Below, in pieces: positions 1-64,000 of a stretch of DNA of 64,000 nt. A model generated the notes under the pieces. That model saw only the letters and a list, made by a program, of their open reading frames with translations. It searched no databases and had not been told where the DNA came from. Within the stretch, counting starts at the first letter, position 1; each line of letters begins with the position of its first letter. The position numbers and the translations under genes are program-made. Origin of the DNA: Alkalispirochaeta americana (GTDB lineage: Bacteria; Spirochaetota; Spirochaetia; DSM-27196; Alkalispirochaetaceae); NCBI RefSeq assembly GCF_900156105.1, contig NZ_FTMS01000014.1, forward strand, positions 1 to 64,000. Reading direction: 5' to 3'.

Positions 1-1
1 A

Positions 2-82
2 GTGGCCAGTCTTGTAGAATCCGGCGAGATTCCGGCACGAGGTGAGTTCGTTCTCCTTGTATGGACTGATAAAAGCCGTTAA
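2..82 (+). CDS. C-terminal tail of a probable RsmI (16S rRNA 2'-O-methyltransferase), cut by the window edge
   Basis: One frame is open from the left edge to TAA at 80-82 and ends in GEIPARGEFVLLVWTDKSR. The GEFVLLV segment resembles the conserved C-terminal end of RsmI, the enzyme that 2'-O-methylates C1402 of 16S rRNA. Only 26 residues are visible, so identity rests on this short tail. Its stop codon overlaps the -35-like TAAA of the flgM promoter, so the flgM promoter sits at the very end of this gene. It could instead be a chance open frame. Confidence 0.4.
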   Translation: MASLVESGEIPARGEFVLLVWTDKSR

Positions 83-106
83 AATTATGGGGTGAGGGGC
101 CGATAA
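80..106 (+). promoter_or_regulatory. Sigma-28 (FliA-type) flagellar promoter of flgM
   Basis: TAAA at 80-83 is followed by exactly 15 nt and then GCCGATAA at 99-106, a perfect match to the enterobacterial sigma-28 consensus (TAAA-N15-GCCGATAA). It lies 13 nt upstream of the flgM ATG. FlgM is the antagonist of sigma-28, so this is the classic autoregulatory loop in which sigma-28 drives its own anti-sigma factor. Confidence 0.88.
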
Positions 107-119
107 TGTTGATGAAAGG

Positions 120-419
120 ATGGATCAATCGATGACGATTGAACGGCTTGGGCCGATTGACCCGATTCATAGATACCACAAAGCTGAAAAAGCAGCCAAG
201 TCGGCAGGGGCAAAAACTGGTGACGCGATCTCTCTCTCCGATGAGGCGCGGGCCCGGTCAGAGGTCCTGCAGGCCCTGGAAGAGGTGCGGGGGCTTCCCG
301 ATATCCGTCAGGACCGTGTCGAGGAAGTGCGCCGAAAGCTTGAAGATCCATCCTACATCTCGGACAAGGTAGTCGAGGCCGTGGCGGAGGAGATCCTCTC
401 CGTCTTCGATCTGGGCTAG
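120..419 (+). CDS. flgM: Flagellar anti-sigma-28 factor FlgM
   Basis: A 99-residue protein with the FlgM layout: a disordered, Lys/Ala-rich N terminus (to about residue 40) and a C-terminal helical sigma-binding part ending in SYISDKVVEAVAEEILSVF. FlgM holds sigma-28 inactive until the hook-basal body is complete and FlgM is exported. A sigma-28 promoter precedes it and a rho-independent terminator follows, so it appears monocistronic. The start may instead be ATG at 132 (MTIERLGP), which would place the GGATGG at 118-123 at a better Shine-Dalgarno distance; both starts share the promoter. Confidence 0.85.
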   Translation: MDQSMTIERLGPIDPIHRYHKAEKAAKSAGAKTGDAISLSDEARARSEVLQALEEVRGLPDIRQDRVEEVRRKLEDPSYISDKVVEAVAEEILSVFDLG

Positions 420-445
420 TGTTTCTCCTCTGGTTTGCATATATC

Positions 446-480
446 AGCAGCACCTCCACCGGGGGCGCTGCTTTTTTTTT
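446..480 (+). terminator. Rho-independent terminator after flgM
   Basis: Stem AGCAGC (446-451) pairs with GCTGCT (467-472), extended inward by CCTCC/GGGGG pairs, followed by nine T residues. It ends the flgM transcript before the dehydrogenase-like gene. Confidence 0.88.
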
Positions 481-611
481 GATTCCGCGTGAAATAATTC
501 CCAAAGATGATTATGATTACCTGTGTTTGGATCTGTCGCCTGGTCCCGGGTGGTGAGCCAGGGCCGGATGATTGTGAGTAATTATAGCGTGATAACTGGA
601 ATGTAAAGCCC

Positions 612-1757
612 ATGCGTAGCATATCTCTCAGATTGCCGTCGACTGTTGTCTTTGGCAAGGATGTATTGACCCAGGTAGGTTCGCTGGCTCGGGAGCGGGG
701 AACCCGGGCACTTGTCGTCACCGAAGGTGTCCTCCACGAGGGAGGGCATATCGAGCGCGTCGCCGAGATACTGAGGCGATCGGGTCTGGACGTAATGGTC
801 TACGACGAACTCATGCCGAGTTCCGCCTCGTCCCGGGTGGATGAAATCGCCTCGCTGGCTCGGGCCAGCAAAACCCAGGTTGTTCTTGGTCTGGGGGGGA
901 TGAGAGTCCTCTCGGTAGCCCGGTGTGTGGCCAACTGCGCCGCTTCAGCCTTGACCGTGCGGGACCTTCTGGAGGGAAAAACCGCCCGGGACTCGGTCGA
1001 TTATATTGAGGTCCCCTCGTCGTTCCGGAACCATCTTCTCATGCGTGACGAGGCCCTTTTGCGCGATTCCGGTTCCGAGCGGGCCCGGATGGTCCGGACC
1101 TGTCCCGGCACCGTGAAGGCTGTGGTGCTGGAAACGGAGTTCTCCCAGACGCTGTCGGCCAAGTACGCCCTGGCGGCGGTGATGGATACCCTCCTGGCGG
1201 CGATCGAGGGGTTCTTCTCCACGCGGTCATCCCTCTATTCCGACACGCTCCTGGAGCGGGCAATTCAGGAGCTCCATGGATCGGCCCTGACAGCGGTAAA
1301 AAATCCTCTCGACAGCCGGTTTCGGGAGCGCGCCGCCGAGGCGGGTCTGATGACCGCCCTGGCTCTGGCCGTGACCGGCCAGGGGGCGGGGGGCGCTCTG
1401 GCCTACGGTATCAATGCCCGGTTCAGTCTTCCCAAATCCTGGGTCGCCAGTATCTTTCTGCCCCACGTTGTCGAGACCCTGAGCACCCAGAATGTCGAGA
1501 AGGCAGCCCGGGTTGCCGCCGCTTTGGGGGAACCCCTGGAGGGAATCTCCCCAGCTGGTGACGCCCCCCGGGCCGCGCGGGGTATCCGCAAGCTGGTGAG
1601 CCATCTTGATCTGCCTGCCCGGCTTCGGGATCTCGATGTGACCCTGGACGAGCTCTCCCATTGTGCAGAACAGGTGGCCGACTTTGATATGCTGGCGCAT
1701 GTTCCCGGGGGAGCGGGGGTTCAGGAGCTGCAACGGCTGGTCTCGGCTGCGTACTAA
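612..1757 (+). CDS. Degenerate iron-containing alcohol dehydrogenase family protein, probably non-catalytic
   Basis: 381 residues with the overall Fe-ADH (group III) fold pattern: N-terminal beta-strand and VFGKDVL start, a dinucleotide-type VVLGLGG region near residue 95, and a C-terminal all-helical domain ending in VPGGAGVQEL. Key residues are missing. The GGGS-D-K cofactor motif reads LGGMRVLSVA. The first metal-ligand motif, DALTHAIE in active relatives, reads DTLLAAIE, with the Asp kept but the His lost. The HALAHPLG/PHG region reads GALAYGI and PKS, losing the other metal-ligand histidines. A metal-dependent dehydrogenase reaction is therefore unlikely; a structural, regulatory or altered role is inferred. 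The gene lies just after flgM and its stop overlaps the ATG of the methyltransferase gene (TAATG). Confidence 0.75.
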   Translation: MRSISLRLPSTVVFGKDVLTQVGSLARERGTRALVVTEGVLHEGGHIERVAEILRRSGLDVMVYDELMPSSASSRVDEIASLARASKTQVVLGLGGMRVLSVARCVANCAASALTVRDLLEGKTARDSVDYIEVPSSFRNHLLMRDEALLRDSGSERARMVRTCPGTVKAVVLETEFSQTLSAKYALAAVMDTLLAAIEGFFSTRSSLYSDTLLERAIQELHGSALTAVKNPLDSRFRERAAEAGLMTALALAVTGQGAGGALAYGINARFSLPKSWVASIFLPHVVETLSTQNVEKAARVAAALGEPLEGISPAGDAPRAARGIRKLVSHLDLPARLRDLDVTLDELSHCAEQVADFDMLAHVPGGAGVQELQRLVSAAY

Positions 1758-2614
1758 TGAGGCGGGCTCCTTCCCGGATACCCTCGCTGGGGTCCGGCGG
1801 GTTGCGTCGGGTTCTGTTGCCCCTCTTTACTCTGGACCAGGAGGGTCGGCCCCGGGTGCTGTGCGATCCCCTCTATCTGGCCCGGGTCCTGGAGGCGGTC
1901 CGGGACGATTCCCGGCGGACGACCCCTCTGCGGGAGGCTGCCGGGAAAGCCGTGGCTTTTCTTGCTCAAGGAGGTGATCCCCGGGACCGTTCCTTTCTGA
2001 TCCTGCGGGATGTTCTTGATCGGGAAGCAGGGGTCATGGTGGAGGAGGAGCCGCTCCGGGAGGGGCTCTCCCGGGAATCCCTGGCTGCTCCCGATGGCCG
2101 GGAGTATCGTCCGATACCCCTAGTGCTCTATCTGGAACACCTGCGGTCCCCCTTCAACACCGGAAACATTCTTCGCAGCGCCGCCGCCTTCGGGGTCGCC
2201 GGGGTTGTTCTGGGAGCCGGTTGTCCCTCGCTGGATCATCCCAGGCTTCTTCGGGCAGCCATGGGAAGCGAGGGGATGATTCCCTGTCTGGTCGGAACCG
2301 AGGAGGATGCCCGGACTCTTCTGGAAGAGCGGTTTCCTGCTCCGGGGCAGGAGCGTCCACGGCTGTACGCGCTCGAAACGGGAGGAACACCCCTCTCCCG
2401 GGCCGGGGTTACCTTCCCGGCCGTGGTGATCCTGGGCCATGAGGAGAAGGGGGTGTCAGCACCTCTTCTGGAGAGGACTCGCCTCTCGGGGGGGATTGTG
2501 ACGATACCCCATCAGGGACCAAAGGGGTCCCTGAACGTGGGTGTTGCGGCGGGAATACTCCTGAATCACCTGAACCACCTGGCCGGGCCGACAGACTCTG
2601 CCGGGCCGGAATAG
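1757..2614 (+). CDS. TrmH/SpoU-family RNA 2'-O-ribose methyltransferase
   Basis: 285 residues with a C-terminal SPOUT domain from about residue 120. The three knot motifs are visible: NTGNILRSAAAFGV (motif 1), LGHEEKGV (motif 2) and IPHQGPKGSLNVGVAAGILL (motif 3). The family methylates ribose 2'-OH groups in tRNA or rRNA with S-adenosylmethionine. The first 115 residues are a family-variable N terminus, so the substrate cannot be named. Translationally coupled to the preceding gene and convergent with osmC, with only one base between the two stop codons' outer ends. Confidence 0.85.
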   Translation: MRRAPSRIPSLGSGGLRRVLLPLFTLDQEGRPRVLCDPLYLARVLEAVRDDSRRTTPLREAAGKAVAFLAQGGDPRDRSFLILRDVLDREAGVMVEEEPLREGLSRESLAAPDGREYRPIPLVLYLEHLRSPFNTGNILRSAAAFGVAGVVLGAGCPSLDHPRLLRAAMGSEGMIPCLVGTEEDARTLLEERFPAPGQERPRLYALETGGTPLSRAGVTFPAVVILGHEEKGVSAPLLERTRLSGGIVTIPHQGPKGSLNVGVAAGILLNHLNHLAGPTDSAGPE

Positions 2615-3031
2615 TTACGGGTTGCAGCGGATCCGGTGGGTTATCTTTCCCACGCCTTTCAGAGTAGCCGCAACTCCGCAGTATTTCTCCTGGGACAGCT
2701 CCACGGCCTTTTCAAGCTTGCTCTCGTCCAGGTTGTCGCCCCAGAAGGAGTAGACCAGCTGTACATCCTGGTAGACCTTGGGGTGTTCCTCCGAGTTTTC
2801 CCCGGCCACGGAAATTTCCAGACGTTCCAGGGGAACCTTCATCTTTTTGAGGATCGAAACTACGTCCATCCCGGTGCACCCTGCCAGCGCACTCAGAAGA
2901 AGGGCTTTGGGACGAGGTCCCTGGTCTGAACCGCCCACGGACTCGTCGGCATCCACTATGAAGGAGTGTCCCTGCAACTCGATATCGAAGGACATGTCCC
3001 CCCGCCAGCGTGCCTTTGTTTCTGCTGCCAT
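2615..3031 (-). CDS. OsmC/Ohr family peroxide-reducing protein
   Basis: 138 residues. Two redox cysteines sit in the usual places: ALAGCTGMDVVSILKK near residue 53 and SQEKYCGVAATL near residue 118. OsmC proteins reduce organic hydroperoxides through this cysteine pair. The spacing and the LSALAGCT motif fit the YhfA/OsmC-like branch rather than classical Ohr. It follows the HDOD gene on the same strand with a gap of about 100 nt. Confidence 0.85.
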   Translation of the reverse strand: MAAETKARWRGDMSFDIELQGHSFIVDADESVGGSDQGPRPKALLLSALAGCTGMDVVSILKKMKVPLERLEISVAGENSEEHPKVYQDVQLVYSFWGDNLDESKLEKAVELSQEKYCGVAATLKGVGKITHRIRCNP

Positions 3032-3135
3032 AACGCCTCCTTTGCGGCCTTTGATAGATGTTTCTCTCCCCGAGGGAGGAGAAAGAACATGCTTCTTTTT
3101 CTGCTGCCGGTCAAGAAAAAGGAGCTCTGCCAGTT

Positions 3136-4632
3136 TCAGGAAGAGCTATCGCGGCGATGGTCCAGGTGGGCGTATTCGGTATCGTACTGCTCCTGGAGGC
3201 GCTGGTGGATGAGGCGGAGCCGTTCGGGAGATTCCACCCCCAAAAGACGCAACACGCGCCCGTCCAGGAGCTCGTATTCGTCGGCATCCATATTGGCCAG
3301 GGTATTTGCCAGGAAAACCGTGGCCACCACATCCCGGTATCGGGGAGGGGCTTTCAGCGGAGCGTGGTGGTGCCGGATCGTCTCAATCAGCACGTCGGGA
3401 AAGTTCCACCGCTGGGCCAGCTGGGCCCCCACCTCGGCATGGGCTATCCCCTCGCTCATCTCCTCGAAGACCGACGAGGGGATTCCCTTCTTGCGGGAGA
3501 AATCGTTGATCTTCTCAACCGTATCGGGGTGAATATTCGAGAAGACGATCTTGCCCATGTCGTGGAGAATCGCTCCCACGTAGACATCGTCCAGGAGGTC
3601 CTTTCGTTTACTCACGTGGCGGGTTATTCCGTAGGCGTAGAAGGCCACGCGCTGGCTGTGCTCCCAGAGGGCACGGGAGACAGCGTTCTCCGAGCCGTCG
3701 CCCAGCACCCGCTGTGTTCCGTAACTGAACAGCATCTGCTTGAGCCCCCGGAGCCCCACCACCTTTACCGCCTCTACGACGTTGTCCATCTTGCGGGGGA
3801 GCATGTAACGGGCACTGTTCACCGTTCTGAGCAGGTCCGCCGTAAGCGCCGGATCCTGGCCCAGCGTTCTTGCGATCTCTGTGACCTCGGCATCGGGATC
3901 GTCCAGGAGTGCCCGCAGTTGCATGATGCTCTCGGGAAACTGGGGAAGCGACTGAATGTGGGCGGTGAGCTCTTGGGACATGTGGGTGAGGTGGTCTCCC
4001 TTGGTCTCGTCCATGGGGATTACCAGGCGCGCCACGGTCTCATTGTTCTCCACGTCGATATCGAAGGCCTCTTCGTCAAGGCCCAGCTTCTTGAGCATCA
4101 GTACCAGAATAACAATCCCCAGGCCAGCCCCCTCGCTATCGTCCAGAACCGCCGTCATCGCCTCCTCGAGGCTCCGGAATGCCCGGGACCGGGCGATGCG
4201 GTCGTAGATCCTGATCTGCTCTTTTCGTGTGATGTGGGTGTTGTTGGCCACGCGGATATGGAGATCCTTGCCCTGGATCTGAAAACTCACCCGCACGTAG
4301 AGACCCGCCGCCTCCTGTTTTTCCAGCCAGTAGCCGATGTTGTCCAGGGTTTCCTGCTTGAAGGTTTGCATGCCCTGGCGGTAATCCTCGTCGCTGGAGA
4401 GGTCCAGCTCCTTCTCTTCAAAGTACACACGCTTGGTGTTGGCCTTTTTTGCGTTTGTCGTAAGTTCCCGCAGGCAATAGGCGAGAGAGTCCTTGAGAAC
4501 ATCCCGGTTGAGCTCCTTCAGGAACGCCCCCAGAATTTCCTCAATCTGCATTTCCGTTTGGTGAGGAAGGGTATAACTCTTGATAGAGATCGGTTTGTGT
4601 GCGCGAGCTGCCGCGCGGACTTTTTGCATCAT
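3136..4632 (-). CDS. GHKL-ATPase/HDOD fusion signalling protein
   Basis: About 498 residues from the preferred start. The N-terminal half (to about residue 215) has GHKL/histidine-kinase ATPase hallmarks: an N-box-like LRELTTNAKKAN and a G-box GAGLGIVILVL, with no visible phospho-acceptor domain. The C-terminal half is an HDOD domain with HDMGK and HHH motifs. HDOD proteins are signalling modules linked to motility and cyclic nucleotides; the HD residues here are kept, so phosphohydrolase activity is possible. Start choice: ATG 4632 has AGAAGG eight nt upstream. ATG 4656 (MSGEKAPS) lies seven nt after the -10 box and would be leaderless. Located between lon and osmC. Confidence 0.8.
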   Translation of the reverse strand: MMQKVRAAARAHKPISIKSYTLPHQTEMQIEEILGAFLKELNRDVLKDSLAYCLRELTTNAKKANTKRVYFEEKELDLSSDEDYRQGMQTFKQETLDNIGYWLEKQEAAGLYVRVSFQIQGKDLHIRVANNTHITRKEQIRIYDRIARSRAFRSLEEAMTAVLDDSEGAGLGIVILVLMLKKLGLDEEAFDIDVENNETVARLVIPMDETKGDHLTHMSQELTAHIQSLPQFPESIMQLRALLDDPDAEVTEIARTLGQDPALTADLLRTVNSARYMLPRKMDNVVEAVKVVGLRGLKQMLFSYGTQRVLGDGSENAVSRALWEHSQRVAFYAYGITRHVSKRKDLLDDVYVGAILHDMGKIVFSNIHPDTVEKINDFSRKKGIPSSVFEEMSEGIAHAEVGAQLAQRWNFPDVLIETIRHHHAPLKAPPRYRDVVATVFLANTLANMDADEYELLDGRVLRLLGVESPERLRLIHQRLQEQYDTEYAHLDHRRDSSS

Positions 4633-4663
4633 CGAAGGTGCCTTCTCGCCACTCATACAGACA

Positions 4664-4692
4664 AGTATAGACGGCACCGGTTCAGGCCGCAA
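4664..4692 (-). promoter_or_regulatory. Sigma-70-type promoter of the GHKL/HDOD gene
   Basis: Read on the minus strand: TTGCGG (4692-4687), 17-nt spacer, TATACT (4669-4664). Predicted transcription start is about 4657, so ATG 4656 would be leaderless and ATG 4632 would have a 25-nt leader. Confidence 0.65.
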
Positions 4693-4798
4693 GAAAGGAA
4701 GAGCGGGAAAAGTGTAATCGTTCTCATTTCGGGCAGACCGGGAGCAACCCGGTCCACGCCCACCGCATCTTCCCGTAACGAAGGATCTCAGGAACCGA

Positions 4799-7189
4799 TC
4801 AGGAAAAGTCCTTGACCTGCTCCGCCATCTGTCGCAGGCGCCGTTCCACCCTGCCGTTTACGGTATGCTTGGGGAAGTGCCCGTCGTTTCCTCGTGTTCC
4901 GGCGGGAAGTCCCGTGAGAATCTCGATTCCCTCGTCCACCGTATCGATGGCGTAGATGTGAAACTGTTCCCCCGTTATGGCCTCCTGAACTTCCTGTGAA
5001 AGGATCAGGTTCTGGACATTCGTTCGTGGAATGAGCACACCCTGGTCTCCCGTAAGGCCCATGAGGCGGCAGGTGGCAAAGAAGCCCTCGATCTTCTCGC
5101 TGATCCCGCCCACGGGCTGGATCTGACCGAACTGGTTTACGCTTCCCGTGACGGCAATATCCTGGCGCAAGGGAATATCCCCGATAGCCGAGAGAAGAAC
5201 GTAGATCTCGGTGGAAGAGGCGGAATCGCCGTCGACCTCGACGTAACTCTGCTCGAAGCCGATGCTGGCGTTGATCGAGAGAGGGAACGTGGTGGCGTAG
5301 GTGGCCTGGAGAAATCCCTGGATGATATAGATCCCCTTGTCGTGGATCTCTCCCGAGAGTCCGCTTTCCCGTTCGATATTGATGATGCCGTCGGATCCGG
5401 GGGCGACCCGGGCGGTGATCAGCATGGGGCGGCCAAAGGCATAATAGCCCCGGTCAAGGACGGAAAGCCCGTTGATCGCCCCTATCCGGTGGCCCGTGAC
5501 CTGGAGAATCATCTCGCCCGAGGAAAGTTGCTCGTCAAACTTTTCTTCCGGCAGATTATGGAGGAAGCGGCGCATGTCCCGGGCCTTTTCCACCGACGCG
5601 CGGCCGATCGCCGCGGTCTGGCTCTGCCGTGCCCAGTGGTTCGATTCACGGATCAGGTCCGCGATCAGGGAAAAGCGGGTGCTGATTTTGTCCCTGAACT
5701 CGCTGAGACGCACACCGTATTCCAGAATGGCTGCCTTCCCGCCGGGATCCAGCGGCAGAAGCTGTTCCTCCTCGCAGATCATCTCCATGAAATCCAGGTA
5801 GGCCTTGCGCGTTTCCGCGCTGTTGGCCATAACCGAATCGAACTCGCTCAGGACCTTGAAGAGTTTTCCAAACTCCTCGTCCTGGTGAAAGAGAATCTCG
5901 TAGACATGCTCGCTCCCCATGAGGATGACCTTCAGGTTGAGCTCGATCGGCTCGGGTTTCAGGTTCTGTTGAGGCCCTCCAAAGGGTGAGGGGGGGGTGC
6001 GTATCTCGGTGATACCGTCCTGGAGAGCCCGCTTAAGGCTTGCCCAGATCTCGTCGTGGCTGAGCACATCCTCAGCCCGGAGGACCAGGTATCCCCCCGA
6101 AGCCGCGATGAGACTTCCGCCGCGGAGGGTAAGAAACCCCTGGGCACCATCACCGTCGGGAAGGCTGTCCTGGGAGCCAAAGAGCTTCTGGTAATCGGGA
6201 TGGCTTTCAAAGATAACAGGCTTTTTCCGGGTATTGCTGTGGTCGAGGACGATGTTGATGTTGTAGCGCTGGAGTTCCTGCTGGATCTCCTGGTCCCGGG
6301 ACAGATCCTGGGGAATGAAGAGCTCCAGGTTTTCAAGGATATCCTCCTTGAGCTCCTCCAGGTGGTGGTGGATCTTTTCTCCCTGGAATACATCGGTCAC
6401 CTCCAGGACAAGCTGGTCAAGAAGAGGTTGAATCGTCTCTTTCTGGAGGGTGCGGAGTTGTTTCTCCGCTACCAGCCGATCGCCCCGGAGGGAGAGAAAA
6501 ATCTGGTTCATCTGATCCATGAGCTGGTAGTAGCGCCGGCGCAAGGCTTCGGCCCGGGCAGGCTCAAGGGATCCCTGGGCCACGTGCTTCTGAAGCTCCT
6601 CCATCGGCACGGGGGTTCCCTCAATCACAGGACTGATATCGCTTCGTTGCTCCTGCTCTTCCTGGATCTGGACGATGGTAAACCCTTCCCGGGAGAGATC
6701 GCTCTCGAAAGACTGGAGGGCTGAGGCTTCGCGCTGTTCCGTATCGAGCATGATACGGTCCCGTTCTTCCCGGAACCCGCTTTTTTCGAGAATGGTGGGG
6801 AGCTGTTCTTTCAGCGTTTCGATGAGATCGTGGACCTTCCGGCGAAACCGGAGAGCATCACCTGGAGAAAAGGAGAGAACCCGGGGGCGGTCGGGCTGGT
6901 GAAAATTGTTCACATAGGCGATATCCCGCAGTTGGTGCGGATCAAAGGGCTGGTCCTTGAGGATCCGCATCACGGCGGTACGCTTGCCGGTCCCGGCCTG
7001 ACCTGCCACGAAAACGTTGTAGCCCTTTGCCGGGATCGCCAGGGCCAGATTCAGGGCCTCCACCGCCCGGGGTTGCCCGATGATACGGTGGTGGATATAG
7101 CTGGGCCGGATGCCGGCGAGTTCTTCCTCGCAGATAGTGTAGCGCACAAGGGCCGGATCCAGGCGGAATCGATCTGAAGACTTTTGCAT
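4799..7189 (-). CDS. ATP-dependent Lon-type (LonB/AAA_32) protease
   Basis: 796 residues. The N-terminal AAA part carries Walker A GQAGTGKRT near residue 64, interrupted by a long helical insertion (residues 110-330) typical of the AAA_32/LonB-like family. The C-terminal protease domain carries the Ser-Lys dyad: VEVDGDSASSTE near residue 678 and GGISEKIEGFFATC near residue 720. These cytosolic proteases degrade damaged or regulatory proteins; they differ from classical Lon by lacking the LAN substrate domain at the N terminus. The ATG lies 8 nt after a strong TATACT box and has no Shine-Dalgarno, suggesting a leaderless message. Divergent from sorC. Confidence 0.9.
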   Translation of the reverse strand: MQKSSDRFRLDPALVRYTICEEELAGIRPSYIHHRIIGQPRAVEALNLALAIPAKGYNVFVAGQAGTGKRTAVMRILKDQPFDPHQLRDIAYVNNFHQPDRPRVLSFSPGDALRFRRKVHDLIETLKEQLPTILEKSGFREERDRIMLDTEQREASALQSFESDLSREGFTIVQIQEEQEQRSDISPVIEGTPVPMEELQKHVAQGSLEPARAEALRRRYYQLMDQMNQIFLSLRGDRLVAEKQLRTLQKETIQPLLDQLVLEVTDVFQGEKIHHHLEELKEDILENLELFIPQDLSRDQEIQQELQRYNINIVLDHSNTRKKPVIFESHPDYQKLFGSQDSLPDGDGAQGFLTLRGGSLIAASGGYLVLRAEDVLSHDEIWASLKRALQDGITEIRTPPSPFGGPQQNLKPEPIELNLKVILMGSEHVYEILFHQDEEFGKLFKVLSEFDSVMANSAETRKAYLDFMEMICEEEQLLPLDPGGKAAILEYGVRLSEFRDKISTRFSLIADLIRESNHWARQSQTAAIGRASVEKARDMRRFLHNLPEEKFDEQLSSGEMILQVTGHRIGAINGLSVLDRGYYAFGRPMLITARVAPGSDGIINIERESGLSGEIHDKGIYIIQGFLQATYATTFPLSINASIGFEQSYVEVDGDSASSTEIYVLLSAIGDIPLRQDIAVTGSVNQFGQIQPVGGISEKIEGFFATCRLMGLTGDQGVLIPRTNVQNLILSQEVQEAITGEQFHIYAIDTVDEGIEILTGLPAGTRGNDGHFPKHTVNGRVERRLRQMAEQVKDFS

Positions 7190-7197
7190 TGCCAGAG

Positions 7198-7226
7198 AGT
7201 ATACCGGGCTCTGTGCATGCGGACAA
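7198..7226 (-). promoter_or_regulatory. Sigma-70-type promoter of the lon-type gene
   Basis: Minus strand TTGTCC (7226-7221), 17 nt, TATACT (7203-7198). The gene's ATG begins 8 nt beyond the -10 box, so the expected transcription start is at or within one or two bases of the start codon. Confidence 0.75.
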
Positions 7227-7283
7227 GTTGAAGGCTCGGAGATTTCGCAGGCCCGATGGCACTACACAGCCTGGCACAGTCCC

Positions 7284-7333
7284 GAACAGGACAGAACAGG
7301 ACAGGGCAAAAAACAGATTCAGGGACTGTCCTG
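7284..7333. repeat. Tandem and inverted repeats in the lon/sorC divergent region
   Basis: GAACAGGACA occurs twice in tandem (7284-7293, 7294-7303), and the inverse CTGTCCTG is at 7326-7333, giving dyads with CAGGACAG at 7287 and 7297. They sit between the lon and sorC promoters. A binding site for the adjacent SorC regulator or a heat-shock regulator is possible but unproven. The rest of 7227-7398 shows nothing recognisable. Confidence 0.5.
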
Positions 7334-7398
7334 GCGGGAACCATGGAAAAAGCCGGATCGCGGGGTATATTGTGCTGCCGAGACGGGGATTTTTTCTG

Positions 7399-7427
7399 TT
7401 GCAAACGTTCAGAGGTGTGATTACAAT
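7399..7427 (+). promoter_or_regulatory. Sigma-70-type promoter of the sorC-family gene
   Basis: TTGCAA (7399-7404), 17-nt spacer, TACAAT (7422-7427). Expected transcription start about 7434, giving only a 9-nt leader before ATG 7443 and no Shine-Dalgarno. Confidence 0.7.
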
Positions 7428-7442
7428 GATTAAGCTAATATT

Positions 7443-8426
7443 ATGAATACGGAAGATCGAATTTATCAGGAAGCCCTTAGTGTAGCAACAATGTATTACT
7501 ACCAGGGGCTGACCACCGAGGCCATAGCCCGGGAAATGAACTTTTCCCGGCCAAAAGTGAGCCGACTCCTCTCCCATGCCCGTTCTTCGGGAATGGTGGA
7601 GATAAAAATTGTCAATGTCCAGAAGGCTCTCTCTCCACTGGAGCGGCAGATTCGGGATACCTTTGGTCTCGATGCAGTTCACATTGTACCGGCCCCGGAG
7701 TTAATGGGCGAGGTTGTGTGGCTGGAACGGGTGGCTCGATACACCGCAAACTACCTGAACTCGGTTCTCTCGAGCGGAGATATTCTGGCGATCGCCTGGG
7801 GGACAACAATCAGCGAGATCGCCTCCAACTTGATCCCCCACCGGGTTCCCGAACTGCGGGTAGTCCAGCTGAACGGTTCCGGCAACACCTTCACTCCTGA
7901 CAACCGCTACGCCGCAAACATTCTCCATCACTTTGCCCAGAACTACGAAGCCAACGTGATGCTCTTTCCCGTCCCCACCTTCTTTGATTATCGGGAGACC
8001 AAAGCGGCCATGTGGCAGGAGCGGAGCGTCAAGCGAATTATCGATCTGCAACAGAACGCCAGCGTGCTGCTCTACAGTATCGGCTCCGTGAACGCCGGGG
8101 TCCCCAGTCACGTCTACTCCACAGGGTATCTGGATCCCGAGGATATGGAGGAGCTTGAGCGTGAGCAGGTTATTGGTGATCTGGCAACGGTATTCTTCCG
8201 CGAAGATGGAAGCTGGGAAGATATTCCTCTGAACAGTCGGGCCAGTGGTCCCCCGCTGTCGCTCTATCGGAAGGTGAAGCGGGCGATCTGTGTTGTCAGC
8301 GGCCGGAACAAGGTTCCCGGGTTGAGGGCTGCCCTCAAGGCGCGTCTCATGAGTGAACTCATCCTCGATGAACCCACGGCCCGGCTCCTGTGCCGATCCG
8401 GTGATTGTGGAGACCTCGAGACATGA
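7443..8426 (+). CDS. SorC/DeoR-family sugar-responsive transcriptional regulator
   Basis: 327 residues. Residues 1-60 form a helix-turn-helix (YYYQGLTTEAIAREMNFSRP, then KVSRLLSHAR), followed by a SorC-type effector-binding domain with IAWGTTISEIASNL near residue 117. SorC regulators sense phosphorylated sugars. No sugar operon adjoins it; instead it is the first gene of a co-directional group with NIF3, lspA and a small membrane protein, joined by an ATGA overlap. Divergent lon and the repeats between the two genes could be its targets. Confidence 0.88.
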   Translation: MNTEDRIYQEALSVATMYYYQGLTTEAIAREMNFSRPKVSRLLSHARSSGMVEIKIVNVQKALSPLERQIRDTFGLDAVHIVPAPELMGEVVWLERVARYTANYLNSVLSSGDILAIAWGTTISEIASNLIPHRVPELRVVQLNGSGNTFTPDNRYAANILHHFAQNYEANVMLFPVPTFFDYRETKAAMWQERSVKRIIDLQQNASVLLYSIGSVNAGVPSHVYSTGYLDPEDMEELEREQVIGDLATVFFREDGSWEDIPLNSRASGPPLSLYRKVKRAICVVSGRNKVPGLRAALKARLMSELILDEPTARLLCRSGDCGDLET

Positions 8427-9187
8427 TGACCCTGCAGGAAATTGATGCCTATTTTCACGAAATACTCCCTATCGATGAGTTTGCCGGAATAGATTCATCG
8501 CGCAATGGCCTGCAGGTTTCCCGGCAGGCCCAGACCATTCGCCGTGTCGCCTTTGCCGTCGATGCTGCCCGGCAGGTCTTCGAGGAGGCTGCCGATTGGG
8601 GTGCAGATCTTCTCTTTGTTCATCACGGAATCTTCTGGGGCCGTGAAGAAGTCCTCCGGGGAGCTCACTACAGGCGGCTCTTCACGCTTTTCCAGAAGGA
8701 TCTGGCGCTCTACGCAGTTCACCTTCCCCTGGACGCGCACCTTTCGTTGGGCAACAACGCCCGTATGGCCGCTGTCCTGGGTTTGACCGATGTCGAACCC
8801 TTCGGTCTGGTGCGAAATGTTCCAATTGGTGTATCGGGGCGTCTGACCGAACCTTTGAGTCTCGACGAGGTGCAGAAACGCCTTTTCGGTCCCGCTTTTA
8901 CCCCCCTGGCGGTTCTTCCCTTTGGTCGGCCCCGGGTCGAGTCGGTGGGGCTCATTTCCGGAGGAGCTCCTCTGGAAGTCGATCAGGCGATCCGGCAGGG
9001 TCTGGATCTGTACATAACCGGTGACGCCAACCATGTAGCGTACCACCGTTGCAGGGAGTCCGGGATTAATGCTATTTTCGCAGGGCATTACGCTACTGAG
9101 ACATGGGGGGTACGGGCCGTTGCGGAAAAACTTGCGAGTGATACGGGAATCGAGACGACCTTTCTCGATGTTCCCACCGGGCTGTGA
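8423..9187 (+). CDS. NIF3-family (YbgI-type) dinuclear metal-centre protein
   Basis: About 254 residues from ATG 8423, which overlaps the sorC stop as ATGA. The family motifs are visible: DSSRNGLQV near the N terminus, LLFVHHGIFWG (metal ligands), AVHLPLDAH, and the C-terminal DLYITGDANH and FAGHYATE. NIF3 proteins are hexameric toroids with a bimetal site; YbgI-type members are associated with GTP cyclohydrolase-like or repair-related roles, but the reaction is not settled. This is the short form without the inserted CutA-like domain; a free-standing copy of that domain is at 25264-25617. Confidence 0.88.
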   Translation: MMTLQEIDAYFHEILPIDEFAGIDSSRNGLQVSRQAQTIRRVAFAVDAARQVFEEAADWGADLLFVHHGIFWGREEVLRGAHYRRLFTLFQKDLALYAVHLPLDAHLSLGNNARMAAVLGLTDVEPFGLVRNVPIGVSGRLTEPLSLDEVQKRLFGPAFTPLAVLPFGRPRVESVGLISGGAPLEVDQAIRQGLDLYITGDANHVAYHRCRESGINAIFAGHYATETWGVRAVAEKLASDTGIETTFLDVPTGL

Positions 9188-9196
9188 GGTCTCTCT

Positions 9197-9745
9197 TTGA
9201 CCAGATCCTATAAAACCACCTTGGGTGATCCTCCGCAGCGGGAGCTGTTGAAGCCGTTGATCCTCCTGGCAGGAATCGTCATTCTGGATCAGATCACGAA
9301 GGCCCTTGTTGTTGCTACGGTGCCGCTCTACTACGAAGCCGGTTACACACTTCCCGTGGTGGGTGATTTCTTTCGGATCCTTCATGTGCGAAATCTGGGA
9401 ATTGCCTTCAGCATCGGCCAGGGGTTGCCGCCTCTGGTCCGGCAAGGGTTGTTTATTCTCCTGCCGGTTGTTGTTCTGGTGGTTCTCTTTTGTACCTTTT
9501 ACCTGAGCAGCGATCTGCCGCAACGGCAACGGTGGTGTGTTGCTGCGATCATGGGGGGAGGCGTGGGAAACCTGGTCGACAGGATCTTCCGGCCTCTGGG
9601 GGTCGTCGATTTTCTTGATTTCAAGTTTTACGGCATTCTGGGAATGGAGCGGTGGCCGGCTTTCAACGTGGCCGATGCTGCCGTGGTGGTGGGGGGGATC
9701 TTTCTGGTCCTCTTTGTTCTTCTGCCTTCATCGGAGGGAACATGA
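9197..9745 (+). CDS. lspA: Lipoprotein signal peptidase (signal peptidase II)
   Basis: 182 residues with four hydrophobic membrane segments. The family motifs are present: DQITKALV in helix 1, RNLGIAFSI, and the two catalytic aspartates in GGGVGNLVDRI and FNVADAAVV. LspA removes signal peptides from prolipoproteins in the inner membrane, which suits a genome region with many lipoproteins. Start is TTG at 9197 with GAGG upstream. The stop overlaps the ATG of the next gene. Confidence 0.95.
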   Translation: MTRSYKTTLGDPPQRELLKPLILLAGIVILDQITKALVVATVPLYYEAGYTLPVVGDFFRILHVRNLGIAFSIGQGLPPLVRQGLFILLPVVVLVVLFCTFYLSSDLPQRQRWCVAAIMGGGVGNLVDRIFRPLGVVDFLDFKFYGILGMERWPAFNVADAAVVVGGIFLVLFVLLPSSEGT

Positions 9746-10035
9746 ATAAACGCGTCAATACGTTTCTCTTTATTCTGGCTGCTACAGTGGTGAACATCCT
9801 CATGATGATGGTGCTCTTTGTGCTTTTCCTGGTGGTCTTCGCCCGCTTTGTGGCGCCATCGCTACCTCCCCAGGTAAACCAGGTGATGCTGATGGTGCTC
9901 TTTTTGGCATCGGTGATATCCACCTATCTGCTGTATCATCGGCTTATGCGGTGGGCTTCACGGACCTACGATCTTCAGAAGTATTTTGGCCCTCTTTTCG
10001 GGAAGGACGGGAAGGGGCGACGCTCTCCGGAGTAA
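9742..10035 (+). CDS. Small two-helix membrane protein, unknown function
   Basis: 97 residues starting at ATG 9742, overlapping the lspA stop as ATGA. Two strong membrane segments (about 8-32 and 45-65) are followed by a basic cytoplasmic tail (LFGKDGKGRRSPE). I do not recognise the family. The tight coupling suggests co-expression with lspA; an envelope role is inferred only from that. Confidence 0.7.
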   Translation: MNKRVNTFLFILAATVVNILMMMVLFVLFLVVFARFVAPSLPPQVNQVMLMVLFLASVISTYLLYHRLMRWASRTYDLQKYFGPLFGKDGKGRRSPE

Positions 10036-10074
10036 CAACACTGAAGAATCCTGGAGGCCCTGCGGCGTTCCGGG

Positions 10075-10094
10075 GCACCCCTCTTCCGGGGTGC
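10075..10094. terminator. GC-rich hairpin between convergent transcription units
   Basis: GCACCCC (10075-10081) pairs with GGGGTGC (10088-10094). It lies between the small membrane protein gene and the convergent unknown gene. There is no T tract, so it may act as a weak terminator or an mRNA 3' stabiliser. Confidence 0.4.
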
Positions 10095-10143
10095 GGTTCC
10101 TCTGCGGGCCGGCTACGCCAGGGTGGCCTCTAAGATATACCCG

Positions 10144-11772
10144 CTAATATCCCACTGACATGGCCCGGTTCTGATCCTTCTTGTACAGATCCTGGTATAC
10201 AAAGCCCCTGTTTTTCAGGGTCTCCTTCACCTCCTGGGGGAAGGGAATGTACCGCCAGAAGATATCCCGGACTTCCCGGGGCATCTTCTGGGTTCCGTTG
10301 CTCTCCTTGGTGATCCAGAGGATATAATCCTGGATGAACTGATCCTTCACGTCGCCCTTCATGCGCTGTTCGGAAAACCACTGGTAGTACCACCCCGTGA
10401 GGCCCTCTTCCATCCAGTAGTGGGCTGCGCGTTCCTTCGCCACCTGCCACCGGAGATCCCCCAGGGCAGCAATAACCGCTGTGGTCAGATCCTTGCTGTA
10501 CATGGGGATTGCCAGGCGACCGCGGCTGGTGGCACGGTTGTACCGCTCGAAGGGTTCCCAGCAGATACCCAGATCTCCGTAACAGGGGACCAGGATAATG
10601 TTTGGTACAATTCTGGTGGTTTTCTGCTTGAAGGTACGAAGGAAGAGTCCCTGATCAAGATGTTCCACATCGGCCAGAATATTGTGAACGTTCTCTCGTG
10701 TCCCCACCGAGGCCAGGCCACCCCGAAAGTACTGGCGGGAGAGCAGGGGAAAGTGATTGCCCTGGCGACCCACGCAGAGTTTTGCCATTTGCCGGATCGT
10801 TCCCATCTCTTCCATGGAGGCTTTTGTGTCAACGGCATCGATGTCTTCTCCGGCTTGCTCGGCTTGCCGCTTGAGATCGGCCAGAGCGTCCTGGTAGCGT
10901 TCAAGTTCCAGGTAGGCCCGGCCCATCTCCCGTCCCTGGTGGCTCAGGCGGCGGAGATCGGCCGATATGTCGGCAAAGATGCTGCGCTGGGCATCGGTGT
11001 AGGGGCCTTTCTGCTGAGTCTCGTAACGGACTTCCCGCTCTGTGAGATCCCCCACCAGACGCCTCAGGGAGGTTTCAATCGATTCCATTTCCTCGTTGCG
11101 GGTTTTGATGAGCATCAGCTGGGCTTCTACCTTGCCTCGAGCCGTTTCAACCTGACGGGCGAGGCGGGACACCTGCTGGCCCGTGGCGGCCTTGGTCTCA
11201 TCGGTAGCGGAGAGCGTAAAACTTCCCGAAGCGATTCCCTTCAGCCATTCATCGACGTAGTGAATCGGCTCTCCCCAACGATTGTCCTGGATAATCTGGG
11301 CGATCATGAGGCGCTGGTCCTTGTCGAGCATGGTGGGCAGGAGGACACCAAAGCGGAGGAGCAACATCTTGGGCTCGGGCATCGTCCCATAAGCCTTGAG
11401 CGCCAGGGAACGAGCCAGGTCCCAGTAGACGGGAATGAGGCGGTTTCGGTATAGCGATCGGTCTTCGGGGTTATCGGCCTTCAGAAATTGCGCCAGGGTA
11501 CTGTGAAGGCGTTTTGCCACCTCCCCCTCGCCGGTGAGGGCCTCCTGGTAGAAGTTGGCATTGCGGAAGTACGGCTTGGGGTCCTCCGAGAGGGTCTCGA
11601 TCTTCTGGACCCTCTCTTGGATCGCAGATTTCTCGTCGGCGTCGGGGTCATCCTGAAAATCATCAGGAAGATCTTCATCAAAGAGGTCTGCAAAACGGGG
11701 GGCTTCCGTATCCTGTTCCGAGGCCTCGGGCGAGACAAAGAGATTATCGCTTGTGTCAAAGGAGGAACTCAT
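10144..11772 (-). CDS. Large cytosolic protein of unknown function, acidic N terminus with coiled-coil middle
   Basis: About 542 residues from ATG 11772. I do not recognise a domain. Residues 1-50 are strongly acidic and disordered (DLFDEDLPDDFQDDPDADE). The middle (about 195-310) is heptad-rich with coiled-coil character, and the C-terminal third is rich in aromatic residues and probably globular (HYWMEEGLTGWYYQWF). No signal peptide or membrane segment. The start was chosen because a -10 box (TACACT) ends 6 nt upstream and the longer ORF start lies inside that promoter; there is no Shine-Dalgarno. Monocistronic, next to tRNA-Ala. Confidence 0.75.
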   Translation of the reverse strand: MSSSFDTSDNLFVSPEASEQDTEAPRFADLFDEDLPDDFQDDPDADEKSAIQERVQKIETLSEDPKPYFRNANFYQEALTGEGEVAKRLHSTLAQFLKADNPEDRSLYRNRLIPVYWDLARSLALKAYGTMPEPKMLLLRFGVLLPTMLDKDQRLMIAQIIQDNRWGEPIHYVDEWLKGIASGSFTLSATDETKAATGQQVSRLARQVETARGKVEAQLMLIKTRNEEMESIETSLRRLVGDLTEREVRYETQQKGPYTDAQRSIFADISADLRRLSHQGREMGRAYLELERYQDALADLKRQAEQAGEDIDAVDTKASMEEMGTIRQMAKLCVGRQGNHFPLLSRQYFRGGLASVGTRENVHNILADVEHLDQGLFLRTFKQKTTRIVPNIILVPCYGDLGICWEPFERYNRATSRGRLAIPMYSKDLTTAVIAALGDLRWQVAKERAAHYWMEEGLTGWYYQWFSEQRMKGDVKDQFIQDYILWITKESNGTQKMPREVRDIFWRYIPFPQEVKETLKNRGFVYQDLYKKDQNRAMSVGY

Positions 11773-11778
11773 GACACT

Positions 11779-11807
11779 AGTGTATACCATTTCATTTCAC
11801 AGGTCAT
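11779..11807 (-). promoter_or_regulatory. Putative promoter of the large unknown gene
   Basis: Minus strand ATGACC (11807-11802), 17 nt, TACACT (11784-11779), the -10 box ending 6 nt before ATG 11772. The -35 match is weak; the -10 and spacing are good. Confidence 0.5.
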
Positions 11808-11836
11808 GGGTCTGAAGCAGAAACAGATAGCAGGGT

Positions 11837-11866
11837 AAAAAAAAACCCGCCGTGGCGGGGTTTTTA
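11837..11866 (-). terminator. Terminator of tRNA-Ala, symmetric enough to act in both directions
   Basis: A-tract, then ACCCGC, CGTG loop, GCGGGG and T-tract. Read on the minus strand it follows the tRNA with a T run; read on the plus strand it also ends in T residues. Confidence 0.85.
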
Positions 11867-11879
11867 AAAGGTGGAAAAT

Positions 11880-11953
11880 TGGAGGTGACGGGAGTCGAAC
11901 CCGTGACCCCTTGAATGCCATTCAAGTACTCTAGCCAGCTGAGCTACACCCCC
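11880..11953 (-). tRNA. tRNA-Ala (anticodon GGC)
   Basis: Minus-strand cloverleaf: acceptor GGGGGTG paired with CACCTCC, D-arm GCTC-AGCTGGCTA-GAGT, anticodon stem CTTGA/TCAAG with loop ATGGCAT (anticodon GGC, reading GCC and GCU), T-arm ACGGG-TTCGACT-CCCGT. Discriminator is A. The CCA tail is not encoded (next bases ATT), so it must be added by CCA-transferase. A terminator follows directly. Confidence 0.95.
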
Positions 11954-12014
11954 AATTCGATGTGACCTGTTGTACCCTTTCACCCGGTTCTGTGTCAAGA
12001 CCCGGGCGATCATT

Positions 12015-13217
12015 TTAGAACCCCATGGAGTTGATGGGGCTTCCCCCGCCAAAGGGACCGCCGGATCCCTCGGGGAGACCGCCAAAGCTGCGTTGTTCAA
12101 TCACCCGGTAGAGCCGGAAGACCGTGCGAACCTCTCCCAGTTGACGCCGGAGATTCTGTTCCACCCGGGAGAAGCGGGCAAAAAAATCACCCGATCGGAC
12201 TCCGTCGATGGTGGTTTCACCGATGCCCTGGGCGTGGAATCGGCTCAGTTCCTCCAGGCGGTATACGGTGTTCTCGAAGAGAGGCAGGATGCTGCGCATC
12301 TTGATGAGGGCAGGGCTCACCTCGGTGCGGAGACGCATATCCCCCCCGAGAGAGGTTCCGGTGCGGGATGCTTCTCTCTCCAGCCGGTTTCGGTGAGCCA
12401 TGAGTTCTCGGTAGGCCTTCTGAAACTCCGGCTCTGTGTCGTTAAACCGGCGGACGTAGGCCTTGATGAATGTTGGGGCCCCGCTTCGGAAGGCCTGCAA
12501 CCGGGCCTCGGTCCAGACAGAGTAAAACTGATCGAAGTCACCCTCTGGTACCGTCTGGGAACGAGGGGCCTGGTTCTGCTGGACTTCTGCTGCCGATCCG
12601 CCATCGACCAGGACTTTTTGTCCGCTTGAGGAAACTTCAACCTGGCCGGCACGAACCCCTGCCAGGGTGCTCTCGTCTGGTGCGGTGAGAACATCAAACT
12701 CCGTTCCCCGGACTCCCAGCACGGCCGATCGGGTTTCCACGTTTACCTGGGAGTTTCGCGACACATTCTGCACCGCCATCTCCACTGACCCTGAAAGAAG
12801 ACGGAGCCGGGTGTTCTCTCCTCCGCCGGTCTGGGGTTCTACCTCGATATAGTAGGCTGTGTTTTCCTGTATTCGAACGGTGGAGCGGCCTCCGGCGGTC
12901 AGGAGAACCTCGGCGTAGCCGTCGAACCCCGTCTGGATCACATCCATTTCCAGCAGAGGATCTCCCGGGTTGATCTGGAACTCATCAAGGATCTCCCCGT
13001 CCCGGATCAAGGCCACGTCGCCTTCGATATACTCTATTCTGCCGATTGATTCGGCGAGAACCGCTGGAGAGGACACCAGGAGGCCTCCCAGGATAAGGCC
13101 CGGGAGAAGAAGCCCCTTGACGGCGCGCGAGGGTCTGACCGGGCGAAGCCATCGGCTAAAACGCAGGGACGATAAAAATGGTTTCGAGGGTCGTGTCGTG
13201 TACAGGATCTTGTTCAT
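12015..13217 (-). CDS. FecR-domain exported protein
   Basis: 400 residues. An unusually long basic N terminus precedes a signal-type hydrophobic segment (about 33-55, ending in SSPAVLAES), then a FecR domain from about residue 57 to 190 (VRIQENTAYYIEV, LRLLSGSVEMAV, VETRSAVLGVRGTEFDV). The C-terminal 180 residues are helical and end in a glycine-rich tail. In iron uptake FecR relays signals to an ECF sigma factor, but no sigma factor or TonB receptor adjoins it, so a periplasmic structural or sensory role is more likely. Good Shine-Dalgarno AAGGAG. Follows the LPP20-like lipoprotein gene by 33 nt, so probably co-transcribed. Confidence 0.82.
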   Translation of the reverse strand: MNKILYTTRPSKPFLSSLRFSRWLRPVRPSRAVKGLLLPGLILGGLLVSSPAVLAESIGRIEYIEGDVALIRDGEILDEFQINPGDPLLEMDVIQTGFDGYAEVLLTAGGRSTVRIQENTAYYIEVEPQTGGGENTRLRLLSGSVEMAVQNVSRNSQVNVETRSAVLGVRGTEFDVLTAPDESTLAGVRAGQVEVSSSGQKVLVDGGSAAEVQQNQAPRSQTVPEGDFDQFYSVWTEARLQAFRSGAPTFIKAYVRRFNDTEPEFQKAYRELMAHRNRLEREASRTGTSLGGDMRLRTEVSPALIKMRSILPLFENTVYRLEELSRFHAQGIGETTIDGVRSGDFFARFSRVEQNLRRQLGEVRTVFRLYRVIEQRSFGGLPEGSGGPFGGGSPINSMGF

Positions 13218-13250
13218 GGGAGTCTCCTTGAAATCAGGCAGGCCTTCTTC

Positions 13251-14054
13251 CTATTGTCCCAGATCTTCCCGGGCCACAACGAGGCTGTAGAAGTATCTTC
13301 CATCGGCCGAGGTGTGGCGGGCGAGCACCAGGAACTGGCTGAGCACCGCCGAGGCCTCCTGGGCGCTGAGGGTTTGCTCGAAGGTACCCACCCGTTCTAC
13401 ATCGCGCCGGTCTTCCAGTGTGCGGACGCTGGCGCCGGACAACAAGAGGATATCCTTGAGCGCATCCTGATCGGCGGTGTCTATACTGTTGCGCAGGCGG
13501 TGACTCCGCAGGGTTGTTCCCACCGTGACGAGGAACCCCGGGATTGCGGGCGGGCGGTTTACCCACTCCGGTTCACCGGATCCTCCCAGCCCTTTCAGCG
13601 CAACCCGGGGTGCTGCAGGAACCTGGGAGACAGCCGCTACAATGTAGGTGCCCTGATGATCCTGGAAGCTTTCAAGGACCTCCACGTGTTCCACCAGGGT
13701 CTGGGCATAATCGGCATCCCAGTCGGTGATGATGTCGTCCAGGAACTCTGCAGCACGTCCTCCCCGCTGGGTGACGAGCTGATACCGTGCAGCCATACGG
13801 GTGTAGCGGGATGCCTGCTCCGCCACGTGGAGGATGGCCCGGTCTTCTTCCTCGTCACGGTTGCGTAACCGCGGTGAAATGCCCAAAAACACCGGCCGAC
13901 CGTCTCGGGGGGTGAGGTCACTCATGAGCATGTCCAGAGAGGTTGCCTGTGTCCGCTGCCGGGCGGCTTCCCGGGGCTTTTCCTCGGGCTGGGATGAACA
14001 CCCCAGGATCAGGAGGATAACTCCAGCGATAATTCCGAAATTCAACTTTGCCAT
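13251..14054 (-). CDS. LPP20-like lipoprotein
   Basis: About 267 residues. The N terminus MAKLNFGIIAGVILLILGCSS is a lipoprotein signal with Cys in the lipobox LILGC. A segment near residue 168 (EWVNRPPAIPGFLVTVGTT and the following helix) parallels the PEWYLNPAAVYPDDVYLTAV segment of the LPP20 protein at 16251-17342, so I judge it a distant paralogue. ATG 14054 is preferred over TTG 14063 because GAGGGT sits directly upstream. Function unknown. Divergent from the LpoB-like gene and apparently in operon with fecR. Confidence 0.7.
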   Translation of the reverse strand: MAKLNFGIIAGVILLILGCSSQPEEKPREAARQRTQATSLDMLMSDLTPRDGRPVFLGISPRLRNRDEEEDRAILHVAEQASRYTRMAARYQLVTQRGGRAAEFLDDIITDWDADYAQTLVEHVEVLESFQDHQGTYIVAAVSQVPAAPRVALKGLGGSGEPEWVNRPPAIPGFLVTVGTTLRSHRLRNSIDTADQDALKDILLLSGASVRTLEDRRDVERVGTFEQTLSAQEASAVLSQFLVLARHTSADGRYFYSLVVAREDLGQ

Positions 14055-14099
14055 TACCCTCAACTATAGGGGCAGGAATGGGGAAAATCAACCGATTCA

Positions 14100-14128
14100 T
14101 TGACAAAGGATAGGGCGAAACCTAAACT
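14100..14128 (+). promoter_or_regulatory. Sigma-70 promoter of the lpoB-COG3014-LPP20 lipoprotein operon
   Basis: TTGACA (14100-14105), perfect -35, 17-nt spacer, TAAACT (14123-14128). Expected start about 14135, leaving a 30-nt leader with GGAGG ahead of ATG 14165. Confidence 0.85.
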
Positions 14129-14164
14129 TCACACTAGAAACGTACGTGCTGGAGGCAAAGAAGA

Positions 14165-14770
14165 ATGAAAAGGATAACAGGACTTTTGCTGGTGGGGCTT
14201 GCTGTGATTTTTGCGGGCTGTTCAACGCCAAGCCGAACGGTTGAACGCACAGCTGCCGACGCCCAGATTGACCTGAGCGGTCGCTGGAACGATACCGATG
14301 CCCGGCTTGTGGCAGAGGAGATGATCGACGACGTTCTGGCCAGACCTTGGTTAAACCAGTTCTCGTCGCAGAAGGGCGGCTCGCCTGTGGTGGTGGTTGG
14401 CGATGTCCGGAACCTCAGTTCCGAGCACATTGATACGACTCCCTTCATCCGAGATATCGAGCGGGAGCTCATAAACAGCGGCATGGTTCGCTTTGTGGCA
14501 GGAGAGCAGGCTCGCCAGCAGATCCGGGCAGAGCGGATGGATCAGCAGACCCAGGCCCGGGAAGAGACGGTGGCGCGCCTTGGTGCCGAGACGGGGGCCG
14601 ATTTTATGTTGCGCGGATCGATATCCTCCACGGTGGACGCCATCGAGGGGATGCGGGCAATCGCCTACGCCGTCAATATGGAACTTGTTAACATTGAAAG
14701 CAACGAGATCGTGTGGATCGGAAACAAGGAAATTAAAAAGTTGATTGAACAGCGGCGCTCGCGTTGGTAG
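14165..14770 (+). CDS. LpoB-like lipoprotein (penicillin-binding-protein activator family)
   Basis: 201 residues. Lipoprotein signal MKRITGLLLVGLAVIFAGCS with lipobox FAGC, then an LpoB-type domain: VVVVGDVRNLSSEHIDTTPF, FVAGEQARQQIRAER, GADFMLRGSIS and a final ELVNIESNEIVWIGNKEIKK. In Escherichia coli LpoB activates PBP1b from the outer membrane. In this spirochaete a peptidoglycan-activator role is inferred from family only. First gene of a three-lipoprotein operon. Confidence 0.85.
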   Translation: MKRITGLLLVGLAVIFAGCSTPSRTVERTAADAQIDLSGRWNDTDARLVAEEMIDDVLARPWLNQFSSQKGGSPVVVVGDVRNLSSEHIDTTPFIRDIERELINSGMVRFVAGEQARQQIRAERMDQQTQAREETVARLGAETGADFMLRGSISSTVDAIEGMRAIAYAVNMELVNIESNEIVWIGNKEIKKLIEQRRSRW

Positions 14771-14809
14771 GGCGCAGTGAAGGCTGTCCAGTCAGAAGGA
14801 GTAACAGGC

Positions 14810-16225
14810 ATGTTTAGTCCTGCCGGAGTTATCAAGCGGGCCCTGGCGGGGGCCCTTTTTGTCCTGGTTCTGTCCAGTTGTGCGTCGACACGGAATACCC
14901 TCTTCATTGAAACTGACGAGGCGGCACAGCAGGGTGATTTTTCCCGTGCAGCCCGGATTGTGGAGGAAAACGTTGACACCCTCTACGGGCGGCGCGACGG
15001 CGTGCTCTACTACCTCGATTCGGGGATGTTGCTTCACTACGCCGATTCTCCTGCGGAGAGTTCGCAGCGGTTGAGCGAGGCCGAGCGGCTCATTGAGGAG
15101 TATTTCACGCGAAGTATCAGCCAGGCTGCAGCGACCTTTCTGATCAATGATACCATGCGCGATTACGCCGGGGAGGATTTTGAGGACATCTACCTGAACG
15201 TCTTCAAGGCACTCAATTTCAATGCCCTGGGGCAGACCGACGGCGCGTTGGTGGAGGCCCGGAGGATCAACATCAAGCTGAACCTTCTCGAGGACAAGTA
15301 CCAGTCTCTGGCGAAGGGCTATGCCCAGGCCGATGAGGCCGAGGGGCCCGAGATTCAGCCAGGCGAGAGCCGGTTCTACAGCAGCGCCCTGGCCCGGTAC
15401 CTCAGTCTGGTTCTGCGTCGCGGCGACGGTGATATGGACGGGGTCAGGATCGATTGGGAACTTCTCCAGGAAGCTTTCCGGGAGCAGTCAAACCTCTATG
15501 ACTTCCCCCTTCCCTTCACCGATGAGGTGATGCAGCGTCCCGACGATGCCCGCATCAGCGTGCTGGTCTTCACGGGGCGTTCTCCCATCAAGGTTGCCCA
15601 GACTCTGTGGGTTCTCACCCGTGACGGTGCTGTTGATATTGTTCGCGCCGAGGAGGATGAGCACCTGGGCCGGGTTATAGAAGGCTATCATAGCTTCGCC
15701 TTTCCGGGGGTTCAGAGTGGCTACCGCTTCAAGTTTGAGTTGCCCCGAATGCAGCTGCGAGGCTCCGAGATCACCCGGATACGGGTTATGGCCGACGGGA
15801 GGCCCCTGGGGGATGTCCAGCTCCTGGAAAACATGGAGCAGATCGCCCTTGATACCTTCCAGATCAGGGAGCCGATCATCTTTCTGAAGACCGTGACCCG
15901 GACGATAATAAAGGGCATCGCCGGTCAGCGGGCGGGGCAGGCCATGCGTGAGGCCGGATCGGGTTCCCTTTTCGGAATGGCTGCGGGGCTTGCCGGATCC
16001 ATAGCAACTGATATTGCCCTGGATGCAAGCGAGCAGGCCGATCTTCGTATTTCCCGATACTTTCCCGCCTACGCCTACGCTGGCGAGTGGGATCTCCCCT
16101 CGGGCGAGTACGACATCGCTGTGGAGTATTATCGGGGATCATCCCGAGTGCATGTTGATCAGGTGGGCACCGTGAAGGTGGACAGGAACTCTCCAAACCT
16201 GATCTCCTCGTTTCTGATTCGCTGA
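14810..16225 (+). CDS. COG3014-family lipoprotein
   Basis: About 471 residues from ATG 14810, chosen over GTG 14777 because AGAAGGAG lies upstream and the signal peptide then has normal length. Lipobox VLSSCAS. The body has TPR-like helical repeats (residues 20-200), then a mixed domain and a hydrophobic glycine-rich stretch (GSLFGMAAGLAGSIATDIAL). COG3014 proteins of unknown function are known to sit with LpoB and LPP20 genes, as here, so the three are probably one envelope complex or pathway. Confidence 0.8.
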   Translation: MFSPAGVIKRALAGALFVLVLSSCASTRNTLFIETDEAAQQGDFSRAARIVEENVDTLYGRRDGVLYYLDSGMLLHYADSPAESSQRLSEAERLIEEYFTRSISQAAATFLINDTMRDYAGEDFEDIYLNVFKALNFNALGQTDGALVEARRINIKLNLLEDKYQSLAKGYAQADEAEGPEIQPGESRFYSSALARYLSLVLRRGDGDMDGVRIDWELLQEAFREQSNLYDFPLPFTDEVMQRPDDARISVLVFTGRSPIKVAQTLWVLTRDGAVDIVRAEEDEHLGRVIEGYHSFAFPGVQSGYRFKFELPRMQLRGSEITRIRVMADGRPLGDVQLLENMEQIALDTFQIREPIIFLKTVTRTIIKGIAGQRAGQAMREAGSGSLFGMAAGLAGSIATDIALDASEQADLRISRYFPAYAYAGEWDLPSGEYDIAVEYYRGSSRVHVDQVGTVKVDRNSPNLISSFLIR

Positions 16226-16250
16226 ACCTGGTTGCCAGAAAAAGGAGCTG

Positions 16251-17342
16251 ATGACGATTATGATGAACGGAAAAAAACGAATGGTGCTGTCGGCGGGCGT
16301 CTTTGCCGCGATGGTGTCTCTGGTCCTTGCGGGGGTTCTTGCCGGGTGTTCCAGCTCTCCCAAGCCGGCCCGGCCCGCTCCGGGGAAAGCCGATTTGCCC
16401 GAGTGGTACCTGAATCCCGCGGCAGTGTATCCCGATGATGTCTATCTGACAGCGGTGGGAACGGGCGATACCCGACGGGCCGCCGAGCAGCAGGCCATGG
16501 CGGGGCTTTCCCAAATCTTTGAGGCGAATATCCAGGTGGATATGACCACCCAGGAACGGTACCGGGATATTGTTACTGCCCAGGGGGATTTCTCGGAAGC
16601 TGAAGTCGAGTTGGCCCAAACCACCTCGGTCCAGTCTGCGCAGCGTCTCACCAACGTTCAGATGGGTGAAGCCGCTGTGGACGAGTCGGGGCGCGTTCAC
16701 GCCATTGCCTACATCGAGCGTCTTCCCACGGGTCGCCTTTATGTGGATTTGATCGAGAAAAACGCTGCTCAGGTTGCCTCTTTTCTGACTCAGGCCGATG
16801 CAAGTGACAACCTGATCCGGGAATACGCCTACGTGAGCGCAGCCTGGATCATCGCATCGGGGAACGAGCTTCTGCGGGATCAACTGCGAATTATCGCCCC
16901 CTCCATGGGTCAGATGGTGCAGTTGCCCTATTCCTACGATTCCTTGATTCAGCGGCGCACCGATATCGCCTCGGGAATGCGCGTTTCCATCTCCATCACC
17001 GGGGACACCGGTGACCGTGTCGAGGGCGTGGTTCGCCAGGCCCTGGGGGAGGAACGCTTTCCGGTCTCTGCGACAGATCCGGTCCTTCGGGTCACCGGCA
17101 GGGTTCAGGTTGAGCCGATAGAGCTGACCTCGGATTTTGAATCGGCTCGCTGGGTTCTAAACCTTGATGTTGCCGGCCCTGATGGCAGCTCGATCGTCTC
17201 CTACGATGATCAGGGCAGGTCTTCGGCGGTCACCACGGAATCGGCCATAGCTTTCGCGTATCGCGATATTCAGGCAGCGGTGAAGAATAACTTTGTCTCC
17301 CGCCTGCGCGGATATTTTGATGGGCTGGTGCTGGGGGACTAA
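16251..17342 (+). CDS. LPP20-family lipoprotein
   Basis: 363 residues (ATG 16251; ATG 16260 is an alternative). Signal peptide with lipobox VLAGCSS, then an LPP20 domain (PEWYLNPAAVYPDDVYLTAV, RRAAEQQAMAGLSQIFEANI) and a C-terminal domain. LPP20 proteins are surface or outer-membrane lipoproteins, best known from Helicobacter. Last gene of the lipoprotein operon; an AAGGAG Shine-Dalgarno precedes it. Confidence 0.85.
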   Translation: MTIMMNGKKRMVLSAGVFAAMVSLVLAGVLAGCSSSPKPARPAPGKADLPEWYLNPAAVYPDDVYLTAVGTGDTRRAAEQQAMAGLSQIFEANIQVDMTTQERYRDIVTAQGDFSEAEVELAQTTSVQSAQRLTNVQMGEAAVDESGRVHAIAYIERLPTGRLYVDLIEKNAAQVASFLTQADASDNLIREYAYVSAAWIIASGNELLRDQLRIIAPSMGQMVQLPYSYDSLIQRRTDIASGMRVSISITGDTGDRVEGVVRQALGEERFPVSATDPVLRVTGRVQVEPIELTSDFESARWVLNLDVAGPDGSSIVSYDDQGRSSAVTTESAIAFAYRDIQAAVKNNFVSRLRGYFDGLVLGD

Positions 17343-17437
17343 GGGTCTCCTGCCGATGTCGTCTCTCCCCGGGAGTACACAACTCTCGGGGGAGGCCGTT
17401 TGCGCGTGAGCAGAAACGCCCTGGCCGGAGAATCCGG

Positions 17438-18928
17438 TCAGCGGCGGGGTTGCACCAATTTTGTCTTGAGGAATCCCAGAAAGATATCAAAAAGAATCGG
17501 GTCTATCTTGGGGCTCTTTTCGATGAACTCTGTCTTGATCATGGCGAGGGCCTCGGCTGGTTTCAGGGGTGAGCGATACTTCCTGTTCGGGTCGGTAAGG
17601 GAATCGTAGACGTCGACGATCTCGAGCATTTTTGCCGGAAAGTAAGACAGCACCTGGTAGTCAATGAGGGGTTCCATCGTGTAGGACATGATGTAATCCT
17701 GAACAGCCTCGGGGCGCGCTCTCTTGTAGGCCTTCAGGAACTCCCGAAAGTAACCGTAGCCCTGGGGATGGCCGTAGTACTCATGGTGATACCCCGTGAT
17801 CAGGGCGGCCTCGCGGGGGTAGTTGGTTTTTTCCATGACCGCCTTGTAGCCAATCTTCACATGGCGCTCCACCGTGGCACGGTCGAAACCTGCCTCTCCC
17901 TCGTGGTACTCGATATCCTCGGCTTTGCCCACGTCGTGAACAAGGAACCCCGTGGCAAAGGCGTTGATCTCTGCCTCGTCCAGAGCCTTCATGCCACCAT
18001 AGAAGACGTGCTCCAGCGTTATCTGATCTTCGTGAAGGTGAGGGAGGAGAGAGTGATAGAAAGGCCTGTAGGTGGACCGGAACCGGACGCGAATCTTGCT
18101 GGCGATGCCCCGCATGATGACCTGCCTGTTGTAAAAAAGAAGAAACTCCAGCCCCAGCAGAAAGACGCGGGTCATGTGCTGAACCACGGTACCGTCTGAT
18201 TTCGCAATGACCTGCAGGACCAGGTCATCGTTGTAGATCGCCGAATCAACGAGACGGGCCGTTGTTTTTACCAGTTCCCGCGTTTCTGTTACCATCTGTT
18301 GCGTATAGGTCCGGGCCTGATCGTTGCCCTGGCGAAGCGCTTCCATAAGAGTTGCCCGGTTTGCGAGGGTTGCATCTCTGGTCGCATCCACCACCGCCGT
18401 GGCGACCTCCTGTTGTGGGGCATCGTCTTTCTGAAGCAGCTCGTTGAGGTGGTCCCGTGACTTTTTGAGAAGGCCGCACCGCTCCTGGGGGTGCAGGTGC
18501 GAGTACTTTTCGGCGAGGCCCCCAAAATTACTCAGACCGGACGGCGGGGCGGGCGTTGAGTGTTCGGGCGTCGGGGCTTGTGATGGCGGGATAGCATCGG
18601 AACTCCGGGCCTCTTCGGCATTCCGGGCTGTCGGTGCACCCTTGGTCTGTTTTGTCAGGGCCTCGATATGGTGCTCGGCGACAGCCCGGTCCAGAAAAAA
18701 CTCCCATGATCCGGGGCTTTCCCAAAAACGGGGATTGTTCTGATGAAGAGCCCGGAGCTGTACCTTTTTGACCTTTCCCGAGGTGCGATTGCGGCAGAAG
18801 AGGTTCTCCCGATCCCGAAGCAGGAGATCAAGCGCCTGGGGATAGCGGCGGATAAACTGGCGAAAGGGTACAACTTTTGCTGTTTCCACAGATAAACCCA
18901 GCTTACGACAGTTGAAAAAGCTCTGCAA
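17438..18928 (-). CDS. HD-GYP-like signalling protein
   Basis: 496 residues. The N-terminal 100 residues are unassigned, followed by a proline-rich linker (about 105-135), a helical region, and a C-terminal HD domain. The HD part reads HDVGK near residue 329, then HHEYYGHPQGYGY and VDVYDSLTDPNRKYRSPL. These parallel the HD-GYP signature (HDxGK, HHExxxGxGYP, DxxxALT-RPY) but the GYP is altered to QGYG. Cyclic-di-GMP hydrolysis is plausible, not certain. TTG start 10 nt after fabH, so possibly co-transcribed with it. Confidence 0.75.
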   Translation of the reverse strand: MQSFFNCRKLGLSVETAKVVPFRQFIRRYPQALDLLLRDRENLFCRNRTSGKVKKVQLRALHQNNPRFWESPGSWEFFLDRAVAEHHIEALTKQTKGAPTARNAEEARSSDAIPPSQAPTPEHSTPAPPSGLSNFGGLAEKYSHLHPQERCGLLKKSRDHLNELLQKDDAPQQEVATAVVDATRDATLANRATLMEALRQGNDQARTYTQQMVTETRELVKTTARLVDSAIYNDDLVLQVIAKSDGTVVQHMTRVFLLGLEFLLFYNRQVIMRGIASKIRVRFRSTYRPFYHSLLPHLHEDQITLEHVFYGGMKALDEAEINAFATGFLVHDVGKAEDIEYHEGEAGFDRATVERHVKIGYKAVMEKTNYPREAALITGYHHEYYGHPQGYGYFREFLKAYKRARPEAVQDYIMSYTMEPLIDYQVLSYFPAKMLEIVDVYDSLTDPNRKYRSPLKPAEALAMIKTEFIEKSPKIDPILFDIFLGFLKTKLVQPRR

Positions 18929-18938
18929 GCGCTCCGGG

Positions 18939-19940
18939 TCACCCCCAGGTGATCAGAGTTCCTCCGTAGGTGAGGCCCGATCCAAAGCCCACGCAGAGCA
19001 CGCGGTCGCCCGGGGCAAGAAGTCCTTTCTCGTTCATCTCGTCCAGGGCAAGAGGGATCGACGCCGCCGAGGTGTTGGCGTACTCTTCTATGTTCATGTA
19101 GAACCGGTCTGCATCCCACCCGCCGCGCTTTGCCGCAGCAGCAATGATCCTGGTATTTGCTTGATGGGGAACCACATAGGCAAGATCAGAGAAGGTCAGT
19201 CCGTTTTGATCCAGCAGATCCTGAATAACTTGAACGATTACTGCTACGGCGAAGGTATAGACCTTCTTGCCATCCATCTGAAGGAGCAGGGCCTCGGGGG
19301 GGGTTACACCAGGGATATAGGGATGGCGGGTTCCTCCGTAGAGGCGGCAGAGTGATTCTGCTCCGCTGCCCCGGCTTCCCAGAATGGCGGGAGATATGCG
19401 GTTCTCTCCTTCGGACAGAACACTCACCACGGCGGCACCAGCGCCGTCTCCAAAGAGAACACTGCTTCCCCGGTCTTCCCAGTTGACGATTCTGCTGTAG
19501 ATCTCGCTTCCCACCACCAGAACGTTTCGGGCTGCCCCGGCGGCAACGTAGGTGCGGGCCGTCTCCAGACCGTAGATGAATCCGGAACAGGCGGCCACCA
19601 GGTCCATGGCTCCCGCCGAGGGGATACCCAGCTTTTCCTGGAGGACACAGGCCGTCGAGGGCAAGCCGGGATAATCGGGGGTACTCGTGGCGACCAGGAT
19701 GAGGTCTATATCGTCGGGGGAGACCCCGGCCTTGGCCATTGCTTTTTTCGCTGCCGGCACGGCCAGATCACTGGCGGCCTGGTCTTCACTGGCAATGTGA
19801 CGGTAACGAATTCCCGTGTGGGAGAAGATCCACTCATCGGAGGTATCCACCATTTGAGCGAGATCCTCGTTGTGGACACGTCGCTCCGGGGCAAAGGCCC
19901 CCACTCCGGTGACCGCTACGGGTCTCAATATCGTATTCAC
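18939..19940 (-). CDS. fabH: 3-oxoacyl-ACP synthase III
   Basis: 333 residues, the usual length. Catalytic triad in place: Cys in LVAACSGFIYGL near residue 115, His in VPHQANTRII near residue 260, Asn in YANTSAASIPLAL near residue 290. FabH condenses acetyl-CoA with malonyl-ACP to begin fatty-acid synthesis. GTG start with a weak ribosome site. Divergent from fabD-fabG-fabF with 111 nt between. Confidence 0.95.
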   Translation of the reverse strand: MNTILRPVAVTGVGAFAPERRVHNEDLAQMVDTSDEWIFSHTGIRYRHIASEDQAASDLAVPAAKKAMAKAGVSPDDIDLILVATSTPDYPGLPSTACVLQEKLGIPSAGAMDLVAACSGFIYGLETARTYVAAGAARNVLVVGSEIYSRIVNWEDRGSSVLFGDGAGAAVVSVLSEGENRISPAILGSRGSGAESLCRLYGGTRHPYIPGVTPPEALLLQMDGKKVYTFAVAVIVQVIQDLLDQNGLTFSDLAYVVPHQANTRIIAAAAKRGGWDADRFYMNIEEYANTSAASIPLALDEMNEKGLLAPGDRVLCVGFGSGLTYGGTLITWG

Positions 19941-20015
19941 AATAAAATCTTACCAGAACATCAGGGAAAGGGGGAAGAGAAAATGAGAAATTTTGTCGGT
20001 TCTCGGCCGACTAAC

Positions 20016-20044
20016 TTGATCGTTCCTGCCGGGCGTGGTACTAT
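20016..20044 (+). promoter_or_regulatory. Promoter of fabD-fabG-fabF, likely leaderless transcript
   Basis: TTGATC (20016-20021), 17 nt, TACTAT (20039-20044). The fabD ATG at 20052 is 7 nt past the -10 box and has no Shine-Dalgarno, so transcription should start at or next to the A of ATG. Confidence 0.7.
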
Positions 20045-20051
20045 ATAGACC

Positions 20052-21032
20052 ATGAATATTGCTTATCTTTTTCCCGGACAGGGAGCCCAATACGTAGGAA
20101 TGGGGAAGGATCTCTTCGAATACAGTCCCGCCGTGCGCGAACTTTTCGAGATCGGTTCCGATGCAGGGAAGCTCGATCTTGCGGCGCTTCTCTTTTCGGG
20201 AAGCGAAGAGAGCCTCCGGAAAACCGACAACACCCAGATCGCCGTGACCCTGGTAAACCTTGCGGCTGCCCAGGTTCTGGCCGATTTTGGTGTTCACAGT
20301 ACCGTCTCGGCCGGGTTCAGTCTGGGCGAGTATTCGGCTCTGGTGGACGCCGGTGTGCTGTCCCGGAACGATGCCCTCACCCTGGTTGTGCAGCGGGGGC
20401 AGATCATGGAGCGTGTCAGCCGTCACCTGGATGGGGCCGAGGGGCCTGCCGGTATGATGGCTGTCATGGGCCACGAGGCCGATGCGGTGAAGAAAATTCT
20501 TCAGGACGCCGGCGTTGAGGAAGCCTATCCTTCCCTGGCGAACAGCCCGGTCCAGACTGTGGTAGGAGGAAGCGCCCGGGGCCTCGCAGCAGCTCGGGAC
20601 GCGCTGAAAGCTGCGGGTGTCAGAAAGATGATTCCGCTCAAAGTGTCAGGGCCGTTTCATACCCCCCTGATGGCCGAGGCCCGGGAAGCCTTCTCCCGAA
20701 TACTGGAGATGGTTGCCTTCAGCGAGCCTGCGCAGCCGGTGTATTCCAACGTAACGGGATCCCGGATCATGAGCAGCGGAGAAGCACGCCAGATGTGTCT
20801 GGATCAGCTGGTAACTACCGTCTCCTGGGTGCAGGAGCAGCGGCAGATCCTTGCTGACGGTGCCGATGTGGTTCTTGAAGTGGGGCCGGGGAAGGTTCTG
20901 CAGGGATTGTGGACGGCTCTGGGCAAGACCGATTCCGACTGGCCCGGTGAGCGATGCCACACCGCAGGAACGCTCGAGGAGATCGAAAAAATCGCCCTGA
21001 TGCTCGAAAAAGAGGAACAACGTGTTGGATAA
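20052..21032 (+). CDS. fabD: Malonyl-CoA:ACP transacylase
   Basis: 326 residues. N-terminal FPGQGAQYVGMG, nucleophile Ser in AGFSLGEYSAL near residue 93, and His in VSGPFHTPLM near residue 203. FabD loads malonyl groups onto acyl carrier protein. First gene of fabD-fabG-fabF, overlapping fabG by 11 nt. Confidence 0.95.
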   Translation: MNIAYLFPGQGAQYVGMGKDLFEYSPAVRELFEIGSDAGKLDLAALLFSGSEESLRKTDNTQIAVTLVNLAAAQVLADFGVHSTVSAGFSLGEYSALVDAGVLSRNDALTLVVQRGQIMERVSRHLDGAEGPAGMMAVMGHEADAVKKILQDAGVEEAYPSLANSPVQTVVGGSARGLAAARDALKAAGVRKMIPLKVSGPFHTPLMAEAREAFSRILEMVAFSEPAQPVYSNVTGSRIMSSGEARQMCLDQLVTTVSWVQEQRQILADGADVVLEVGPGKVLQGLWTALGKTDSDWPGERCHTAGTLEEIEKIALMLEKEEQRVG

Positions 21033-21771
21033 AGCCTTGCTGCAAGGAAAAGTAGCTGTCGTTACGGGAGGATCCCGAGGGATCGGTCGCGCCATTGTGG
21101 AACAGTTTCTGCTGAATGGCGCGGTGGTCCATTACTTCTCGCGAACCGAAGGGGGCTCCCTCGAATATTTTCGCAACCAGGTTCCTGGGGCCGATGTAAC
21201 CCACCACGAGGTGGATGTGAGCAATGAGGAGGCCCTTCAGGCTGCCTTTGAGGAAATCTTCACCCTCCGCGAGGGGATAGATATTCTGGTGAACAACGCC
21301 GGGATCACCCGGGACGGGCTGATCATGAGAATGTCGCTGGAAGACTGGGAGACCGTTCAGACGATAAACCTGACCAGCGCATTTCTTGCCAGCCGGGCCG
21401 TGGCACGACACATGATCAAGCGAAGATCCGGCTCGATCATAAACATCACCTCGGTGGTGGGAAAGATCGGAAACGCGGGACAGGCAAATTATGCGGCCAG
21501 TAAGGCGGGGCTTATCGGGTTCACCAAGAGCCTGGCCCGGGAGACAGCAAGCCGGGGGGTTCGGGTGAATGCCGTTGCCCCGGGGTTTATCGCCACGGAA
21601 ATGACGGAAAAGCTCTCTCCCCAGCAGCAGGAACAGCTCACAGAGCAGATTCCTCTGGGCAGAATCGGGGAAGCTGGTGATGTGGCTGGAGCGTGTCTGT
21701 TCCTTGCTTCGGATATGGCCTCCTACATCACCGGTGAGATCCTCACCGTGGGCGGCGGCCTTGCCATGTGA
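21022..21771 (+). CDS. fabG: 3-oxoacyl-ACP reductase
   Basis: 249 residues. NADP-binding TGGSRGIG near residue 13, NNAGITRDGL, catalytic Ser-Tyr-Lys with YAASKAGLIGFTKS near residue 156, and the C-terminal VGGGLAM. Reduces the keto group in each elongation cycle. GTG start inside the end of fabD, so translation is coupled. Confidence 0.95.
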   Translation: MLDKALLQGKVAVVTGGSRGIGRAIVEQFLLNGAVVHYFSRTEGGSLEYFRNQVPGADVTHHEVDVSNEEALQAAFEEIFTLREGIDILVNNAGITRDGLIMRMSLEDWETVQTINLTSAFLASRAVARHMIKRRSGSIINITSVVGKIGNAGQANYAASKAGLIGFTKSLARETASRGVRVNAVAPGFIATEMTEKLSPQQQEQLTEQIPLGRIGEAGDVAGACLFLASDMASYITGEILTVGGGLAM

Positions 21772-21802
21772 GAACCCCCGAGGGGGTCTCCAGGAGGATG
21801 AA

Positions 21803-23062
21803 ATGAAACGGGTTGTTGTAACTGGAATGGGTGTGGTGAGCCCCGTGGGAAATTCCCTGGCCGATTTCTGGCAATCCCTCCAGGAGGGAAGGAGCGGCGT
21901 TGGTCCGATTACACGGTTTGATACTACAGGGTTTGTAACAAACTACGCCGCTGAGGTGAAGGATTTTGATCCCACCCGGCGGATTGATCGTCGTGATGCC
22001 CGGAAAATGGATCGCTTCTCCCAGTACGCTGTCTATGCTGCGGCCGAGGCCTGGGAAGACGCTGGCTTTGCCGGGATAAAGAGCTCCTCGGGCGGTGCAT
22101 CCTTTGATCCGGAGCGTCTTGGGGTTGTCCTTGGTATCGGAATCGGCGGGTTTGAAACCACCGAAGAATCCCTTCGGGCTCTGCACGAGAAGGGGCCATC
22201 CCGGGTTCCTCCCATGACAATTCCAAAGTTGATTGCCAATATTGGGCCTGCCCACGTTGCGATCTCTCTGGGAGCTCTGGGGCCTGTGTACTCCCTGGCT
22301 ACGGCCTGTGCCAGTGCCACCGATGCAATCGGCAGCGCCCTGCGGCACCTGAGGGATGGGTCCCTGGATATTGTGGTAACTGGAGGGGCCGAGGCCTGCA
22401 TCACGCCCCTGGGAATTGCCGGGTTTAATGTGATTCAGGCCCTGAGTTCATCCTTTGCTGATGATCCCCAACGCGCATCCCGCCCCTTCGATGCAGATCG
22501 CGATGGATTTGTCATGGGCGAAGGAGCAGGTATCCTGGTTCTGGAGACGCTCGATCACGCCCTGGCGCGAGGAGCCCGGATCTATGCCGAGGTTGCCGGA
22601 AGCGGCATGACCGATGATGCCTACCATCTCACGGCGCCTCATCCCGAAGGGATCGGTGCAGCCCGGGCGATCAAGGCTGCGCTGGCCGATGGAGGGCTGG
22701 TGCCCGAGGATATCGACTATGTGAACGCTCACGGAACCTCAACTCCCGTAAATGATCCCACCGAGACAAGGGCAATCAGGAATGCCTTCGGTGATCATGC
22801 CGAGAAGCTGGCTGTGTCGTCAACCAAGTCAATGACTGGGCATTGCGTGGGTGCTGCCGGGGGAATAGAGGCGATCGCTTCTGTGCTGGCGATCCACGAC
22901 AGCTTTATCCCGCCCACGATCAACTTTGAGAAGCCCGGTGAGGGGTGTGATCTGGACTATGTTCCCGGCACGGGGCGGCGGCAGCCGGTTCGGGCCGCCC
23001 TGAGCACATCCCTCGGATTCGGGGGGCACAACGGGGTGATCATCTTCAGGAAGTATGAATAA
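21803..23062 (+). CDS. fabF: 3-oxoacyl-ACP synthase II
   Basis: About 419 residues from ATG 21803, which has GGAGG nine nt upstream; a longer in-frame ORF overlaps fabG and is rejected. Cys-His-His triad: ATACASATDAIG near residue 172, VNAHGTSTPVND, and TGHCVGAAGGIE. Elongating condensing enzyme. The acyl-carrier-protein gene that normally lies between fabG and fabF is absent (the gap is only 31 nt). Confidence 0.95.
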   Translation: MKRVVVTGMGVVSPVGNSLADFWQSLQEGRSGVGPITRFDTTGFVTNYAAEVKDFDPTRRIDRRDARKMDRFSQYAVYAAAEAWEDAGFAGIKSSSGGASFDPERLGVVLGIGIGGFETTEESLRALHEKGPSRVPPMTIPKLIANIGPAHVAISLGALGPVYSLATACASATDAIGSALRHLRDGSLDIVVTGGAEACITPLGIAGFNVIQALSSSFADDPQRASRPFDADRDGFVMGEGAGILVLETLDHALARGARIYAEVAGSGMTDDAYHLTAPHPEGIGAARAIKAALADGGLVPEDIDYVNAHGTSTPVNDPTETRAIRNAFGDHAEKLAVSSTKSMTGHCVGAAGGIEAIASVLAIHDSFIPPTINFEKPGEGCDLDYVPGTGRRQPVRAALSTSLGFGGHNGVIIFRKYE

Positions 23063-23141
23063 GGAAGAATGACAAAAAGGGACTGCCCGGTTTGCTGACG
23101 TGACGGGCTTGTTTCTTTTGTGTACAAGAGGCGCCTGGAGT

Positions 23142-23181
23142 CGGCCGGGGCTTTTCGGGAGATCCCGTCAGTCCCCGGCCG
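23142..23181. terminator. Strong GC hairpin between fabF and the convergent rubredoxin gene
   Basis: CGGCCGGGG (23142-23150) and CCCCGGCCG (23173-23181) are perfect inverted arms, with an inner CGGGA/TCCCG pair. There is no long T tract. Probably ends both convergent transcripts or protects their 3' ends. Confidence 0.55.
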
Positions 23182-23197
23182 GGTGGACGTATCCTGG

Positions 23198-23362
23198 TCA
23201 GTCCTCGGTGGGGCTGAACTCGTCCTTGTCTGCGCCGCAGACGGGACAGACCCAATCCTCGGGGAGATCTTCAAAGGACGTGCCTGCGGGGACGTCGCTG
23301 TCGGGGTCTCCCTCGGCCGGATCGTAGATGTAACCGCACAAGTCACAAACGTACTTTTTCAT
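23198..23362 (-). CDS. Rubredoxin
   Basis: A 54-residue protein read from ATG at 23362 with Shine-Dalgarno AAAGGAG. It starts [20 protein letters not shown] and carries the second iron-binding pair in [13 protein letters not shown], so the four Cys ligands (C6, C9, C39, C42) of the Fe(Cys)4 centre are present, along with the conserved aromatic residues. Rubredoxins are small cytosolic electron carriers, often for superoxide reductase or peroxide-reducing systems in anaerobes. No partner gene adjoins it. Confidence 0.95.
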
Positions 23363-23527
23363 GGTTGCTCCTTTCTGAATGTTTGCGTTAGCTCACCCTG
23401 GGGGCGATGCCCCAAGACTGGGTGAATTGTACCCTTTTATGGAGTTTATGCAACAAAATTTCGCCACCCCCGTCGCTACATCGAGACGTTTCGGGGGAAG
23501 CGTATCCGCTGTACGGGTGCCTTCCTG

Positions 23528-23857
23528 TCAGCCCGTGGAGATGAGCAAATGGGGATACGGGCTCTGCTGAACCAGGTGGAGCCGTATCCGGGCGGGGGTT
23601 CCCATTTTTTCAACAGCCTTCAGGCTTATCTCCACGTTTCCCATGGCGCACTCGTTCTTCTGCCGCACCGTTCCGTGGATCGGTCGCACTTCAGATCCCT
23701 CGATGGTGGCCGGACTCTCGCCGTAGTAAAAAACGGCCGTTGTGTCCGACGTGAGCAGGCCCAGATCGAAACCGTCGTTAGGGTTGATCACGATCTGGTT
23801 TTCCGGGAACGAAAAATCAGCAAGCACCTTCAGGTATCCTGTTTCCTTGACATCCAT
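23528..23857 (-). CDS. Unknown 109-residue protein in the fumC operon
   Basis: I do not recognise this protein. It is soluble, mixed alpha/beta by composition, with no Cys pair or membrane segment (NPNDGFDLGLLTSDTTAVFY is a typical stretch). It starts 10 nt after the fumC stop, so it is likely third in an operon with the COG3323 gene and fumC. Confidence 0.6.
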   Translation of the reverse strand: MDVKETGYLKVLADFSFPENQIVINPNDGFDLGLLTSDTTAVFYYGESPATIEGSEVRPIHGTVRQKNECAMGNVEISLKAVEKMGTPARIRLHLVQQSPYPHLLISTG

Positions 23858-23866
23858 GGCGATACT

Positions 23867-25267
23867 TTAAACCATTTTTCCCGGATCAAGCAAATCCTGA
23901 ATCTGCTGTTCCGTGAGAAAACCGCTTTCTCGGACCACATCACGAATCATCCGCTTTTCCCTGTAGGCCTGATAGGCAAGATGTGCCGCCTTGTCGTAGC
24001 CGATTTCCCGGGCCAGGGGGGTGACCAGAGCAAGTGACCACTCGATCCAGTAGGAAAGCCGTTCCGGGTCCGCCTCGATCCCCAAAATGGCCCGCTCGGC
24101 AAAGACCCGACAGGTTCTTGTGAGCAGTTCCAGGGCGGAGAGTGTTTCGTGGGCAATAAGGGGGAGCATCATGTTCAGCTCCAGAGGGCCGTGCTGACCG
24201 GCGATGGTGACGCTCAGGGCCTTGCCGTTGATGTGGGCTGCGACCTGGATGACCATCTCGGGAATCACGGGGTTGACCTTGCCCGGCATGATGGAGCTTC
24301 CCGGCTGGAGTGAGGGGAGCGTGATTTCGCCCAGTCCTCCCCGGGGGCCACTCGCCAGAAGACGCAGATCGTTGGCGATTTTCATGAGACTTGTGGCCAG
24401 TGTGTTGAGTGCTCCCATGAGCGCTACCTGGGCGTCGCGGGAGGCGATCGCCTCAAACTTGTTGGGGGCGCTTCGGAAGGGGAGTCCCGTCTCTTCGGCG
24501 AGGGTCCTGGCCACGGTCTGGGCAAATCCGGGCTCGCAGTTGAGGCCCGTTCCCAGAGCGGTTCCTCCCAGGGCAAGTTCTTCCAGATCGGATGCTGTGG
24601 CCCTGATGCGGTCCCGGGCTTTTTCAATTTGTACGGCAAAGCCGGAAAACTCCTGGCCCAGAGTCATGGGAACCGCATCCTGAAGATGGGTTCTTCCCAG
24701 TTTTATCAGGGCAGAGAAGTCCTGCTCTTTTTTGCGCAAGCTCTCAGCCAGCACCTGGAGGGCCTGCAGCAGGTCTTCCAGGGCGATGCGGTTTGCCAGG
24801 TGGATTGCCGTAGGAATTACATCGTTGGAGGACTGCCCCCGGTTTACGTGATCGTTCGGGTGGATGGGAGTTTTGCTCCCCCGGGTTCCTCCCAGGAGTT
24901 CGTTTGCCCGGTTGGAGATCACTTCGTTGATGTTCATGTTCCAGCTGGTGCCGCTTCCGGTCTGGAAAACGTCCAGGGGAAAGTGATCGTTCCATGTTCC
25001 GGCGATAATCTCGGCGGCGGCGGTCTCGATCGCCTCTGCCAAGGGAGGGTCCAGAACCCCCAGACCGGCGTTGGCCCGGGCGGCGTGCTTCTTGACCAGA
25101 CCAAGCGCGACGATCATCCCCCGGGGAATCCGAAGGGGCGAAACATCGAAATTCTCCCGGGCTCGCTCTGTCTGGGCTCCCCAGAGAGCCCAGGCAGGCA
25201 AGGTCATCTCTCCCATGGTGTCCGATTCAACCCTCGTGGCATGAGGTTCACCAGGCCGGGGGGTCAT
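23867..25267 (-). CDS. fumC: Class II fumarate hydratase
   Basis: 466 residues, typical for FumC. Visible motifs: GSGTSWNMNINEVISNRA near residue 105, HPNDHVNRGQSSNDVIPTA near residue 137, and the superfamily signature GSSIMPGKVNP near residue 322. Iron-independent interconversion of fumarate and malate. The Thr/Ser pattern and GSGTS fit fumarase rather than aspartase, although aspartase is a close relative. Its ATG overlaps the upstream gene's stop. Confidence 0.9.
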   Translation of the reverse strand: MTPRPGEPHATRVESDTMGEMTLPAWALWGAQTERARENFDVSPLRIPRGMIVALGLVKKHAARANAGLGVLDPPLAEAIETAAAEIIAGTWNDHFPLDVFQTGSGTSWNMNINEVISNRANELLGGTRGSKTPIHPNDHVNRGQSSNDVIPTAIHLANRIALEDLLQALQVLAESLRKKEQDFSALIKLGRTHLQDAVPMTLGQEFSGFAVQIEKARDRIRATASDLEELALGGTALGTGLNCEPGFAQTVARTLAEETGLPFRSAPNKFEAIASRDAQVALMGALNTLATSLMKIANDLRLLASGPRGGLGEITLPSLQPGSSIMPGKVNPVIPEMVIQVAAHINGKALSVTIAGQHGPLELNMMLPLIAHETLSALELLTRTCRVFAERAILGIEADPERLSYWIEWSLALVTPLAREIGYDKAAHLAYQAYREKRMIRDVVRESGFLTEQQIQDLLDPGKMV

Positions 25268-25617
25268 GGCATGACCTCCTTCGAGAGGTCCTTATGCTGG
25301 AAGATCCGGTAGACTTCGTAGGCCGGTTCTTCGTAGGGGTGAGCCCTGAGGAGGGCTTCCACAGCGGCCAGGGCCACATGGTCGGGCAGCAGAATTTCCA
25401 CGCGAAACTCCTCCAGGCGTTCCAGTTGGCCCGCCTCCCCGATGCCAGCCCTTCCAATGAAGGGGTTGCTCCCCGAAAGAGGCCGAAACTGTCCGGTCCC
25501 CTGTGATTGCCACGAGCAACGGTCGTATTTCTCGTAGGATCCACCGCCAGCCTGAAAAACAGCCTCCTTCACCGCTTCCGCGTGGTCGGGAGGGACAAAA
25601 AATACCAGTTTGAACAT
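25264..25617 (-). CDS. Free-standing CutA-like domain of the NIF3 family (COG3323/YqfO-type)
   Basis: 117 residues. Starts MFKLVFFVPPDHAEAVKEAV, contains GAGGGSYEKYDRCSW-type glycine turn and SGSNPFIG, and ends with HPYEEPAYEVYRI, the signature of the domain inserted in long NIF3/YqfO proteins. Function is unknown; the domain is CutA-like. No Shine-Dalgarno; a possible -10 (TACAGT) ends 6 nt before the ATG. Overlaps fumC by 4 nt. Confidence 0.82.
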   Translation of the reverse strand: MFKLVFFVPPDHAEAVKEAVFQAGGGSYEKYDRCSWQSQGTGQFRPLSGSNPFIGRAGIGEAGQLERLEEFRVEILLPDHVALAAVEALLRAHPYEEPAYEVYRIFQHKDLSKEVMP

Positions 25618-25696
25618 GACAAAACTGTAATGATATTGAAAGAAAGGGGAAAGAGCCGGGCCTCATATTCTTCTCATGAAAACAGGAGGAGCAGTT

Positions 25697-27118
25697 ATGA
25701 AAAAGCACAGTCTCTTTGGTGTGGCATATCTCGTTCTGGCCCTCTTGCCCGGTACCGTGGCGGGACAGAGCCGGCTGGATCCCATGACCGTTATGGAGGC
25801 ACAGCAGGAAACGCTTCGGCGTGTCTCCCAGGAAGTTCTCCCCGTAGTGGTCGAGGTGGAAGTTGTGCAGCGGGTGACGCGCAGAACGATGCCCCGGATG
25901 TCTCCCTTCGACTTCTTTTTTGGCCGTCCCGATCCGGAGAACCGGGAGCAGCAGCGGGAGTTCGAGCAGCGAGGAATCGGTTCGGGCATTATTGTGCGCC
26001 GTGTGGATGAGAAGGTGTATGTGCTCAGTAATGATCACGTGATTGGCAAGGCCGAGGAGATCAACATAACCCTTCACGACGGAAGAACCTTTAAAGCTAC
26101 CCGGGTTGGTTCCGATCCCAATACGGATCTGGCTTTGGCGATGTTTGAGACCGACCAGGATATACCCCTTGCGGTTTTAGGTGATTCCGACACTGTGCAG
26201 GTCGGAGACTTTGCTCTGGCTGTAGGAAACCCCTTGGGATTCGAGTCAACTGTTACCAGCGGGATAATCAGCGCTGTGGGACGGCAAGGTCCGCAGGGAC
26301 AGCGCATTCCCGTTCTCACCGATTATATTCAGACCGATGCGGCGATAAACCGGGGCAACTCCGGGGGGCCTCTGGTCAATTTGAGGGGAGAAGTAATCGG
26401 AATAAACACCTGGATCGCTTCCCAGACCGGAGGCAGCATCGGGCTCGGTTTTGCGATCCCCGTAAATGTGGCGAGCAGGGCGATTAATCAGTTTATCGAG
26501 ACCGGAAGCGCCCAGTACGGGTGGCTGGGTGTCAACATGGCCGATCCTCCCGAAAGTCCCTCCAATTCGCTTCGTGAATCCGAGGGCGGTGCGATCGTCT
26601 ATAATCTTTACAGCGGGTCTCCTGCGGAAGAGGCCGGTCTGCGGCCTGGCGATATTATCGTCAGTGTAGGTGACGAGACGATACGAACCAGTAACGATCT
26701 GCTTCGTGCTGTGACCCGGCTTGATCCAGGCGTACGGACGCGCTTCGGGATTTTGCGCGAGGGAACACGGCAGGATGTATTTGTCAGAACCGGATCCCGG
26801 CCCAGCGACGGTGAAGCCACGTCCCCGGCAAATCTGTGGCCCGGTATGTCCGTGGTGGAAATGACCGATTCGATCCGTGAAAATCTTGATCTGTCGAGCC
26901 GTGATGGAGCGGTTATTATTGGACAGGTCTCCTCCGGCTCTCCTGCTGCTATGGCAGGTTTGCGAAGCGGAGATATTATCCTGCGGGTAAACAATACCGG
27001 CGTTTCGACGCTCCGGGAGTTCTACCGCGAGTTGAACAGGGCCTCAGTCGCTGACGACGAAGTTCTCTTCCGGGTGAGGCGCAACGATACCAATCTGATC
27101 ATCGGGTTGGTTCGCTAA
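25697..27118 (+). CDS. DegP/DegQ-type periplasmic serine protease with two PDZ domains
   Basis: About 473 residues from ATG 25697 (AGGAGG upstream; the in-frame ATG at 25676 lacks a site). Signal peptide ending near TVAGQS. Trypsin-like domain with catalytic His in LSNDHVIGKA, Asp in PNTDLALAMF and Ser in INRGNSGGPLVN. Two C-terminal PDZ domains follow (GWLGVNM to about residue 370, then GMSVVEM to the end). It degrades or refolds misfolded envelope proteins. Monocistronic, closed by a terminator. Confidence 0.93.
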   Translation: MKKHSLFGVAYLVLALLPGTVAGQSRLDPMTVMEAQQETLRRVSQEVLPVVVEVEVVQRVTRRTMPRMSPFDFFFGRPDPENREQQREFEQRGIGSGIIVRRVDEKVYVLSNDHVIGKAEEINITLHDGRTFKATRVGSDPNTDLALAMFETDQDIPLAVLGDSDTVQVGDFALAVGNPLGFESTVTSGIISAVGRQGPQGQRIPVLTDYIQTDAAINRGNSGGPLVNLRGEVIGINTWIASQTGGSIGLGFAIPVNVASRAINQFIETGSAQYGWLGVNMADPPESPSNSLRESEGGAIVYNLYSGSPAEEAGLRPGDIIVSVGDETIRTSNDLLRAVTRLDPGVRTRFGILREGTRQDVFVRTGSRPSDGEATSPANLWPGMSVVEMTDSIRENLDLSSRDGAVIIGQVSSGSPAAMAGLRSGDIILRVNNTGVSTLREFYRELNRASVADDEVLFRVRRNDTNLIIGLVR

Positions 27119-27169
27119 TTTTTGGGATTCCTCCTCTTGTGTTTTGGTCCGTCCAAGGCTTCCTGGAAG

Positions 27170-27211
27170 CAACGCCCCCGCAACCCTGAAGCCGAGGGCG
27201 GGCCTTTTTTT
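27170..27211 (+). terminator. Rho-independent terminator after the DegQ-type gene
   Basis: GC-rich arms (CGCCCCCGCAACCCT with AGGGCGGGCC) followed by seven T residues. Confidence 0.75.
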
Positions 27212-27261
27212 CCTGACCTTTCTTTACAGACCCGGTGAGAGCCGGGTACGCTTGCTGTCCT

Positions 27262-27627
27262 ATGAATAATCTTCTTGTTGTAGCGGGAGCCCTGGCGCTT
27301 CTTGCCCTGGGAGTGGTGCAGCGTCGGCGCGGGCTGGCGAGAAACCCCGCACCCCTGGATGCTGTGCTCACGGCCATTGAAGAGGGCGCTCTTGCGGTTG
27401 ATGTCAGGTCAGCCGATGCCTTCCGGGAGGACCATTACCCCGGTGCGATAAACCTGCCCCTGGAAGACCTCTCCCGAAGGATGCGGGAACTGACAGATCA
27501 GGAGCGTACTATTATCCTGTATTGCGAATCGGGGTACTCCAGCGGGCTGGCACAACGTCTTCTGGCTCGCCGGACCTCGCACCCGGTTCTGAACGCCGGG
27601 GGCCTCAACCGGTTGAGGGGGCAGTAG
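27262..27627 (+). CDS. Membrane-anchored rhodanese-domain protein
   Basis: About 121 residues. An N-terminal membrane helix (NLLVVAGALALLALGVV) is followed by a single rhodanese domain with the active-site cysteine in YCESGYSSGLAQ near residue 94. Rhodaneses carry persulfide sulfur. The start is ATG 27262, 9 nt beyond a TACGCT -10-like box (27247-27252) that pairs with TTTACA 18 nt upstream; no Shine-Dalgarno, so possibly leaderless. Confidence 0.82.
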   Translation: MNNLLVVAGALALLALGVVQRRRGLARNPAPLDAVLTAIEEGALAVDVRSADAFREDHYPGAINLPLEDLSRRMRELTDQERTIILYCESGYSSGLAQRLLARRTSHPVLNAGGLNRLRGQ

Positions 27628-27631
27628 GCCC

Positions 27632-28534
27632 GTGAAATTCCGTGAAAACCTCCTGTCGGTGATCGTTCCTGTCTACAATCGGGAGACCTTGATACGCCGG
27701 GCGATCTGTTCCGTTCTGGACCAGGCGCTTCCCGAGGGGTGGGATCTGGAATTGATCGTAGTGGACGACGGTTCTTCCGATCGAACCCGGTCATCAGCCC
27801 TGGAGTCTTGCGGGGACGACCCCCGGACCCTGGTCCTCACCAAACCCCCTGGAGGGACGCCCGGAGGGGCTCGAAATTATGGAGTTTGCCGGGCCTCCGG
27901 AGCTCTCCTGGCCTTTCTGGATTCCGATGACACCTGGCTTCCGGGAAAGCTTCTCCGGCAAATCCCTCTCCACCATCCCGGAGGAGCGATCGTTTCCCAT
28001 ACCCGTGAGCGCTGGATTCGGGGGGAGCGCGAGATTTCCCAGGAAGGACGCCGGTTTTCAGCCTATCGCCGTTCGGGAGATCTTCTGAAAGATTCTCTGG
28101 TGAAATGTATCATTGGTCCTTCCACGGTGATGATAGGCAGGTCTCTCTGGGAAGAGACCGGAGGGTTCCGGGAGGATCTGGAAGTGGCCGAGGACTACGA
28201 ATACTGGTTGCGTCTGGCCACTCTTGCCGATGTCTCCTATTTGCAGGAACCCTTTACGGTAAAATACGCCGGTCACGGAGATCAGCTCTCGGAGAAGTAC
28301 GGCCACATCGAGCTTTTCCGCCTCCAGGGGCTCCGGGATCTTGTGGAGAACCGATGGTTTCTTCGGTGCCGGGGCGATAGCGCCCAGGAGCTGGCTGAGA
28401 ACGAGTTGGGTCGCAAGGCCCTGATCTACGCCCGGGGGGCCCTCAAGCGAGGACGGACCGGGGAAGCAGAGGAGTATCACGCTCTGGCGCAGCGGTACGG
28501 CAGCCAGGATTGTGATATACTTGAGCTGTTATGA
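27632..28534 (+). CDS. Family 2 glycosyltransferase
   Basis: 300 residues, GTG start. GT-A fold motifs: LSVIVPVYNRETLIRRAICS at the N terminus, VVDDGSSDRT near residue 40, GARNYGV, and the metal-binding FLDSDDTWLPGK near residue 95. No membrane helix, so cytosolic or peripheral. Acceptor unknown. Stop overlaps the next gene's ATG (ATGA). Confidence 0.88.
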   Translation: MKFRENLLSVIVPVYNRETLIRRAICSVLDQALPEGWDLELIVVDDGSSDRTRSSALESCGDDPRTLVLTKPPGGTPGGARNYGVCRASGALLAFLDSDDTWLPGKLLRQIPLHHPGGAIVSHTRERWIRGEREISQEGRRFSAYRRSGDLLKDSLVKCIIGPSTVMIGRSLWEETGGFREDLEVAEDYEYWLRLATLADVSYLQEPFTVKYAGHGDQLSEKYGHIELFRLQGLRDLVENRWFLRCRGDSAQELAENELGRKALIYARGALKRGRTGEAEEYHALAQRYGSQDCDILELL

Positions 28535-29298
28535 GAGAAACAGTACCCCTGCGATCGGGTTTGCTCCGGGCCCTGGCCATCTGGGTGTTGGCGCTGGCAT
28601 CTTTGGGGTGCAGCGTTCGGCAGGAGATATCGCTCCGCCCCGACGGGTCCGGCCAGGCTGATATCAGGATCGTTCTTGATCCCGCCTTTTCCGAATACAT
28701 TCAGGATTTGAGCGCAACTCTGGGGAGCGACGAGGAAACCCGGGAGAGCGGTGACGAGGGGTTCTTTCAGATCCACCTCCTGGAGCAGGCCTTCGCCGAG
28801 GAGCCTGGCCTTTTCCTGGTTCACGCCTCCTCTCCTCGCCCCGAAGAGCTGACGTTGCTGGTCAACTTCGATTCCCTGGCTCGTCTCGTGACGATGCGAA
28901 GCAGTCGTCTTGCAGGGATTATTCGGTTTGAACGAACCGAGCTTTTTCGTCGCCTCGCTGTGCGTCTGGATCGAAGGGGGATCGAGCAGCTGATCTCTCT
29001 TGTGGGGGTGGACCCGTTCATTACCGAGACCCTGCTCCCTCCCGAGGGAGACATGTCCGAGGAGGAGTACCGGGATTACCTTGCCTGGGCTCTGGAGGAA
29101 TACGGTCAGGGCCGATCCATATCGGACGTCCTGGACGATTCCCGCATCGAGACACGGGTGATTCCCCAGGGGAGGATCACCCAGATTCGGGGCGGTACGG
29201 CCCAGGAGGAGGGTGTGCTCTTTGTTACTCCTCTTCTGAAGGCTCTCACAACCCAGGTTCCTCTGGAATACTCGCTGGTCTTTCAGCCTCTGGACTGA
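28531..29298 (+). CDS. Lipoprotein of unknown function
   Basis: 255 residues. Signal peptide with lipobox LASLGCS (Cys near residue 27). The mature part begins VRQEISLRPDGSGQADIRI, a pattern seen in spirochaete lipoproteins, but I do not recognise the family. Coupled to the glycosyltransferase gene by a 4-nt overlap, so probably co-expressed. Confidence 0.72.
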   Translation: MRETVPLRSGLLRALAIWVLALASLGCSVRQEISLRPDGSGQADIRIVLDPAFSEYIQDLSATLGSDEETRESGDEGFFQIHLLEQAFAEEPGLFLVHASSPRPEELTLLVNFDSLARLVTMRSSRLAGIIRFERTELFRRLAVRLDRRGIEQLISLVGVDPFITETLLPPEGDMSEEEYRDYLAWALEEYGQGRSISDVLDDSRIETRVIPQGRITQIRGGTAQEEGVLFVTPLLKALTTQVPLEYSLVFQPLD

Positions 29299-29376
29299 CA
29301 GCACACTGAGACACTGACAACACTGACAGCATGCGTGACAGCACACTGTCAGAATGTTGTCAGAAATTGTCAGCCG
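29296..29376. repeat. Cluster of CTGACA/TGTCAG elements with a 40-nt direct repeat
   Basis: The 13-mer TGACAGCACACTG occurs at 29296-29308 and 29336-29348, and further CTGACA or TGTCAG copies fill the region in both orientations. It lies between the lipoprotein gene and the convergent argG. No protein is encoded. Confidence 0.7.
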
Positions 29377-29427
29377 CTCCTGCGGAGCCGAACCATTTTC
29401 GGGCCACCGGCCTGAAGATTCAAGTTT

Positions 29428-29452
29428 GATCACCCGGGTGATCACCCGGGTC
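29428..29452. repeat. Perfect palindrome GATCACCCGGGTGATC with partial repeat
   Basis: A 16-bp perfect palindrome at 29428-29443 is followed by a second ATCACCCGGGT. It is 25 nt beyond the argG stop and could form a hairpin ending argG transcription, although no T tract follows. Confidence 0.6.
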
Positions 29453-29476
29453 CGATCCTCAGGCGGTGGCGGATTC

Positions 29477-30769
29477 CTATTTCTCGGAGAAGCTGGCCAT
29501 CTCCCTCATCTGGTGGGCCGGTCCTTCGTCAAGATCCCGGTACTTGTGCACCAGGGCCTGCACTCCCGTGGCGAGGCCATAGAGGTTGATGAACCCCGTG
29601 GCGTCGTTGTGGTTGTAGCTGCTTTCGCCAAAACTGGCCAGATCTTCGATATAGAGGGAGTAAGGTGATTTTCGTCCAGCGATGATAATGTTTCCCTTGT
29701 AGAGAACAACCCGAACAGATCCGGTCATGTACTTTGCCGCTGTCTCCATATAGGAATCCAGGGATTCCCGGAAATGGGTATACCACTTGCCCGCGTAGAT
29801 CAGGCTGGCGTACCGCAGAGCCAGCTGGTTCTTGATCTCTAGGGTATCGAAATCGAGAGTGATCATTTCCAGCTCGCGTAGAGCCTGGAAGAGGATCGTT
29901 CCTGCCGGTGTCTCGTAGACACCTCGACTTTTCATTCCCACAAGACGTGTCTCGACCAGATCGGCCCGGCCGATTCCGTTTTCGCCTCCCACCTTGTTCA
30001 GGTGGGCCAGGATTTCCAGGGGAGCCATGGCCGATCCGTTGATTCCCACGGGGATGCCCTTCTCGAAGTCCAGGATGAGTTCAGTTTCCTTGTCGGGGGC
30101 GTCCTTGGGCGAACAGGAAAGCTGGAGCATTTCTTCCTTGGGGCGATTCCAGGGGTTTTCCAGGTCGCCTCCTTCGTGGCTCATGTGCCAGATATTCCAG
30201 TCCCGGGAGTAGATGTTCTTCTCGCTGATGTTCCCCAGGGGAATGTTGTTCCTTCGGGCGTAGGCGATTGCCTCTTCACGGCTGGTAATATCCCAGGTTC
30301 GCCAGGGGGCAATCACTTCCAGGTGTGGGGCCAGGGCCTTGTAGGTGAGTTCAAAGCGGACCTGGTCGTTTCCCTTGCCGGTACAGCCGTGAGCAACAGC
30401 CTCGGCACCCTCGGCCAGGGCCAGGTCTACCTGGTGTTTTGCCTGGAGCGGTCGCGCGATGGAGGTTCCCAGGAGATATTTCCCTTCGTAGATCGCGCCG
30501 GCGCGAAGCATGGGGAAGAGAAAATCCCGGGCAAACTCCTCCCGGATATCCTGAATAACCAGCTTGGATGCTCCCGAGGCGAGGGCCTTTGCTTCCATTC
30601 CCTCCCAGTCCTCGTCTTGTCCCACGTTTGTGCAGATCCCGATGATTTCTACGCCGGGGTGCTGTTCCTTCAACCAGGGGATGATGATAGAGGTATCCAG
30701 CCCTCCGGAGTAGGCGAGGACGATCTTCCTGATTTCCCGCTCCTGTGCGGGATGAGCCGATTGTGTCAT
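29477..30769 (-). CDS. argG: Argininosuccinate synthase
   Basis: 430 residues. ATP-binding PP-loop LAYSGGLDTSIIIPWL near residue 18, STGIARPLQAK-type substrate region (GTSIARPLQAKHQ), and HGCTGKGNDQVRFEL near residue 128. Joins citrulline and aspartate. Last gene of argR-argC-argB-argD-argG; its ATG overlaps the argD stop. Confidence 0.96.
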   Translation of the reverse strand: MTQSAHPAQEREIRKIVLAYSGGLDTSIIIPWLKEQHPGVEIIGICTNVGQDEDWEGMEAKALASGASKLVIQDIREEFARDFLFPMLRAGAIYEGKYLLGTSIARPLQAKHQVDLALAEGAEAVAHGCTGKGNDQVRFELTYKALAPHLEVIAPWRTWDITSREEAIAYARRNNIPLGNISEKNIYSRDWNIWHMSHEGGDLENPWNRPKEEMLQLSCSPKDAPDKETELILDFEKGIPVGINGSAMAPLEILAHLNKVGGENGIGRADLVETRLVGMKSRGVYETPAGTILFQALRELEMITLDFDTLEIKNQLALRYASLIYAGKWYTHFRESLDSYMETAAKYMTGSVRVVLYKGNIIIAGRKSPYSLYIEDLASFGESSYNHNDATGFINLYGLATGVQALVHKYRDLDEGPAHQMREMASFSEK

Positions 30770-32019
30770 TGGTGCCTCCTGGCATTAATAGTGTGAAAAA
30801 CGGTGTCAAGAATCGCGAGACCGCGTTGCATATCACGTCGGGAGATGATCAGGGGCGGGGCGATTCTGATTACATCGCTTCCCGACCGCAGGATCAAAAG
30901 GCCCCTCTCCAGGGCCGTGGGCAGAATTGTGGGGAAAAGGCCTTCCTGATCGGTGCCCAGATCGATTCGCAGACCCCGCAGCAGCCCCTGTCCGGGACGT
31001 TCCGTGATCCAGGAATAGCGTTTTTGCAGTCCTTGAAGCCCCTCCTCAAGTTCTTGAGCCCGTTGCCGGACCTGATCCATGAAGCCTGGTGCGGTGATTC
31101 TGTCCAGGACGTAGCGCCCGGCCTCGGCCGTGACCGGTCCCCCCCCAAAGGTGGTGCCGTGGTCACCGGGTTCCAGACGTTCGTTTATTGAGGCAGGAAT
31201 CAGCGTTGCCGAAAGGGGCAGTCCTCCTGCAAGAGGTTTCGAGAGGGTAATGATATCGGGGGTGAGGCCGATCACGGTGCTGCCAAAGAGCTCTCCCAGA
31301 CGTCCCAGGCCGGTTTGGATCTCGTCGGCGATGACCAGAACTTCCCGTTCGGCGCTGATCCGGTTAAGCAACTCCACCATCTCCGGGGAAGGGCTGTTCA
31401 GGCCTCCTTCGCCCTGGAGGGGCTCCAGGATCACCGCAGCTGTCTCTTCCGTAACGGCCCGGTCCAGGGCAGCCCGATCGTTCAGGGGCAGGAAGGTGAA
31501 GCCCGGGAGCAGGGGTTCAAACTTTTTCCGGTAGGCTTCGTTCGGTGTGGCTGAAAGTGCTCCCAGGGTTCGTCCGTGAAAGGCTTTCTCGAAGGCCACG
31601 ATCGTGTGATGACCCGGGCCCTTGTGGTGGTGCGCCCGGAGGCGGGCGTATTTTATCGCTGCTTCGTTTGCTTCGGCCCCGCTGTTTCCGAAATGGACTG
31701 CCTGAAAGGGGGTTCTCCCCACGGGAGCGGCGAGTTCAAGGAGTTGCTCCGCCAGGGCCAGTGAAGGAGTGGTTGCGTAGAGGTTGGAGACATGGACCAG
31801 TTTTCTCATCTGGCGGGCCACCCTGCGGGCGAGGCCGCGATCACCGTAGCCCAGGGCGTTTACGGCGATCCCCGAGCCGAAATCCAGGTATGAGTTGCCC
31901 CGGGTATCTTTCACGATACAACCTCGACCGCTGGCGATCTCCAGAACCTGTCTGGCGTAGTTTCTGGCAAAGGGAGTTTCATCGGTCATGGCTGGGGTGC
32001 GTAGGGGGGTGCTGGTCAT
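30766..32019 (-). CDS. argD: Acetylornithine aminotransferase
   Basis: 417 residues, class III PLP aminotransferase. Visible: FGNSGAEANEAAIKYAR near residue 105, VIADEIQTGLGRLGELFGS near residue 232, PLP-lysine in TLSKPLAGGLPLSA near residue 263. Makes N-acetylornithine. Overlaps argB by 4 nt and argG by 4 nt, so it is tightly coupled within the arginine operon. Confidence 0.94.
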   Translation of the reverse strand: MTSTPLRTPAMTDETPFARNYARQVLEIASGRGCIVKDTRGNSYLDFGSGIAVNALGYGDRGLARRVARQMRKLVHVSNLYATTPSLALAEQLLELAAPVGRTPFQAVHFGNSGAEANEAAIKYARLRAHHHKGPGHHTIVAFEKAFHGRTLGALSATPNEAYRKKFEPLLPGFTFLPLNDRAALDRAVTEETAAVILEPLQGEGGLNSPSPEMVELLNRISAEREVLVIADEIQTGLGRLGELFGSTVIGLTPDIITLSKPLAGGLPLSATLIPASINERLEPGDHGTTFGGGPVTAEAGRYVLDRITAPGFMDQVRQRAQELEEGLQGLQKRYSWITERPGQGLLRGLRIDLGTDQEGLFPTILPTALERGLLILRSGSDVIRIAPPLIISRRDMQRGLAILDTVFHTINARRHQ

Positions 32020-32837
32020 GGGGAGCTCCTTTCCGAGGCGGTGGATCCTCGTGATGAAGGGACAAGGGAGGTTCCTTTTGTTCCCTGGAGTAGTCGGGTT
32101 ATGTCTCCGGCCTCGCTGTAATCGCCTATGACCACCCGGGCAACTCCCGCCTCCAGGGCGGAACGGCAGGAGCGAATCTTGGCGGCCATGCCGTCCTTGA
32201 CCGTCCCTGCTGCGATAAGCTCTTCTATGGCAGAGGTGGTGATTTCTGGTATGATCCGGCCCTGGTCGTTCAGAACTCCCACCGTATCAGAGATAAAGCA
32301 AAGGTGCACAGGGGGAGATCCCTTCCGGGCGCGTCTGGCCGCAGCACAGGCGATCGCCTGGGCCGCCTCGTCGGCGTTGATGTTGACGGCCAGGCCGTCT
32401 TCTCCGGTGCCCACCGTGGCGATAACGGGTAGAAATCCTTCCTTCAGAAGCAGTTCCGGAACGGCCAGGTTCACCGATGAGACCCGGGCGGTGCGCCCCT
32501 CCCCGGGAAAGAGGAGCGTTCCTGTAAGGAGAGCCCCGTCGGCACCGGTGAGCCCCACCGCGGCGACACCCGCCCGCTGGGCCAGACGGACCAGTTCGGT
32601 GTTGGTCTCACCGGCGAGGACCATATCCACCAGGGCCATTTCCCGGGGCTGGGTAACTCTCACCCCCTCGTGAAAGGAGGAGGTGATTCCCAGGCGTGCC
32701 GCCAGATCGGTTACGGCCTTTCCGCCGCCGTGGACAAGAACCGACGGGATTCGGAGTGAGGCGAGATCCTGAAACAGCGAGGCCATGGCCTGCTGATCGG
32801 CGGCAACGCTGCCGCCTACTTTTACGATTAGTTCCAT
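32016..32837 (-). CDS. argB: Acetylglutamate kinase
   Basis: 273 residues. N-terminal KVGGSVAAD and VLVHGGGKAVTDLAARLG, then VGLTGADGALLTG and the C-terminal VKDGMAAKIRSC region with conserved Lys. Phosphorylates N-acetylglutamate. The C-terminal tail (SSRGSTASERSSP) is not conserved in the family. Confidence 0.95.
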   Translation of the reverse strand: MELIVKVGGSVAADQQAMASLFQDLASLRIPSVLVHGGGKAVTDLAARLGITSSFHEGVRVTQPREMALVDMVLAGETNTELVRLAQRAGVAAVGLTGADGALLTGTLLFPGEGRTARVSSVNLAVPELLLKEGFLPVIATVGTGEDGLAVNINADEAAQAIACAAARRARKGSPPVHLCFISDTVGVLNDQGRIIPEITTSAIEELIAAGTVKDGMAAKIRSCRSALEAGVARVVIGDYSEAGDITRLLQGTKGTSLVPSSRGSTASERSSP

Positions 32838-32894
32838 TATTCTGTTCCCTGTGGTTTTCGGGTTTCCCCTGATGGGGTTAAGCCCTGGAGATCC

Positions 32895-33908
32895 CTAGAG
32901 ATCTGCTTCCTGCTGAAGCCCTTCGGTCTCGTCAAAACCGAAGCGAATGTTCATGTTCTGAACGGCTTGTCCCGCTGCGCCTTTCCAGAGGTTGTCGATC
33001 GCCGAGACCAGGATGAGGGAGTTTCCCTCGAGCTGCCAGCCGATCCGGACATGGTTTGTGCCCCGCACGTGGCGCGTTTCCGGCATGGCCGATCCTGTGA
33101 GGGTGACAAAGGGCTCTGACCGGTAGCGTTCCTCCAGGGCCGCCACCGCGGCGTTTCCGTCCCGGACGGAGATGGTTGTGGTAACCAGCATTCCCTGTTT
33201 CACCGGAATGAGGTGGGGGGAAAAGAGGATCTGCTCCGTTTCAAGCTGTTCCGCGATCTCTCCCGTGTGACGGTGTTGCCGGCCCACGCTGTAGGCTGTG
33301 GCGTTCTCCGTTCGCTCTGCGTAGAGAAGGTTGGTCTTTTCCTTTTTTCCTGCTCCCGTGATTCCGCTCAGGGCGTTCACCACCAGGGGCGTTTCCCGAC
33401 GGATCTGATCCCGCAGAGGCAGAAGGGGCAGAAGCGTGGCCGTAGGATAACACCCGGGGTTGGCAATAATCTCGGCGTTTTTGAGAAGATCCCGATTCCA
33501 CTCGGAGAGGCCATAGACAGAGCGGCTCTGGAACTCCGCCTGGGGAGGCGGGGTCCCGTAGGAGGCGGCAAAGCTTCGGGGGTCGCTGAAACGGAAATCT
33601 GCCGAGAGATCGATCACCAGGGTTTTGCCCAGCACGGGGGAACAGGTATCGGCCGAGGCTCCGTGGGGAAGGGCAGAGAAAAGAACATCTCCGGGAGATT
33701 CCAGCGCTTCGGCGGGGGAGCGCACTATGGGGTCCAGGCATCCCTTTTCCAGGGTGCTCCGCGAAAGGCCGGGGTCTGCTTCAGCCAGGGGGCGTCCTGC
33801 CATGGTTCTGCTCGAGGCCGTGATGCCGGTAATGCGGGGGTGCTGCGCCAGGATGCGCAACAACACCATTCCTGTGTACCCTGTGGCGCCAAGAATTGTT
33901 GCTTTCAT
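32895..33908 (-). CDS. argC: N-acetyl-gamma-glutamyl-phosphate reductase
   Basis: About 337 residues from ATG 33908. NADP-binding GATGYTGMVLLRIL at the N terminus and catalytic Cys in ANPGCYPTATLLPLLPL near residue 147, followed by SGITGAGKK. Reduces N-acetylglutamyl phosphate. Its start follows the argR stop by one base, so the two are translationally coupled. Confidence 0.95.
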   Translation of the reverse strand: MKATILGATGYTGMVLLRILAQHPRITGITASSRTMAGRPLAEADPGLSRSTLEKGCLDPIVRSPAEALESPGDVLFSALPHGASADTCSPVLGKTLVIDLSADFRFSDPRSFAASYGTPPPQAEFQSRSVYGLSEWNRDLLKNAEIIANPGCYPTATLLPLLPLRDQIRRETPLVVNALSGITGAGKKEKTNLLYAERTENATAYSVGRQHRHTGEIAEQLETEQILFSPHLIPVKQGMLVTTTISVRDGNAAVAALEERYRSEPFVTLTGSAMPETRHVRGTNHVRIGWQLEGNSLILVSAIDNLWKGAAGQAVQNMNIRFGFDETEGLQQEADL

Positions 33909-33909
33909 G

Positions 33910-34380
33910 CTATTCCTCAAACTCGGGGAAGCGTTCCCGAAGATTCTCGATGAAATCGTCCTCGCTGGTGTCGTTTTTTAGTGCTACGAAGACTGTGTCG
34001 TCACCGGCAACGGTGCCCAGAAGGGGCTCGATGTCGAGATTTTCCAGAGCGATCGCTACGCTGTTGGCATGGCCATTCAGGGTGCGGATAATCGCCAGGG
34101 AACCGGAGAAGTTCAGCGAAATGTACCCCCGGGCGAAGTCTTCCACGTAGCTGCGGTGCTGTTCCCGCCGGAGTTCCTCCGAAGGGAGGGTGTAGTAACT
34201 CCCGCTGGTACCTCGGGCCTGTTTGCCCACCTTGAGCAGTTTCAGGTCCCGCGAGAGCGTAGCCTGGGTCACAGAAAAGCCTTTTTGAGCCAGGAGATGC
34301 AGGAGCTGTTCCTGACTTTCAATCCGGTGGCTCCGGATAATTTTTTTTACGACTCGAAGTCGCTGTTGCCGTTCTCGCAC
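33910..34380 (-). CDS. argR: Arginine repressor
   Basis: 156 residues, GTG start with GAGG upstream. N-terminal winged helix (IIRSHRIESQEQLLHLLAQK, GFSVTQATLSRDLKLLKV), then the hexamer and arginine-binding domain with GTVAGDDTVFVAL and NSVAIALENLD. It heads the operon argR-argC-argB-argD-argG, an arrangement that couples the repressor to its own targets. ARG-box-like sites lie directly upstream. Confidence 0.95.
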   Translation of the reverse strand: MRERQQRLRVVKKIIRSHRIESQEQLLHLLAQKGFSVTQATLSRDLKLLKVGKQARGTSGSYYTLPSEELRREQHRSYVEDFARGYISLNFSGSLAIIRTLNGHANSVAIALENLDIEPLLGTVAGDDTVFVALKNDTSEDDFIENLRERFPEFEE

Positions 34381-34400
34381 GTTACATCCTCATTTATCGC

Positions 34401-34421
34401 GGATCGCGGATCGTGGATCGC
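34401..34421. repeat. Three tandem 7-bp units in the argR leader
   Basis: GGATCGC, GGATCGT, GGATCGC at 34401-34407, 34408-34414 and 34415-34421. They lie in the presumed 5' untranslated region of argR. The count could vary by slippage. Confidence 0.7.
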
Positions 34422-34440
34422 GCATCACACAAACATACAT

Positions 34441-34477
34441 TTTGCATAAATATACGGTAAGAGCATAAATCTACGGT
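34441..34477. promoter_or_regulatory. Tandem ARG-box-like operators upstream of argR
   Basis: TTTGCATAAATATACGGT (34441-34458) matches the bacterial ARG-box consensus TNTGAATWWWWATTCANW-type pattern at 15 of 18 positions when the flanking W and N positions are included. AGAGCATAAATCTACGGT (34460-34477) is a weaker copy. The two share GCATAAAT-TACGGTAA and are 19 bp apart. A possible minus-strand -10 (TATATT) lies in the first box. Arginine-dependent autoregulation by ArgR is inferred. Confidence 0.65.
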
Positions 34478-34579
34478 AATGCGCCGTTTGTTTCAACCGC
34501 CCTGTCTCTCAATCCTGGCAGTTCCGGAAATACGGGGCGTCCCGGCGCCTGGAGGGTTCTCCGGCTACCGCGCCTTTGG

Positions 34580-34608
34580 TTGCGTGTATTCAGGGAAGGA
34601 AGTACACT
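34580..34608 (+). promoter_or_regulatory. Sigma-70-type promoter of fapA
   Basis: TTGCGT (34580-34585), 17 nt, TACACT (34603-34608). Expected start about 34615, a 17-nt leader before ATG 34632. Confidence 0.6.
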
Positions 34609-34631
34609 GGTGTTCTGAAAGTGAAGAAACA

Positions 34632-36020
34632 ATGGATCGAGACGGGTATATTGAGCTGACCATAGCCGAAGACGCCATGTCGGTGCTGGGGGACTTCTTC
34701 CCCGCCCTGGGGGAAGGGAGAACCCTTTCCCCGGACTATCTCGCCACGGTCCTGGAGTCGAAGAATATCGTCCACGGGGTACGCTCCGACGAACTGGCAG
34801 AGGTCATCTTTGAGGTGAATACCAGCCACCACGTCATGCGGGAAGTTCCCGTTGCCCAAGGGACTCCTTCGGTTCCCCTGAGGCCCTCTTTTTTTCGTGT
34901 GCTCCAGCGAAGCACCGAAGCTATCGGTGATTTTCACCACGATCTGGGGCGGATCGACTACAAGCACGTGAGTCGTCTTCCCGTTGTCCGGAAAGGACAG
35001 GTCATCGCTCGGCAGATTCCTCTCCAGGAGGGAGTTCCGGGAATAAATGTTCACGGCACAGAGGTCCCCTTCGAGACCCTTCCCGTGGATACGGTGGCTC
35101 CCGGAAAGAATACCCTGCAACGAGACGATGTGGTGGTCGCTGAAATCGGCGGGCAACTTCAGACCAGAGACGGTCAGTTTTTTGTTGAGGATCGGCTGGA
35201 GATCGGCGGCAACGTCGATTACCAGACAGGCAGTATCGAGTTCCCTGGCGATGTCATCCTGAAAGGTGAGGTGAAGGACGGCTTTCACATCTGGGCCGGA
35301 GGCAGTATCACCGCAGCAGGAACCGTGGATGTTTCGGAGATCTATTGCCGGAAGGATTTTTCTGCCCGCGGGGGGCTGGTCGGGCGAGGGCGGGCGCTTC
35401 TTCGGTGCGGTGGACGAATCCAGGCTCGTTTTGTGGGAAATTGTCATGTGGAAAGCAAGTCCTCGGTCTTTATCAAGCAATATGTCTACCAGTCCCATAT
35501 CGGGTCTCTTGATCGCCTGGCCCTGGGGCCGCGGGGGCGAATTATCGGCGGAGTTGTCACCGCCGCCCAGGGAGTTCGCTGTTATACCCTGGGAAATGGA
35601 GCAAGCGCTCCCACCCTGATTCGGGTCGGTTTGAACTTTATCGCAGAGCGGAAGCTGAATCTCTGCTCCCGGAGGCATCAGGTTGTGACGCTCCGGCTCC
35701 AGAAGCTTCTGGAACGCACCCCCGAAGACCCCACCGATCGCCAGTTGGGCGTATTGCATCAGCTTGAGGAGGAGCGGCAGAAACTGGCTGCCCAGATGGG
35801 GGACCTGGCGGGCGAGCTGGACCGCTATGAGGATGCCGATATAACGGTTGATGGTGTGGTCTATCCCGGCGTCCAGATTCAAATTTGCCGGGCTATGCTG
35901 GTGGTAGAAAAAGAAATGAAAAAAGTTCGCTTCTCTCTGGATAAAAGCGCGGGGCGCGTTGTGATCTCCTCTCTTGCTGGTGGAGGAACGGGTGCTGGTG
36001 GAGGAGCGGGAGCATCGTGA
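34632..36020 (+). CDS. FapA/DUF342-family protein
   Basis: About 462 residues from ATG 34632 (MDRDGYIELTIAEDAM), chosen because the longer ORF start at 34479 lies upstream of the promoter. A central right-handed beta-helix is visible in repeated glycine-containing strands (EIGGNVDYQTGSIEFPGDVI, LKGEVKDGFHIWAGGSITAA), followed by a helical segment and a Gly-rich tail. DUF342 proteins are flagellar or envelope-associated assemblies of poorly known function, common in spirochaetes. The stop overlaps the birA start. Confidence 0.85.
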   Translation: MDRDGYIELTIAEDAMSVLGDFFPALGEGRTLSPDYLATVLESKNIVHGVRSDELAEVIFEVNTSHHVMREVPVAQGTPSVPLRPSFFRVLQRSTEAIGDFHHDLGRIDYKHVSRLPVVRKGQVIARQIPLQEGVPGINVHGTEVPFETLPVDTVAPGKNTLQRDDVVVAEIGGQLQTRDGQFFVEDRLEIGGNVDYQTGSIEFPGDVILKGEVKDGFHIWAGGSITAAGTVDVSEIYCRKDFSARGGLVGRGRALLRCGGRIQARFVGNCHVESKSSVFIKQYVYQSHIGSLDRLALGPRGRIIGGVVTAAQGVRCYTLGNGASAPTLIRVGLNFIAERKLNLCSRRHQVVTLRLQKLLERTPEDPTDRQLGVLHQLEEERQKLAAQMGDLAGELDRYEDADITVDGVVYPGVQIQICRAMLVVEKEMKKVRFSLDKSAGRVVISSLAGGGTGAGGGAGAS

Positions 36021-36732
36021 GCCTTCAGACCCTGCGGGAGTACTATTACGGAGAGGTCGATTCCACCATGACCCGGGCTCGGGAGATCGGGGCGGAATTG
36101 CCTCCGGGAATCGGCGGCTTCTGGGTCCGGGCCGGGCACCAGACAGCAGGCCGGGGCCGGCGGGGTAAGCGCTGGGAAGATTGTAGCGGTTCGGCCCTGA
36201 TGGTTACCCTGGCCGTGGAGCGAGGTGGTCCCTGGGACCCTGGTGATCCCCTGCCGGGAACGCTGGCGCTTCGGGCTGCGGCGGCGGTGCAGGAATCGCT
36301 GGGTTTCTTCCTCTCCCCATCGGAGCTTTCCATAAAGTGGCCCAATGATATTCTGGCCCGGGGCCGAAAGATCTGCGGCATTCTGACCGAGGCTGACCGA
36401 CGATGGTTTCTGATTGGAATCGGAATAAATATTCATGGAGCTCCCCAGGTGCAGGCAGAACCCCGTGCCACGTCCCTGGGAGAAATGGTGGAGCGTTCGG
36501 GCTGTATCTGGTCCGGAAAGGCCCTGACCGAGGCGCTCTTTCCCCGTCTGCGTCGCCATCTGGCGGAGCATCTTGGGGGTGAGCGCTGGTTTTCGGTAGT
36601 GGAACAGGCCCTGGCCTGGCGTGATTCCCTGGTGGTGGCGGGGGAGCACTGTGGTGTTCTCTCCGGCATCGACTCCGATGGCGCGCTCCTGCTGAAGATC
36701 CACGAGGGACCCTCCCGGATGGTGCAGAAGAT

Positions 36733-40335
<3,603 letters not shown>

Positions 40336-40381
40336 GCCCCCCGTGCTTGTTACCATTCAGGTACCGTATTGTTGAAAAACC

Positions 40382-40410
40382 GGGGGCGGGGCTTTTCCCG
40401 CCCCCTTTTT
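40382..40410 (+). terminator. Rho-independent terminator of groEL
   Basis: GGGGGCGGG (40382-40390), loop GCTTTT, CCCGCCCCC (40397-40405), then T residues. Confidence 0.93.
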
Positions 40411-40500
40411 GTCGATATCATGGTGAGTGCAGAAATCACCCCGGGTCTGTGTGTTGCTCCGGGAGAAACCCTGCAGAAAAGGGATAAAGGGAAGGGTGCC

Positions 40501-40788
40501 ATGAAAAGAGACGATTTTATCTGGACCATCGGTTATCAGGATGGAACCGCTCTTGTTGATGGGCCTGCCCGGAAAAAGTACCGAAACCGTTCCGCCGGGG
40601 AACTTCTCGAAGCGGGCCAGTATCGCGCCGCCTTTTGTGCAGCTCTTTACGATGGGGAAATGGACGATTTTCTCCCCCGATTCCAGGCTTCTGCAGAAAT
40701 TCCCGTGGATTCCGAAGAAGCGCTCCAGCGTCTCTTTGGGGTATTTCACCCCCCTCGGGGAGGCCGATCCGTTTCCGTCATCGGGTAG
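40501..40788 (+). CDS. Small soluble protein of unknown function
   Basis: 95 residues from ATG 40501 (MKRDDFIWTIGYQDGTALVD), with a purine-rich site AAGGGAAGGG upstream; longer starts pass through the groEL terminator. Mixed composition, no membrane segment, no recognised domain. Between groEL and yajC on the same strand. Confidence 0.6.
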   Translation: MKRDDFIWTIGYQDGTALVDGPARKKYRNRSAGELLEAGQYRAAFCAALYDGEMDDFLPRFQASAEIPVDSEEALQRLFGVFHPPRGGRSVSVIG

Positions 40789-40804
40789 CCCCGCTTTCTC
40801 AAGC

Positions 40805-40833
40805 TTGACCGTCCCCCCCCTCCGTGATACCGT
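40805..40833 (+). promoter_or_regulatory. Putative promoter of yajC-secD-secF
   Basis: TTGACC (40805-40810), 17 nt, TACCGT (40828-40833). Gives about a 30-nt leader with AAGGA ahead of yajC. Confidence 0.5.
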
Positions 40834-40869
40834 AACCGGAAATTTCTCAAACACGAAGGACGTGATTAC

Positions 40870-41241
40870 ATGAATATGCTGTATTCCCTGCCCCTGCTGG
40901 TGGGTGTTTCCGAGGGCGGAGGCGCTTCAGGTGGAGCCGCTTCCATGGCCCCGACGCTAATTACCTTTGGCCTTGTCTTCGCCATATTTTACTTTCTTAT
41001 TATCCGGCCACAGAGCAAGCGTCAGAAAAAGACCCAGGACATGTTGAAATCCCTGAAAAAGGGAGACCGGGTTCAGACGATTGGTGGAATCCGCGGCACG
41101 ATCTTCTCCATGAAAGAGGAGTCGGTGGTCCTGAAGGTTGACGACCACTGCAAGATCCAGTTTGCCCGCTCCGCTATTGCGCAGGTTCTTGACAAGAGTA
41201 ACGAGTCGAGCAGCAACGACGTTGCGCTCAACGAGAAATAA
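40870..41241 (+). CDS. yajC: Sec translocon accessory protein YajC
   Basis: 123 residues. One membrane helix (LITFGLVFAIFYFLIIRPQS) with the family RPQSKRQKK motif, then a cytoplasmic domain with LKKGDRVQTIGGIRGTI. Part of the SecDF-YajC complex. The N terminus has a GGGASGGAAS spacer. First of yajC-secD-secF. Confidence 0.95.
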   Translation: MNMLYSLPLLVGVSEGGGASGGAASMAPTLITFGLVFAIFYFLIIRPQSKRQKKTQDMLKSLKKGDRVQTIGGIRGTIFSMKEESVVLKVDDHCKIQFARSAIAQVLDKSNESSSNDVALNEK

Positions 41242-41271
41242 CACCATCTCTCCCCCTTCGGAGTTGCACGA

Positions 41272-42996
41272 ATGAGTAAACGACTGAGACTGTCAATCAT
41301 TCTGGCGCTTGTCGCTTTTGGAGCCGCCGCCTTTTACCCGACGGTTCGCTGGTACTTTTTTGTGCCGGAAAGTCAAAAGCAACTTGCCCAGAGTTCCCGA
41401 ATCGAGATTCGAGATTGGGCCCAGGGTCGGGCACGAGAGGCCCTGGATGATCTGCGCGGCGCCGCCGCAGCAGGAGAAACGGTTCCCCCGGAGTATTCTT
41501 TTCTGATCCCCCAGGCACGTGATGCCTACCGGGCCATGGAAAAGACCCTGCCCGATGAGTGGAGCGCAACCGCCCTTTTGCGGGGCTTCCGTGACGAAGC
41601 TGAGGCCTTCGAGGTGCTGGAACGGAAATACCGTCATGATATCCTGGAGCTCAAGGATCTGAAGGATCGGATCATCCTGCTGGGGCTGGACCTCTCGGGG
41701 GGTATCAGTGTGACCCTGGAGGCGGATGAACAAAACCTGACCGAGCGCCTGGGCCGGCAGCCCTCACAGACGGAAATGTCTGAGGCTGTAGATCTGGCCA
41801 TGGAGATCATCCGCAACCGGATCGACCGCTTTGGAGTGACGGAGCCGCAGATCCGCGAAGCTGAAAACAACCGGATTGTGATCGAGATTCCCGGTGACGA
41901 TGATCGGGAGCGAGTGAACGCCTTTCTCCTGGGCCGGGGAAGTCTGAACTTTCATATCGTCCACGGTGATGCGACAGACCAGCTCATTCGTTTGCAGAAC
42001 GAGCAGCCCGGCTGGTCCCCCGACATTGACGGGGTTCCCGAGTTTGTCCCGGCAGGAACGGTGGTGCGGGAGTACGTCACGCGCGACGCCTACGGTATCG
42101 ATGAGCGGGTTCGCTGGATCGTCATTTACGACGACATTGTCGAGCACGGCCTGGACGGGCAGTATATCACCGATGCCCAGGTGGCGAGGGACCCCCTCAC
42201 CAATCGTCCCACGGTCAACTTTGTTCTGGACGCCCAGGGAGCCGAGGAGTTTGCTCTTCTGACCAGGGATAACGTGGGGAACTCCATGGCGATTGTCATG
42301 GACGAAAAGGTGCGTGCCTACGCCCGGATCCAGGAAGAGATCCCCACTGGCCAGGTTCGGATCACCGGGTTTGACCAGGAACAGGCAGCGAACATCGCTC
42401 TGGTATTGCGGACGGCGGCTCTGCCGGTAAATCTGGAGATCGTGAACCAGCAGGTGGTAGGAGCAACCCTCGGCGCAGGAGCAATCCGCGTGGGGTTGCA
42501 GTCGATCGCCCTGGGGTTTGCCCTGATCATCGTCTTCATGGTTATCTATTACAAGCGGGCTGGCCTTATCGCCGATGTGGCCCTGGTACTGAATCTTTTT
42601 TTCATACTGGCGGTGCTCTCGGCGTTCAATCTCACCCTCACCCTGACAAGCGTGGCCGGTATTATCCTCACCGTGGGTATGGCCGTGGACGCCAACGTGA
42701 TCATCTTCGAGCGGATCAAGGAAGAGTATCGTCTGGGCAAGGGAGCCCGTTCGGCGGTTCGCGGAGGGTTTGATAAAGCCTTCTGGACGGTAATGGACGC
42801 GAACATTACCACCTTTATCGCGGCGCTGTTCCTCTCTCAGCTTGGGTCCGGTCCCATTCAGGGCTTTGCAATCACCCTGGCTGTGGGAATCCTCTCCTCC
42901 ATGTTTACTGCCCTGGTGGTGACCCGGCTCTTCTTTGACTTTGCCACCGACACCTTGCGCCGAAGCAAACTGAGTATCGCCTGGAGGCTTTCATGA
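41272..42996 (+). CDS. secD: Protein translocase subunit SecD
   Basis: 574 residues. N-terminal helix, a periplasmic P1 domain, the family motif LGLDLSGGISVTLE near residue 140 and IRNRIDRFGVTEPQI near residue 181, then five C-terminal helices from about residue 405 with GMAVDANVIIFERIKEE. Uses proton motive force to pull exported proteins across the inner membrane. The stop overlaps the secF ATG. Confidence 0.97.
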   Translation: MSKRLRLSIILALVAFGAAAFYPTVRWYFFVPESQKQLAQSSRIEIRDWAQGRAREALDDLRGAAAAGETVPPEYSFLIPQARDAYRAMEKTLPDEWSATALLRGFRDEAEAFEVLERKYRHDILELKDLKDRIILLGLDLSGGISVTLEADEQNLTERLGRQPSQTEMSEAVDLAMEIIRNRIDRFGVTEPQIREAENNRIVIEIPGDDDRERVNAFLLGRGSLNFHIVHGDATDQLIRLQNEQPGWSPDIDGVPEFVPAGTVVREYVTRDAYGIDERVRWIVIYDDIVEHGLDGQYITDAQVARDPLTNRPTVNFVLDAQGAEEFALLTRDNVGNSMAIVMDEKVRAYARIQEEIPTGQVRITGFDQEQAANIALVLRTAALPVNLEIVNQQVVGATLGAGAIRVGLQSIALGFALIIVFMVIYYKRAGLIADVALVLNLFFILAVLSAFNLTLTLTSVAGIILTVGMAVDANVIIFERIKEEYRLGKGARSAVRGGFDKAFWTVMDANITTFIAALFLSQLGSGPIQGFAITLAVGILSSMFTALVVTRLFFDFATDTLRRSKLSIAWRLS

Positions 42997-44087
42997 CACG
43001 TGTGTTTGACTTTATGAAATCCCGGTTGATTATGATGCTTCTCTCGGCGGTGGTTATCGTCGGGGGAATCGCCGGCACGGTGGTGCAGGGCGGGTTCAAT
43101 CTGGGAATCGATTTCCGGGCTGGTCTCAGCATGACCGTGGGTATCTCCGGAGACGTTTCCGAGGATGATCTTCGGGCTGCCCTGACCGGCTTTGAGGGCG
43201 CCCAGGTGCAGCGCCTGGGCGCCGAGGCTGACCAGCGCTTTGTTATCCGTGTCCGTGATGAGGGGACTGACGGGGACGATGTCCAGGAAGGCTTTGCCGA
43301 ACGGACAAGCCGGGAGCTTCTGGACGTCCTTGCTGGCGCGTTCCCCGCTTCGCAGGTTGAGGAGCTGGAAACGGTCTACGTGGGGCCCCGCTTTTCCCGG
43401 GATCTTACCCAACAGGCCCTCTTTCTGACAGTCTTTGCCCTGCTGCTGATTCTGGCCTATCTCTGGTTCCGTTTTCGTCTGGAATACGCCGCATCGTCGA
43501 TCGTGGCTCTGCTTCACGACGTGGTGGTTATCCTCGGTGTCATCGGAACGCTTCAGATGGAGGTGTCCACAGCGACGATCGCTGCGGTCCTTACTATCAT
43601 CGGCTACTCCTTGAACGACACAATCGTTATCTTTGACAGGATCCGTGAGAACGAGGTGCTCCTGCGGGAGAAGGATTTCCGCACGGTCATTAACACCAGT
43701 ATCACCCAAAGCCTGAGTCGGACGATCATCACCTCCGTAACCACTCTGCTTGCGGTGGGGGCTATCTACATTTTCAGCACCGGAGCAATCCAGCTCTTTG
43801 CGCTGACCTTGATCATCGGAGTTCTGGTGGGAACCTATTCGTCGGTCTTTGTGGCCTCGCCGGTGCTCTTCTTCTGGCACATTCGGGCTGGCGTCCATCG
43901 ACGGCGAAAAGATGCTGAACGATATCATCGTGGAGCTGTTTCCCGGTCTTCCGAGGGTGAAACCACAAAACAGAGCGGTGCCAAAGCTGCCCAGGCAGCA
44001 GTGGATCGGCAGGCTGCTGACGCTGAAGCTGCCAAACGCGAGATTCTTCAGAAACGGCGCGGGCAAAAGAAAAAGGGCGGCCACTAG
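42993..44087 (+). CDS. secF: Protein translocase subunit SecF
   Basis: 364 residues. N-terminal helix, GGFNLGIDFRAGLSMTV near residue 30, and helices with GYSLNDTIVIFDRIRENE near residue 204. The C-terminal 60 residues are Lys/Ala/Gln-rich and unlike most SecF tails. Co-translated with secD. Confidence 0.96.
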   Translation: MTRVFDFMKSRLIMMLLSAVVIVGGIAGTVVQGGFNLGIDFRAGLSMTVGISGDVSEDDLRAALTGFEGAQVQRLGAEADQRFVIRVRDEGTDGDDVQEGFAERTSRELLDVLAGAFPASQVEELETVYVGPRFSRDLTQQALFLTVFALLLILAYLWFRFRLEYAASSIVALLHDVVVILGVIGTLQMEVSTATIAAVLTIIGYSLNDTIVIFDRIRENEVLLREKDFRTVINTSITQSLSRTIITSVTTLLAVGAIYIFSTGAIQLFALTLIIGVLVGTYSSVFVASPVLFFWHIRAGVHRRRKDAERYHRGAVSRSSEGETTKQSGAKAAQAAVDRQAADAEAAKREILQKRRGQKKKGGH

Positions 44088-44129
44088 GACGTCTCTTTTT
44101 CCCTGTCTTTTTTGTTATACCCTGTTATG

Positions 44130-44164
44130 CCGCCCGGATCGCTCTGATCCGTGGCGGTTTTTTT
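44130..44164 (+). terminator. Rho-independent terminator after secF
   Basis: CCGCC-GGATC pairs with GATCC-GGCGG around loop GCTCT, followed by seven T residues (44158-44164). Confidence 0.9.
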
Positions 44165-44291
44165 GTGGCCCCGGCAGGGCAGCCCTACTTGTTCTATTCC
44201 GGGGAAGATTCTATCCTCCAGAGGCGGCTTCTCTCAAAAGACCGGCCATTCTGAGGCGCGTTTTTTATCTGCCGGCACAGAAGGAGACACC

Positions 44292-45110
44292 ATGAACAAG
44301 AATGAAACAGCCCTGGGAGATCGTCTCGCCTCGGTCAGGGGCATCATCTCCGATATGGATGGAGTGATCTATCACGGTAATCAGCTGCTCCCGGGGGTTC
44401 CTGAGTTTATACAATGGCTTCAGGAATCGGGCAGACAGTATCTGTTTCTCACCAATTCCAGTGAACGGAGCCCCCGGGAATTGCAGGAGAAGTTACGCCG
44501 TCTTGGCCTTGATGTGCCGGTGGAGAACTTCCTGACCAGCGCCCTGGCTACGGCAGGATTTCTCAAAAGCCAGGTACCGGGGGGGAGCGTCTACGCCGTG
44601 GGCGAGGCCGGGCTGATCAGCGCTTTGTACGATGCGGGATTCTCCATGAACGATGTGGATCCTGACTACGTGGTTATCGGCGAAACTCGCAGTTACAGTT
44701 TTGAGAAGATCGAGAAGGCCATTAACCTGGTGAACCGGGGGGCAAAACTGATTGGCACGAACCCTGATCTGACGGGTCCTGTGGAGTCGGGTATTGTTCC
44801 GGCCTGCGGGGCGCTTATCAAGCCCATAGAGCTTGCCACAGGAAAAACCCCCTACTTTGTGGGAAAACCCAATCCGCTCATGATGCGCCAGGCCCTGAAA
44901 AGAATAGAATGTCGCCGTGAGGAGAGTCTTATCGTGGGAGACCGTATGGACACCGACGTGATCGCCGGAGTCGAGGCGGAGATCGAGACGGTGCTGGTCC
45001 TCTCGGGAGTAACCTCAAGGGAAGAGGTCTCGCGCTTTGCCTACCAGCCGAGCTATGTCCTTTCCGGAGTGGATCAGCTGGTTTCGCTTGCCCGGGCCGC
45101 AGGGGTGTAG
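44292..45110 (+). CDS. NagD-type HAD-superfamily phosphatase
   Basis: 272 residues from ATG 44292 (AAGGAG upstream); upstream in-frame starts overlap the secF terminator. HAD motif I DMDGVIYHG near residue 18, motif II FLTNSSER, motif III Lys, motif IV GDRMDTDVIAG near residue 216. NagD-type HADs dephosphorylate nucleotides or sugar phosphates; the substrate is unknown. Confidence 0.88.
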   Translation: MNKNETALGDRLASVRGIISDMDGVIYHGNQLLPGVPEFIQWLQESGRQYLFLTNSSERSPRELQEKLRRLGLDVPVENFLTSALATAGFLKSQVPGGSVYAVGEAGLISALYDAGFSMNDVDPDYVVIGETRSYSFEKIEKAINLVNRGAKLIGTNPDLTGPVESGIVPACGALIKPIELATGKTPYFVGKPNPLMMRQALKRIECRREESLIVGDRMDTDVIAGVEAEIETVLVLSGVTSREEVSRFAYQPSYVLSGVDQLVSLARAAGV

Positions 45111-45164
45111 AGGATGGAGGGTCTGAAAGGGCCCTTTCTTCTAGTTTGCCCGCGCAATTTGTAG

Positions 45165-45170
45165 TATACT
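45165..45170 (+). promoter_or_regulatory. -10 box of glgX, 8 nt before the start codon
   Basis: TATACT, a strong -10 box, with no good -35 at the expected place (TAGTTT at 45142-45147). The GTG start at 45179 follows after 8 nt and no Shine-Dalgarno is seen, suggesting a leaderless message. Confidence 0.55.
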
Positions 45171-45178
45171 AGCGCTCT

Positions 45179-47341
45179 GTGCAATATTCTGAAATTACTA
45201 CCCAGCCCGGAAAACCCTATCCTCTTGGAGCAACTCCCCTGCCGGGCCGGGTTCATTTCGGGCTTGTAAGCCGGCACGCTACGCGAGTCTGGCTTCAGCT
45301 CTATAGCGATCCCCAGGCCCGCTTTCCCGAAAGGGAGTTTGAACTGCTCCCCGAGCTCCATCGCACCGGCGATGTGTGGCACATCGAGGTCCAGGGGATC
45401 GGCCCCGGTGCGCTTTACCTCTTTCGGGTGGACGGACCCTTTGCTCCCGAAGAGGGCTTGCGCTTTAACTCCTGCCGCCCCCTGCTCGACCCCTATGCCA
45501 AGGCCCTGACGGGAAACTTTGTCTGGAACCTGCGGGAGGCTCTGGCCTACGATCCCGATTCTCCGCAGAAAGATCTGAACTTTCGCACTACCGGCGACGC
45601 CGGGGCCTTCCCCAAGTGTATTGTGGTGGATGATTTCTTCGACTGGCAGGGTGATCGGCCTCTGAACTATCCCCTCCAGGACTGTATTATTTACGAATCC
45701 CATCTGCGGGGCCTTTCGTGTCATCCTTCAGCAGAGGTTCCTCACCCTGGTACCTACCGGGGGGTGATCGAAATGATCCCGTACCTGAAGGAGCTGGGAA
45801 TCACCAGCCTGGAGTTGCTTCCGGTTCACGAGTTCGATGAGAACGAGTTTGAGCGCTACAACCCCGGGACAGGGGAGCGCCTCATCAATTACTGGGGCTA
45901 CAACACCGTGGCGTTCTTCGCCCCCAAAGGGGCCTACGCTGCCGATGGCGCTCTGGGTGAGCAGGTGGCAGAGTTCAAGGAGATGGTCCGGGAACTCCAC
46001 AAGGCGGGAATCGAGGTGATCCTGGACGTGGTGTTCAACCATAGCGGCGAGGGGAATGAGCTGGGCCCCACCTTCAGTTTTCGGGGGATCGATAACCCCA
46101 CGTATTACATGCTTGAAGACAACCGGCGCTATTATCGCAACTTTTCCGGCACCGGCAACACCATGAACTGCAATAACCCCGTCATGCGCACCCTGATTAT
46201 GGAGTGTCTTCACTATTGGGTAGTGGATATGCATGTGGATGGCTTTCGGTTCGATCTGGGCAGCATCCTGGGGCGTGATGAGCGAGGCAACCTTCTGGAG
46301 AACGCTCCCATCCTGGATCGGATCGCTAACGATCCCATCCTGCGGGATACAAAAATTATCGCCGAAGCCTGGGATGCTGGCGGAGCCTATCAGGTGGGCG
46401 CTTTTCGCGGACGCTGGGCCGAGTGGAACGACCGGTTTCGGGATGATCTCCGTCGTTTCTGGAGAGGTGATCGTAACACTGTGGCTGCCCTGGCAACACG
46501 CTTTGCCGGAAGCGCCGACCTCTACCACGCAGGAGGACGCAAACCCTTTCACAGCATCAACTTTATCACCTCCCACGATGGTTTTACCCTGCGCGATCTG
46601 GTGAGCTATAACCGGAAGCACAACGAGGAAAACGGTGAGGAGAACCGCGACGGTCACAACGGGAACTTCAGCTACAATTATGGACACGAGGGAGATACGG
46701 AGAACCCCGAAATCTGGTCCCTGCGGTTGCGGCAGATGAAAAACCTCATGGGATCCCTGCTTCTTTCCCTGGGGACACCCATGATCCTCTCGGGCGACGA
46801 GTTTGGCCGAAGTCAGGGAGGGAACAATAACGCCTACTGCCAGAACAACCCTATCAGCTGGAACGATTATCGCCTGGGTGTCGACTACGGCGATCTTTTC
46901 CGGTTCACGCGAATGCTTATCGCCCTGCGGAAAAAACACCCTGTCTTCACCCGCCCCGAATTCTACACCGGTCTCGATAACAGCCGGAGCACCAGAAACG
47001 ATATCGACTGGTTTGATAGCGGCGGCGGCCGCATGGATTGGGCAAAAAGCGCCAGTTGTCTCGCAATTTACATCGATGGAACAGAGATAGAGCGCCACGC
47101 AAACCGCGAGGACGACGATTTTTATATCATGTTTAACGCATCGCGGGAGGAGGAGAACTTTACCGTTCCTGACCCTCCCGAGGGGCTTCGCTGGGTCCGG
47201 GTCATTGATACCAGCCGGAGCGCTCCGGAAGATTTTTTCGAACCCGGTCTGGAAGAAGAAATGCCGCCAGAACTGGAGATTTCCCTGGAAGGGCGCTCTC
47301 TGGTGATGTTGAGAACCGCTCCGGATATTGACGAGGAGTGA
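45179..47341 (+). CDS. glgX: Glycogen-debranching enzyme GlgX-type (isoamylase family, GH13)
   Basis: 720 residues, GTG start. N-terminal carbohydrate-binding domain (PLGATPLPGRVHFGLVSRHA), then GH13 barrel: DVVFNHSGEGNE near residue 282, catalytic Asp in VDGFRFDLGSILGRD near residue 352, Glu in IIAEAWDAGG near residue 393 and SHDGFTL near residue 466. Cleaves alpha-1,6 branches. The N terminus matches known GlgX N termini, so the start is good despite the missing ribosome site. A glycogen cluster is not present. Confidence 0.92.
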   Translation: MQYSEITTQPGKPYPLGATPLPGRVHFGLVSRHATRVWLQLYSDPQARFPEREFELLPELHRTGDVWHIEVQGIGPGALYLFRVDGPFAPEEGLRFNSCRPLLDPYAKALTGNFVWNLREALAYDPDSPQKDLNFRTTGDAGAFPKCIVVDDFFDWQGDRPLNYPLQDCIIYESHLRGLSCHPSAEVPHPGTYRGVIEMIPYLKELGITSLELLPVHEFDENEFERYNPGTGERLINYWGYNTVAFFAPKGAYAADGALGEQVAEFKEMVRELHKAGIEVILDVVFNHSGEGNELGPTFSFRGIDNPTYYMLEDNRRYYRNFSGTGNTMNCNNPVMRTLIMECLHYWVVDMHVDGFRFDLGSILGRDERGNLLENAPILDRIANDPILRDTKIIAEAWDAGGAYQVGAFRGRWAEWNDRFRDDLRRFWRGDRNTVAALATRFAGSADLYHAGGRKPFHSINFITSHDGFTLRDLVSYNRKHNEENGEENRDGHNGNFSYNYGHEGDTENPEIWSLRLRQMKNLMGSLLLSLGTPMILSGDEFGRSQGGNNNAYCQNNPISWNDYRLGVDYGDLFRFTRMLIALRKKHPVFTRPEFYTGLDNSRSTRNDIDWFDSGGGRMDWAKSASCLAIYIDGTEIERHANREDDDFYIMFNASREEENFTVPDPPEGLRWVRVIDTSRSAPEDFFEPGLEEEMPPELEISLEGRSLVMLRTAPDIDEE

Positions 47342-47380
47342 GGTGAAATGGTACCCCTTTGAGTTGGAGGTACCCCACCC

Positions 47381-49129
47381 ATGGCGGATGCGCTCACGCG
47401 TGAAGAAAAACTGTATCGAATTCGGCATACCACGGCCCACGTAATGGCCGAAGCTGTTCTCCAGATCTTTCCCGAGGCCTCGATTGCGATCGGTCCTCCT
47501 GTTGAGAACGGGTTTTACTACGATTTTCAGCTGCCCCGTTCCCTGAAACCGGAGGATCTCGAGTCGATCGAGGAAGGGATGCGAACAATTCTCGCAGGAA
47601 AGCATCCCCTCACCAGGGAAGTTGTCGGAAAAGAGCGTGCTCGGGAGATATTCCAGAACCAACCCTTCAAACTGGAGCTTATCGATGATCTGCCCGAGGA
47701 CGTGGAGGTATCAACCTACACAGTAGATACCTTTGTAGACCTCTGCAAAGGTCCTCATGTGGAGTCCACCGCAGAGATCCATCCCAAGGCCTTCAAGCTC
47801 CTCTCTATCGCTGGAGCGTACTGGCGGGGTGACGAGAAGCGGCCCATGTTGCAGCGCATCTACGGCACAGCCTGGGAGACCCCCAAAGAGCTGCGGGAGC
47901 ACCTGAACTGGCTCGCCGAGGTGGAAAAACGGGATCACCGCAAGGTAGGCCGGGAACTCGATCTCTTCAGCACCCACGAGGAAGCCGGGTCCGGCCTTGT
48001 CTACTGGCACCCCAAGGGTGCGCGAATCCGGGGGGCGATCGAAGATTTCTGGCGAGAAGAGCACCGCAAAGGCGGATACGACATGCTCTATACGCCCCAT
48101 GTGGGAAAAAGCTGGCTTTGGGAGACCTCGGGGCACCTCGATTTCTACAAAGACAACATGTATTCGCCCATGGAGCTGGACAACGCCGAGTATTTTGCCA
48201 AGCCCATGAACTGCCCCTTCCACATCATGATCTATCGGACGGCAAAACACAGCTACCGGGATCTCCCTCTCCGGTGGGGTGAGCTTGGAACGGTCTATCG
48301 CTACGAGCGCAGCGGCGTTCTCCATGGACTCTTGCGCGTTCGGGGGTTCACCCAGGACGATGCTCACATCTTCTGCACTCCCGACCAGGTGGAGGCGGAA
48401 ATTCTGGAGGTTCTGCAGTTCAGCATGAACATCTGGGATGCCTTCGGCTTTCAGAAGATCAAAGCCTATCTCTCGACACGGCCCGAAAAATCTGTTGGAG
48501 ACCCGGCTGATTGGGACCGGGCCACCGAGAGCCTGCGGAAGGCTCTGGAAGCAGAGGGAATGGACTACGAACTGGATGAGGGTGGCGGAGCCTTCTATGG
48601 ACCAAAAATCGATCTCAAGGTTCAGGATGCCCTGGGCCGGGAGTGGCAGATGACCACCATCCAGTTTGACTTCAACCTGCCAGAACGGTTCGACATGACC
48701 TTTGTGGACCGCGATGGCCAGGAGAAGCGGCCTTACATGGTCCATCGGGCTCTTCTGGGCTCCCTGGAGCGGTTTTTTGGTGTTCTGATCGAACATTACG
48801 GAGGGGCCTTTCCCGTCTGGCTTTCGCCCCTTCAGGTTATGGTGGTCCCCGTTGCCCCTGCCTTCAACGACTACGCGGACAAGGTTGCAAAACGTCTCTT
48901 TGCAGAGGGCTACCGGGTCGAGGCGGATCTTTCGGATAACCGGATGAACGCAAAAATCCGCTCTGCCCAGCAACAGAAGGTTCCCTATATGCTGGTGGTG
49001 GGCGAGGCCGAGGAGCAGGCCGGGGCGGTGAGCCCCAGAACCCGCACGGGTGAACGGCCCGGAACGATGTCCCTCGAGGATTTTGAAACCTTTCTGGCCG
49101 GGAAGGTCCGGGAAAAGGCTCTGCTGTGA
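47381..49129 (+). CDS. thrS: Threonyl-tRNA synthetase lacking the TGS domain
   Basis: 582 residues, about 60 shorter than E. coli ThrS. It starts directly at the N2 editing domain (RIRHTTAHVMAEAV), with the editing motif VDLCKGPHVEST near residue 122. The class II core follows (YDMLYTPHVGKSWLWETSGH, MNCPFHIMIYR, VYRYERSGVLHGLLRVRGFT, HRALLGSLERFFGVLIEHY) and the anticodon-binding domain ends it. The N-terminal TGS (ubiquitin-like) domain is missing; the ATG has GGAGGT upstream, so it is not a start error. Charges tRNA-Thr. Confidence 0.95.
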   Translation: MADALTREEKLYRIRHTTAHVMAEAVLQIFPEASIAIGPPVENGFYYDFQLPRSLKPEDLESIEEGMRTILAGKHPLTREVVGKERAREIFQNQPFKLELIDDLPEDVEVSTYTVDTFVDLCKGPHVESTAEIHPKAFKLLSIAGAYWRGDEKRPMLQRIYGTAWETPKELREHLNWLAEVEKRDHRKVGRELDLFSTHEEAGSGLVYWHPKGARIRGAIEDFWREEHRKGGYDMLYTPHVGKSWLWETSGHLDFYKDNMYSPMELDNAEYFAKPMNCPFHIMIYRTAKHSYRDLPLRWGELGTVYRYERSGVLHGLLRVRGFTQDDAHIFCTPDQVEAEILEVLQFSMNIWDAFGFQKIKAYLSTRPEKSVGDPADWDRATESLRKALEAEGMDYELDEGGGAFYGPKIDLKVQDALGREWQMTTIQFDFNLPERFDMTFVDRDGQEKRPYMVHRALLGSLERFFGVLIEHYGGAFPVWLSPLQVMVVPVAPAFNDYADKVAKRLFAEGYRVEADLSDNRMNAKIRSAQQQKVPYMLVVGEAEEQAGAVSPRTRTGERPGTMSLEDFETFLAGKVREKALL

Positions 49130-50664
49130 TCGGTGAAACAAATTCTCCTTGCGCAAGGGCGGGCTCCCCCGGCGATCCCCTGGAGGAGCTCAAGGCCCTG
49201 GACCGGGAGGCCCGGTTGCTGGAGCACTCCGGGGCCGTCCTGAGCTGGGATCAGGAGGTCTATATGCCTCCCGCCGCTGTGGAGGAGCGAGCCGACCAGT
49301 TGGCGCTCCTCCAGAGCCTGGCTCATCAGCGGGACAGTTCTCCCCGGGTTGGGGAGCTGCTGGATCTTCTTCAGGCAGAATCTTCCCTTCAGGAGGGGGT
49401 GGAGGGATTTTTCCTGCGGGAAAAGCGACGTTCCTACGAGCGCAGCTGTCGTGTGCCGGAGCGATTGGTACGGGACCTGGCCCAGACGGCAAGCCGTGGT
49501 CAGAACGCTTGGGTGGCAGCGCGGAAGGCCAACGACTACGATCAGTTCAAGCCCTGGCTTGAGCGCCTTATCGAACTAAACCGGGAGCTGGCGGACCATC
49601 TGGGATACCGGGAGACTCCCTACGATGCACTCCTGGATCAATACGAGCCCTATACCTCGACGGCGGAGGTAGCGGAGGTGTTTGGCACCCTCAAGGAGGG
49701 GCTGATTCCCCTGGTCCAGAAGATAGCCTCCCGGCCCCTGGCTGATCACTCTTTCCTGCGGCACTCCTTCCCGGTGGAGGGTCAGAAGCAGCTCAGCCAG
49801 GAGGTGATGCTGGCTCTGGGCTATGACCTGGACCAGGGCCGTCTGGACTGTTCAGCTCACCCCTTTACAACAACCCTGGGTTCCAGGGATGTTCGAATCA
49901 CTACCCGCTTTAACGAAAAACTCGTTGAGTCGGGGCTTTTCTCCACAATCCACGAAACGGGCCACGCTCTCTATGAACTCGGAGTGGGAGAGGACCTGGC
50001 GGGAACCCTCCTGGCCGAAGGAACCTCCCTGGGTATTCACGAATCCCAGTCCCGAATGTGGGAGAACATGATTGGCCGGAGCCGGGCCTTCTGGTCCCAC
50101 TGGTTGCCCCGGATGGCGGAGATCTTCCCTGATCAGCTCGAGGGGGTCTCGCTGGAGAGGTTTTATCGCGGAATCAACCGGGTGGAACCCTCGCTGATCC
50201 GGGTGGAAGCCGATGAGGTTACCTACAGTCTGCACGTAATTCTCCGCTTTGAGCTTGAGCAGGCCCTGATATCAGGAGATCTTCCGGTGGATGATCTTCC
50301 CGGGGCCTGGAACCAGGGAATGAAAGAGCTTCTGGGAGTGGTGCCTCGTGACTACTCCTCGGGGGTTCTCCAGGATGTACACTGGTCCATGGGGGCCTTC
50401 GGGTATTTCCCCACCTATGCCCTGGGGAATCTCTACGCAGCGCAGTTCCTGAAAGCCCTGGAGCGGGATCTTCCCGCTCTTTGGGAGGGGATTGCCCGGG
50501 GCGAGTACGCCCCTATTCTGGGGTGGCTCCGCCAGAAGGTTCACCGCCACGGCAAGTGCCGGAGCGCTGGCGAGCTGGTCCGGGAAATTACCGGCGGTCC
50601 ACTGGATTCCTCGGTCTTTCTGGAGTATCTTTGGGGTAAGTACGACGAAGAGCAGGGGAGGTAA
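49126..50664 (+). CDS. Carboxypeptidase Taq (peptidase family M32)
   Basis: 512 residues. Zinc site HETGHALYE near residue 281 with the downstream acidic ligand, ISTRF-like ITTRFNEKL and GIHESQSRMWENMIGRS near residue 305, all M32 hallmarks. Removes C-terminal residues from peptides in the cytosol. GTG start overlaps the thrS stop as GTGA. Confidence 0.93.
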   Translation: MIGETNSPCARAGSPGDPLEELKALDREARLLEHSGAVLSWDQEVYMPPAAVEERADQLALLQSLAHQRDSSPRVGELLDLLQAESSLQEGVEGFFLREKRRSYERSCRVPERLVRDLAQTASRGQNAWVAARKANDYDQFKPWLERLIELNRELADHLGYRETPYDALLDQYEPYTSTAEVAEVFGTLKEGLIPLVQKIASRPLADHSFLRHSFPVEGQKQLSQEVMLALGYDLDQGRLDCSAHPFTTTLGSRDVRITTRFNEKLVESGLFSTIHETGHALYELGVGEDLAGTLLAEGTSLGIHESQSRMWENMIGRSRAFWSHWLPRMAEIFPDQLEGVSLERFYRGINRVEPSLIRVEADEVTYSLHVILRFELEQALISGDLPVDDLPGAWNQGMKELLGVVPRDYSSGVLQDVHWSMGAFGYFPTYALGNLYAAQFLKALERDLPALWEGIARGEYAPILGWLRQKVHRHGKCRSAGELVREITGGPLDSSVFLEYLWGKYDEEQGR

Positions 50665-50708
50665 CCAGGCCTATCATCCAGGCACTTGGGGTAAATCCTT
50701 TTTTTCTT

Positions 50709-51584
50709 GTGTCTGCCTCGGGAGGTTGCGCCGGGTGTGCTCTCGGGTGGGGGATTTTCCTGTGGAGAGGGGCGGAGACGTGCTCCAGGCCTCTCTCGTA
50801 TCGACGGCGTAGACGCCTCCTGGTCCCGCTGTTTCTGACGTTTTCTATTGTGCTCTCCGGGTTGGCGGCATTGTTTGGTGGTGACGTGCTGACGCAATGG
50901 CCGCTCTGGACCGGAGGGCTTTTTTGGGTTTTTTTTCTTTTATTTTTGGCTTTTTTTCTTGTTTCTGGAATTTCTGGATTTTCCCGGGCGGGGCGCGTCC
51001 TGGCGCGGGCTCTCATGGCGGCCTTCCTGCCGGGGCTTTTTCTGGCTGGTGGGGGACTGTTGTTTCTCCCGGGGTACGGCCAGGCCTTATGGTACGGCCA
51101 GGCTCGCCAGCCCGGGAGGTATCCCGGTGAGGATCTGGAGGTTCTGATCTGTTCCATTCGTCCCGGTGAATCAGGGCTGGAACTTTCGGGGGTTCTCTTT
51201 CCGGAATCCTCCCGGGAGAAGGAGATTCTTCTCCAGGGATCTCGTGAGAGCCGCTTGCGGGTTCGTGTGGCGGTTCTTCAGGCGATCCCCCCGGCCTGGT
51301 GGATTCCGGTTGATCCCCTGCCCCGAGTGGCGGAACTGGTTCTGGAAAACAGGGGAGGCGAAGAGATCGCTACCCTGTCAGATCCAGAAGATTCTTCCCT
51401 TCCCCTGGTAGAACTGCTGACAGAATGGGGCCTCTTTCGGGAAGCCTCCTTCCAGATGGTGCTTCCCCGGCGCGATTCCTGGTATCTTCAGCCGGGGCGA
51501 TACGCCGTGATTCTGGACCTTTCCGGGGATGCCCGGCCCGGGGGTAATGTGCAGGGTCAATCGCTCCGATACACAAGGCAATGA
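50709..51584 (+). CDS. Membrane protein of unknown function
   Basis: 291 residues, GTG start with uncertain N terminus. Three hydrophobic segments (about 38-60, 68-92, 103-125) are followed by a soluble C-terminal part of about 165 residues. I do not recognise the family. Its stop overlaps the start of the next small gene. Confidence 0.55.
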   Translation: MSASGGCAGCALGWGIFLWRGAETCSRPLSYRRRRRLLVPLFLTFSIVLSGLAALFGGDVLTQWPLWTGGLFWVFFLLFLAFFLVSGISGFSRAGRVLARALMAAFLPGLFLAGGGLLFLPGYGQALWYGQARQPGRYPGEDLEVLICSIRPGESGLELSGVLFPESSREKEILLQGSRESRLRVRVAVLQAIPPAWWIPVDPLPRVAELVLENRGGEEIATLSDPEDSSLPLVELLTEWGLFREASFQMVLPRRDSWYLQPGRYAVILDLSGDARPGGNVQGQSLRYTRQ

Positions 51585-51871
51585 TGATTTCCCTCTATGC
51601 CCGGAACAAGAACGGTGCTGCCCGGTACGTCACGATTACAGATCGCCAGGGGAATCTCTTTGGCTATAAGACGCTCACCGTTACAACGGGCAGTGATTTT
51701 CTTGCCACCCGGGAGCGGAACTTCACGTATGCCACGGAAGCCGAGATGCAGCGGGCCCTCCGGGGAATGATCGATCGGCGTCTGCGCAAGGGTTATAGCG
51801 TTCTCTATAGCTTCTTTGCTCCTGGTCAGTACGGGGAACTCCCTGAACGTGTTGCTGCCCGGCAATCTTGA
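51581..51871 (+). CDS. Small protein of unknown function, WGR-like in appearance
   Basis: 96 residues, ATG overlapping the previous stop. It contains TITDRQGNLFGYKTLTV and a helix-rich EAEMQRALRGMIDRRLRKGY, a layout loosely like a WGR domain but without the Trp-Gly-Arg motif. No function can be assigned. Confidence 0.5.
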   Translation: MMISLYARNKNGAARYVTITDRQGNLFGYKTLTVTTGSDFLATRERNFTYATEAEMQRALRGMIDRRLRKGYSVLYSFFAPGQYGELPERVAARQS

Positions 51872-51896
51872 CAGATTGGCCGTGACCCGCCACTAT
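51868..51896 (+). promoter_or_regulatory. Promoter of the CDP-alcohol phosphatidyltransferase gene, likely leaderless
   Basis: TTGACA (51868-51873), 17 nt, CACTAT (51891-51896). The GTG start at 51904 is 7 nt further on, with no Shine-Dalgarno. Confidence 0.6.
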
Positions 51897-51903
51897 AGGT
51901 GGC

Positions 51904-52491
51904 GTGAACGCTGCAAACGCTTTGACTTCTCTCCGGCTCGTCTTGAGCCCTGTTTTTTTTGTTTTCGCCTTTCTCCCTCTCTGGGCTGACGGGCGATTTG
52001 CCCTTCTCAGTACGGTAGTACTCTGGATTCTCTTCGTCATCATTGAGCTCTCGGATATACTGGACGGAGCCGTGGCCCGGGGGCTGGGGATAGTCTCTGA
52101 TCTGGGGAAACTGCTGGACCCCTTCGCCGACGTGGTGAGCCGCCTCACCTATTTCCTCGTCTTTGTTGTGCTGGGAATCATGCCGGCCTGGATGTTCCTT
52201 CTCATCATGTACCGCGAAGTGGGGATCATCTTTGTGCGGATGATGATGATGCGCGATGGAGTTGCCCTGGCAGCGAGGAAGGGTGGAAAGACCAAGGCTG
52301 TCATGTATGCCGTGAGCGCTGGTCTGGGGCTGGTGTTGCTCATGAATATCCGGCTGGGCAGTTTTGCTGCCTTCGCGACGGTCCTCCCCTGGGTTGTCCT
52401 CGCATCCTTTGGTGTGTCGGTATTTCTCTCGTGGGCAAGCTTTCTCGATTACCTGATCATTCTGTACCGCCACTACAAAGGTCGCGCCTGA
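51904..52491 (+). CDS. CDP-alcohol phosphatidyltransferase (PgsA-like)
   Basis: 195 residues with four to five membrane helices. The CDP-alcohol signature is present: SDILDGAVARGLGIVSDLGKLL, continuing DPFADVVSRL, near residues 56-85 (D-G-AR-G-D-D pattern). The family joins an alcohol to CDP-diacylglycerol. PgsA (phosphatidylglycerophosphate) is the likeliest, but the acceptor cannot be fixed from sequence. Independent promoter. Confidence 0.85.
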   Translation: MNAANALTSLRLVLSPVFFVFAFLPLWADGRFALLSTVVLWILFVIIELSDILDGAVARGLGIVSDLGKLLDPFADVVSRLTYFLVFVVLGIMPAWMFLLIMYREVGIIFVRMMMMRDGVALAARKGGKTKAVMYAVSAGLGLVLLMNIRLGSFAAFATVLPWVVLASFGVSVFLSWASFLDYLIILYRHYKGRA

Positions 52492-52857
52492 CCGAGGGGC
52501 TTCCCGGGGACTGGCCCGCCCCGGGGCCGGCCTTCACGGCCGAAGCCACGTCTCGAAACACCGTCCTGCCTTTTTTCTGAATCATTTCTTCCCTTCATCC
52601 TCCCTCCCTGGTTTCCCACATGAACCCTCCGGCACAGATTTGTGCGCTTCTTCGGGCCGTTTCGGGCACGTCCTGCTCCCCGTGTAAGGGGCTGGCCAGG
52701 AAAAAGATCCCGATTTTTCCATTTTTTTCTGCACACCTCTTTACAGGGAGGGGAATTTTTTATATTATACCCACATAAATGTAGCAAGTAAGAATAGAAC
52801 CCACCAAAAAGGGGGTTAAAATTGTTCTTGCTGTCCGATTCGTCAGGGAGGAATGCC
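52492..52857. other. Gene-free stretch upstream of glnA: GC hairpins, promoter and leader
   Basis: The first 90 nt hold GC-rich inverted repeats after the phosphatidyltransferase gene (CGGCC-TTCA-GGCCG and larger arms), possibly its transcription end. A promoter is at 52740-52768: TTTACA, 17 nt, TATTAT. The leader of about 80 nt has no recognised riboswitch. ATG 52858 has AGGGAGGA upstream. Confidence 0.55.
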
Positions 52858-54282
52858 ATGAGTACAGAAATGACGGCACAAGACGTGCTTGATTTGGTGA
52901 AGAAGGAAGAGGTAAAGATCATCGATTTCCGGTTTATGGACTTCCCGGGAATGCAGCAGCATTTCTCTGTTCCTGCCGAGGCTCTGGAGCTGGATACCTT
53001 CACGGAAGGTCTCGGCTTTGACGGGTCCAGCATACGGGGATGGCAGGCGATTAACGAATCGGACATGATCGTGGTACCGCAGCCGCAGACGGCTTTTATC
53101 GATCCCTTTATGGAGATCAAGACCCTGGTAATGACCTGTAACATCGGGGATCCCATCACCGGTGAGGATTATACCCGGGATCCGCGCAATATCGCTCAGA
53201 AGGCTCAGAACTATCTCAAGAGCACCGGTATCGGTGACACCGCCTTTATCGGAGCCGAGGCGGAGTTCTTTGTTCTCGATGACATTCGCTACGATCAGAA
53301 CGAGCACAGTGGCTATTATTTCATCGATTCCTCCGAGGGGCGATGGAACTCAGGACGGGACGAGGGGCCAAACCTGGGGTACAAGCCCCGATACAAGGAG
53401 GGATACTTTCCCGTACCGCCTTCGGACGCCCTGCAGGATCTCCGGAGCGAGATGGTTTTGCATATGCAGAACGTGGGACTCTCCGTAGAGGCACATCACC
53501 ACGAGGTTGCCACGGGAGGTCAGTGCGAGATCGATCTTCGCTTTGCCCCGCTTCTGGATATGGCCGACGATATGACCAAGTACAAATACATCGTCAAGAA
53601 CACCGCCCGGAAGCACGGAAAAACTGTGACCTTCATGCCCAAGCCGCTCTTCATGGATAACGGGAGCGGTATGCATACGCACCTGTCTATCTGGAAGGAC
53701 GGAAAGAATACCTTCTTTGGTGATGGCTACGCAGGGCTTTCCCAGGAGGCGCTCTATGCAATCGGCGGCATTTTGAAGCACGCTCCGGCTCTCCTGGCCT
53801 TTACCAACCCCACAACCAACAGTTACAAGCGTCTTGTGCCCGGCTACGAGGCTCCGGTGAACCTCGCCTACAGCAGGAGAAACAGAAGCGCCGCCGTGCG
53901 GATTCCCATGTACTCCACCAGCGAAAAATCCAAGCGCTTCGAGTTCCGCTGCCCTGATCCTTCCTGTAACCCCTATCTTTCCTTCAGTGCCCTGCTGATG
54001 GCTGCTGTCGACGGCATACAGAACAAGATCGATCCCGGTGAGCCCCTGGACCGGAACATCTACGATCTGAGCCCCCAGGAAGCTGCTCAGGTTCTGACCA
54101 CGCCGGGAACCTTGCGGGAGGCTCTGGAAGCGCTTCGGGCCGATCATGATTTCCTCCTTCGGGGTGACGTCTTTACCGAAGATGTAATCCAGACCTGGAT
54201 TGACTACAAGCTTGAGAACGAGGTTCTTGCTCTGGACCTGCGGCCCCACCCCTACGAGTTTGCGCTCTACTACGATATTTGA
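52858..54282 (+). CDS. glnA: Type I glutamine synthetase
   Basis: About 474 residues from ATG 52858. Beta-grasp SSIRGW motif, the metal-binding [40 protein letters not shown] and the C-terminal [10 protein letters not shown] with the Tyr used for adenylylation in GSI-beta enzymes. Makes glutamine from glutamate and ammonia. No glnB or glnE adjoins it. Ended by a long bidirectional terminator. Confidence 0.96.
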
Positions 54283-54336
54283 TGCGTCCTCTGGCATAAC
54301 ATCCCGGATATGAAATCCGGGAAAGGCCAGCTCTTT

Positions 54337-54384
54337 GGAGCACAAAAAAACCCCCGGCGTTGTGCCGGGGGTTTTTTGTGCTCC
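54337..54384. terminator. Bidirectional terminator between glnA and the aldehyde dehydrogenase gene
   Basis: About 21-bp near-perfect inverted arms (GGAGCACAAAAAA-CCCCCGGC and GCCGGGGG-TTTTTTGTGCTCC) around GTTGT, with T runs on both strands. Serves convergent glnA and betB. Confidence 0.95.
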
Positions 54385-54422
54385 AGCCCGAGGGCGCCGG
54401 AGCTATAAAGAATCGGGCCAGG

Positions 54423-55925
54423 TCAGGAAGACGCGCCGAACCAGTTCAGCGGTTCCGTGGCATAATTCTGGTAAACGTGCTTGATCTCGGTATATTCCTC
54501 AAGCCCAGCTGCTCCAAGCTCCCGGCCGATACCGGATTGTTTATATCCGCCCCAGGGTGCCTGGGCAAAATAAATGTTGAAATCGTTGATCCAGACCGTT
54601 CCCATCCGCATGGCGCTGGCAACCCGGTGAGCCCGGTTCTGATCCTTGCTCCAGACAGCCCCGGAGAGACCGTAGGTGGTATCGTTGGCCAGGCGAATTG
54701 CCTCTTCTTCAGTGTGGAACCGTTCCACCGTCAGAACCGGCCCGAAGACCTCTTCCTGGACGATCCGCATGGAAGTATCGCAGTCTACAAAGATCGTGGG
54801 GTTAACAAAGAAACCCTTCTGAAGAGCGGGATCGCTGGGCCGGTCGCCGCCGAGAACAAGCTTTGCACCCTCGTCTTTGCCGATCTGGATATAGCGCTCC
54901 ACCTTGGCCCGATGCTTCTCGGAAATCAGGGGGCCCATCTCTGTTTTGGGATCAAAGGCTTCTCCCAAACGAATCTTTTTGGTTCGCTCGATCACGCCCT
55001 CTACGAGCTTGTCGTGCAGGGAATCCTCAACAATGAGGCGTGCCCCGGCCGAGCAGACCTGGCCGGCATGAAAAAAGATTCCGTTCAGCACGTAATCAAT
55101 GGCCAGCTCAAGATCGGTATCGGCAAAGATCACGTTGGGGTTCTTTCCACCCAGCTCAAAAGCGATCTTCTTCATGTTGCCCGTAGCTGCCTGCATGATC
55201 TTGCGGCCCGTCTCGATGCCTCCGGTAAAGCTGATCAGGTCCACATCGACGCTTTCGGCGAGCTCCTTCCCCACGGTGGGGCCGGCTCCGAGGACCAGGT
55301 TCACCACGCCGGCGGGAAATCCTGCTTCTTCGGCAAGCTGGGTCACCTTAATGGTAGTAAGGGGGGTGTCCTCGCTGGGTTTCATCACGATGGTGTTTCC
55401 CGTGGCCAGAGCCGGGGCCATCTTCCAGGAAGCCTGAAGCAAGGGATAGTTCCAGGGAGAAATCTGGCCACACACCCCCACAGGCTCACGAACGATGGTG
55501 CTGGTGGTGTTGGGGATGGGTGAGGCAATCACCTCTCCGGCGTCCTTATCGGCGAGACCCGCGAAGTAGCGGAAAATCCCGGCGATATCCTGCATATCAC
55601 CACGGCTCTCTTCCATCGTCTTGGCCGTGTCCCAGCTTTCCAGGGCTGCCAGCTCTTCAGCGTCCCGCTCAATCAGGTCGGCCAGCTTGCCCACAAGAGC
55701 ACCACGCTCGCTGGCGGGGGTTCGTGCCCAGTCTCCCTTGTCAAAAGCGCGCCGCGCTGCTGCGATAGCCTGCCGGGCATCCTCAACGTCGCCCTCGGTG
55801 ACCCGGGCGATCTTGCGCTGATCGTAGGGATAGATAATGTCCCGGGTCTTTCCCGATGCTGCCTCTCGCCACTCTCCGTCGATATACATTTTTCCCAGGG
55901 TATCGGGGTTCAAATATTGTTCCAT
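54423..55925 (-). CDS. betB: Aldehyde dehydrogenase, betaine-aldehyde-type
   Basis: 500 residues. Catalytic Glu in IAFELGGKNPNVIF near residue 265 and Cys in GQVCSAGARL near residue 294, with GICGQISPWNYPLL-type cofactor region (GVCGQISPWNYPLL). Best fit is betaine-aldehyde dehydrogenase, making glycine betaine, because the next divergent gene encodes a quaternary-amine binding protein. Other amino-aldehydes cannot be excluded. Good Shine-Dalgarno AAAAGGAG. Lies 104 nt after the SDR gene on the same strand. Confidence 0.8.
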   Translation of the reverse strand: MEQYLNPDTLGKMYIDGEWREAASGKTRDIIYPYDQRKIARVTEGDVEDARQAIAAARRAFDKGDWARTPASERGALVGKLADLIERDAEELAALESWDTAKTMEESRGDMQDIAGIFRYFAGLADKDAGEVIASPIPNTTSTIVREPVGVCGQISPWNYPLLQASWKMAPALATGNTIVMKPSEDTPLTTIKVTQLAEEAGFPAGVVNLVLGAGPTVGKELAESVDVDLISFTGGIETGRKIMQAATGNMKKIAFELGGKNPNVIFADTDLELAIDYVLNGIFFHAGQVCSAGARLIVEDSLHDKLVEGVIERTKKIRLGEAFDPKTEMGPLISEKHRAKVERYIQIGKDEGAKLVLGGDRPSDPALQKGFFVNPTIFVDCDTSMRIVQEEVFGPVLTVERFHTEEEAIRLANDTTYGLSGAVWSKDQNRAHRVASAMRMGTVWINDFNIYFAQAPWGGYKQSGIGRELGAAGLEEYTEIKHVYQNYATEPLNWFGASS

Positions 55926-56029
55926 GGTTGTCTCCTTTTATGTGATTCGGGTTTTATGTGATTCGGGTTCTTGTGATCCAGTTTGTGTGGCGAGGGCCCT
56001 CGCGATGAAGGCCCTCGTGATTACGGTAT

Positions 56030-56866
56030 TTACCAGACGGACCCGGCCGAGACGGTGATGTCCTGCCCGGTGATTCCTACAGCTTCGTCCTTGCAGAGGA
56101 ACGCCGCCAGGGCGCCGATCTCCACGGGCTGGATCATGCGTTTCTGGGGGTTCTCTGCCTTCTGCTCCTGAATGAAGAGATCTCCCTTGGTGTTCATCTG
56201 CTTTTCTGCGATATCGCTGAGCCACTCGGTTCCAAAGGTGGTCTCCACCCAACCGGGGCTGATGCTGTTAGCTGTAACCAGAGCCTCGGCACCTTCCTGG
56301 GCTACCGCCCTGGTGAAGCCCGTTACAGCAGCCTTGCTGGCGCAGTACGCGGGAGACATGGGGGCACCCACGCTCGCTGCAGTGGAGGCGATATTGATAA
56401 TCCGGCCCCAGCGCCGTTCCAGCATGCCGGGAAGCACCTCGCGGGTTGCCCGGAAGACCCCGTTGGCGTTGACGTCCATTACCTTGAGCCACAGGCCCTC
56501 GTCGTGATTGACCACACCGTGCTCTGCCGTTATTCCTGCGGCGTTCGCCAGAATATCAACAGGACCCAGCTCGTTTGTAACGGCCTCGTGGAACTTCTTC
56601 ACGCTGGCGGTGTCACAGACATCCAGGCCCACAGCGACGCATTTTACACCGCAGGACTCAATGTCCTTCTTTGTTTTCTCCAGCTCGGTTTTTCCAGGCC
56701 GGTTTACCAGCTCTCCCTCGGCGTTTTTTGCGCTGTCCTCGCTCAGGAGTGAGCCGATTCCAACATGGGCACCTGCCTTTGCAAAAGCAAGAGCCATGGC
56801 TCGTCCCATACCCGATGCACCGCCGGTGACCATCGCTACTCGTCCCTCAAGATACCGTTCGCTCAT
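56030..56866 (-). CDS. Short-chain dehydrogenase/reductase
   Basis: About 278 residues from ATG 56866 (AGAGAAGA upstream). Cofactor motif TGGASGMGRAMAL near residue 12, NAAG near residue 96, catalytic Ser-Tyr-Lys with YCASKAAVTGFTRAVAQ near residue 170. An insertion of about 15 residues after strand 2 (SEDSAKNAEGELVNRPGKTE) is unusual. Placed before betB, it could oxidise the alcohol that feeds the aldehyde dehydrogenase. BetA-type choline oxidases are unrelated flavoproteins, so this would be a different chemistry. Substrate unknown. Confidence 0.82.
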   Translation of the reverse strand: MSERYLEGRVAMVTGGASGMGRAMALAFAKAGAHVGIGSLLSEDSAKNAEGELVNRPGKTELEKTKKDIESCGVKCVAVGLDVCDTASVKKFHEAVTNELGPVDILANAAGITAEHGVVNHDEGLWLKVMDVNANGVFRATREVLPGMLERRWGRIINIASTAASVGAPMSPAYCASKAAVTGFTRAVAQEGAEALVTANSISPGWVETTFGTEWLSDIAEKQMNTKGDLFIQEQKAENPQKRMIQPVEIGALAAFLCKDEAVGITGQDITVSAGSVW

Positions 56867-57169
56867 AATTCTTCTCTCCGTTTCGTAAAAAATCATCCCG
56901 CATCACTGCGGTAATACATAGTACAGTAAAGTTTAGCTAGCCAACCTAAAATACGGTACCCGAAAATAAAAAACATGGCAAGTCCCCGGAGAATGCTCTA
57001 ATTAATAGTATAACAACAAGTTAGAGCGGCGCCTTGTTTGTCTAATTTCTACAATTATAAAGCACTGGACCATTATAATTAGATATTTAATCGAAACACA
57101 CCTTGATGTGCGATGGAATAGTGGTTAATGTTTAGACTTGAAATCATTACCAAGGAGGAAATACAAGGA
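56867..57169. promoter_or_regulatory. AT-rich divergent control region with a palindromic site
   Basis: 303 nt without a gene, much more AT-rich than the surroundings. A perfect inverted repeat AATTATAA (57053-57060) and TTATAATT (57073-57080) has a 12-nt spacer. A smaller TTTAG-N9-CTAAA repeat is near 56932-56950. They lie between the divergent SDR/betB and binding-protein genes, so an operator for a TetR- or LysR-like regulator is possible; no regulator gene is adjacent. Confidence 0.55.
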
Positions 57170-58156
57170 ATGATTGATCGGAAACAGAGGAAGATATTTT
57201 TGCAGGTGCTTACCCTGATTGTGCTGTCGGTTCCCACCGTTTTTGCAGGGGGGCAGAAGGAGTCGGCGAAACCGGCTGATGTCGAAGGAAGACCCCGGGA
57301 GGTGGTGGTACGATTTGCCGAGGTGGGCTGGATGGATATCGAGGCAACAACTGCGGCGGCCCGACTGGTGCTGGAGGCAATCGGCTACGAGACGACCTCG
57401 AACACCGTCTCCGTTCCTGTTGCCTACGAGGGGATGGCTGAAGGAGACGTGGATGTCTTCCTCGGAAACTGGATGCCCTCCATGGGAACAATCGCCAATA
57501 CCTATTTTGAGCGAGGGGCTGTCGAGAAAGTTCGGCCAAACCTGGAAGGCGCCAAGTATACCCTGGCAGTACCCCGGTACCTGGCAGAACAGGGGCTGAC
57601 TGATTTCTCGCATATCGCAGATTTTGCCGATGAATTAGACTACACGATTCACGGTATCGAGGCGGGAAACGACGGAAACCAGATCATCTGGGATATGATC
57701 CACAGCGGGGCCTTCGGGCTGGACGACTTTATTGTGGCTGAATCGAGTGAGGCGGGAATGCTCTCGGAAGCGCGAGCCCGGGCGAATCGTGAAGAGCCAA
57801 TTGTATTTTTGGGATGGGCTCCTCACCCCATGAACTCCTACATTGATATGGTCTATCTTACGGGTGGTGATGATCACTTTGGACCCGACTTTGGGGCTGC
57901 CACGGTCTATACCAACGCCCGCGCGGGGTTTTTGGAGGCCTATCCCAACCTGGAGAGGTTCTTCAACAACCTCTACTATACGGTAGAGATGGAAAACGAC
58001 ATCATGGCAAAAATCGATGAGGGTATCGATGCCCGCGATGGGGCGCGCTCATGGCTTCGGGAGAATCCAGCCATTCTGGACGAGTGGCTTCAGGGCGTAG
58101 AAACCCTTTCGGGTGAGGACGCCCTCCCCGTGGTCCTGGACGCTCTGGCCGGCTGA
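57170..58156 (+). CDS. Glycine betaine/choline-type ABC transporter substrate-binding protein
   Basis: About 328 residues from ATG 57170 (AAGGAGG upstream; ATG 57128 is less likely). Signal peptide ending VPTVFAGGQKES, typical of spirochaete binding proteins. OpuAC/ProX fold with tryptophans in FAEVGWMDIE, FLGNWMPSM and LGWAPHPMNS, consistent with the aromatic box that binds quaternary ammonium groups. The permease and ATPase genes are not in the window next to it, so it is an orphan binding protein here. Confidence 0.88.
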   Translation: MIDRKQRKIFLQVLTLIVLSVPTVFAGGQKESAKPADVEGRPREVVVRFAEVGWMDIEATTAAARLVLEAIGYETTSNTVSVPVAYEGMAEGDVDVFLGNWMPSMGTIANTYFERGAVEKVRPNLEGAKYTLAVPRYLAEQGLTDFSHIADFADELDYTIHGIEAGNDGNQIIWDMIHSGAFGLDDFIVAESSEAGMLSEARARANREEPIVFLGWAPHPMNSYIDMVYLTGGDDHFGPDFGAATVYTNARAGFLEAYPNLERFFNNLYYTVEMENDIMAKIDEGIDARDGARSWLRENPAILDEWLQGVETLSGEDALPVVLDALAG

Positions 58157-58158
58157 TC

Positions 58159-58965
58159 TCAGGCCAGGGCTTTTAGCGCCGGGAGGGCTTTGCGCATGGC
58201 CTGTTCACCTGCGTCAAAGAGCTCCCGGGCGCAGGAGAGCTCGTGGTATCCGATGTGAGCGATCTCCGGTTGCAGGAGGATATCCGCGCTTTCCCTCCCC
58301 AGGCGGCTGGTATTCCAGATCAGGACGGCAAAGGTCTGGGACATCACGTCGAGGAGATTCCGGGGGATCCGCCCGTCGGACGATTCCTTGTTCAGATCAA
58401 TGGCCAGCACAGCCTCGGCGCCCATCTCCCGGACAACCCGGGCAGGAAGATTGTCCACCACTCCCCCGTCTACCAGAACCCGTTCGCCATCACGGAGGGG
58501 TTCAAAGATTCCCGGCACGGAAGAACTGGCCCGAACGGCCTGCGCCACAGGACCGGTTTGCAGCAGAATGGGGCTGGCGTTAACAATGTCGACAGCCACG
58601 GCTGTGAGGGGTATCAGCAAATCCTCAAAAGAGATGTTGCCCAGTCGATCGGTGAGGATCTCTTCCATCCGGTCTGTCTTTACCAGCCCGAGACCTGAAA
58701 AAGAGGGGCGTAACAGCTCTCCCCAGGTTATCTCCTGGCTGAGCTCCCACATCTCCTCCCAGGACATCCCGGCACAGTACATCGCCCCGATGATGCTGCC
58801 GATGCTGGTTCCTGCCACAGCGGCAATGGGGATGTCTTCCTCCTGAAGAACTTTTATGGCCCCTATGTGGGCGATCCCCCGGGCCGCACCGCCTCCCAGG
58901 GCCAGGCCAAGGGCCTTCGGGCGATGTGAAACGAGGGATCTTCCCAGGCTACGGAGAAGTCTCAC
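58159..58965 (-). CDS. Patatin-like phospholipase
   Basis: About 268 residues from GTG 58965, which overlaps the upstream stop as GTGA; a longer ORF start inside the methyltransferase gene is rejected. Oxyanion motif LGGGAARGIAHIGAIKVL, nucleophile Ser in AGTSIGSIIGAM near residue 62, and the Asp of the dyad in VDGGVVDNLPARV near residue 175. RssA/NTE-like hydrolase; substrate unknown. Second of a two-gene unit with the methyltransferase. Confidence 0.9.
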   Translation of the reverse strand: MRLLRSLGRSLVSHRPKALGLALGGGAARGIAHIGAIKVLQEEDIPIAAVAGTSIGSIIGAMYCAGMSWEEMWELSQEITWGELLRPSFSGLGLVKTDRMEEILTDRLGNISFEDLLIPLTAVAVDIVNASPILLQTGPVAQAVRASSSVPGIFEPLRDGERVLVDGGVVDNLPARVVREMGAEAVLAIDLNKESSDGRIPRNLLDVMSQTFAVLIWNTSRLGRESADILLQPEIAHIGYHELSCARELFDAGEQAMRKALPALKALA

Positions 58966-59627
58966 CGGGGCCTCCGGAAGAGCGCCACGTTTTTTCGGGG
59001 GATTCGGACTTCCCAGCCGTATTGGCCTGCCAGGTAGCGAAATGTTTCTTCCCGATAAAAGACGACGTGGGTGGGGTCGAGCCGGTAATACCATCGGGCA
59101 AAGCGGTCGTCATCGTCCTGAAACTCCGTCATGATTCCCAGAAGGCCTCCGGGCAGGAGAAGCCGGGCGAAACGGGAGAACTCTCTGGCCGGGGTGTGAA
59201 AATGTTCCGCCGTTTCACAACAGGTGATGAAGGAATAGCTTCCTTCCAAAGGGGTCGGATCGGGTGCGTAGAACGGGTCATAGCAGGCTACCTGGTGACC
59301 AGCCTCGGAAAGGATCTCTGCCAGGACCGGGGCTGGTCCCGATCCGTAGTCAAGACCCTGGGCCGAAAAAGGCCGCTCCTCTTCCTTCACTCCTTGATTC
59401 AAGGCATCCAGAACAGGGTCGGCCAGGCGATGCAGAAAGGCCCGGTATCGGGGATCTGCGGGATCGTTGTTATGCAGGTTGTATCGGTGAAGCTCCTCCT
59501 CGGCAGAAGGAAGCTGGGAGGGGTCCAGGAAGGTCGCCCGGCACTGGAGACATCGCCAATAGTGCCGGGGAGGGAGCGTCATGAAGGGCTCGGCCGAGGT
59601 GGCCTCGCAGACAGGGCAGCGTTCCAT
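58962..59627 (-). CDS. SAM-dependent methyltransferase with N-terminal zinc-ribbon
   Basis: About 221 residues from ATG 59627. Starts with MERCPVCEATSAEP and YWRCLQCRATF, two CxxC pairs likely to bind zinc, then a class I methyltransferase with GLDYGSGPAPVLAEIL near residue 90 and CCETAEHFHTP near residue 133. Resembles family members that methylate small molecules or sugars. Coupled to the patatin gene by a 4-nt overlap. Confidence 0.82.
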   Translation of the reverse strand: MERCPVCEATSAEPFMTLPPRHYWRCLQCRATFLDPSQLPSAEEELHRYNLHNNDPADPRYRAFLHRLADPVLDALNQGVKEEERPFSAQGLDYGSGPAPVLAEILSEAGHQVACYDPFYAPDPTPLEGSYSFITCCETAEHFHTPAREFSRFARLLLPGGLLGIMTEFQDDDDRFARWYYRLDPTHVVFYREETFRYLAGQYGWEVRIPRKNVALFRRPR

Positions 59628-59706
59628 GGGTGCGAGTATAGCCCGGAAACACCCCCCCTGTCTGTGGATAAGGCCTGGCCCCAACCCTCCCGAAAGCGCC
59701 GCTCTG

Positions 59707-59752
59707 GAGCCCGCGCACCCTTTAGAGCCCGCGCACCCTTTAGAGCCCGCGC
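59707..59752. repeat. 18-bp tandem repeat, about 2.6 copies
   Basis: GAGCCCGCGCACCCTTTA at 59707-59724 and 59725-59742, with a partial third copy to 59752. It lies just after the YedE gene's stop and partly inside its 3' end. Confidence 0.85.
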
Positions 59753-60264
59753 CGCTCAAAGAACCGGAAGAGGAAGAATGAGCCCACTGTCAGGGCTGCT
59801 ATTACCACCCAGTGGTTGACCCCCAGCAGTTGCGGCAGCGAGATCGACCCGAAAGACCCCAGAGGTTGTATGTAGGTCTGAATGAGTGGATAGAGCAGGG
59901 CAAAGACAAGACCACCCAGAAGCATCCCCAGGATTGGCCAGATCACATGAAACCGGCCCTCGCCGAGCGCGCCGATACTGGTGCCGGGACAGTATCCGAT
60001 GATTGCCCAACCGGCGCCGAAGAGGAGCCCCCCCACAATTTGGGAACCCAGGCTGAGGGCTCGGGGGGAGAAGGAAATCACGCCCCCATCCTGAAGGGCA
60101 TGAATCCCGATGGATCCCACCACAATGGTGGTGAGCATGAATTTGACGATTGTCATGTCCTTGAGAAGCATCGCCTCGACTTGCCGTTCAAAGCGCAAAG
60201 CCTGGGCTTGTTGAAGAAAGATGCCGAAAAAGATACCTGTTACAAGACCGTAGACGAGAATCAT
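59740..60264 (-). CDS. YedE-type (DUF6691) sulfur-transport protein, half-size
   Basis: 174 residues with four to five membrane helices. The conserved Cys motif is IIGYCPGTSIGALGEG near residue 92. With the upstream gene it forms a split YeeE/YedE pair; homologues import thiosulfate through a hydrophobic path lined by conserved Cys. Starts by ATGA overlap with the first gene. Last gene of the pair, ended near the tandem repeat. Confidence 0.88.
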   Translation of the reverse strand: MILVYGLVTGIFFGIFLQQAQALRFERQVEAMLLKDMTIVKFMLTTIVVGSIGIHALQDGGVISFSPRALSLGSQIVGGLLFGAGWAIIGYCPGTSIGALGEGRFHVIWPILGMLLGGLVFALLYPLIQTYIQPLGSFGSISLPQLLGVNHWVVIAALTVGSFFLFRFFERRGL

Positions 60265-60830
60265 GAGAGACCTCCCTGGGTTGTGCTGGTTTGAGATGGT
60301 GCGCTGCTACGAGACCCATAGAGCAATCGGGCCGTTGTGATTCCTCCGATGAAAAACATGGCCATCGCCAGAAGGCTGCTCACCCCGAGCTGGCTCACTC
60401 CGCTCACGCCGTGGCCGCTGGGGCATCCTCCGGCCATGCGGGCTCCCACCATGGCCAATGTTCCCCCTCCCAGAGAATAGAGAAGGCGCGTTTTGTGTCG
60501 AGGACCGAAACGGGAGACCCAGAGTTCCGGCAGGTGTTCCCGATGAAAAGTTCCACTCGCTCTGGCAGAGATGAACGCTCCCAGGCCGATGCCGATCACA
60601 AAGAGAAGCTGCCAGTTCGGAAAGGCTGAGCCCGTGAGAGCTCCGTCGCGGACCCTGGCAAAGGGGAGCGCGCTAATGTCAATTCCCAGGGTTGTGACTA
60701 TGAGAGTGGAGAACCTTGGAAAGGTGGTGGATGTGCCGAAGAACTGCCCGGCCACGGCTACGCTGACCGTCAGAAGCAGCCCCGAGAGAGCGCCAAAAAT
60801 GTACGGCCGGGAACGCTCAGGAATATGCAT
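60261..60830 (-). CDS. YeeE/YedE sulfur-transport family protein, half-size
   Basis: 189 residues, four to five membrane helices, with the conserved Cys motif ARMAGGCPSGHGVSG near residue 133. Half of a two-gene YeeE/YedE transporter for a reduced sulfur compound. ATG 60830 has AGGAGG upstream. Expression is probably controlled by the palindrome at 60850-60869 that covers its promoter. A rhodanese gene is 33 kb away, not linked. Confidence 0.88.
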   Translation of the reverse strand: MHIPERSRPYIFGALSGLLLTVSVAVAGQFFGTSTTFPRFSTLIVTTLGIDISALPFARVRDGALTGSAFPNWQLLFVIGIGLGAFISARASGTFHREHLPELWVSRFGPRHKTRLLYSLGGGTLAMVGARMAGGCPSGHGVSGVSQLGVSSLLAMAMFFIGGITTARLLYGSRSSAPSQTSTTQGGLS

Positions 60831-60849
60831 GGAAACCTCCTGCTATCGA

Positions 60850-60893
60850 ATATATGATAAAACATATATAACGCTTATGAGATTAACAGTCAA
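60850..60893 (-). promoter_or_regulatory. Promoter and palindromic operator of the YeeE/YedE pair
   Basis: Minus strand: TTGACT (60893-60888), 17 nt, TATATA (60870-60865). A perfect inverted repeat ATATATG (60850-60856), 6-nt spacer, CATATAT (60863-60869) covers the -10 box and start point, as in classical repressor operators. ArsR-type sulfide or persulfide sensors bind AT-rich dyads of this kind before YeeE/YedE genes, but no regulator gene is seen here. Confidence 0.72.
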
Positions 60894-60911
60894 GTCTTTT
60901 TCTGGTACAAT
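60883..60911 (+). promoter_or_regulatory. Promoter of the DUF2007-type gene
   Basis: TTAACA (60883-60888), 17 nt, TACAAT (60906-60911). Its -35 box shares a base with the -35 of the divergent YeeE/YedE promoter. Confidence 0.65.
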
Positions 60912-60998
60912 GGAGAATCATCCGTGGCAAGGGAGTCCTTGCGGGCCGGAAAGCAGACAGCCAGGAAAACAGCCAGGAAACCTGCAGGAAAGAAGCTT

Positions 60999-61262
60999 AT
61001 GGCAAAACAGAAAAAGAAAGACACAATTGAGACCGTTGGTGAATACAACTTTCGCCATGAGGCCGAACAGGCCTGCGAGCTCCTGCGCAATCAGGAGATT
61101 GACTGCATCGTCTGGTCCGACGACGGGGGCGGGATCTACCCCACCGTGGGGTTCATCGAGCGGTACCTGGTGAGGGTCTTTTCCCGGGATCTCGAAGGAG
61201 CCCGGGAAATACTGGGGGCCTTCGGTCTGGAGGGGCTCCAGGCCGACACGGGGCGAGACTAG
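60999..61262 (+). CDS. DUF2007-type putative signal-transducing protein
   Basis: About 87 residues from ATG 60999 (GGAAAGAAG upstream), reading TVGEYNFRHEAEQACELLRN, VWSDDGGGIYPTVGF and LVRVFSRDLEGAREIL, which fit the DUF2007 ferredoxin-like fold. An in-frame GTG at 60924 adds a 25-residue basic tail (QTARKTARKPAGKK) and lies 6 nt after the predicted transcription start, so the longer form remains possible. Stop overlaps the convergent yjfB-like stop. Confidence 0.65.
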   Translation: MAKQKKKDTIETVGEYNFRHEAEQACELLRNQEIDCIVWSDDGGGIYPTVGFIERYLVRVFSRDLEGAREILGAFGLEGLQADTGRD

Positions 61263-61465
61263 GCCGTTACGTTGATATGCTGACCCACCAGAGGGTCTGT
61301 AAAAGCCTGGGACGCTGAGGCTCCGGCCGTCTGGATCAGACCCTGGAGATTTTCCCCGGCCTGCTCCACGGTGTCGATGCTTTTGGCAAGGACTGCCGTT
61401 GATACCTCGGTCTGTTGCTTGCTTTGCTCCATGGCCGTGTAGAGGGTGGTAATCGAATCAATCAT
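61259..61465 (-). CDS. YjfB-like putative motility protein
   Basis: About 68 residues from ATG 61465 (AAGGAGC upstream), reading MIDSITTLYTAMEQSKQQTE, TAVLAKSIDTVEQAGENLQG and LLQ-like LIQTAG. This matches the YjfB family of small motility-associated proteins of Bacillus and spirochaetes. Function not established. It fits a motile cell, in line with flgM at the window start. Confidence 0.72.
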   Translation of the reverse strand: MIDSITTLYTAMEQSKQQTEVSTAVLAKSIDTVEQAGENLQGLIQTAGASASQAFTDPLVGQHINVTA

Positions 61466-61542
61466 TTCCAGCTCCTTACGGTAAGTATCGTCATGGGGGC
61501 TGATAAAATCAACCCGGCCACGCACCCTGGAAACGAACCCTG

Positions 61543-61596
61543 TTGTGGCAGTGCAGGATATTTGCTACAGTACAGTATCGTAGGTGCGAACTGTAC
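61543..61596 (+). promoter_or_regulatory. Promoter with an inverted repeat upstream of the PLD-family gene
   Basis: TTGTGG (61543-61548), 17 nt, TACAGT (61566-61571), and a perfect inverted repeat GTACAGT (61570-61576) / ACTGTAC (61590-61596) that overlaps the end of the -10 box. The spacing supports the start at ATG 61627. Confidence 0.55.
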
Positions 61597-61626
61597 CATT
61601 TTCCAACGTTCAACGGGGCATTTTCC

Positions 61627-63201
61627 ATGGTGATCGCTTCTCTATTCCAAAGGCGGCGGGGTGTTTCCTCTGCTCCACTTTTTCTCTCTCTCGCCTTTGC
61701 TGTGACCCTTGGAGGCTGTTCGACCATCGGCCGGCCCCAGGAGCTTCCGCTCGATCACCGGATGCTCCCGGCCGAGACGGGGCGGCTCCAGGAGTTTGCT
61801 GCAGCCGGGGAGGATCGTCTTGCCGAGGGTGAATCGGGGCTTTTGCTCCTGCCGGGAAACAGAGACGCCCTGGACTGGCGTCTTGCCATGGTTGATAACG
61901 CCCAGGAGTCGATCGACGCGCAATACTTTCTATGGGATGATGATTACACGGGGCGGCTGATGTTAAAGCGGTTGCTCTGGGCAGCGGACCGGGGTGTCCA
62001 GGTCCGAATCCTCGTGGACGATATCTTTTTGACCCATTCCGACCGGTCCATCGCGGCGCTCACGAATCACCCCAACATGGATATCCGCATCTTTAATCCC
62101 AATCCCGCCCGGCGCACCAGGGCCGCCTCGGCTTTCCGCTTCATGCTGGAATTTCGCAGGTTGAACCGGCGAATGCACAACAAGCTCTTTATCGCCGATG
62201 GCCAGGTAGCTATCACGGGGGGGCGGAATATCGGGGACAACTATTTTGGCGTTGCCCGGGGGTATAATTTTCGGGATCTGGACGTGCTGGTGGTGGGGCC
62301 TGTAGTGGACGATATGGCCCAGTCCTTCGACGATTACTGGAACAGTCCCTATGCATTTCCGGGGCGAAAGCTGCACCGCCGGGGCACCGAGGAGTACCTT
62401 GAACGGGTGAGGGAGCGCCTGGAAGATGATATCGCCCGGGATCCCCGACGCCTCGTCTTTCCTGCAGAGATATCCGCCTGGGATCACCTGCTCTATTATG
62501 GTGCCCGGGAGCTGGTTCCTGCCCGGGTACGCTTCGTTGCGGACCATCCCGTGGAACGGGATGATCGTGAGGTGGTGCGGTCGCTGACGGATCTCCTCAA
62601 CGGTAACGAGGGTAGTGTCCGGGAAATTCTGATTATTACTCCCTACTTTATTCCTGACGAGGGAGTTCTGGAGATTTTTCACCAGCTGGAACAGGACCAG
62701 GTAGACGTGCGCCTGCTGGTGCCATCCCTGGCATCGATCAACCATACGGCTGTTCACAGTCACTATCGTCCGCATCGGGAGACACTTCTGGAGAAGGGGG
62801 TGGAACTCTTTGAGTATCACCATGAGCCTGGCGGGACGGGCCGCCTCTATGCTGATACCGCGCCCTTTCAGGCTGATTATATCAGCATGCACTTGAAGGC
62901 GGTGATAAGCGGGCACCGGAAATCCTATGTGGGGTCCCTGAACTTCGATCCTCGAGCCATGAGAATCAACACCGAGAACGGTCTGATCATCGATTCCCGG
63001 CTCTTTAATGAACAGTTGCGGGCCATCGTGGCTCCCCTCTGCGAGGAAGATCAGGCCTGGACGGTGATCCTCAACCCCGATGGCAGGGGGTTGATCTGGA
63101 CCTCCGACGAGGGAGAGCGCCGCTCTCCTCCTGCCCGGGGGCCGGTGCAGCGGCTGGGTGAGTTCCTCGCCCGGCTTCTGCCGATCGCAAACCAGTTGTA
63201 A
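61627..63201 (+). CDS. Phospholipase D-family lipoprotein (cardiolipin-synthase-like)
   Basis: About 524 residues from ATG 61627. Signal peptide with lipobox TLGGCST. Two PLD half-domains: the first HKD motif is complete (MHNKLFIADGQVAITGGRN near residue 183). The second reads HLKAVISGHRKSYVGSLN near residue 425, where the usual Asp eight residues from His is Gly. It resembles ClsC/YmdC-type cardiolipin synthases, but the lipoprotein anchor is unusual for that group, so an outer-membrane phospholipase is also possible. Confidence 0.85.
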   Translation: MVIASLFQRRRGVSSAPLFLSLAFAVTLGGCSTIGRPQELPLDHRMLPAETGRLQEFAAAGEDRLAEGESGLLLLPGNRDALDWRLAMVDNAQESIDAQYFLWDDDYTGRLMLKRLLWAADRGVQVRILVDDIFLTHSDRSIAALTNHPNMDIRIFNPNPARRTRAASAFRFMLEFRRLNRRMHNKLFIADGQVAITGGRNIGDNYFGVARGYNFRDLDVLVVGPVVDDMAQSFDDYWNSPYAFPGRKLHRRGTEEYLERVRERLEDDIARDPRRLVFPAEISAWDHLLYYGARELVPARVRFVADHPVERDDREVVRSLTDLLNGNEGSVREILIITPYFIPDEGVLEIFHQLEQDQVDVRLLVPSLASINHTAVHSHYRPHRETLLEKGVELFEYHHEPGGTGRLYADTAPFQADYISMHLKAVISGHRKSYVGSLNFDPRAMRINTENGLIIDSRLFNEQLRAIVAPLCEEDQAWTVILNPDGRGLIWTSDEGERRSPPARGPVQRLGEFLARLLPIANQL

Positions 63202-63219
63202 TACCCGGCCTTTTCCGGT

Positions 63220-63395
63220 ACAAGTAGTGTATTCGTTACACGTTATATGGGTGACACATGGCTGGCGCGTTGATAGGAAACACAGTTAAATCTGCACACG
63301 TATCCCTTCCGGGGAAGCGGTGCGGCTTTGGCGGTTTCGGGATACCCGCTTGAACGTAAGGACTTCGGAGGACCTCCGGAGTCCTTTTTTTCTTT
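63220..63395 (+). promoter_or_regulatory. Structured purL leader ending in a rho-independent terminator
   Basis: A dyad GTGTA-TTCGT-TACAC lies near 63226-63240. Then GTATCCC and GGGATAC form long-range arms around a GC-rich interior (about 63299-63345), followed by a strong terminator GGACTTCGGAGG/CCTCCGGAGTCC with seven T residues (about 63359-63392), just before the purL start. This is the layout of an attenuator or riboswitch. It does not match purine, PRPP, ZTP or THF classes as I know them. Confidence 0.6.
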
Positions 63396-63416
63396 CTGCA
63401 CCGCAAGAGAGGGAAT

Positions 63417-64000
63417 ATGCAATTAACCAGGGACGTATTTGATCTCCAGGGCCGGTCGGACCAGGAGATAGGGGATTTTCTCGAGCGCTACTCGATCGGG
63501 TTGACCTTGCAGGAGGCAAAGCAGCTGCAGTTTTCGATTCTCAAGCGACCTCCTTCGGTGGCGGAGTTTGTGCTTTTCGGAATTGAGGGGTCGGAACATT
63601 GCTCGTACAAAAGTAGCCGGGAGCATCTTTCACAGTTTATTACCCAGGGTCCCGAGGTTGTCCTGGGGGCAAAAGAGGACGCAGGTGTGGTCCGGGTTGC
63701 CCGGGACCGCCAGGGACGGGGCTATTGCGTGGTGATGAGCCACGAATCGCACAACCATCCCAGCCAGATCGTTCCCTACGAAGGAGCCGCCACGGGCGTG
63801 GGGGGGAACGTCCGGGATATCTGTTGCATGGGGGGCGAGGTTGTGGCTCTGGCCGACGATCTTCGCTTCGGCGATATCGAGACTCCTCAAACCAGGTGGA
63901 TCTACGACGGCGTGGTCTCGGGGATTGCCGGGTATGGAAACCCCATCGGGGTGCCTTCGCTGGCAGGAGGTCTCCAGTTCGACCGGGGATACCAGGATAA
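63417..64000 (+). CDS. purL: Phosphoribosylformylglycinamidine synthase subunit II, 5' part cut by window end
   Basis: 195 codons visible from ATG 63417, open at the right edge. N-terminal FGLEGSEHCSYKSS-type motif (EGSEHCSYKSS), the ATP-binding SHESHNHPSQIVPYEGAATG near residue 105 and VGGNVRDICCMGG. This is the PurL of purine synthesis, converting FGAR to FGAM. A GGGA site precedes the start. The leader upstream ends in a terminator, suggesting attenuation. Confidence 0.93.
   Translation, partial: MQLTRDVFDLQGRSDQEIGDFLERYSIGLTLQEAKQLQFSILKRPPSVAEFVLFGIEGSEHCSYKSSREHLSQFITQGPEVVLGAKEDAGVVRVARDRQGRGYCVVMSHESHNHPSQIVPYEGAATGVGGNVRDICCMGGEVVALADDLRFGDIETPQTRWIYDGVVSGIAGYGNPIGVPSLAGGLQFDRGYQD

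Follow-up and report, generated by a model that had tools for sequence, protein, structure and literature searches.

A putative pseudoenzyme of the iron-containing alcohol dehydrogenase fold, encoded beside flgM in Spirochaetota, as a candidate component of sigma-28 control

The window, a stretch of 64,000 nucleotides from the start of a contig of Alkalispirochaeta americana (NZ_FTMS01000014.1), carries near its beginning a gene for an anti-sigma-28 factor, followed on the same strand by a gene for a protein related to iron-containing alcohol dehydrogenases (Fe-ADHs), here named pADH, and by a gene for an RNA methyltransferase. The features of this region are the following:

80 to 106, plus strand: match to a sigma-28-type promoter, TAAA-N15-GCCGATAA, 5' of flgM, found by pattern.
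132 to 419, plus strand: flgM, anti-sigma-28 factor (Pfam FlgM, 9e-10; alignment of 21 homologues).
446 to 480, plus strand: predicted intrinsic terminator 3' of flgM, a terminator-like structure made of the stem-loop AGCAGCACCTCCACCGGGGGCGCTGCT and a T run.
612 to 1757, plus strand: gene for pADH, a putative Fe-ADH-fold pseudoenzyme of 381 amino acids (open reading frame with ATG start, Pfam, alignment, structural model).
1757 to 2614, plus strand: SpoU/TrmH-type RNA 2'-O-methyltransferase (Pfam SpoU_methylase, 4e-23), whose ATG overlaps the pADH stop codon by one base.

The open reading frame listed for flgM begins at 120, and the alignment with its homologues starts at the ATG at position 132. 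The product scores 39.1 bits with PF04316, above the gathering score of 25, and 29.9 bits with TIGR03824, below the cut-off of 40.75. Among 103 loci, 10 have a promoter pattern of the TAAA-N15-GCCGATAA type 5' of flgM, where the background rate predicts about 0.6, while none of 93 flgM-pADH gaps holds a sigma-28 promoter of its own. These gaps do contain terminator-like structures (59 of 84, against 1 of 84 control stretches), conserved in position in most loci and variable in sequence. The conserved terminator weakens the case for a simple flgM-pADH operon, and pADH and the SpoU-type gene may form a separate or a read-through transcription unit. It weakens the link to flgM without removing it, because flgM and pADH follow each other in the same way in other classes, where no SpoU-type gene was detected in the stretches examined.

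The protein pADH matches the Pfam models ADH_Fe_C (3e-25) and Fe-ADH (7e-21), each above its gathering cut-off, and both models (PF00465 and PF25137) are matched by all 46 aligned orthologues. The identity to the Alkalispirochaeta alkalica protein is 95-96%; a single protein scan of genome contigs with pADH gave two close relatives only. A structure predicted with AF2 (AlphaFold) from the 46 orthologues has a pLDDT of 92.9 and a pTM of 0.92. When this model was compared with solved structures using Foldseek, the nearest folds were Fe-dependent methanol dehydrogenases, 1,3-propanediol dehydrogenase, and FucO, with TM scores of 0.92-0.93 at an identity of only 20-22% (0.93 to 8zrl and 3bfj). The two-domain fold of the group III Fe-ADHs (FucO/lactaldehyde reductase, methanol dehydrogenase; PF00465/PF25137) is thus predicted to be retained as a whole, in agreement with an earlier reading of this DNA from the sequence only, which had described that fold pattern over the 381 residues. 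The top NCBIfam match is ErcA, an alcohol-dehydrogenase-like regulatory protein (NF041833). Its score of 99.2 bits, where the curated cut-off is 550, shows that pADH is not a member of that family, which nevertheless offers a precedent, by name, for an Fe-ADH-like regulator.

In contrast to the fold, most of the residues on which group III enzymes rely have been replaced. The metal ligands of FucO (D196, H200, H263, and H277) align with Asp192, Ala196, Gly261, and Lys275 of the window protein. The sequence-only reading had the metal-ligand histidines replaced, which is right for all three, whereas the fourth ligand, the aspartate, survives. The catalytic histidine (FucO H267) corresponds to Tyr265 in an alignment with canonical spirochaete Fe-ADHs. 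Of the GGGSxxDxAK motif, the first two glycines remain in GGMRVLSVAR, the altered cofactor loop that had already been noticed, and the nicotinamide loop PTTSGTGSE, on which that reading was silent, is PSSFRNHLL. The other Fe-ADH detected in the same genome has all motifs intact.

These losses are shared by the whole family. When 46 pADHs from the order, 54 from elsewhere in the class, and 15 from other classes were compared with 30 canonical spirochaete Fe-ADHs, all 115 pADHs kept between none and two of the four metal ligands, while 28 of the 30 canonical enzymes kept all four. The serine and aspartate of GGGS and the glycine of PTTSGTGSE are replaced in nearly all pADHs of the class, both motifs being intact in nearly all of the canonical set, and the position of FucO H267 is mostly occupied by Tyr, Leu, Phe, or Trp. 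Spirochaete homologues with a full ligand set would have betrayed a sequencing error or a decay private to this genome, and both can be set aside, since the losses are common to the orthologues. Because they occur in every aligned orthologue while the genome's own second Fe-ADH is intact, the loss of the ligand set is more than chance. Judged by these residues, pADH is probably metal-less and would have no working alcohol or aldehyde redox chemistry. Loss of the metal alone is no proof of lost activity, given that metal-free maleylacetate reductases (MARs) of the Fe-ADH fold exist, but catalysis is unlikely because the catalytic histidine and both cofactor loops are gone as well.

The gene is nonetheless maintained. 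Comparison with three congeners gave dN/dS values of 0.04, 0.10, and 0.13, showing that selection on pADH is purifying, and these values, together with the uninterrupted frames of the listed orthologues, dismiss a pseudogene under relaxed selection. The term "degenerate" used in the sequence-only reading is therefore misleading, all the more as the family has invariant residues of its own. Four arginines that set it apart from group III enzymes (R32, R139, R326, and R337) are invariant among order-level pADHs and mostly kept beyond the order; elsewhere in the class, R337 is present in 50 of 54 proteins and R139 in 41 of 54. By alignment, R139 sits in the old nicotinamide loop. Where GGGS had its serine, residue 98 is often R or K, and where GGGSxxDxAK had its lysine, residue 104 is mostly R or K. 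Lysine is also frequent at position 275. That arginines line the cleft is deduced from the alignment of sequences, not from coordinates.

In a tree of 111 sequences, a branch with an SH-aLRT support of 100 separates the 30 canonical spirochaete Fe-ADHs from all flgM-linked proteins. The tree is unrooted and was made with a quick method, and its long branches leave the internal relationships unsure; it also points to fast evolution of pADH in several lineages. Two highly shrunken versions of about 318 amino acids are found between flgM and the SpoU-type gene (L123, 1785-2741; L150, 3074-4030). They reach 30-31 bits with the order profile and are an extreme of the family, perhaps moving toward loss.

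The gene order is conserved too. The gene immediately 5' of pADH is flgM in 111 of 130 stretches examined, which sample many families of Spirochaetia as well as further classes of Spirochaetota, with a median gap of 78 bp. Adjacent genes of the same orientation were counted in 40 order-level stretches, in 56 class-level ones, and in 15 of the 20 FlgM stretches that came from other classes, although many stretches were picked by the position of FlgM, so that these are linkage counts and not unbiased frequencies. One pADH from another class has 33% identity across 377 residues. The conservation of the flgM neighbourhood, which the sequence-only reading had left to be checked, extends across the class and the phylum, and the searches made of the literature found no mention of an Fe-ADH-like gene beside flgM. 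On the 3' side, the usual order in the class is the SpoU-type methylase, with a median gap of 5 bp and many 4-bp overlaps, followed by two genes on the opposite strand, one for an HDOD protein and one for a Lon-like protein. The HDOD gene of the window (3136-4692, minus strand) occupies this position, which is conserved in much of the class. By eye, the N-terminal half of its product resembles a GHKL-type ATPase (LRELTTNAKKA ... GAGLGI), while Pfam detects HDOD/HD only. On the 5' side of flgM, a gene of the RsmI-type tetrapyrrole-methylase family lies directly adjacent in three loci examined, from two classes (L054, 4638-5339; L046, 3977-4657; L201, 668-1351).

The distribution of pADH was surveyed with one profile per component in 297 genomes of the class, among which FlgM was found in 195, FlhA in 236, and FliA above the cut-off in 197. 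Nearly all genomes of the order have one pADH orthologue each, and the gene also occurs in many families of the class. Listed members of four families (f10, f11, f16, and f25) have no FlhA, FliA above the cut-off, FlgM, or pADH, and those of their best matches to the pADH profile that were checked were canonical Fe-ADHs with intact ligands; the SpoU-type gene is retained in all four. One motile family (f27) has FlhA and neither FliA above the cut-off, FlgM, nor any pADH-profile match. Its small genomes fit Borrelia, which we take it to be. Borrelia is described as devoid of sigma-28 (PMC12655853).

FlgM without pADH occurs in four families (f14, f22, f28, and f29) and in parts of four others (f17, f19, f32, and f44), which makes pADH an accessory component. 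For the reverse case, pADH without FlgM, no near-complete genome was found, and the sole clear exception (G132) is a metagenome-assembled genome that is 79% complete. The distribution of pADH is nested within that of FlgM and FliA and does not follow the SpoU-type gene, as the persistence of the latter in the four flagella-less families makes clear. A Fisher test at the family level, with families classified by the author, gave 36/40 against 0/5 (p=1e-4), a value that overstates independence because FlgM was probably lost in only about two independent events.

From all of the above, the explanation that we favor, with a probability of about 0.5, is that pADH is an ancient, conserved pseudoenzyme of the Fe-ADH fold that works in the FlgM/sigma-28 circuit. 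The idea of a conserved pseudoenzyme beside a flagellar regulator, put forward from the sequence, is supported by the ligand loss and by the linkage to flgM across class and phylum. In the mechanism proposed, which like that reading allows for recruitment to binding or sensing, pADH would act as a cytoplasmic binding protein of this circuit instead of as a redox enzyme, and it would contact FlgM, FliA, or the complex of both, or else tune the stability or export of FlgM. The old cofactor cleft may bind an anionic metabolite or a nucleotide as a signal. A more specific version is tentative and rather doubtful. In it, a protein of the Fe-ADH fold would have become, at or close to the base of Spirochaetota, the dedicated regulatory subunit of the FlgM/sigma-28 checkpoint, and a small anionic ligand in the cleft, metabolite or nucleotide, would be coupled through it to the expression of periplasmic-flagellum genes. 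Against the explanation favored here, no co-divergence of FlgM and pADH beyond the background was detected (partial distance correlation r=0.05, p=0.26), and the RNA-methyltransferase genes on both flanks (RsmI-type in the three loci examined, and SpoU-type) could mean that part of the synteny is a frozen arrangement.

Along these lines, pADH might be a metabolic or redox sensor, or a scaffold, that has no link to FlgM, in which case the gene order would be inherited and the shared losses would reflect genome reduction or a switch of lifestyle. The many lineages that keep FlgM without pADH, the fast evolution of pADH in several lineages, and joint losses of FlgM and pADH that may amount to only about two events speak for such a protein. 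However, the near absence of genomes with pADH and no FlgM argues against it, as does the survival of the flgM-pADH linkage across classes. In addition, two complete, Treponema denticola-like genomes of one genus (g40) have the pADH-SpoU pair far from flgM and have kept both (L146/L147 and L159/L158), so that pADH persists even after relocation. This explanation is considered unlikely.

A partnership with the downstream SpoU-type methyltransferase, in which pADH would perhaps provide a subunit for substrate or cofactor and flgM would be a mere neighbour, is quite improbable. The spacing between these two genes is tight, compared with the terminator that usually stands between flgM and pADH, and the RsmI-type gene places a second methylase next to flgM in the three loci described above. 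The distribution, on the other hand, weakens a function tied to the SpoU-type gene, which is kept without pADH in flagella-less lineages and was not detected in the 15 flgM-pADH stretches from outside the class. In three loci where pADH is gone, flgM and spoU are simply adjacent (L117, L137, and L142), and the residual correlation of distances between pADH and the SpoU-type protein is absent (r=-0.02).

Equally improbable, finally, is a metal-independent dehydrogenase or reductase similar to the MARs (cd08177; GraC and PcpE). These NAD(P)H reductases share the Fe-ADH fold with pADH and are active without a metal (PMC5125639), PcpE requiring His172 and Lys238 (PMC5741723). Two MAR structures (3w5s and 3hl0) appear among the Foldseek matches, and most pADHs keep a glutamate or aspartate at position 38, which aligns with the aspartate characteristic of members that prefer NAD. 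Nevertheless, the MAR structures rank below the metal-dependent alcohol dehydrogenases, and the residue equivalent to FucO H267 has been proposed to be catalytic in both MAR and FucO (PMC5125639). MARs have a histidine at this position (H243 in GraC), whereas the window protein has Tyr265 and nearly all pADHs a tyrosine or another residue, besides the replacement of the two cofactor loops. Moreover, one would not expect the occurrence of a biodegradation enzyme to follow that of FlgM and sigma-28.

Since pADH matches the Fe-ADH families, automatic annotation is expected to name it an iron-containing alcohol dehydrogenase, and yet it lacks what that enzyme requires and follows the anti-sigma-28 factor across the phylum. 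The FlgM of Treponema denticola (TDE0201), a homologue of the gene next to pADH, is described as an unusual anti-sigma-28 factor that stabilizes FliA, and deletion of its gene is reported to lower flagellin expression (reviewed in PMC12655853). A missing partner would be one explanation for this behavior of a spirochaete FlgM, reportedly unlike that of FlgM elsewhere. As Treponema-like genomes have both flgM and pADH, the question could be directly tested in a laboratory spirochaete. The position of pADH beside flgM in most of the flagellated spirochaetes examined suggests that it is an uncharacterized part of the control of motility in these bacteria.
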